From the IMG/VR virus record IMGVR_UViG_3300017971_000719, positions 1 to 25,444 of that record: a DNA stretch of 25,444 nucleotides; one strand, 5' to 3'. The position numbers were made by a program, and so were the translations under genes. Shown one piece after another: positions 1-25,444 of the stretch. The notes under the pieces are model-generated. The model did no database searches, was not told the DNA's origin, and was given only the letters and a program-made list of their open reading frames with translations. This DNA is from a virus. Numbering within the stretch: position 1 is the first letter of the stretch; each line of letters begins with the position of its first letter.

Positions 1-465
1 CATCCCACTCAGCTCAGCCAGAATGGCGCCCGAGCGCTCGTACCAGTCCTGCCATTCTTTGAACTCTTGCGTGGCACGGACGAGCTTCGACATGGGAGTG
101 CCCGGCAGGTCTCGCAGGGTGGAGAGCCTGTCCAGCATCTTCTTCACGTTGGCTTTGATCTTGCGGATCTTGATGCACAGCCGCGTCTCTGGGTTTGCCC
201 ACTTTCCTTTGGGGCATCCAGGTCGGCCCTGCTTGTCGATCCGCTTGCGCAGATCCCGGAGGTCCCTGGCGGGCACCTTCTTACCGTTCGGGAACTTGCC
301 GGTCAGAGCAACCTGCCGCAGCTTCTGTCGGTATCCTGGAACGAGCTTCCAGGTCTTGTCGGGCAGCTTCTCCCACAGGCCGCTCGCCCACAGACGCTGC
401 TCTCCCACCTTGGCGTTCGGTCCACGTGTTCGACGCTCGAGGATCCATTTCGGCACGCTGTTCAT
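1..465 (-). CDS. hypothetical basic protein, partial (runs off left edge)
   Basis: An open frame runs on the minus strand from an ATG at 463-465 to the window edge: 155 codons without a stop, so the C-terminus is missing. The protein begins MNSVPKWILERR and is rich in Lys and Arg, with a basic helical stretch around residues 75-115 (for example RKIRKIKANVKKMLDRL-like spacing). Codon use (CTG, GAG, AAG, ATC) matches the head genes, whereas the plus-strand frames over the same DNA give Ser/Arg/Pro-rich low-complexity products and look like shadows. It is transcribed divergently from the gene at 493, with only 27 bp between the starts, so at least one promoter must lie inside the opposing gene. 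I do not recognise a family. Confidence 0.62.
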   Translation of the reverse strand, partial: MNSVPKWILERRTRGPNAKVGEQRLWASGLWEKLPDKTWKLVPGYRQKLRQVALTGKFPNGKKVPARDLRDLRKRIDKQGRPGCPKGKWANPETRLCIKIRKIKANVKKMLDRLSTLRDLPGTPMSKLVRATQEFKEWQDWYERSGAILAELSGM

Positions 466-492
466 TGTTGACCCTACACAGTGGAGACCACG

Positions 493-1299
493 ATGGCCGT
501 GTACCTTGTCTCAGATGGAGAGTACGTGAAGATCGGCACGTCTGTCGACCCCCAACAGCGGATTACGACGCTACAGACGGCCAGTCCCCGTCCTCTGCAC
601 TTTGTTGCGACGATGCCCGGGGGCGAGGATCTCGAGAGGGCGCTTCACGAGCGATTCCGACACGCTCGAGTCAGGCCCAGAGGAGAGTGGTTTCGGCTCA
701 GTGAAGAGGACATCCTCGACGCCAAGCAGTTCGGGGAGAAGTACAACCGGGAGCGCAGCGACAGACCACTGCCCATATCCTCAGACCCGCCGGTGATGCC
801 AGATTCTCAGGCGTTTCACGACAGGCAAAAGTATCGCGTCAACGAGAGGGCCGCTATCCCTCGCTACCTGGAGGTGCTCCGTGACGTATGCGAGCGTGGT
901 GAAGTACGTCGATTTCTTCTGCTGGGCGTTCTGCAGCGGATCCTTTCACGCAACCGGCGTGCAACCTACGTTCGGGAGGTAAAAGACCGCATCGAACGGT
1001 TTTTTTCCGGTGTGGACGCTAAGGATCTTGTTGTGGACCCCGACGAGGTGGTGGAGGACCTGGGCAAAGTCTGGTATTCAGGTCCAGTGTGTTCGGAGGC
1101 CGTTCGACGTAGCTTGAGACGACTGCTCGACAGTCATGTTCTGGAGGTAGAGGCCCACCATGTACAAGACGGTGATCGCAGAGGGGATACCCGGCGCGGG
1201 GAAGACGGTGTTCGCGGAGGAGCTGGGCGAGGCGCTGACGCGGCAGAGACGGGAGGTAGGACAAAGAGCAGAGACCCTCTTTATCGCAGAGGCGGATGA
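493..1299 (+). CDS. T5orf172 / Mug113-type GIY-YIG-like domain protein
   Basis: The N-terminal ~85 residues (VYLVSDGEYVKIGTS, then a DPQQRITTLQTASP segment, an ALHERF helix and GEWFRLS) match the T5orf172/Mug113 pattern, a GIY-YIG-like fold found in phage and mobile-element proteins. A nuclease or DNA-linked role is usual for the fold but not shown here. The middle (about residues 115-215) looks helical and ends in a possible winged helix (RRSLRRLLDSHVLEVEA). The ATG at 493 is preferred to the GTG at 481 because GGAG lies at 483-486. The last ~47 residues overlap the kinase gene by 140 bp and are Arg/Gly-rich shadow-like sequence. A stop lies in another frame near 1149, so an indel may have extended the frame. 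Confidence 0.7.
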   Translation: MAVYLVSDGEYVKIGTSVDPQQRITTLQTASPRPLHFVATMPGGEDLERALHERFRHARVRPRGEWFRLSEEDILDAKQFGEKYNRERSDRPLPISSDPPVMPDSQAFHDRQKYRVNERAAIPRYLEVLRDVCERGEVRRFLLLGVLQRILSRNRRATYVREVKDRIERFFSGVDAKDLVVDPDEVVEDLGKVWYSGPVCSEAVRRSLRRLLDSHVLEVEAHHVQDGDRRGDTRRGEDGVRGGAGRGADAAETGGRTKSRDPLYRRGG

Positions 1300-1882
1300 G
1301 AAACAAGGAAATCCATACCTGAAGGACTACTACTCGGACATGTCCCGGTGGGCGTCCACAATGCAGTGCCAACTGCTGGCGCGTCGTTTCCGTGCACATC
1401 TCTCGGCCCAGTACCACGTGATGTCGGAACGTGGGGACGGCGTTTTGGATCGGTCCTACTTCGGCGATGTGGCATTCGCCAAAGTGCAGCGGGATCTGGG
1501 TTTCATGTCGGAGCGCGAGTACGAGACATACAAGCTGCTCTATCACGGCATGACCAGTTTCGTGCTGTATCCGAACCTGTGCGTGTTCCTCGACGTATCC
1601 ATCGACACGTCGATGGAGCGGATTTCACGTCGCATGATGGATCAGCATGGCCGAACTTGCGAGCAGAGGATCACGGAAGACTATCTCGCTGCCGTTCGGG
1701 ATGCGACGCTCGTGGTGATTGATGCCCTGGACCGCCACGGGACCAAGATCCTTCGTGTGTATTGGGACGAGGATCTCAGCACGCCTCCACAGCGTCGCCC
1801 CTTCATCGATAGTGTTGCTCAGACCATCATCAACCACGTGTCGCGGCGTGAGTTTGCGGACATTCACGACCGTCTTGTCTGA
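1160..1882 (+). CDS. deoxynucleoside kinase-like protein
   Basis: This 240-residue protein fits the deoxynucleoside kinase family, which phosphorylates deoxynucleosides to dNMPs for DNA synthesis. Residues 9-16 (GIPGAGKT) are the P-loop, D97-R98-S99 in VLDRSYFGD is the family DRS motif, and the Arg-rich segment RISRRMMDQHGR resembles the LID region that contacts phosphates. Length is typical of the family. The ATG at 1160 follows a GGAGGTAGAGG purine run. A salvage kinase fits a phage that makes its own dNTP supply, but the preferred nucleoside cannot be told. The start overlaps the tail of the upstream frame. A thymidylate-kinase-like NTPase is the main alternative. Confidence 0.72.
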   Translation: MYKTVIAEGIPGAGKTVFAEELGEALTRQRREVGQRAETLFIAEADEKQGNPYLKDYYSDMSRWASTMQCQLLARRFRAHLSAQYHVMSERGDGVLDRSYFGDVAFAKVQRDLGFMSEREYETYKLLYHGMTSFVLYPNLCVFLDVSIDTSMERISRRMMDQHGRTCEQRITEDYLAAVRDATLVVIDALDRHGTKILRVYWDEDLSTPPQRRPFIDSVAQTIINHVSRREFADIHDRLV

Positions 1883-1939
1883 CAACCACTCAACATCGTG
1901 AGATAACCCACAGCCCCCTGGGTGTGGAAGAAAGTCACT

Positions 1940-2031
1940 CTCTGCTACTATGGTAACGCAGTGATGGCGTCAACTTGTCGTTGTCGCCATGAGTCGTAGT
2001 GACGACGGCCACTTGTCGTCGAGTAGCAGAG
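1940..2031. repeat. 10-bp inverted repeat bracketing the leader of the terminase operon
   Basis: CTCTGCTACT at 1940-1949 is exactly complementary to AGTAGCAGAG at 2022-2031, 72 bp apart, just before the gene at 2039. The DNA between holds three TTGTCG words (1975, 1981, 2013) and a weak promoter-like pair, TTGTCG 1975-1980 and TAGTGA 1997-2002, spaced 16 bp. The 156-bp gap 1883-2038 contains no gene. It may be an operator or a long-range RNA stem controlling the packaging operon. Confidence 0.35.
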
Positions 2032-2038
2032 TGTGAGT

Positions 2039-2740
2039 ATGTCACAGAAGATCCCATTGCAGACTCCGAAGCCTGTCGACCGCTATGAGGGGGTGACAGT
2101 GCTGATGGAGACATTCGTCGATCGTCTCATCAACTCACCGGTCGGTGACGAGGTTCAGGAGCGTCTCGCGAAGGGGTGGCCTCTCGAGTCGCTGGCAGAG
2201 TTCGTCCACAATCAAGGAGAGATGCAGGACTGCTCACAGCAGGTCGTGTGTCGTGTTCTGGCCACGATGCGTGACCACATGACTCCCGTGGAGAAAGCGC
2301 AGGCGCTTCCAACGACAGTCAAACGCGCCGTCGAGTATGTGGATCACGGCATCGATGTGTTGATGGAGCTGAAGGATCTCTACGCGATGCAGCGAGAGCG
2401 CATCCACATTGATTTTTCTCTCGAGAAAGCCAGCCGCAAGCTGCTTCCCACGACGCACCGCGAGGTCAGGGTGGCGATGGATCTGCTGTCCAAGTACGCG
2501 CAGGTGCAGATGGACTTCGGCTTGGTCAAGAGGCAGCTCGGAACCGTCGAGGTCGAGGAGTCTGACCGGCGAGCGATCCCTGGCTGCAGCGACAAGGTGA
2601 GTACCGCGATGGCCGACCCGAAACGGCGCCAGAGGCTGCTCGGTGTGCTGCACCGCCTCACTGCACTGGAAGACAAATCCATGGAGGAGAACACCATCAC
2701 GATCGACACCGAGCCAGATAACGCCGAGGACGAGCAATGA
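2039..2740 (+). CDS. possible terminase small subunit
   Basis: The frame gives 233 residues from ATG 2039; a GTG at 2033 is an in-frame alternative, and neither has a strong Shine-Dalgarno. It overlaps the terminase large subunit by ATGA (2737-2740), suggesting translational coupling. Residues ~45-60 (RLAKGWPLESLAEFVHNQ) could form a helix-turn-helix of the kind small terminases use to bind packaging sites. The rest is mostly helical, including a charged segment around residues 100-165 (LYAMQRERIHIDFSLEKA), and ends in an acidic tail. The call rests on position and coupling rather than a recognised domain; an unrelated DNA-packaging cofactor is equally possible. Confidence 0.42.
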   Translation: MSQKIPLQTPKPVDRYEGVTVLMETFVDRLINSPVGDEVQERLAKGWPLESLAEFVHNQGEMQDCSQQVVCRVLATMRDHMTPVEKAQALPTTVKRAVEYVDHGIDVLMELKDLYAMQRERIHIDFSLEKASRKLLPTTHREVRVAMDLLSKYAQVQMDFGLVKRQLGTVEVEESDRRAIPGCSDKVSTAMADPKRRQRLLGVLHRLTALEDKSMEENTITIDTEPDNAEDEQ

Positions 2741-5700
2741 TTATCGACAACGGTGGTCGAGCATCGAGCATCCAGACGCGAGAGGAGTTGGAAGCGCTGC
2801 TGCGTGGCGATTTCGAGCAGATGACTACGGAGGATCAAGAGGTTCTGTTGGAGCTGCTCGAGATCATGGGAGAAGGAAAGGCGGCAGCGCCAGCGCTCGA
2901 GGCAATCCAGGCGGCCGACTACAAGCGCGAGGTCGTCGACGTCGAGACGTTCGTCACGCACAAGTACTTTCTTGGTGAGACGTGCAAGGACCTCTATCCC
3001 GTCCTGATGGCCGATCTGAAAGAGATATTCTCCGGCGACTACAACGAGATCATCTACACGGGCTCGATCGGGCTCGACTCGATCATTCAGGAGGCCGATG
3101 GAGGTCTTCCCACGCTGAGAGAGCGCCTGGGCAAGCACGGTCCGGTGACGGTGATGCTCGATAATGAGCAGGGCACGTCGCCAACGGAGCCCGCCCACAA
3201 CTCGGGCATCAAGCCTGTGATGCGTCTGACGCTGAAGAACGGCATGCAGCTCGACCTGACGCCAGACCACGAGGTGCGTGTCTGGCGTGGGACCGACTAT
3301 GCCTGGGTGCCGGCGGAGAAGCTGACGACAGACGACTTTGTCGTGACGCCGAGGCTCATCCACACGGAGCCGTCTTCGGACGTGCCGCCCGAGCGGGCTG
3401 CCGACATCGCCCGAGAGGACATTGAGTCTGGTGCCGATCACATCCGCGACGTGGTCTGTCGGGCATCTCTCGAGTCCGTGCAGGCCTATCTGTCGGTGGT
3501 ACTCTCGCAGGCCATTGTTCCGCGGCCAACGATCGGGAGGCTCGGAAACTGGTCGAAGGACTCGATCTACCAGTGCAAGTACAGCTACCGCCACGACAGC
3601 GAGCGGTTCATCCGTCAGCTGCAGCTGCTACTGCTAAGGTTCGGCATCCGCGCCACGGTTCGATTTCATCCAAAGTACGAACCCAAGCGTTGCAGCCGGG
3701 CATACTGGGAGATCGAGATCAACGGCATTGCCGACGACATTTTCAAGTGCTTGCGCCTCTTTGGCGTGTCCGATCGCTCCGATCGCGATCGAGAGAGCAG
3801 TGAGTTGCTTCTGCAGCATGCTGCCAACCCCGAGCGGCGAGTGAAGAGCTCGCTGCTACCGTTCACCTACGGCGACGCCCAACAGCTGCTCAAGAAAGGC
3901 GGCGCCAAGATGCGCAAGCCGTGGCCGTTCGCTCGCAAGCCCCGAGTGGAGGAGCGTGTCTCGAGGCACGCTCTGGACAAGCTCTATACCTCTGTGAAGG
4001 GGGCAAAGCGCCGCCTGCTCGACGAGATGGTGGCAAAAATCTACGACGAGGTCGGGTTTGAGCAGGTGGTGTCGATCGAACGCCGCGAGCTTTCCATCAC
4101 GGTGGGGGACATCGGGGCGCACAACGGCAATCGGTTCATCGCGAACGGCCTAAGTGTGCATAATTCCATCGGATTCGGGAAGTGCGTCGATGGTGATACG
4201 GAGGTCTTTGACGTCGCAACTGGCAAGCGATGTCGTGTACGAGATCTCTCCGCTCTGCGGGTGCAGTCTTTCTCGTCCGAGGGACAGTCTCGAGTGTCCG
4301 ACGCCACGGCATTTCCTTCCGGGGAGAAGCCGTGCGTCACGATGACGTTGATGAGCGGTCAGACGTTGACACTGAGCACAGACCACCCGGTGCTCACGGG
4401 GCGCGGGTGGGTCCATGCCGAGGACGTGTCGCTGTCGGATCTCGTGGCGACACCAAGGTCACTGCCTGAGCCTGAAAAGGCGCTCGACGTCCCCGACGAC
4501 GAGGTGGTGGTCGTTGGCTATCTACTGGCAGATGGTGGATGCACAGGACCGTCGCCGACTTTCACGAACATGACGCCGTCGGTGCTGAGAGAGTACGCGG
4601 ATTGCACGGATAGACTCGCGCAGAGCAACAGAATGTATGACTCCGCGGAGTCGTCGTCTGTGCCTGTGAAGAACCCGAATGCCGGACGTGCGATGACCTA
4701 TCGTACACGTGGCGTGCAGTGGTTCGTCGACAAATATGATCTCAGACACACGTCTCGAGAGAAGCGGATACCTGCGGAGTTCTACGGTCTCACGGAAAGG
4801 CAGATCGGGCTGCTGCTGAACCGCATCTGGGCTTGTGACGGTAGTCTCAACATGCACTCGCGTGTGGCAGAGATCGGACTCGCCTCTGAGCTGATGATCC
4901 GAGACATACAGTTTCTCCTTCTCCGTCTCGGTGTGAATGCTCGGTACGCCAAGTGTCGAAAGACCTACACGCACAAGGGGGAGAAACGTTCGGCCACGGC
5001 ATATCGTCTGCACGTCAGTGGCCGAGAGAACATGCTACGCTTTCTTGACGTCGTCGGCGACATTATTGGGAAGGAAGACAAGTGTTGGGCGATGAGGGAT
5101 CGGTGCCTGGCGGTCGACAACACGCGCGAGTCGACGAACACGGACGTGGTGCCGATCGACAAGGAGCGTCTGTACGAGGTGTTCCGGGAGGTCGAGCGTC
5201 GCGGCGTGAAGGTCAGGAGCAAGTATCAGCTCGGTGGACGCCACTGCAGCAGAAGTCGCTTTCAGCGTCTCGTGGAGGAGTCCCGGTACGATGGCGAGTG
5301 GTCCTGGTATGCAGACTCGGATCTGCTCTGGCAGCGCGTTCGAAACATCGAGGATGCTGGTACTCGTGAGGTCTTCGACCTGAGCGTGCCGGGAGACCAC
5401 AACTTTGTGGCGAATGGCGTGGTGATCCACAACACCTTCGCCTGCTCGATCGGCGTCTGCTACGTGCTGTACCAGCTCTCTTGCATGCACAAGCCCGCGG
5501 CGACTTTCAACCTGGCCCCGGAAACTCCGATCACTGTGCTCGGACTTTCTGCGTCCGAGGACCTGGCGAAGGAGGTCGTGCTCAAGAACGTGATCGGCAA
5601 GATCGCGCAGTCCAAGTATTTCAGCCAGAATTTCCGGCCGCGCATCACGCAGCGGAACATTCGATTTCCGAACGGCGTGACGATGTGGGCACGTGCCACT

Positions 5701-7134
5701 ACGCCGCGCTCGGCTCTCGGTATGAACCCTGTGTGCGCTCTCGTCGACGAGATCGACTTCATGCCGAAGCGCCGCAAGAAGAGTCAGCAGCGTTTCGGTG
5801 TCGTGAATATGTCGAAGGAAATCTACGACTCCATCACACGACGTATCAAGTCTCGTTTCGGTCGATACGGTAAGTTGTTCCTGCCGTGTTCGAAGAGCAC
5901 CAACGACTCGTTTTTGTCGCGTCGGCTCAAGGAAGCCGAGAATGATCCAAACGTTTTCGTGCGCGATTACGCGCTCTGGAACGCTAAACCTGGTGACTAC
6001 TCGAAGAAGAAGTTCTGGGTTCTGTGTGGCAACGAGCAGGTACCGTCACGCATTCTTCCTGACGAGGAGGTTGAGTCCATTCAGGAGGACCAACCCGAGC
6101 GCACAACGCTGCTTGAGATCCCGCTCGACTTTCGTGGCGAGTTCGAGTCGGATCTTGAAGGCAGCATTCGAGACTTGGGAGGGGTTTCTACGGTCACGTT
6201 CTCTCCTTTCATCCAACGCAGACACAAGGTCTACGAGATGGAGGATGAGGACCGAAAGCATCCCTTCAGCAAGTGGCGATACGAGATCGGAAAGCCTGGA
6301 CACTTTTTGTGGGATGAACTCACCACGGAGATCGCAGGACTCGACGCAGATGGTCGAGTCGTGTACACGCGCAAGCCCAAGTTACATCCAGAAGCGCCTC
6401 GTCATGCGCACTTCGACCCGGCGTTGAACCAATGTTCGGCTGGATTATGCATCACGCACCAGTACGGCATGACTCACGTTCGGCGTCGAAACAAGGAGAT
6501 GGCGCTCTACGACGAAGAGGCGCCACTTTTCTTTGTGGATCTCATCCTCGAGATCGTACCACCGGTCGGTGGCGAACTCGAGTTCGCCATGTACCGGCAG
6601 CTGGTCTACGACTTCGTGGAGCACGGGTACCCGATCGTGAGTGTGTCGATGGACGGCTTTCAGTCTGTCGATGCGCTGCAGATCCTGAGTGATCGTGGGT
6701 ATCACACCAGTCGGATCTCACTGGACAAGACGTGGGATCCGTATCAGCACGCAAAAAGCGCACTCTACGAGAACCGCGTGAAGTGCTACTATCACCCCGA
6801 GCTGTTCCGTCAGCTTCAGAAACTGGAGGCCGACTGGGAGAAGAGAAAGGTTCTCGCGCCCGAAGGGGAACTCAAGGACGTAGCAGACTCATTTGCAGGC
6901 TCGCTCTGGGGATCCTATCACATGCCCGCATATTTCCCTCTTCCACTTCTTGTGGGGAACTCCTCTTTCAAGGTACCACTTGGCAAGACGCAGGAGACCG
7001 AGGGTCGACAGCGGGTGGTCCCTGCCATCCCAGGCGTGAGTATTGAGGCGCAGATCGCGAACAACGACTATGTGAACCAGACCAGCACGGACAATCCGGT
7101 GATGAATTTCTTCCGGTCTCGTGGTCTCTGGTAG
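2737..7134 (+). CDS. terL: terminase large subunit (packaging ATPase-nuclease) carrying two inteins
   Basis: The 1465-residue precursor contains a phage terminase large subunit, the motor that pumps DNA into the prohead and cuts the concatemer. Removing inteins at residues 110-476 and 483-899 leaves 109 + 6 + 566 = 681 residues, a normal TerL length. The spliced Walker A is G109-SIGFGK-T900. Walker B is LVDEIDF (D1004, E1005). The RuvC-like nuclease shows candidate acidic residues D1227 (HFDPALNQ), D1306 (SMDGFQS) and D1381/D1384 (KDVADSFAG). The start overlaps the upstream stop by ATGA, and the portal follows 18 bp after the stop. Without splicing the P-loop is disrupted, so the ATPase should be inactive until both inteins leave. 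Confidence 0.93.
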   Translation: MIIDNGGRASSIQTREELEALLRGDFEQMTTEDQEVLLELLEIMGEGKAAAPALEAIQAADYKREVVDVETFVTHKYFLGETCKDLYPVLMADLKEIFSGDYNEIIYTGSIGLDSIIQEADGGLPTLRERLGKHGPVTVMLDNEQGTSPTEPAHNSGIKPVMRLTLKNGMQLDLTPDHEVRVWRGTDYAWVPAEKLTTDDFVVTPRLIHTEPSSDVPPERAADIAREDIESGADHIRDVVCRASLESVQAYLSVVLSQAIVPRPTIGRLGNWSKDSIYQCKYSYRHDSERFIRQLQLLLLRFGIRATVRFHPKYEPKRCSRAYWEIEINGIADDIFKCLRLFGVSDRSDRDRESSELLLQHAANPERRVKSSLLPFTYGDAQQLLKKGGAKMRKPWPFARKPRVEERVSRHALDKLYTSVKGAKRRLLDEMVAKIYDEVGFEQVVSIERRELSITVGDIGAHNGNRFIANGLSVHNSIGFGKCVDGDTEVFDVATGKRCRVRDLSALRVQSFSSEGQSRVSDATAFPSGEKPCVTMTLMSGQTLTLSTDHPVLTGRGWVHAEDVSLSDLVATPRSLPEPEKALDVPDDEVVVVGYLLADGGCTGPSPTFTNMTPSVLREYADCTDRLAQSNRMYDSAESSSVPVKNPNAGRAMTYRTRGVQWFVDKYDLRHTSREKRIPAEFYGLTERQIGLLLNRIWACDGSLNMHSRVAEIGLASELMIRDIQFLLLRLGVNARYAKCRKTYTHKGEKRSATAYRLHVSGRENMLRFLDVVGDIIGKEDKCWAMRDRCLAVDNTRESTNTDVVPIDKERLYEVFREVERRGVKVRSKYQLGGRHCSRSRFQRLVEESRYDGEWSWYADSDLLWQRVRNIEDAGTREVFDLSVPGDHNFVANGVVIHNTFACSIGVCYVLYQLSCMHKPAATFNLAPETPITVLGLSASEDLAKEVVLKNVIGKIAQSKYFSQNFRPRITQRNIRFPNGVTMWARATTPRSALGMNPVCALVDEIDFMPKRRKKSQQRFGVVNMSKEIYDSITRRIKSRFGRYGKLFLPCSKSTNDSFLSRRLKEAENDPNVFVRDYALWNAKPGDYSKKKFWVLCGNEQVPSRILPDEEVESIQEDQPERTTLLEIPLDFRGEFESDLEGSIRDLGGVSTVTFSPFIQRRHKVYEMEDEDRKHPFSKWRYEIGKPGHFLWDELTTEIAGLDADGRVVYTRKPKLHPEAPRHAHFDPALNQCSAGLCITHQYGMTHVRRRNKEMALYDEEAPLFFVDLILEIVPPVGGELEFAMYRQLVYDFVEHGYPIVSVSMDGFQSVDALQILSDRGYHTSRISLDKTWDPYQHAKSALYENRVKCYYHPELFRQLQKLEADWEKRKVLAPEGELKDVADSFAGSLWGSYHMPAYFPLPLLVGNSSFKVPLGKTQETEGRQRVVPAIPGVSIEAQIANNDYVNQTSTDNPVMNFFRSRGLW
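3064..4164 (+). mobile_element. intein 1 in TerL Walker A (Ser1 type, endonuclease degenerate)
   Basis: Residues 110-476 (367 aa) interrupt the terminase after G109. The element starts with Ser (SIGLDSII, matching intein block A), has block B LTPDHEV, and ends in FIANGLSVHN followed by Ser as the +1 residue. Splicing would therefore use serine at both junctions. The first three intein residues (SIG) repeat the first three of the C-extein, so the boundary could be misplaced by eye; only a cut before Ser110 both restores the P-loop and leaves a valid +1 nucleophile. A LAGLIDADG-like region is present (QAYLSVVLSQAIV, then RQLQLLLLRFGI), but the catalytic Asp is missing, so homing is probably dead while splicing is kept. 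Confidence 0.85.
4183..5433 (+). mobile_element. intein 2 in TerL Walker A (Cys1 type, LAGLIDADG endonuclease apparently intact)
   Basis: Residues 483-899 (417 aa) sit between the Lys and Thr of the P-loop. Block A is CVDGDTEVFD, block B LSTDHPV, and the C-terminal blocks are VFDLSVPGDHNFVANGVVIHN-like, ending His898-Asn899 with Thr900 as +1 nucleophile. The homing endonuclease has both LAGLIDADG motifs with their acidic residues: VGYLLADGG (D599) and LLNRIWACDGS (D701). It is therefore likely to be a mobile intein that cleaves inteinless terL alleles at the conserved P-loop DNA. It begins only six codons after intein 1. Confidence 0.93.
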
Positions 7135-7152
7135 TATCGGAGTGTTGACGTC

Positions 7153-8934
7153 ATGAGCATGTTCACGTCGCTGCTGCGCTTTCCGGGACGACTCACCGAG
7201 GTGAGTGAGGATCTTGCCCGTCGCATTCGCGACGTGTGGATGCTCGACAAGGAGATGGCCGCGCATCGTTACGCCGATGGTGAGGTCAGCCCGAGTACGA
7301 ACCCAAACGATCACCTGTCGGTTATCAACGACTACGGAAGTCGTCTCTCGACGTACCTGCGCGTCGAGCACGACTTGCTTACACGCTATCTCGACTACGA
7401 GACGATGGACGACTACGGCGAGATCGCGGCCGTCCTCAACATCTTCGGCGACGACGCCACGCAGCCCGACACGGTGCATGGGCGTCGGGTGTGGATCCAG
7501 AGTCACGACAAGGATCTAGAGCTACTGCTGAATGGTCTTCTACACGACCGATTGCGTATCGACGAGGATCTGCACTCTATCACGCGAACGGTCTGCAAGT
7601 ACGGCACAGACGCCGAGGAAATCGTTGTACATCCTGGGGAGGGTGTCGTTGCACTGAACCACCTTCCCACCCCCACATTCAGGCGCATTGAGGGTACGAG
7701 AGGGCGCTTGTATGGGTTCGTCCAAGACTTCTCTGGTCGTTTGGCCTACACGATTCAAGAGTTTCAGCGTATTCTCGAGAAGCAGCGCGAGTTCGGATCG
7801 CCAAGCAAGCGTCGCGAGCCCGAGATGATCTTCCATCGTCAGGCTCCGCTCGAGCCGATCGCGTTCGAACCGTGGCAGGTGGTGCAGTTCCGCCATCACG
7901 GGAAGTACAGGAACTCCATCTACGGACACGCCGTGCTCGAGCCGGCGCGGTGGGTGTTCCGTCGACTCATTCTGCTCGAAGACTTGGCGGTTCTCTACAG
8001 AGCACAGAGAGCTCCAGAGCGTCACGCATTCTACGTGAATGTGGGCAATCGTCCTCTCAACGAGGCCCGTAAGCTGCTGAACGACGTCAAGCAGATGTAC
8101 AAGAAGAAGAGGTTCGTGAATCCAGCCACGGGCAATCTGGATACGCGCCTCGAGACTCTTGCCCCAGACGAGGATATTTTCATCCCTGTCGTGGATGGCA
8201 ACGAGATGACGAGAATCGACACCATCACTGCGCCGTCGTGGCAGCACATGGATGACATCGAGTATTTCTTGAAGAAATTGTTCGGTGCACTCCACGTTCC
8301 GCGTGCCTATTTGGGGCAGGATGAGAACCTCACACGACAGACTCTATCCAGTGAGGATGTACGCTTTGCTCGCACAGTGCTCCGCGTTCAGCAGGCTATC
8401 AAGCTCGGCATCGAGAAGATATGCCGCGTGCACCTGGCGGCTCTAGACATTCCGCTCGAGGATGTCTCGTTCACGGTCCACATGACAGTGCCAAGCGCGA
8501 TCTACGAGCTGGCGCAAGTCGAGGTGAAGAGCGCACAAGCCGGGCTAGCGCTGCAGCTGGTGGATTCGATGTCCGACGCCTGGATCAAGCGCACGATTCA
8601 TCATCTGTCGGAAGAGGAGATCGAAGAAATCTGGCGTGAGCGAGAGAGAGAGACTATCCGCAAGGCCAAGATGGAAGCGGCAGCCATGAAAATCATGGGT
8701 GGTGGTGGCGGTGGTGGGTTCGGCGGCGGTCGGCGTTTTGAGAGTCACGATCGAAGAAGTGCGCACTTGCGGCCTGATCGCTCTGCTGGTATCTCTGATA
8801 GAGAGCTACTCTCCGAGAGTCGACGCAGTGCACAGATGCTGCAAAATCTACTCAACGAGAGTCGCGGTTCTGGACGGAGACTCGCAGAAGTGCGAGAGTT
8901 AGTCCGCGAACTGTCGCTGTCATCTCGGAGATAG
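7153..8934 (+). CDS. portal protein, T4 gp20-like
   Basis: The 593-residue protein resembles the T4 gp20 portal family, the dodecameric ring at one capsid vertex through which DNA enters and leaves. The core shows YGHAVLEPARWVFRRL, then LYRAQRAPERHAFYVNVG and MYKKKRFVNPATGNLDTR, aligning with gp20 segments that begin RAPERR and carry the Asn-x-x-Thr-Gly loop. Family length is about 500-600 aa. The C-terminal ~80 residues are unusual: a poly-Gly stretch (residues ~516-527) followed by Ser/Arg-rich sequence with repeated ESRR- and ESRG-like words. The gene lies between terL and the core genes, as in T4. The ATG at 7153 follows GGAG at 7139-7142. Confidence 0.9.
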   Translation: MSMFTSLLRFPGRLTEVSEDLARRIRDVWMLDKEMAAHRYADGEVSPSTNPNDHLSVINDYGSRLSTYLRVEHDLLTRYLDYETMDDYGEIAAVLNIFGDDATQPDTVHGRRVWIQSHDKDLELLLNGLLHDRLRIDEDLHSITRTVCKYGTDAEEIVVHPGEGVVALNHLPTPTFRRIEGTRGRLYGFVQDFSGRLAYTIQEFQRILEKQREFGSPSKRREPEMIFHRQAPLEPIAFEPWQVVQFRHHGKYRNSIYGHAVLEPARWVFRRLILLEDLAVLYRAQRAPERHAFYVNVGNRPLNEARKLLNDVKQMYKKKRFVNPATGNLDTRLETLAPDEDIFIPVVDGNEMTRIDTITAPSWQHMDDIEYFLKKLFGALHVPRAYLGQDENLTRQTLSSEDVRFARTVLRVQQAIKLGIEKICRVHLAALDIPLEDVSFTVHMTVPSAIYELAQVEVKSAQAGLALQLVDSMSDAWIKRTIHHLSEEEIEEIWRERERETIRKAKMEAAAMKIMGGGGGGGFGGGRRFESHDRRSAHLRPDRSAGISDRELLSESRRSAQMLQNLLNESRGSGRRLAEVRELVRELSLSSRR

Positions 8935-8946
8935 GTGAGTTCGTAG

Positions 8947-8968
8947 CTCCGATCATGCGTGATTGGAG
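8947..8968 (+). other. 9-bp stem-loop between portal and core genes
   Basis: CTCCGATCA (8947-8955) and TGATTGGAG (8960-8968) pair over nine positions with one G-U and a TGCG loop. No T-run follows, so a classical terminator is unlikely. It sits in the 71-bp gap before the acidic core gene and could be an RNA processing or stability element. An eight-codon frame at 8983-9009 overlaps the next start by ATGA but has no clear ribosome site. Confidence 0.4.
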
Positions 8969-9005
8969 ATAAAACGGCAGTCATGAACGCAGTACGGAGG
9001 AACGA

Positions 9006-9575
9006 ATGATCAACATCGTGGTGCCGAGTCTGGAAGAGGACATGGCTCTCATCGGTCTCACTGATGAGGACCTGAACAGGACCCAACTCACCGAGGACAC
9101 CGACACCGACGCCGACATCGACTTCGACGATGACGATGTCGGGGCAGTCTTCGAGGGAGGAGAGTCGAGCGACGACCGCAGTCAGGAGATCCTGACTCGG
9201 GTGCGTGAGACGCTTGGCACTCTCATCGAGAGCGTCGAGGAAGAAGACACCGACGAGGTGGCGAAGTCCTATGATCTGGTCGCCCAGATCGCAACGTCTC
9301 TTGGTGAAGCGTTTGCCGAGATGGAAGACGACGGATTGCTGTCCGAGGACGCGGACGACGAGAGCATCGTCGAGAGTCTCGTGACGCTCGCCCGAGCCTG
9401 TCTCGATATGAGCGACTCTCTGGAAGAGGGTCTCAAGGCCGACGCCGACGTCCACGACCAGCTCGCCGACAACATCGAGGCGGTGCTCGAGGGCATCGAG
9501 GTCTACGAGTCTGCCATCGAGGAGATGGACGAGGACCCTTTCGAGGGAAGCGAGTACGACGACGAGGACGAGTGA
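9006..9575 (+). CDS. acidic prohead core-type protein
   Basis: The 189-residue protein is extremely acidic, with Asp/Glu runs near residues 30-45 (DTDTDADIDFDDDD) and at the C-terminus (EGSEYDDEDE), and helical segments between. Its position between portal and protease equals that of T4 genes 67/68, which encode small prohead core proteins, so I infer a core or scaffold role inside the procapsid. A Shine-Dalgarno (CGGAGGAACG) precedes ATG 9006. The stop overlaps the next small frame. No enzymatic motif is visible, and other acidic assembly factors cannot be excluded. Confidence 0.6.
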   Translation: MINIVVPSLEEDMALIGLTDEDLNRTQLTEDTDTDADIDFDDDDVGAVFEGGESSDDRSQEILTRVRETLGTLIESVEEEDTDEVAKSYDLVAQIATSLGEAFAEMEDDGLLSEDADDESIVESLVTLARACLDMSDSLEEGLKADADVHDQLADNIEAVLEGIEVYESAIEEMDEDPFEGSEYDDEDE

Positions 9576-9766
9576 ACCTGACTGGCGTCGGGTCTCGACG
9601 CAAACGGCGCACTTCGTACTCGAGTGGGCGCCGAGAAGTCGTCGGGTATCACAACCCTCGGCACGATCTGATGGGACGGAAGAAACGACGGGTGAGTAAC
9701 CCGTCACGGTCTGCGCTACGCGGGACAGCATTCCGAGGCAAGTTTCGGTGGCTGCGACGCGCATGA
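9572..9766 (+). CDS. small very basic protein, possible core or DNA-binding peptide
   Basis: This is a 64-residue Arg/Lys-rich frame starting GTG at 9572 (overlapping the previous stop) and ending at a TGA that overlaps the ATG of the protease gene (ATGA, 9763-9766). It contains GSRRKRRTS and MGRKKRRVSNPSRSALRG. Coupling on both sides and its place between an acidic core protein and the protease support a real gene. T4 encodes small core proteins here. The product could be a charge partner of the acidic protein or a DNA-condensing internal peptide. Small basic frames arise by chance in GC-rich DNA, so confidence is moderate. Confidence 0.5.
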   Translation: MNLTGVGSRRKRRTSYSSGRREVVGYHNPRHDLMGRKKRRVSNPSRSALRGTAFRGKFRWLRRA

Positions 9767-11526
9767 GAGTGGAACCTGATATGTCGGCACAATTGCTGCG
9801 CGAAGAGGCCAACTTTTCCAGCCCTGTCCAACTCATCGAGAGCAAGGCAGGGAACCTGCTTGCAGTGCGCGGCGAGTTCGGCCGCGCAGACGAGCCAACC
9901 CAGAACCGTCGTCTCTACCGTCGTCCGTTATGGGAACGTGAGCTGAAGCGTATGTCGCCGCTGTTCGAGCAGCGACGCATGTACGGCGAGCTGGACCACC
10001 CGGACGACGGCAAGACCAAGCTCAAGCGTGCCTCTCACATCGTCACGTCTCTTCGTATGGATGACGGCGTGGTGATTGGTGAGGCCGAGATTCTGCCTAC
10101 TGCGGCAGGCAAAGACCTTGCGGCGATCCTGAAATCGGGGTGTCAGGTCGGCGTCTCGTCTCGAGGCTTCGGCACAACGCGCCGCAGCCCTGAGGGCTAC
10201 GAGGTGGTCCAGGAGGACTACCGGCTCGTGACCTTCGACTTCGTGGCGGACCCGGCCGATCGCAACGCCTACCCCAAGGTGGTCCGTGAGTCTCTCGAGG
10301 AGTCCGGTGAGGAGTCCGAGGGGCTTTCGCCGCTGTTCGAGGGCGTCGATCTGTCGTACCTGCTCGAGTGTTTCGGTGACACGGATCTCGAGGAGGGCGA
10401 CGCGGGCGACGACGATGAGCCGTCAGCAGAGGACAGCGAGGTCAGCGAGGAGGATGACGCTGTTCGGATCGCTGTCGACAAGTCTGGTCGTATCGCCGAC
10501 ATCAGCGTCTCTGACGATGACGATGACGATGACGATGACGAAGACGAAGACGAAGATGACGAAGACGAAGATGACGAAGACGAAGATGACGAAGACGAAG
10601 ATGACGAAGACGAAGATGACGAAGACGAAGATGACGAAGACGAAGATGACGATTGCAAATGCGAGGATGGCGCTGACGTAGAAGAAGACTGGGAACGTCT
10701 CCAATCGGATCTCGCCATTGAGCACGATCTGCCGAGCGGGGAGGAGCGTGCCACGCTGATCCTCGAGAAGGCGGGGCTGTTCGATGACATCTGCACTCTG
10801 CTGGGCAAGCGCCTCGGAGACGAGGTGTCCTCGTCCATGCTCGAGGAGAAGGACCACGTCATTGCTCAGCAACAGGCTCGTATCTACGAGCTGGAGCAGG
10901 TGGTCGAGGGTCTCCAAGAGGAAATGGAAGAGGTCACGGAGGCCGCCCGCCAGGTCGGCTATATGTGTTTCCTCGAGCGCGAGATCGTAGACCACGAGTA
11001 CGCCGAGGAGATCCGGAGGGTCGTGGGCGACGTGCGGCGATTCAAGTCCACGAGTGAGCTGAAGAAGGTCGTCGCCGAGGCAATGGATTCGTTCGAGGGT
11101 GTGGGCGAGCGTCTGCAAGAGGAGCAAGAAGAGCTGCTCGAGCAGAACCAGCGTCTTGCCAAGCTGCTGAAGAAAGCCACCAAGGTGATCGAGGAACACG
11201 AGATCGCCGAGTACGGCGACAAGAGGGCAGCCAGGCACCCGAGAAGCCGTGAGGTCAAAGACCTGCTGGAAGAGGTCAAGCCACGAACTCGAGAGCAGGT
11301 CGACGCCATCGTGGAGGACCGACGTCCGAAGCGGGTTGGCCGCGAACAGATGGAAGAACTGTCGGCAAGGATCCGACGCAGAATGGGCGGCAGCAGACAG
11401 CCGTCCGCGATGGACGAGGAGCTGAGCACCGCTCGACCAACGCCTCGTCGTCGCAGAGGAAGAGAGCCGTTCGACGGGGTCGTGGATCGACTTCCGCCGG
11501 ACATCCAGGAGCTTGTTGATCGGTAA
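9763..11526 (+). CDS. prohead protease fused to scaffold (T4 gp21 + gp22-like)
   Basis: This 587-residue protein joins two functions that T4 encodes separately. The N-terminal ~180 residues are an S77-type prohead protease: NRRLYRRPLWEREL, GELDHPDDG with likely catalytic His79, and VGVSSRGFG with the catalytic Ser at 132/133. This family matures capsid proteins by cutting after (L/I)-x-E. Residues ~240-300 are an almost pure Asp/Glu linker containing seven exact 15-bp repeats. The C-terminal ~280 residues look like coiled-coil scaffold (HVIAQQQARIYELEQVVE, ERLQEEQEELLEQNQRLAKL) and end basic. ATG 9763 is chosen for its ATGA overlap with the upstream gene; ATG 9781 is an alternative. The scaffold half is presumably degraded after assembly. 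Confidence 0.88.
   Translation: MRVEPDMSAQLLREEANFSSPVQLIESKAGNLLAVRGEFGRADEPTQNRRLYRRPLWERELKRMSPLFEQRRMYGELDHPDDGKTKLKRASHIVTSLRMDDGVVIGEAEILPTAAGKDLAAILKSGCQVGVSSRGFGTTRRSPEGYEVVQEDYRLVTFDFVADPADRNAYPKVVRESLEESGEESEGLSPLFEGVDLSYLLECFGDTDLEEGDAGDDDEPSAEDSEVSEEDDAVRIAVDKSGRIADISVSDDDDDDDDDEDEDEDDEDEDDEDEDDEDEDDEDEDDEDEDDEDEDDDCKCEDGADVEEDWERLQSDLAIEHDLPSGEERATLILEKAGLFDDICTLLGKRLGDEVSSSMLEEKDHVIAQQQARIYELEQVVEGLQEEMEEVTEAARQVGYMCFLEREIVDHEYAEEIRRVVGDVRRFKSTSELKKVVAEAMDSFEGVGERLQEEQEELLEQNQRLAKLLKKATKVIEEHEIAEYGDKRAARHPRSREVKDLLEEVKPRTREQVDAIVEDRRPKRVGREQMEELSARIRRRMGGSRQPSAMDEELSTARPTPRRRRGREPFDGVVDRLPPDIQELVDR
10546..10650 (+). repeat. seven exact 15-bp tandem repeats coding an acidic linker
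   Basis: The unit GAAGACGAAGATGAC (Glu-Asp-Glu-Asp-Asp) is repeated seven times without a mismatch, preceded by GACGAT repeats from 10512. It lies in frame between protease and scaffold domains. The repeat length is a multiple of three, so copy-number slippage changes linker length without breaking the frame. Perfect identity suggests recent expansion. Confidence 0.93.
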
Positions 11527-11576
11527 GTGTCGCCGCCTGGAGTGCGGAGGCAGAAGGAACCAGAAAAGGAGGAGAC

Positions 11577-13076
11577 ATGCAGTCTCAGATGCTCATTCAG
11601 AACTCGGTCGGCTCGGTAGCAGATCAGCGGCTGGTCGAGTCCCTGCTCGAGAAGTGGAACCCGTCGCTGTCGCACATTCCGGCAAACACCCCGCTGGAGC
11701 GCCTGCGTCTGGCTAACACCGCCGTCATGTGCGAGAGCTTCGCCGGCTACCTCCGTAGCCTCGACGAGGACACCCTCGCCGTCAATGTCGGGCCCTACAC
11801 CAAGTTCGCGTACCGCGTGCTGCTCGACACCTTCCCCAACCTCATCGCGCACGAGCTGGTGTCCGTGCAGGCGATGACCAGTCCCGTCGGGATCATCTTC
11901 TATCTCGACTTCATCTACGAGAACAACAAGGGTCTCGTCACTGCCGGCGACATCGTGCCGAGTCAGTTCAACTCGAACTACTCTTCGGAGTACATCGATG
12001 GCGCCATCGTCGCCACCGGTGACGGCGTCAACTACGGCGGTGGTGGTACCACGCTCAGCGGCACCGTGCAGTGGACTCCGATCCGAGTTCCGGTCGCCTC
12101 CACGGGTGCCTACACCTGCACTCTCAAGGAGATCAACGCCACCACCGGCGCCACCGTGCAGACGGGCTTCTTCAACGCCGACGGCACCGCGGACACCACT
12201 GAGGACCTGACGGCTGGAACCATCAACTTCCAGAACGGCTCGCTCGCCAGCGTCCGCTTCAGCGCCACGCCGGCATCCGGCAACGCCATCCGCCTGTACT
12301 ACACCTACGATGGTGAGGCCAACGCCATCCGACCGCGCATGAAGCTCGACGTCAAGAAGATGATCGTCGAGGCCAAGCCGCGTCGGCTCACCACGGTCTT
12401 CTCGGTCGAGGCACTCCAGGATCTCCGCTCGCAGCAGGGCATGAACCTCGAGAGCCAGATCAGCGGCGCCGCCACCCGCGAGATCGCACTCGGTATCGAC
12501 CGCGAGATCGTCGACCTCCTCTTCCAGATGAGCGTCAACACTCCCGCGACCTTCGACCGCGTGCCGCCCGCCGGTATCAGCGAGATCGACCACCTGCGCT
12601 CCCTCATCACCGTGATGAGTCAGGTGTCGTACCTCATCCACAAGAAAACCCTCCGCGCCCCGGCCAACTGGGTGGTTGCCAGTCCCGAAGGCTCTGCCCT
12701 CTACGAGCAGCTCCTGAGCCACGGCGACTACCGCCCGCTCTGGACCCCATCTGGCGCCGAGACCACCGCGCCGATCGAGGCCCCGCAGCCCCTGGGCACC
12801 CACGGGCAGTTCGGCATCTACCGCTCGGGTCTCCTGACCAACAAGTGGCGCACCTTCGTCGACCCGTACTTCGCGCGTGACTACATCATGCTCGGCCTGC
12901 GCGGTGACGACTTCACGGACTCCGGGTTCGTGTGGAGTCCCTACACCCTGCTCGAGATGACCCCGACGCACATGGACCCGGTGACGGGCACCTACACGAA
13001 GGGATTCCTCTCTCGCGACGCCCTCGTGCCCGTTCGTCCAGAGTTCTACGGCCAGGTCCGTATCCTCAACCTGTAA
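11577..13076 (+). CDS. major capsid protein, T4 gp23-like
   Basis: The 499-residue protein matches the gp23 family: an N-terminal prodomain with SLLEKWNPSL (T4 has LLNKWKPLL), then FPNLIAHELVSVQAMTSPVG, which parallels the conserved gp23 segment PNLIAFDICGVQPMNSPTG, and a C-terminal WSPYTLLEMTPTHMDPVTG. Candidate cleavage points for the neighbouring protease are L-V-E21, L-L-E25 and L-D-E64, the last close to the known T4 cleavage after residue 65. A strong AAGGAGGAG Shine-Dalgarno precedes ATG 11577. Codon choice shifts strongly to C-ending codons (ATC, CTC, GCC, ACC), as expected of the most highly expressed gene in the module. It ends TAA TAG. Confidence 0.95.
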   Translation: MQSQMLIQNSVGSVADQRLVESLLEKWNPSLSHIPANTPLERLRLANTAVMCESFAGYLRSLDEDTLAVNVGPYTKFAYRVLLDTFPNLIAHELVSVQAMTSPVGIIFYLDFIYENNKGLVTAGDIVPSQFNSNYSSEYIDGAIVATGDGVNYGGGGTTLSGTVQWTPIRVPVASTGAYTCTLKEINATTGATVQTGFFNADGTADTTEDLTAGTINFQNGSLASVRFSATPASGNAIRLYYTYDGEANAIRPRMKLDVKKMIVEAKPRRLTTVFSVEALQDLRSQQGMNLESQISGAATREIALGIDREIVDLLFQMSVNTPATFDRVPPAGISEIDHLRSLITVMSQVSYLIHKKTLRAPANWVVASPEGSALYEQLLSHGDYRPLWTPSGAETTAPIEAPQPLGTHGQFGIYRSGLLTNKWRTFVDPYFARDYIMLGLRGDDFTDSGFVWSPYTLLEMTPTHMDPVTGTYTKGFLSRDALVPVRPEFYGQVRILNL

Positions 13077-13107
13077 TAGCGGAATTCACGTTCCGTTCAA
13101 TCCAAGG

Positions 13108-13136
13108 TTGACGGCCACCACATAGCGCGCTACGCT
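13108..13136 (+). promoter_or_regulatory. sigma-70-like promoter for the homing endonuclease
   Basis: TTGACG (13108-13113) and TACGCT (13131-13136) are separated by 17 bp, 29 bp before the start codon of the downstream gene. A weak hairpin (CGGAA 13080-13084 / TTCCG 13091-13095) just after the capsid gene might end or attenuate capsid transcription, but no T-run follows. Confidence 0.5.
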
Positions 13137-13138
13137 GT

Positions 13139-13164
13139 CGGCACCTTTGCCCAAGGAGGTGCCG
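13139..13164 (+). promoter_or_regulatory. hairpin covering the ribosome site of the homing endonuclease
   Basis: CGGCACC (13139-13145) pairs exactly with GGTGCCG (13158-13164), which abuts ATG 13165 and includes the end of the AAGGAGGT Shine-Dalgarno (13153-13160). This could lower or time translation. Comparable sequestering hairpins are known for homing endonucleases in T4-like phages, where late promoters inside the hairpin bypass them. Confidence 0.55.
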
Positions 13165-14064
13165 ATGGCTCGCGTCTTGTTCAACTTCTTCGACGACTGG
13201 TCTGACGAACTTGCCTGGTGGCTGGGCCTCACGCTCGGCGACGGCAACGTCCACCGCGGGAAGAAGTACTACCGTGTCTCGCTGTGCGGGACGTTCGAGA
13301 CCACATCCCGCTGGCTCGCGCTGTTTGCTCCAGAGCGCAGGCCAATGGAGTTCAAGAACTCGCCTGGAACCTTCCAGGCCACCGTCGACAGCAAGCAGCT
13401 CGTGGAGCTGTGCGAGTCGCAGTTCGGCATGGTCGGACCAAAGGCCGACAGCCTACCGTGGCCCGTGAGCCTGCCGAAGAAGCACCGACGCGCGTTCATT
13501 CGTGGACTCTGGGACAGCGACGGCTCATTGTCCGTCGACATGCGTGAGGGTCGGCGTGGTGGCCCGTGCTGTCGTGCCAAGTACACGACGGCCACACACG
13601 ACTTCGCGGTGCAGTTGCAGAAGCTCGTGAGGACGTGCATCCCGTCGATGTCGGACGTCAAGGTTTCGCGCTGGACGACGCCGCTTGGCAAGTTCAAGAC
13701 TCAGCGCACGTGGTACAGCTTCGTGTGGAACGGGCTGAATGCGTGGCGCCTGGCGAGGTGGTTGTACAGGGACGCGCCCGAGGCTCTGCGTAACGAGGAC
13801 AAGTACAACGCCTATCTTCGGTTCGAGGCGCTGCGCGGCGAGGAGTACGAGCGCCGCATCATCGTCGAGCGCCGCATGAAGAAGCACCGCGCGGAGAACG
13901 CTGCTCGGCTGGCTGAGTTCTGGTCAGACGGCCAGCCCCTCAAGGATGGGGCCGACAAGGTCTGCAAGCAGTGCGGCAGTCTGCAGCTCAAGGCCAAGGG
14001 GCTGTGCGAGAGCTGCTACAAGAAGGAGTGGCGCAGGTGTCGAAAGCAGGTAGGCGGACGATGA
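13165..14064 (+). CDS. free-standing LAGLIDADG homing endonuclease with zinc-ribbon tail
   Basis: The 299-residue protein carries two LAGLIDADG motifs, LAWWLGLTLGDGN near residues 14-26 and FIRGLWDSDGS near 112-122, both with the acidic residue. Monomeric enzymes of this type cut long DNA targets and copy their gene into them. The C-terminus is a zinc ribbon (CKQCGSL...GLCESC), likely extra DNA binding. ATG 13165 is preferred over the upstream TTG 13147 because it follows AAGGAGGT at 13153-13160. The gene sits between capsid and downstream genes with its own promoter, as expected of an inserted element, and ends 15 bp from the convergent neighbour. A tail duplicate occurs at 15149-15310. Confidence 0.87.
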   Translation: MARVLFNFFDDWSDELAWWLGLTLGDGNVHRGKKYYRVSLCGTFETTSRWLALFAPERRPMEFKNSPGTFQATVDSKQLVELCESQFGMVGPKADSLPWPVSLPKKHRRAFIRGLWDSDGSLSVDMREGRRGGPCCRAKYTTATHDFAVQLQKLVRTCIPSMSDVKVSRWTTPLGKFKTQRTWYSFVWNGLNAWRLARWLYRDAPEALRNEDKYNAYLRFEALRGEEYERRIIVERRMKKHRAENAARLAEFWSDGQPLKDGADKVCKQCGSLQLKAKGLCESCYKKEWRRCRKQVGGR

Positions 14065-14079
14065 TCCGCGGCTCGACGC

Positions 14080-14475
14080 TCAGAACAACTTCTCGATCGC
14101 CTTCGCGACGGTCATCCTGTCCGGCTTCTTGATCACTTCGTATCCGTAGGTGGCGTAGCTGGGCTCTCCGTCCTCATCGTAGGACGCCCGCATGCTCTTT
14201 TGGGAAATCGCGACAGCCCCATTCGAAAGGGGCAGATGGAAGAACACGGAGTAGCGGTGCCTTGTCGGCCCGGGAACCTCGACGCCGCGGAGCCGCGGAT
14301 ACTTGCCGGCTCTGGCTTTGATGAGTCGCTTTCGGAGTTCTCCGATCGTCGTCTTGCTTGTGATCGTGCCGAGCTTTGTCTTCTTGCCGGCACCCGAAGA
14401 CTTGCGCGGTTTGCGTGCTTCCTCGACCCGGTCCTGCAGTGCCTCGATCCTTTCAAACAGTTCTCGCCTCGACAT
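14080..14475 (-). CDS. putative capsid-targeted protein with shared N-terminus, unknown body
   Basis: The 131-residue protein begins MSRRELFERIEALQDRVEEARK, nearly the same as the minus-strand gene at 20582 (MSRRELIERIEDLQDRLTEARK); after that the two are unrelated. The start at 14475 is chosen because this motif starts there and GGAG precedes it; the frame extends further upstream without a ribosome site. After a Lys-rich linker, residues ~38-131 form a compact unknown domain (IGELRKRLIKARAGKYPRL, RYSVFFHLPLSNGAVAIS). The gene converges on the homing endonuclease and diverges from the gene at 14617. The N-terminus may be a cleavable capsid-targeting segment (VEE before AR). No function is recognised. 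Confidence 0.75.
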   Translation of the reverse strand: MSRRELFERIEALQDRVEEARKPRKSSGAGKKTKLGTITSKTTIGELRKRLIKARAGKYPRLRGVEVPGPTRHRYSVFFHLPLSNGAVAISQKSMRASYDEDGEPSYATYGYEVIKKPDRMTVAKAIEKLF

Positions 14476-14524
14476 GACGTGTCTCCGTTGTTGTCGTTGT
14501 CTTCTACACAACGTGAACGAGACC

Positions 14525-14553
14525 ATCATGCCGGCTCGTGTGTCGTTGAGCAA
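14525..14553 (-). promoter_or_regulatory. minus-strand promoter of divergent pair A
   Basis: On the minus strand TTGCTC (14548-14553) and CATGAT (14525-14530) are 17 bp apart, upstream of the gene starting at 14475. The 5' leader then carries GACAACGACAACAACGGAG before the start, a pattern repeated at the minus-strand genes starting at 20582 and 21256. Confidence 0.45.
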
Positions 14554-14562
14554 GACTGGTGG

Positions 14563-14592
14563 TTGTCATCGGTCGCTGTGGTGCGATAGAGT
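14563..14592 (+). promoter_or_regulatory. plus-strand promoter of divergent pair A
   Basis: TTGTCA (14563-14568) and TAGAGT (14587-14592) are 18 bp apart. From TAGAGT through the Shine-Dalgarno the sequence is identical to that at 21366-21390, and TTGTCA and its spacing are also shared. This conservation makes the promoter call stronger than the hexamers alone. Confidence 0.6.
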
Positions 14593-14611
14593 GTCTGCAG
14601 CGAACAGGAGG
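14587..14611 (+). repeat. 25-bp perfect direct repeat, copy 1 (promoter -10 to ribosome site)
   Basis: The block starting TAGAGTGTCTGCAGCGAACA and ending in AGGAGG is identical to 21366-21390. It spans the -10 element, the transcript start and the Shine-Dalgarno. Flanking DNA is diverged, so selection or recent exchange has kept the block. Confidence 0.85.
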
Positions 14612-14616
14612 GCGAC

Positions 14617-15138
14617 ATGAGCAGGCAGCGGGTCGAGCGGGCTCTGGTCAGGCTGGAAGAGTCGATTTTGGACGAGATGTCTCGTGCGGAGCGTGAACGA
14701 ATGGAGCGGCTTGCGGCTTTGGGGGATCTCGAGGCCCGTGCTGCTGCTATGAGGGGGGCAGAACGGACTGGACTTCGCTTTGGCGACATGATGGCAAAGC
14801 AGATGGGCAACGTTCGGGTCGGGAGGATGCGAGCCGTTGTCGGAGTGAGAGATCCGTCGTCGGATGTGGCAACTATCACCGTCGAGCCTGGCGCTGGTAT
14901 GTTTGCTCTACGCTACAGCGCGCAATCAAAAACATTGTCTGTGCGGTGGCTTCTGGGCACATCCAAGTACCGGTTCGAGACTCGTCGGTGGCGTGGATGG
15001 AAGGTCGATCCAGGTCACGCCTCGTACACTCACTTTGTGCAGGCCACGTCCCGTCTGGATGCCGCAAAGAAAGCCCGCAAGGCGATCGTCGGCGTCATGG
15101 GACGAATGAAGCTGGCGTACCCCGACGAGCTAGCGTGA
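14617..15138 (+). CDS. putative capsid-targeted protein with shared N-terminus, unknown body
   Basis: The 173-residue protein begins MSRQRVERALVRLEES and continues MSRAERERMERLAALGDLEA. The second part recurs in the proteins starting at 21396 (RERMRRLAAMGDVEA) and 21256 (VDRLRRLAVEGDAKA), so this group shares two N-terminal modules. Residues ~70-173 are a small alpha/beta-looking domain (TITVEPGAGMFALRYS, WRGWKVDPGHASYTHF) that I do not recognise. Start ATG 14617 follows the AGGAGG of the conserved leader. Candidate maturation sites are weaker than in its relatives; L-D-E before MSR is one. A packaged phage protein is inferred only from the family N-terminus. Confidence 0.75.
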   Translation: MSRQRVERALVRLEESILDEMSRAERERMERLAALGDLEARAAAMRGAERTGLRFGDMMAKQMGNVRVGRMRAVVGVRDPSSDVATITVEPGAGMFALRYSAQSKTLSVRWLLGTSKYRFETRRWRGWKVDPGHASYTHFVQATSRLDAAKKARKAIVGVMGRMKLAYPDELA

Positions 15139-15148
15139 AACATCAAGA

Positions 15149-15310
15149 GCTGCTCGTCTCGAGGAGTTCTGGTCAGACGGCCAGCCGCTCAAGGACGGAT
15201 CTGGTGCCGTCTGCAAGCACTGTGGTAGCCTCGACATCAAGGCGAAGAACCTTTGCCACTCGTGCTACAAGAAAGAGTGGCGACGACAGCGCAAACAGAA
15301 GGCGACATGA
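15149..15310 (+). pseudogene. remnant of a second homing endonuclease (zinc-ribbon tail only)
   Basis: The frame reads AARLEEFWSDGQPLKDG, then CKHCGSL, NLCHSCYKKEWRRQRKQ and a TGA at 15308-15310. It is clearly homologous in DNA and protein to the last ~55 residues of the endonuclease at 13165-14064 (AARLAEFWSDGQPLKDG, CKQCGSL, LCESCYKKEWRR). No start codon is present; an in-frame TAG lies just upstream at 15131. All four zinc-binding cysteines remain. The differences between copies, many synonymous, indicate an old divergence under selection rather than a fresh duplication. It ends in an ATGA overlap with the next gene. It is probably what is left of an endonuclease gene that once sat here. 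Confidence 0.8.
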
Positions 15311-16047
15311 GTAGACGGGAGTTGGAAGAGCGTATCGCGCTGCTGGAGACACGGAGGAAGAGGAAGAAGGTCACGGACGCTCAGGAGCGAGCCCTGTACA
15401 AGATCATCAATGCGCTCAGGAGTGGTCGGGTATATTTCAAGAAGCGCGGCAAGCAGCTTGTCCCGCCGGCGTCCCTTCGTGGCATCAGGACGAACGTGCT
15501 CCGGGCGCTTGAGGATCACGATCTCGTGAACCTGAGGGCCTTGCCCGGTGGGCGCGTCGAGGTGACGCGAACGGACGTTCACGACTGGCGCGAGAAAGAG
15601 CGAGAGCGGTTCTCGGAGCCCACGAAGAAAGAGCCTGCGGATCCGAACATCCTGCTTGCAGATCCCGAGACGGAGCTGCTGGATCCCGAGACGTGGAAGA
15701 AGGTGGGTCGACGCATCAGCTATGATGAGCATCAGGCCCGGATCCGAAAGTATCCCGAGGACGCAAAGGGCAAAGCCCTCCGTATCGGGTTCATCATCAA
15801 GGTGTCTCCGGCCCAGCATGTGTTGCAGCCGCATCAGTTGTACTGGCGAAACCTGCAACTCTGGTGGCTGGTTTCCGACGGTCGGCAGCTGCGTATGGTC
15901 GGCCGGAACAGGCATGCGCTGGAGTACTCGGACGTGAAGACGGAGACCGGGTGGAAGCGTGGCTGGGTCAAGATGCGGAAAATGGCTGCACAGTATTACA
16001 AGCGGGCCATCGAGGCCGGCGAGTGGGACAGCACGTTTTACCGGTGA
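15307..16047 (+). CDS. putative capsid-targeted protein with winged-helix-like domain
   Basis: The 246-residue protein begins MSRRELEERIALLETR, with L-L-E before TR as the predicted protease site. Residues ~20-95 look like a winged helix (AQERALYKIINALRSGR, LRALEDHDLVNLRALPGG, RVEVTRTDV), suggesting DNA or RNA binding. A charged Pro/Glu linker follows, then a C-terminal domain of unknown type (LYWRNLQLWWLVSDGRQLRMVG). ATG 15307 is chosen over an upstream ATG because the family motif begins there, and the upstream part is the endonuclease remnant in another frame. It overlaps that remnant's stop and lies 9 bp before the next gene. If it is ejected, it could act on host transcription; this is speculative. 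Confidence 0.72.
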   Translation: MSRRELEERIALLETRRKRKKVTDAQERALYKIINALRSGRVYFKKRGKQLVPPASLRGIRTNVLRALEDHDLVNLRALPGGRVEVTRTDVHDWREKERERFSEPTKKEPADPNILLADPETELLDPETWKKVGRRISYDEHQARIRKYPEDAKGKALRIGFIIKVSPAQHVLQPHQLYWRNLQLWWLVSDGRQLRMVGRNRHALEYSDVKTETGWKRGWVKMRKMAAQYYKRAIEAGEWDSTFYR

Positions 16048-16056
16048 GGTGATGCC

Positions 16057-16887
16057 GTGAGCAGAGAGCTGCTGGAAGACAGGATTGCGGTTCTGGAGGC
16101 TCGCAACCAGCCCTGTGGTGTTGGGCAGCGTGCTGATCTCACGGGATGTATTCCTCGCGGCGGGTCGGGTCGTGGTCTGCGCGATGAGGATGTGCACGAA
16201 GCATACGATGCGCTGCAGGCGGCGTTCAGCACTGTCAAAGACAGCATGGGCTACGAGCGCCGCGTGGTGGAGGCCGACAAGCTCACGCCGGCCGCCACAG
16301 CAGTGATGGATGCCGCGACGCTGTTCACGTCGGAAGGCGGTGTGGATCTGATTCGCGACCCGGCAGCCTTTGATCGTGGTGTTCGAGCCCACAAGTTCGA
16401 CGGCCCCAGCATCATCCACAGAAACGACGATGGATCGCGCAAGTACATCGACCAGCACAAGGTGCAGCACTCGAGAGCGGCCTTCGAGTCGGCAAACAAG
16501 GTGATGACCGCGCTGGCCACCAGACCGATGGCGCCCGGAGCATCCCCGGAGCTGACACGGGGCGTAGCCTTGCCAACGAACGTGGCAAGTAAGCTCAAGG
16601 CGGGTGAAACCACAGACCTCGGCGAGATGCTGTCGTTCTCCACGGAGTCCTGGGTGGCGTCCAGCTTTGCCGCCCAACGCAAGGCGAGCATCGAGCGCGA
16701 CGAGGGTCCCGGGTCGGCCACGTCTGTCATCTTCACCATACCGAAAGGGGAGGCACGTCGAGGCTCGGACATCTCGGAGATCGGGACTGGCGAGCTGGAA
16801 GAGTTTGTCAGCTCTGGTAGGGTTCGACTGACGAACATCGAGCGCAAATACGACGGGACCTTGGCCGTCGAGTGTGAGCAGGTGTAG
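16057..16887 (+). CDS. putative capsid-targeted ADP-ribosyltransferase (R-S-E class)
   Basis: The 276-residue protein begins MSRELLEDRIAVLEAR (GTG start 16057). Residues ~160-270 have the order of an R-S-E ADP-ribosyltransferase: Arg168 in ELTRGVALP, a Ser-Thr-Glu strand at 195-197 in LSFSTESWVASSFA, and a Glu-x-Glu at 246-248 in GTGELEEFVSSGRVRL. The region VIFTIPKGEARRGSDIS before it matches the usual strand-turn. Such enzymes move ADP-ribose from NAD to target residues; T4 Alt, a packaged and injected member of the wider group, modifies host RNA polymerase. By analogy this may act on the host right after infection. The target is unknown. The domain call is from motifs only. Confidence 0.7.
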   Translation: MSRELLEDRIAVLEARNQPCGVGQRADLTGCIPRGGSGRGLRDEDVHEAYDALQAAFSTVKDSMGYERRVVEADKLTPAATAVMDAATLFTSEGGVDLIRDPAAFDRGVRAHKFDGPSIIHRNDDGSRKYIDQHKVQHSRAAFESANKVMTALATRPMAPGASPELTRGVALPTNVASKLKAGETTDLGEMLSFSTESWVASSFAAQRKASIERDEGPGSATSVIFTIPKGEARRGSDISEIGTGELEEFVSSGRVRLTNIERKYDGTLAVECEQV

Positions 16888-16908
16888 CAAAGCACAGCAG
16901 GAGACGAC

Positions 16909-17766
16909 ATGAGCAGTGGGCGCGCGGGAAAGTTGAGGCGGCTGATGCAACGCTACGGCAGTGCTCAGGAGTTTGCCTCTGCGCGGCTCTCGGGCTACGG
17001 CGCCAAGTCGGCCAACGCGATCGTCGGCATCATCGATGCTGCATCCAGAACGCGGCTCGACTTGAATCGGGTACGGCAGGAAGTACGTGCACACGGCAAG
17101 TGGTACTTTCTGCATCGTGTTGCTGTGTCCGAGCTGAACTATCGAACGCACGGCAAAGTGGTGCCGTCAGGGAGCGAGGACCTCTCTCGGCCCATCGTCA
17201 TTGGTCTACGTGGCGAGGTGCTGGACGGGAGGCACAGAGTTGCTTTGGCGGTGCAGACGGGAGTGCAGTCTCTTCCGGCTTACGTTCCTGCGGAGCGTCT
17301 CTATCGGCAGCTTGTCGAGGCTCGTGAGGGGGACGACATGAGCAGAGAGCTACTGGAGGAGCGTCTTGAGTTACTCGAGGGTCGCAAGGCCGTCGTCTAC
17401 GAGTACGGCGTCTCGTTGCGGCCTGTATCGTTTGCCACGGTACCCAAGGGCTACATCGGCACCAGTAGGCACCCGGAGTTCCGACACGGTTTGGTGATCT
17501 ACGACCGCAAGCTATCTCGACGCGAGCAGGACAGCCACCATCTCGTCTGGCTACCCGGCCGCAAGGATCTGCCACGCCTGGCGACCAAGATCGTCAAAGG
17601 CATGGACTACGTTCGGGAGACGCTGGAAGAGTACGACATGGATCGGGCCAGCGGCGAGGCAGTCATCGAGTGGGAGATCAGGGACAAGCTGCCCGGTGTT
17701 CATCTCTCGTTGAAGGTGTTCGTACCAATGGTCGTGCGCGAGATGCGAAAACAGAGGACGACATGA
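16909..17766 (+). CDS. ParB-like domain protein fused in frame to a capsid-targeted module
   Basis: The frame is 285 residues long. The first part (1-143) starts MSSGRAGKLRRLMQR, a diverged version of the family N-terminus, and contains a ParB/sulfiredoxin-like signature RPIVIGLRGEVLDGRHRVAL (D106-G-R-H-R110) typical of nucleotide-dependent DNA-binding or nuclease folds. At Met144 (17338) a full family N-terminus reappears, MSRELLEERLELLEGR, preceded by the family leader GGGGGACGAC, followed by ~125 residues of unknown fold. So either two genes have fused by stop loss, or the second is also made from an internal start. Maturation at L-L-E before GR would separate the halves. It overlaps the next gene by ATGA. 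Confidence 0.7.
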   Translation: MSSGRAGKLRRLMQRYGSAQEFASARLSGYGAKSANAIVGIIDAASRTRLDLNRVRQEVRAHGKWYFLHRVAVSELNYRTHGKVVPSGSEDLSRPIVIGLRGEVLDGRHRVALAVQTGVQSLPAYVPAERLYRQLVEAREGDDMSRELLEERLELLEGRKAVVYEYGVSLRPVSFATVPKGYIGTSRHPEFRHGLVIYDRKLSRREQDSHHLVWLPGRKDLPRLATKIVKGMDYVRETLEEYDMDRASGEAVIEWEIRDKLPGVHLSLKVFVPMVVREMRKQRTT

Positions 17767-18479
17767 GCAGGCATCGCGTCGGGAAGGCTTTGGGCAGGTT
17801 GGTAGAGGCAACACGAAAGCTGCCACCCAAGTTTCCGGCAAACGAGATCGGCCTGATGACGCAGGACGAGTTCCTGAAGCATCGGAACCCCGGGCGCAAG
17901 TATCACCCATCCACGTCCTACGACTTTTCGCTGGCCGACCTGAACCGGGACTACAGCCGCCGCGTGCTGCAACGGATCCGTCTCAGCCGTGGGGGCTCGC
18001 TGACCATCGAGAAAGCCTCACGCGGGCACCTCTTCGTCTATGACGACGAGGTGGTGGCGGTACTGCACAACGGCACGCTCTACAGGACGAACCGGCTCCC
18101 GGCCTACGAGATCCCCAAGGCGTACTGGGAGAACCAGAAGCGCGTGGAGCTTCCGATTCGACGACGCAAGCTCGTCAAGTACCTGGACGAGTATGTGTCA
18201 CTGGTGAGCAACATTTCTCGACGGAACATACGGGAGCATCCTCACACGGTGCAGAATGTGATCGTCGACGGTGAACCGTTCTTCATCCGCTCCGAGAAAC
18301 GGCTGAAGAAGGACGCCGGCACCAACCTGTCGATGATGAACTCACGCGGTGAGGTCGTAGCGGTAGCACAGAACGAGTGGGGCGCGACGCTGATCGTTGT
18401 CGCCAAGGAGTATCGGCGGCGAGGGCTCGGCAGAGTCATCGGCAAGTACTGGTACCGGTGGAATCCTCGGTTCAAGTAG
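17763..18479 (+). CDS. putative capsid-targeted GNAT-like protein ending at an internal amber codon
   Basis: The 238-residue product begins MSRHRVGKALGRLVEATRK (L-V-E before AT as predicted cleavage). Residues 205-225 (EWGATLIVVAKEYRRRGLGR) contain the GNAT acetyl-CoA loop R218-x-x-G221-x-G223. GNAT folds need about 40 or more residues after this loop, yet the frame stops 15 residues later at TAG 18477-18479. Coding sequence continues in the same frame (GGFTVAGESAAIQQW) to 19085 without an alternative start nearby. The TAG therefore appears to split one gene, either as a nonsense mutation or as a leaky stop. Function, if any, would be acetyl transfer to an unknown target. Confidence 0.68.
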   Translation: MSRHRVGKALGRLVEATRKLPPKFPANEIGLMTQDEFLKHRNPGRKYHPSTSYDFSLADLNRDYSRRVLQRIRLSRGGSLTIEKASRGHLFVYDDEVVAVLHNGTLYRTNRLPAYEIPKAYWENQKRVELPIRRRKLVKYLDEYVSLVSNISRRNIREHPHTVQNVIVDGEPFFIRSEKRLKKDAGTNLSMMNSRGEVVAVAQNEWGATLIVVAKEYRRRGLGRVIGKYWYRWNPRFK

Positions 18480-19085
18480 GGAGGGTTCACTGTCGCCGGC
18501 GAGAGTGCCGCGATCCAGCAGTGGAAGGATCGTGTCCGCACGTTCCTCCAGAACGGGTGGTATTCGGAGCTTGTCCGAGAGGGTCGGATCTCACCCGATC
18601 GAGTCCGCGAGATCATGAAAGATCTTGGTGAGCGGCCGAAACGTCGAAAGGCCCGACCCGGAAAGGCCAAGCCGGAGCTGCTGTTCTATGTGGAGGGCCC
18701 GACGTTCGTGGTGTACGACGCTCGATTTCTCGAGGAGCAGGACGACAAGTACATCTACGGCTACGGGTTCTTCCGAGACGCTCGCGTCGGAACGTTTCTG
18801 TTCACGATCGACTATGACCGTAAGTACCGGAAACTGGTGACGTCTGTGGCGCTCCAGATGGCGCGCGATGCAGGAGACCTGATCTACGACGGCGAGGGCT
18901 ACGGTGACGTGCTCGAGCTGAGTGGCCTTCAGGACGTCGAGCGGGACGGGGACTACGTTCGGCTCACCAAGGACAAGATGGATCTCGGTCTGCTGTCTCG
19001 CTTCGAGCGTCGGGCTCGGTCCCGCGTCGACCGGTACGGTGAGATTTTGACACTGCTGCTCGAGATGGCCGAGAGCAAGTGGTGA
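18480..19085 (+). pseudogene. in-frame continuation of the GNAT-like gene after the amber codon
   Basis: Directly after TAG 18477-18479 the same frame runs 201 codons to TGA 19083-19085. The first 45 codons (GGFTVAGESAAIQQW, FLQNGWYSELVREGRIS) contain no ATG, GTG, TTG or CTG and have gene-like codon use. The first usable start is ATG 18615, which lacks a Shine-Dalgarno and would give MKDLGERPKRRK and 156 residues. The later part, LLFYVEGPTFVVYDARFL and FLFTIDYDRKYRKLV, looks like a folded alpha/beta domain. No family N-terminus occurs here, consistent with it being the rest of the upstream gene. It might also be made as a separate product from 18615. Confidence 0.6.
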
Positions 19086-19107
19086 GAACGTTCGGGAGGC
19101 AAGCATC

Positions 19108-20202
19108 ATGGGCACAAGACAGCTACTCGAGGCCGCACTTGAGCACTTGAACGAGGTGAGGGCAGCGCCACAGGCAGGATACCTGAAGCTGCTACGTAAG
19201 ACGCTGTGGAGCATCCTGGACGAGCTGCGCGACATTCACGGCCTTCTGGACGACGATGCGGACTCGTTCCTCTACTGGGTCAGCGACGGCTTCGACTCGG
19301 GCTCTCTTGTGGTGGCACAGCTCATCAAGGAACGCCTTCAGGGTCCTTTCAGCAACCTCCTTCCGTGGAGCAGTGGGCTCGAACGAGACCTGCAGTGGCT
19401 GCATCGTGTGTTGCGGGATCTCGTTGATGGGGAACTCGACGACTGGCTGGCGCCCCTCCTGAGCGTCGACCCTCGTCTCGTCCGTCAGAAGTATCCCGAT
19501 CACGAGCAGAACCTGGCGCGCGGACTCGACAAACGGCTGGTGCGCGTTCCGAAGCTCGCCCGCAAGCTGAAACGCTGGCTCGTCGACGCCGAGGCCAAGG
19601 TCGACGAGCTAATCCGCAGCACACGTCCTGGCTACGAGCCCGAGACCGAAGACGTCGAGACGCTCTATCACACCACCGTGAACGCCAAGCGGCTCGCCCG
19701 CACTGGCTTCTCTCGAGGCGCTCAGCGTGCAGAGGGTCTCGGTGGCCAGACGACCACGCGCAGCGGAAAGCACGCCATCTCCTTTACCAGCGATATCTAC
19801 GTGGCCAAAGAGATCGCCCGAGCACTCAAAGAGGCCATCCTGATTGCAAAGGGGAAGCTGCGGCGGCACCACATTGTCGACTGGGCACGACGAGCGGGCA
19901 TCTTGCGTCAGGTTCTGCGCGGCGGTGAGGGTCTTGGAGGTGGGAGCGACGATCCCAATCATCCTGCCAACGTGCTTGGTCTGTACCAGGCATTTCTCAC
20001 TCTCAGCAACCGCTATGACCCGATGTTCTTCGGTGACACCAGTAGCTTGATGAAGACTCTGGCTCGGAAAACACAGCGCGACGTTGGCATTCTGGTGTGC
20101 AGGGTCAACATGCGCCACCCAGACATCAGCTACCACAAAGGAATGCGTGAGTACCGTGTGCCGGCTGAGGCGGTGCTGGAGATCACGAGGGTCGTTTCGT
20201 AG
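19108..20202 (+). CDS. large capsid-targeted-type protein, possible ADP-ribosyltransferase-like C-terminus
   Basis: The 364-residue protein begins MGTRQLLEAALEHLNEVRA, a variant of the family N-terminus with L-N-E before VR. Residues ~30-165 are predicted helical (LLRKTLWSILDELRDIHGLL, LARKLKRWLVDAEAKVDELI). The C-terminal ~180 residues follow the layout of some ADP-ribosyltransferase-like toxins: LYHTTV with His188, AISFTSDIYVAKEIA (225-235) and REYRVPAEAVLEI with Glu348. The order His, aromatic/Ser-Thr strand, Glu fits the H-Y-E-like group, but the match is loose and the assignment tentative. It is the last plus-strand gene of this run and converges on the minus-strand gene at 20259; the 56 bp between show no clear terminator. 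Confidence 0.55.
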   Translation: MGTRQLLEAALEHLNEVRAAPQAGYLKLLRKTLWSILDELRDIHGLLDDDADSFLYWVSDGFDSGSLVVAQLIKERLQGPFSNLLPWSSGLERDLQWLHRVLRDLVDGELDDWLAPLLSVDPRLVRQKYPDHEQNLARGLDKRLVRVPKLARKLKRWLVDAEAKVDELIRSTRPGYEPETEDVETLYHTTVNAKRLARTGFSRGAQRAEGLGGQTTTRSGKHAISFTSDIYVAKEIARALKEAILIAKGKLRRHHIVDWARRAGILRQVLRGGEGLGGGSDDPNHPANVLGLYQAFLTLSNRYDPMFFGDTSSLMKTLARKTQRDVGILVCRVNMRHPDISYHKGMREYRVPAEAVLEITRVVS

Positions 20203-20258
20203 GGCCAGGTCGTCGCTGAGTTGGTCTATCGTCGATAAGCAACGCGCTGGCGGTCGAC

Positions 20259-20582
20259 TCAGTAGTTGTACTTGCGACGGTGGAGCTGCTGACGAATGCG
20301 CTCACCCTTCTTCGTGAGCTTGATGCTGTGGTCAGTACCCAGTGCCGAGCGGCCCTTGTAGGTGATCTTGATCAGACCACGCTTCACGGCCTTGCCCATG
20401 ACTCCGACGGTGCTCATGCCCACGTCACGGAAGGCATTGAGTAGTTCTGTGCCGTAGACCTCGAAGTGTGGCACTGACTGGACGACCATCTTGTCGAACT
20501 CGTCGATACCCTTTTTCTTCCGGGCCTCGGTGAGGCGGTCCTGGAGGTCCTCGATCCGTTCAATCAGTTCTCGTCGCGACAT
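20259..20582 (-). CDS. putative capsid-targeted winged-helix protein
   Basis: The 107-residue protein starts MSRRELIERIEDLQDRLTEARK, almost a copy of the start of the minus-strand protein at 14475, followed by a different body. Residues ~45-105 look like a winged helix: ELLNAFRDVGMSTVGVMGKAVKRGLIKI, then SIKLTKKGERIRQQL, as in transcription regulators. L-T-E before AR is the likely protease site. The start at 20582 is fixed by the motif and by the leader GACAACAAAGGAG; the longer frame upstream belongs to the neighbouring gene's antisense. It lies 35 bp downstream of the gene at 21256-20618 and is probably co-transcribed with it. Confidence 0.75.
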   Translation of the reverse strand: MSRRELIERIEDLQDRLTEARKKKGIDEFDKMVVQSVPHFEVYGTELLNAFRDVGMSTVGVMGKAVKRGLIKITYKGRSALGTDHSIKLTKKGERIRQQLHRRKYNY

Positions 20583-20617
20583 GACGAGTCTCCTTTGTTG
20601 TCCTGTCAGTGTGGTGG

Positions 20618-21256
20618 CTATCCTCGCGCGTCGAAATAGCCGAGCTGGAACGGCCGGTTCGTCTGGGGCACGAGCAGCTGACCGTTCTTCGGGTCGATGT
20701 AGACGTAGTTGCGCGTGTAGTCGTGCTTGTATGAGTACCGCCCAGCCTTGGTCTTGCCCATGTACATGAACTCGCCTGTGGCGGCCTGACGGGGGGCTCC
20801 GCGCTCGGTGGGCAGCTTTCGTCCCTTCAGTGCATTGGCCAGCATCTCGAACGCCACGTCGACCTCGAAACGTGAGCCTGTGCGGCGCAGATCGGACATC
20901 CAGATCGGCATGTTGTCTCGAGTCTTGCCCACGCGGACGAGAGTGACGCTGCCCTCGTTGGCGAGCTTCTTTGCCCACCCTTCCGAGGCGGCAAAGCGGA
21001 CGTAGCCGGCCTGTCGGCCGAGGTATCGGGTGTCGCTGCGGATGGTGCGGATCATCTCGCGGTGGTGATGGTACTTCTGGCTGATGACGCCGCTGGCCTC
21101 AATGGAGTGCCCGAGACGCAACAGTTGGCGATACAGCTCTTTCGAGGCCTTTGCGTCGCCCTCGACGGCCAGACGTCGCAGCCGATCGACGTCGGCTGAC
21201 TCGCTGATGCGTGCTTCCAACAGCTCGAGTCTCTCGTTCAGCTCTCGTCTCGACAT
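20618..21256 (-). CDS. putative capsid-targeted protein with shared N-terminus, unknown body
   Basis: The 212-residue protein begins MSRRELNERLELLEAR (L-L-E before AR, the pattern closest to T4 internal-protein sites), followed by the second family module VDRLRRLAVEGDAKA. The body is basic and Tyr-rich near the C-terminus (GRYSYKHDYTRNYVYIDPKNGQ) and is not recognised. The start at 21256 is placed at the family motif with GGAG upstream in the leader GACAACAGCCGGAG. Transcription would come from the minus-strand promoter at 21300-21328. It is divergent from the gene at 21396. No catalytic motif was seen. Confidence 0.74.
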   Translation of the reverse strand: MSRRELNERLELLEARISESADVDRLRRLAVEGDAKASKELYRQLLRLGHSIEASGVISQKYHHHREMIRTIRSDTRYLGRQAGYVRFAASEGWAKKLANEGSVTLVRVGKTRDNMPIWMSDLRRTGSRFEVDVAFEMLANALKGRKLPTERGAPRQAATGEFMYMGKTKAGRYSYKHDYTRNYVYIDPKNGQLLVPQTNRPFQLGYFDARG

Positions 21257-21299
21257 GGCGTTCTCCGGCTGTTGTCTCTCACAGCACGAAACGTGAGTT

Positions 21300-21328
21300 A
21301 TTATCACAGTCTCCTCCAGAATACGCAA
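21300..21328 (-). promoter_or_regulatory. minus-strand promoter of divergent pair B
   Basis: On the minus strand TTGCGT (21323-21328) and GATAAT (21300-21305) are 17 bp apart; the -10 is preceded by TGT, giving an extended form. Sequence after the -10 (ACTCACGTT) resembles that after the -10 of the minus promoter at 14525 (CGTTCACGTT). Confidence 0.6.
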
Positions 21329-21341
21329 ACGAGAGTGGCAG

Positions 21342-21371
21342 TTGTCAACAGTTATCGCTACGCGGTAGAGT
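21342..21371 (+). promoter_or_regulatory. plus-strand promoter of divergent pair B
   Basis: TTGTCA (21342-21347) and TAGAGT (21366-21371) are 18 bp apart, the same hexamers and spacing as at 14563-14592. It drives the gene at 21396. Confidence 0.6.
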
Positions 21372-21390
21372 GTCTGCAGCGAACAGGAGG
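21366..21390 (+). repeat. 25-bp perfect direct repeat, copy 2
   Basis: This block is identical to 14587-14611, from the -10 element to the ribosome site. See the first copy. Confidence 0.85.
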
Positions 21391-21395
21391 CGTAC

Positions 21396-21917
21396 ATGAG
21401 CAGACGGCGACTAGAAAAGAGGCTCGAACTCCTGGAGAGCCGAGCCGACAGGGAACGCATGCGACGCTTGGCCGCGATGGGAGACGTGGAGGCCGGTGAG
21501 GCACAGCGTCGCAGTCTGGCGCGACGAGACATGGGTTTCATCGATCTACTCGAGCTTGAGGTGAAGAGATTCCGGGTTCCCGGCTACACTGCGAGTGCTC
21601 AACTCTACGCCCAGGCACCTGGGAGCAGACGTCGCGTGAAAGCCGGTCACGTGGAGATCAAGCCCGAGTTCGGTGAGTTCGATGCCTATGTGGATCTCCG
21701 ACGGAAGAACGTGCTGATCAAACGCTTTCAGCATCCTAGAGAGCGCCGGATCCCGCCAGATGTGCTCGAGCAGCTCGGCTGGCGTGTCAAAACAAGCATG
21801 GGCGTGCCTGACATCGACAAGACGTTGACGATCACAAGCATGCAGGACGCGGCGCGGAAGACAGTAGACGCGATCGAGGAGCTTGTGCGGGCCACGTTGC
21901 GCAGGAAGCGGAGGTAG
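21396..21917 (+). CDS. putative capsid-targeted protein with shared N-terminus, unknown body
   Basis: The 173-residue protein begins MSRRRLEKRLELLESR, with L-L-E before SR, then RERMRRLAAMGDVEA, the second module also found in the proteins starting at 14617 and 21256. The remaining ~130 residues contain beta-rich sequence (GHVEIKPEFGEFDAYVDLRRKNVLIKRF is split over 21640-21725) and end in a basic tail (RATLRRKRR). It has the same promoter, leader and length as the gene at 14617, so the two may be distant paralogues, but their C-terminal parts show little similarity by eye. It ends 5 bp before the structural gene at 21923, whose ribosome site lies inside its last codons. Confidence 0.76.
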   Translation: MSRRRLEKRLELLESRADRERMRRLAAMGDVEAGEAQRRSLARRDMGFIDLLELEVKRFRVPGYTASAQLYAQAPGSRRRVKAGHVEIKPEFGEFDAYVDLRRKNVLIKRFQHPRERRIPPDVLEQLGWRVKTSMGVPDIDKTLTITSMQDAARKTVDAIEELVRATLRRKRR

Positions 21918-21922
21918 TTGGT

Positions 21923-22892
21923 ATGCCCAGCGTCAGCCTGACAAATCTGACTGGCACCGAGATCCTTTTGCAGGATCTCTACGCACCCATTCAGCCCGGC
22001 GCGACCATCGTGCTCGATCGGCCTGTGACGGCATGGATGGATGCGCCGCGCATTGCCGAGCTGGTAGCTGCGGGGCAGCTGTCCTTCCAGAACGTCTACA
22101 CCGCGGACGAGATCGCCTCGGGCTTCACACCATATCCCGGCATGGGGAGCAGCGCGCCGCAGGCGGATCTGGCGGCGTTGGGCACGTTGGGCACGGCAGC
22201 GCTTCCCGATGGCGTGATGGTGTACGTCTCGAGCGTGCAGGACATATACACGCTGGACAAGGCGGGCTCACACACGCCGGACGGTCTCACTGTCATCGCC
22301 GGGGCTACCGGTGGCTACTGGCTGTCCAGACAACAAGGGCGCTGGGAGGACGTGCAGGGAAACGTGTCCGAAGGCGTCGCCGGGGCGGCTCTCACCTACG
22401 AGGCCTTTCGCGACACCCTTCAGGATGCTGTTTCTGAGGCACAATCAGAACGACGAGCTGCATTTTCGTTACCAGCTGCCACATGCCTGGAAGGCGGGCA
22501 CAGCTGTTCGCCCCCACATTCACATGCTCCCTGCTGCGGATCCAGCCGCTACGGAAGTGGCGTCGTTTGATGGGTACTACACGTGGAGCCGTGTCGCCGG
22601 CGCAGCCATTCCTGCGTTGGCAAGTTGGACGCCGTGGTCGGCCACCGTGTCCGTGGATCCGGGCGACGTCTACGTGCAGAAGATCATGAGCGTCGGGCTC
22701 ATAACGCCGCCTGCCTGGGCTGTCGAATCGACGATCTTTCTGCTCTACGTGCGTCGGTTCGGGACGGATGCCTCGGACACATACGACACCAACAAGGACC
22801 ACGGCACTGTTGCGGCGAACCTCGGCATTCTGAGCGCGGATCTGCACTACCAGATCGAGAGGGCAGCGAGTGAGATCGAGTTCCCCACATAG
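21923..22892 (+). CDS. phage structural protein with an apparent +1 frame break
   Basis: Two overlapping frames make one protein of about 322 residues. The first (from ATG 21923, GGAGG upstream) encodes a beta-rich N-terminus (SLTNLTGTEILLQDLYAPI, GATIVLDRPVTAW) up to YEAFRDT at 22397-22417. The second, in the +1 frame, continues FRMLFLRHNQNDELHFRYQLPHAWKAGT-like sequence, with a PHIHMLP motif of a kind common in phage virion proteins, to TAG 22890-22892. Skipping C22418 in the CCC at 22416-22418 joins them cleanly. The unshifted frame runs to 22570 with junk-like Cys/Ser/His sequence. The break may be an indel, a sequencing error in a C run, or a programmed shift. It probably forms part of the head or tail surface. 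Confidence 0.7.
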
Positions 22893-22918
22893 CACTGACA
22901 CACTGCGGGAGGTAGAGA

Positions 22919-23170
22919 GTGGAAATCCTGAGTGGACCGACGTTCATTGACCCGACAGCCATAGCTCCAGAAGGCCACCACGTCGTCGTGCGCAGCAATC
23001 GGCTCCGCACCGACTCGGGCACATTCAAGCTGCCAGGGACGCCCGTGGCCCTCGTTCGTGCGCCTCAAGAGGGTGAGGTCGTTGAAGACGACGATCGTTT
23101 CACGGTGATCTGCCCTCTCAGTATGCAGCCTGTGGCCTTCGTTCGGGTCGTCGAATTCAACGAAAAATAG
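22919..23170 (+). CDS. small hypothetical protein
   Basis: An 83-residue frame starts GTG 22919 after a good Shine-Dalgarno (GGGAGGT at 22907-22913). It reads MEILSGPTFIDPTAIAP and looks beta-rich with short strands (HHVVVRSN, FTVICPLS, FVRVVEF). It follows the structural gene by 26 bp and is probably in the same operon. Its stop lies in the first copy of a 12-bp tandem repeat. No family is recognised; a small virion or decoration protein would fit the context but is unsupported. Confidence 0.62.
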   Translation: MEILSGPTFIDPTAIAPEGHHVVVRSNRLRTDSGTFKLPGTPVALVRAPQEGEVVEDDDRFTVICPLSMQPVAFVRVVEFNEK

Positions 23171-23184
23171 GCCGAAAAATAGGC
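23161..23184 (+). repeat. 12-bp A-rich tandem repeat at a gene end
   Basis: CGAAAAATAGGC occurs twice in tandem (23161-23172, 23173-23184) and is followed by GAAAAAAC. The first copy holds the TAG stop of the preceding gene. AGGCC 23169-23173 and GGCCT 23196-23200 are also complementary. It is the most A-rich stretch of the window. Confidence 0.75.
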
Positions 23185-23225
23185 GAAAAAACATTGGCCT
23201 AAGTGACTGTAATTTCTACAGAAAG

Positions 23226-23255
23226 CTGGCTTATGGCCAGCTGGCCATAAGCCAG
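23226..23255. repeat. perfect 30-bp palindrome
   Basis: The 15-base arm CTGGCTTATGGCCAG (23226-23240) is followed directly by its exact complement at 23241-23255. A second inverted repeat, ACACAG (23257-23262) / CTGTGT (23267-23272) with a TACC loop, follows two bases later. No T-run follows, so it is not a classical terminator. It lies 51 bp before the gene at 23307. It could be a dimeric protein binding site, a cruciform, or a transcript stabiliser. Confidence 0.9.
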
Positions 23256-23306
23256 AACACAGTACCCTGTGTGTGCCGTGCGCCATGCAGGAACAAGGAG
23301 TAGACA

Positions 23307-23732
23307 ATGGCTCGATTTCACACACCTCGTCTCTTCTCCGGCTACCGGTTCATGGTCGTCATCCCCAAGAAGGAGACTCAGATCGGAGTCATGAACGTGT
23401 TCTCGTCTCCGTTCGACGGCACCGTCTGGATCGGTCGCGCTCACCAGGACGCTGACGGCGAGCCAGAGACGCTGCACGAGGCGCTCAGCGGTGTCTCGCA
23501 CATCGACGTCTATATGTTCCCCTTCGGTAACTCTCGAGACCTGGCGAGCACGACAGCGCGTCGTCTGGGCGTCAATTTCGCCATGTGCGACTGGGTCCCG
23601 CTGCAGCTCGATGCCACCGAGAGTGGACCAGCTATCGAGTGGGTTGCTCTTCGTGGTGTCCAGTACGACGGCCCGGAGAATGTGGTTCCGGCACAGGATC
23701 CCTTGCTCTCACTGTTGTTGAGTCCCGCATAG
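23307..23732 (+). CDS. hypothetical protein
   Basis: The 141-residue protein starts MARFHTPRLFSGYRFMVV at ATG 23307, preceded by AAGGAG (23294-23299). It is compact, with alternating strands (MVVIPKKETQIGVMNVF, TVWIGRAHQ, HIDVYMFPF) and a C-terminal hydrophobic stretch (PLLSLLLSPA). C-ending codons are frequent (ATC, GTC, TTC), similar to the capsid gene, hinting at strong expression. It sits alone between two regulatory-looking gaps, 23171-23306 and 23733-23887, so it may be a monocistronic virion protein. No family is recognised. Confidence 0.68.
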   Translation: MARFHTPRLFSGYRFMVVIPKKETQIGVMNVFSSPFDGTVWIGRAHQDADGEPETLHEALSGVSHIDVYMFPFGNSRDLASTTARRLGVNFAMCDWVPLQLDATESGPAIEWVALRGVQYDGPENVVPAQDPLLSLLLSPA

Positions 23733-23776
23733 CCTCACCCGTCAACAGTCGACCCGATGACAAGAGGGCTGCGTCT

Positions 23777-23800
23777 CTCTGTGTGTAGATCTGCACAGAG
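23777..23800 (+). other. 7-bp stem-loop after the gene ending at 23732
   Basis: CTCTGTG (23777-23783) pairs with CACAGAG (23794-23800) around a 10-base loop. There is no T-run. It may end or process the upstream transcript, as it lies just before the promoter at 23806. Confidence 0.35.
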
Positions 23801-23805
23801 TGAGT

Positions 23806-23834
23806 TAGACAATCACTGCGCGGTGCTCTACTCT
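23806..23834 (+). promoter_or_regulatory. sigma-70-like promoter before the Pro-rich gene
   Basis: TAGACA (23806-23811, five of six matches to TTGACA) and TACTCT (23829-23834) are 17 bp apart. The predicted transcript would begin about 45 bp before the GTG start at 23888. Confidence 0.45.
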
Positions 23835-23887
23835 TTCTGCGAGAACCGCTTTGTGCGTAGTGGCGTGTGTTACAGTGGAGGAAGGCC

Positions 23888-24526
23888 GTGAGTGCCGCAA
23901 AAGAATTGTTCAGGGACCTGGCCGATCTGGGAGTGTTCAACGACGGTGAGGCGGCTGGGTCGGATGAAACAATGGCGCAAGCAGTAGAACTCGTTGCGGA
24001 GATCGAGGGTCGGATGGAGGCAGCAGAAGACATGCTGCAGGGGGTGCGTGAGTTGACTGCGCGGCTGCGAGCTCTTCTCACGGGTGATGGTGAGTTCGTG
24101 GCCGAAACACGGAGATCCACACCGCTGGTGCCTCCGGTGCGTTCTATGGTGCCGCCGAACCTGCCGAAGGCAGACAACCCGGTGGTTCACCGTGTGATGG
24201 CTTCCGACATGCAGGTGCCTCAGGTCCAGCCGGCGCACCAGTACGGGCCGGCAGTGATGCCAGGATCCATGCCCGTTCAGGCCAACCCGCCCGGTCCTAT
24301 GCCGACACCACCGCCTGGCCCCATGCCAACACCGCCGCCGTCACAACATGCGGCGAGCATAGCCCTGGGAGAGGCGCCCTTAGCGGCTCCCGACGGCATG
24401 CCTTCGGTGCAGCCTCCTCCTCTGCGGCCTCCCCCAGAGCTGGTCAGGCCACCAACATCTGGCCTCAGTCCTGACATTAGCGGGTACCTTGGACCCGGCA
24501 TCGATCCATCGAAACTCCCGAGGTAG
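23888..24526 (+). CDS. hypothetical protein with helical head and Pro-rich tail
   Basis: The 212-residue protein starts GTG 23888 (MSAAKELFRDLADLG) with GGAGG at 23877-23881. A GTG at 23867 would place the Shine-Dalgarno inside the gene, so it is rejected. Residues ~25-65 look like a coiled coil (MAQAVELVAEIEGRMEAAED). From about residue 75 the chain is Pro-rich and probably disordered, with the tandem words PGPMPTPPPGPMPTPPP near residue 140 and QPPPLRPPPELVRPP further on. It may be a virion adaptor or linker protein, but nothing specific supports that. It is followed closely by the gene at 24537. Confidence 0.65.
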   Translation: MSAAKELFRDLADLGVFNDGEAAGSDETMAQAVELVAEIEGRMEAAEDMLQGVRELTARLRALLTGDGEFVAETRRSTPLVPPVRSMVPPNLPKADNPVVHRVMASDMQVPQVQPAHQYGPAVMPGSMPVQANPPGPMPTPPPGPMPTPPPSQHAASIALGEAPLAAPDGMPSVQPPPLRPPPELVRPPTSGLSPDISGYLGPGIDPSKLPR

Positions 24527-24536
24527 GAGATCAGTG

Positions 24537-24938
24537 ATGTACGTGAGGAAAGATGACAACAAGCGCGTGTTCTGGAAGGGCCTCATTCGTGCGGGAGAAG
24601 TGGTGCCAGATGCGTTGGCTCTGGCGCATCCCGATGCGTTCGAGTGGGTGGTGGGTGACGGTGCAGAGAACGAGCCTGACGCTTCGATGCCCGACGTCGA
24701 CACCGCCTGGGAGATGACAGAGGCGGATCTCGAGGACGATGGAGAGGACTTCGAAGAGGAGATCTCTGGTGAGCCGTTCGAGGGCTACGACGACATGAGC
24801 GTTCCTCGCATTGCCGGGGAACTCAGGCGCATGGAGCTGTCGGACACGCAGCTGATGGTGGTCCGAAACTATGAGGTGGCAAACAAGGACCGCTCGACGT
24901 TGCTGCGCGAGATCGACGAGCTGCTCGAAGAGGAGTGA
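24537..24938 (+). CDS. acidic hypothetical protein
   Basis: The 133-residue protein starts MYVRKDDNKRVFWKGLI at ATG 24537, seven bases after AGGAG (24525-24529); an earlier in-frame ATG lies inside the upstream gene and has no ribosome site. The N-terminal ~40 residues are a small basic module, followed by an acidic linker (EADLEDDGEDFEEEIS). A C-terminal helical module follows (MSVPRIAGELRRMELS, LMVVRNYEVANKDRSTLL), a layout I associate with small phage structural proteins ending in a helix-pair recognition module. That association is from memory and weak. It is 4 bp upstream of the neck-type gene. Confidence 0.62.
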   Translation: MYVRKDDNKRVFWKGLIRAGEVVPDALALAHPDAFEWVVGDGAENEPDASMPDVDTAWEMTEADLEDDGEDFEEEISGEPFEGYDDMSVPRIAGELRRMELSDTQLMVVRNYEVANKDRSTLLREIDELLEEE

Positions 24939-24942
24939 TCCA

Positions 24943-25444
24943 TGACCTCACCCACGCGCCCTCGTCGCAATCTGATGGACGAGAAGCAGCTCAAAACTTG
25001 GCTGCTGCGGCAGATGGGCGCGCCGCAGGTGGCCGTGGAGCTGCACCCGGCGGATCTCGACGATTTCATAGAGGACGCCAAGGACTGGTTCATTGCTCAC
25101 AAGGGAGTAGAACGTCAGTGGAAGACTCCTGTGCTCACAGGACAGGTCGAGTACTTCGTGCCCGAGGACGTAGATGCTGTGCTCGACGTCTATCTGCCTG
25201 GCTCTCGCTACGATCTGCGACCATACTACGACCCGGCTGCTCTTGGCCTATACACGCTGCCTGCCGACTATGTCGTGCCGCGCGGTGAGTTCATGATCAA
25301 CTCTGGTGTGCAGCAGCGTCTTCAGTACTTCGAGACCGCGCAGCGCACGTTTTCTGTCGAGCCCGACTGGATGTGGGACGAGGTCGAACGGAAGATCATC
25401 CTCACTCCGCCTCCAACGAACGCCGGCGACATGATCGTGGTCTA
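24943..25444 (+). CDS. phage neck/structural protein, partial (runs off right edge)
   Basis: An open frame from ATG 24943 to the edge gives 167 residues and no stop. It begins MTSPTRPRRNLMDEKQLKTW, then LLRQMGAPQVAVELHPADLD, an FIEDAKDWFIAHKG helix and VEYFVPEDVDAVLDVYLPG. This layout (LKxWxLRxxGAP, then a helix ending WFxxxKG, then a beta strand with D-V-D-x-V-L-D-V) recalls a family of virion proteins encoded near the neck genes of large phages. The end, WDEVERKIILTPPP, is typical too. The exact role (neck, connector or tail completion) is not known to me. A shadow frame covers the same DNA on the same strand. Confidence 0.66.

Follow-up and report, generated by a model that had tools for sequence, protein, structure and literature searches.

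Two inteins flank a six-residue extein in the Walker A loop of a viral terminase large subunit gene

The P-loop VMA-b inteins TliVMA and PhoVMA consist of a Hint domain and a LAGLIDADG endonuclease and lie inside the Walker A motif, each as a single insertion in an archaeal ATPase subunit. Among mycobacteriophages, the terminase large subunit (TerL) is the commonest intein host and two P-loop sites one residue apart are reported as separate insertions, at least in the accessible part of the survey (Kelley et al. 2016, PMC5050341). Two mobile inteins are also known from the ATPase gene MCM, one of which follows the Walker A Lys. Each is specific for a site of its own, alleles with one and with both inteins exist side by side, and the neighbours impede one another's homing if neither site is occupied (Turgeman-Grott et al. 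2023, PMC10643990). Further host proteins contain more than one intein, each splicing separately: DnaB of Mycobacterium smegmatis has two (PMC6195587), and PMC8966425 quotes two more pairs, with spacers of 85 residues in the T. kodakaraensis polymerase and 48 residues in P. abyssi CDC21.

The window analysed here is the whole of a 25,444-base stretch of DNA, metagenomic viral record IMGVR_UViG_3300017971_000719. The Walker A loop of its terL gene, G-SIGFGK-T, is interrupted twice, at either end of SIGFGK:

2737..7134, + strand: terL precursor ORF, a single stop-free frame of 1465 aa (681 aa minus both inteins)
2737..3063, + strand: N-extein, aa 1-109; its C-terminal end ...EIIYTG supplies the first Gly of Walker A
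3064..4164, + strand: intein 1, aa 110-476, 367 aa; Ser1, TPDH block B (T175/H178), VHN, +1 Ser477
4165..4182, + strand: middle extein SIGFGK, aa 477-482; positions +1 to +3 of intein 1 and -3 to -1 of intein 2
4183..5433, + strand: intein 2, aa 483-899, 417 aa; Cys1, STDH block B at 547-550 (H550), IHN, +1 Thr900
5434..7134, + strand: C-extein, aa 900-1465; Walker A Thr, Walker B ALVDEIDF, conserved acidic residues of the C-terminal nuclease

Inteins, even several per gene, are known; two in the same P-loop, set apart by an extein of six residues, appear to be a new arrangement. As in mycobacteriophage TerL1-a and TerL1-b, several of which carry endonucleases, the inteins sit in Walker A of a phage TerL. 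In the accessible text of that survey, site 2 (between Lys and Thr) is the position described for TerL1-a, site 1 (between the first Gly and Ser) is not among the described mycobacteriophage sites a-g, and co-occupancy is not described for the close TerL sites (PMC5050341). Unlike the MCM sites, which fall in separate regions of the helicase domain, those of the window are 18 bp apart and belong to a phage packaging motor (PMC10643990). The excerpts on DnaB, the T. kodakaraensis polymerase and CDC21 give spacers that run to tens of residues at least; that of the window has six (PMC6195587, PMC8966425). The original prediction had called so small a spacer unusual; the spacers quoted in PMC8966425 are 48 and 85 residues. 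No two inteins as close as six residues were recognised in the literature searched, which covers subscription journals thinly and some sources in part; six residues can provisionally be taken as the record.

The intein and extein boundaries proved exact as first proposed (residues 110-476, 477-482 and 483-899 of one stop-free 1465-aa ORF), and the distinct nucleophiles (Ser1/+1 Ser versus Cys1/+1 Thr) are present as claimed. Joining residues 1-109, 477-482 and 900-1465 in silico yields a 681-aa protein. Its loop, TGSIGFGKT, aligns gap-free with the intein-free TerL loops TGGIGSAKT, TGGIGTGKT, TGAIGIGKT and TGSIGQGKS, in keeping with the claim that G-SIGFGK-T is restored only after both excisions. 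Intein-free phage TerL loops follow TG[SAG]IGxxK[TS], and the gap-free empty loops include those of the nearest relatives, L016 in the clade of the window and L118/L119 in the clade of a second double carrier, L076. The boundaries are fixed because other ends would add to, or cut into, this family-conserved motif, and relatives with an intein at just one of the two junctions support them as well. Intein 1 itself opens with SIG, as does the extein downstream of it (window 3064-3087 versus 4165-4188), and in L078/L079 this SIG repeat is an 11-bp perfect direct repeat (L078 6001-6024 and 7270-7293). A direct repeat flanking intein 1 may permit precise deletion of the intein; it may also be due to chance.

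The assignment of the host gene to terL was confirmed by agreement between PHROG phrog_2, terminase large subunit (E 5e-7), and 358 phage records (~28-33% identity), all matched by the spliced 681-aa product. The Pfam Terminase_6N score of the window TerL is below cut-off. In pairwise alignments the spliced protein keeps Walker A, Walker B and the nuclease acidic residues as invariant columns. The neighbouring genes encode a portal, a head maturation protease and a major head protein, which fits a packaging and head cluster.

Motifs and conservation lead us to infer that both elements splice. The Pfam model Intein_splicing (PF14890, curated cut-off 35.8) scores 44.9 bits for intein 1 and 69.5 bits for intein 2. 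Intein 2 also matches the NCBIfam intein N- and C-terminal splicing regions, with TIGR01443 above cut-off; intein 1 gives a weak score of 14.9 bits (cut-off 24.5) with the N-terminal region model and has no block F histidine of the HNF motif. Intein 1 is an in-frame insertion at a conserved site, absent from homologues, and its catalytic positions are kept in four relatives, with the exceptions of Cys1 and of Glu for the TPDH Asp in L081. Its predicted structure has pLDDT >80, mostly >90, in the splicing part, and the best PDB matches are TliVMA (P-loop intein, E 3e-13) and PI-PfuI. Intein 1 resembles TliVMA and PhoVMA in placing Hint and LAGLIDADG parts within Walker A. In a model of precursor residues 61-960 (pLDDT 75.6, pTM 0.54) two folded Hint domains are seen; the hexapeptide between them has low confidence, as for a flexible linker, and the model is too moderate to place the domains relative to each other. 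The two inteins are ~23-24% identical and, judged by sequence, are unrelated beyond their common fold. The idea that the order of splicing matters found no support: either order gives the same product, each intein keeps three native residues on its hexapeptide side, and both single-site forms occur naturally.

The two inteins differ in their endonuclease parts. Intein 1 of the window lacks ~70 endonuclease residues, including the second DOD motif, and so does not show the two DOD motifs with acidic residues that mark a LAGLIDADG endonuclease. LAGLIDADG_3 scores 22.0 bits (cut-off 22.5) in one fragment that spans profile positions 26-56 only, versus 66.9, 78.7 and 67.1 bits over the full profile in intein 1 of L076, L078 and L081. 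Compared with L076/L078, the splicing part is 50-60% identical and the endonuclease part 24-31%. This contrast points to an intein 1 endonuclease that has decayed, the element being retained for splicing once homing ceased. In intein 2, LAGLIDADG PF14528 scores 43.5 bits and both DOD motifs are intact (YLLADGG, RIWACDGS), from which its endonuclease is predicted to be active. A free-standing LAGLIDADG endonuclease-like ORF (31.9 bits) is found at 13147-14064, right after the major head protein gene.

We collected relatives via alignment and profile queries and DNA pattern scans, and counts are therefore biased by targeted sampling. Neither the spliced TerL nor intein 1 by itself found a match when searched directly against viral contigs. 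A search with intein 2 recovered L013/L014, which carry intein 2 (69% identical) at the Lys-Thr site of a TerL 54% identical to that of the window and have no intein 1. A profile of three exteins led to 58 relatives. Scanning viral contigs for the DNA pattern of HN/SxGxGK/C (slashes mark junctions) gave one other true case, L076, with SIGWGK between inteins of 418 and 405 aa; a second scan with AGY serine gave no true case. With a profile built from both copies of intein 1 we found L078, L079 and L081. In these three, intein 1 occurs without intein 2, and Walker A runs straight on after it as SIGFGKS or SVGFGKS. No intein 1 relatives were found in cultured phages or prokaryote genomes.

The comparison with terL genes carrying none or one intein, which had been proposed as a check, thus yielded both kinds. 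Among ~91 dereplicated TerLs most are empty, ~19 have an intein at site 2 (between Lys and Thr), four at site 1 (between Gly and Ser) and two at both. The occurrence of either intein alone in relatives agrees with the earlier view that the two arrived independently. Neither excess nor avoidance of double occupancy can be read from two doubles in ~91, four site-1 and 19 site-2 cases, numbers that targeted sampling makes uninformative. The L089 and L100 genes share 90% DNA identity along their full length, except that a clean 411-aa intein occupies site 2 in one of them and not in the other; hence, insertion or loss at this site is precise.

Further intein-like elements were observed in the relatives. 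L067 (1098-4418) and L145 (3406-6660) have a third site just upstream of the loop, before Thr-Gly, which makes three insertion sites within ~nine residues; on visual inspection the L067 element resembles the HNH type. Intein-like inserts between Lys and Thr in L007 (Rhodobacter phage RcTiptonus, 1552-4692), L142 and L157 start with Arg or Ala in place of Cys or Ser and resemble class 3 inteins, and the same site in relatives holds class 1. At Walker B, the TerLs of L076 and L015/L057/L052 contain a further intein (DE/C ... HN/TNF) with an odd low-complexity interior; in L015 another frame is open there for 489 aa, as if for a nested out-of-frame endonuclease gene, and a small third intein lies near the nuclease end. 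In L078/L079 (5665-10095) the nuclease domain of TerL holds a second intein, and L013 has, upstream of terL, a DNA polymerase gene with an apparent intein (2006-4867).

To the history of the doubles, the four site-1 and two double cases, all from targeted searches, serve as the basis. In a tree of 91 TerL exteins the window forms a fully supported group with L013, which has an intein at site 2, and the empty L016; L076 falls, again with full support, with L118 and L119, neither of which has an intein in the loop. A slower 36-row TerL tree agrees, places L013 as sister of the window (support 97/84) and rejects one clade for both doubles (AU test, p = 1.4e-5). The intein 2 copies also fall into different subfamilies, that of the window with L013, L096 and L123 and that of L076 with L015, L059 and L062. 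Because the doubles thus occupy different TerL clades and their intein 2 copies different subfamilies, the two were, by parsimony, probably assembled separately from elements that also live alone. The contrary reading, an ancestral double that was inherited vertically and repeatedly lost one intein or both, would explain the similar divergence of the window and L076 in intein 1 (34%), intein 2 (~40%) and extein (32-33%). We consider it unlikely: intein 1 of L076 and L078 is closer (52%) than their exteins (39%), the closest relatives of either double lack intein 1, and the intein 2 subfamilies are common to single-intein neighbours. Moreover, the excess of intein 2 over extein identity between the window and L013 differs from the vertical-looking pairs L022/L023, L059/L062 and L121/L144, which are closer in the extein, and suggests that intein 2 of the window and L013 spread by horizontal homing. 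As to which intein reached the window first, a sister with intein 2 favours intein 2, but the excess identity suggests that intein 2 came by later homing. Co-homing of the pair as one unit is unsupported, the doubles' intein 2 copies being from different subfamilies. A co-conversion footprint was also considered (+1 Ser is TCN in the four site-1 carriers and AGC in L118/L119) and found no support; TCN is common in intein-free TerLs (36/57 Ser; Fisher test, p = 0.29).

Other accounts concern the locus itself. Splice residues are present at both outer junctions (Ser110 and Asn899/Thr900), so that residues 110-899 might be read as one large or nested intein, the N-half of intein 1 acting with the C-half of intein 2 and removing SIGFGK too. 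We give this almost no credence and reject it, since each element has complete splice motifs of its own and is found alone at its own site, and the product, YTG-TFAC, would lack the Walker A conserved in intein-free relatives. That the arrangement is an assembly chimera of two alleles with one intein each is equally far-fetched: in its favour is that the window is a single contig, but L076, an unrelated contig with 33% identity in the extein, shows this layout in frame too, on which ground both a chimera and chance were rejected. A dying intein 1 that splices poorly and leaves terL partly or wholly inactive would account for the decayed endonuclease, the absent block F histidine and the weak N-terminal model score. 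It is nonetheless improbable, as the splicing part is 50-60% conserved with all catalytic positions kept while the endonuclease decays, the frame is open over 4.4 kb and the TerL motifs are intact.

Overall, we suggest that two independently acquired class-1-like inteins very probably sit at both ends of the TerL Walker A hexapeptide and are spliced separately. The precursor would be one 1465-aa chain with a broken ATP-binding loop, in which each Hint domain folds and splices alone, in either order. Intein 1 would use Ser1, block B TxxH, Asn476 and Ser477, and intein 2 Cys483, SxxH, Asn899 and Thr900; the hexapeptide would be split three residues each, SIG as the C-extein of intein 1 and FGK as the N-extein of intein 2. 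Two ligations would then give the 681-aa TerL with G-SIGFGK-T whole. The 18 bp of hexapeptide DNA would belong to both homing sites. The two would behave as separate mobile elements: homing probably brought in or renewed intein 2, and intein 1 would have been acquired separately, lost its endonuclease by decay and now persist through splicing alone. Until both inteins splice, the motor would have no ATP site, and it is possible that the broken loop has been put to regulatory use. A plausible accident would be cross-splicing of the outer junctions, which deletes the Walker A hexapeptide; Hint domains at ~24% identity are, however, unlikely to complement each other.

The remainder of the window holds several other features. 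Upstream of terL are an ORF with a MUG113/T5orf172 domain (481-1299) and a deoxynucleoside kinase-like ORF (1160-1882). Between 14080 and 21917, roughly ten ORFs, on both strands, have in common an N-terminus of the type MSRRELxERLELLEAR and are otherwise unrelated (starts at 14475-, 14617+, 15307+, 16057+, 17338+, 17763+, 19108+, 20582-, 21256- and 21396+); three of them were searched in Pfam with no match. The position of these ORFs downstream of the head protease and capsid genes suggests that the shared leader could be a capsid-targeting or pro-peptide leader of internal head proteins.

All four allele states, empty, either site alone and both sites together, are present within one gene family. 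The distance at which two inteins can coexist, previously open, is here provisionally brought down to six residues, inside the most conserved ATPase motif. A broader proposition, which we offer tentatively and at slightly under an even chance, is that SIGFGK is the smallest known natural middle extein between two full-size inteins, shared by two unrelated mobile elements at three residues (9 bp) each, that such pairs have formed repeatedly in phage TerLs because Hint divergence prevents cross-splicing, and that a single Walker A loop is thus a stable niche for two. The family is a natural test bed for the coexistence of neighbouring inteins: it can be asked whether two Hint domains splice independently over a six-residue spacer, whether an endonuclease still recognises a site flanked by another intein and whether inter-intein divergence is needed to avoid cross-splicing. 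Engineers, in turn, gain naturally paired inteins around a hexapeptide.
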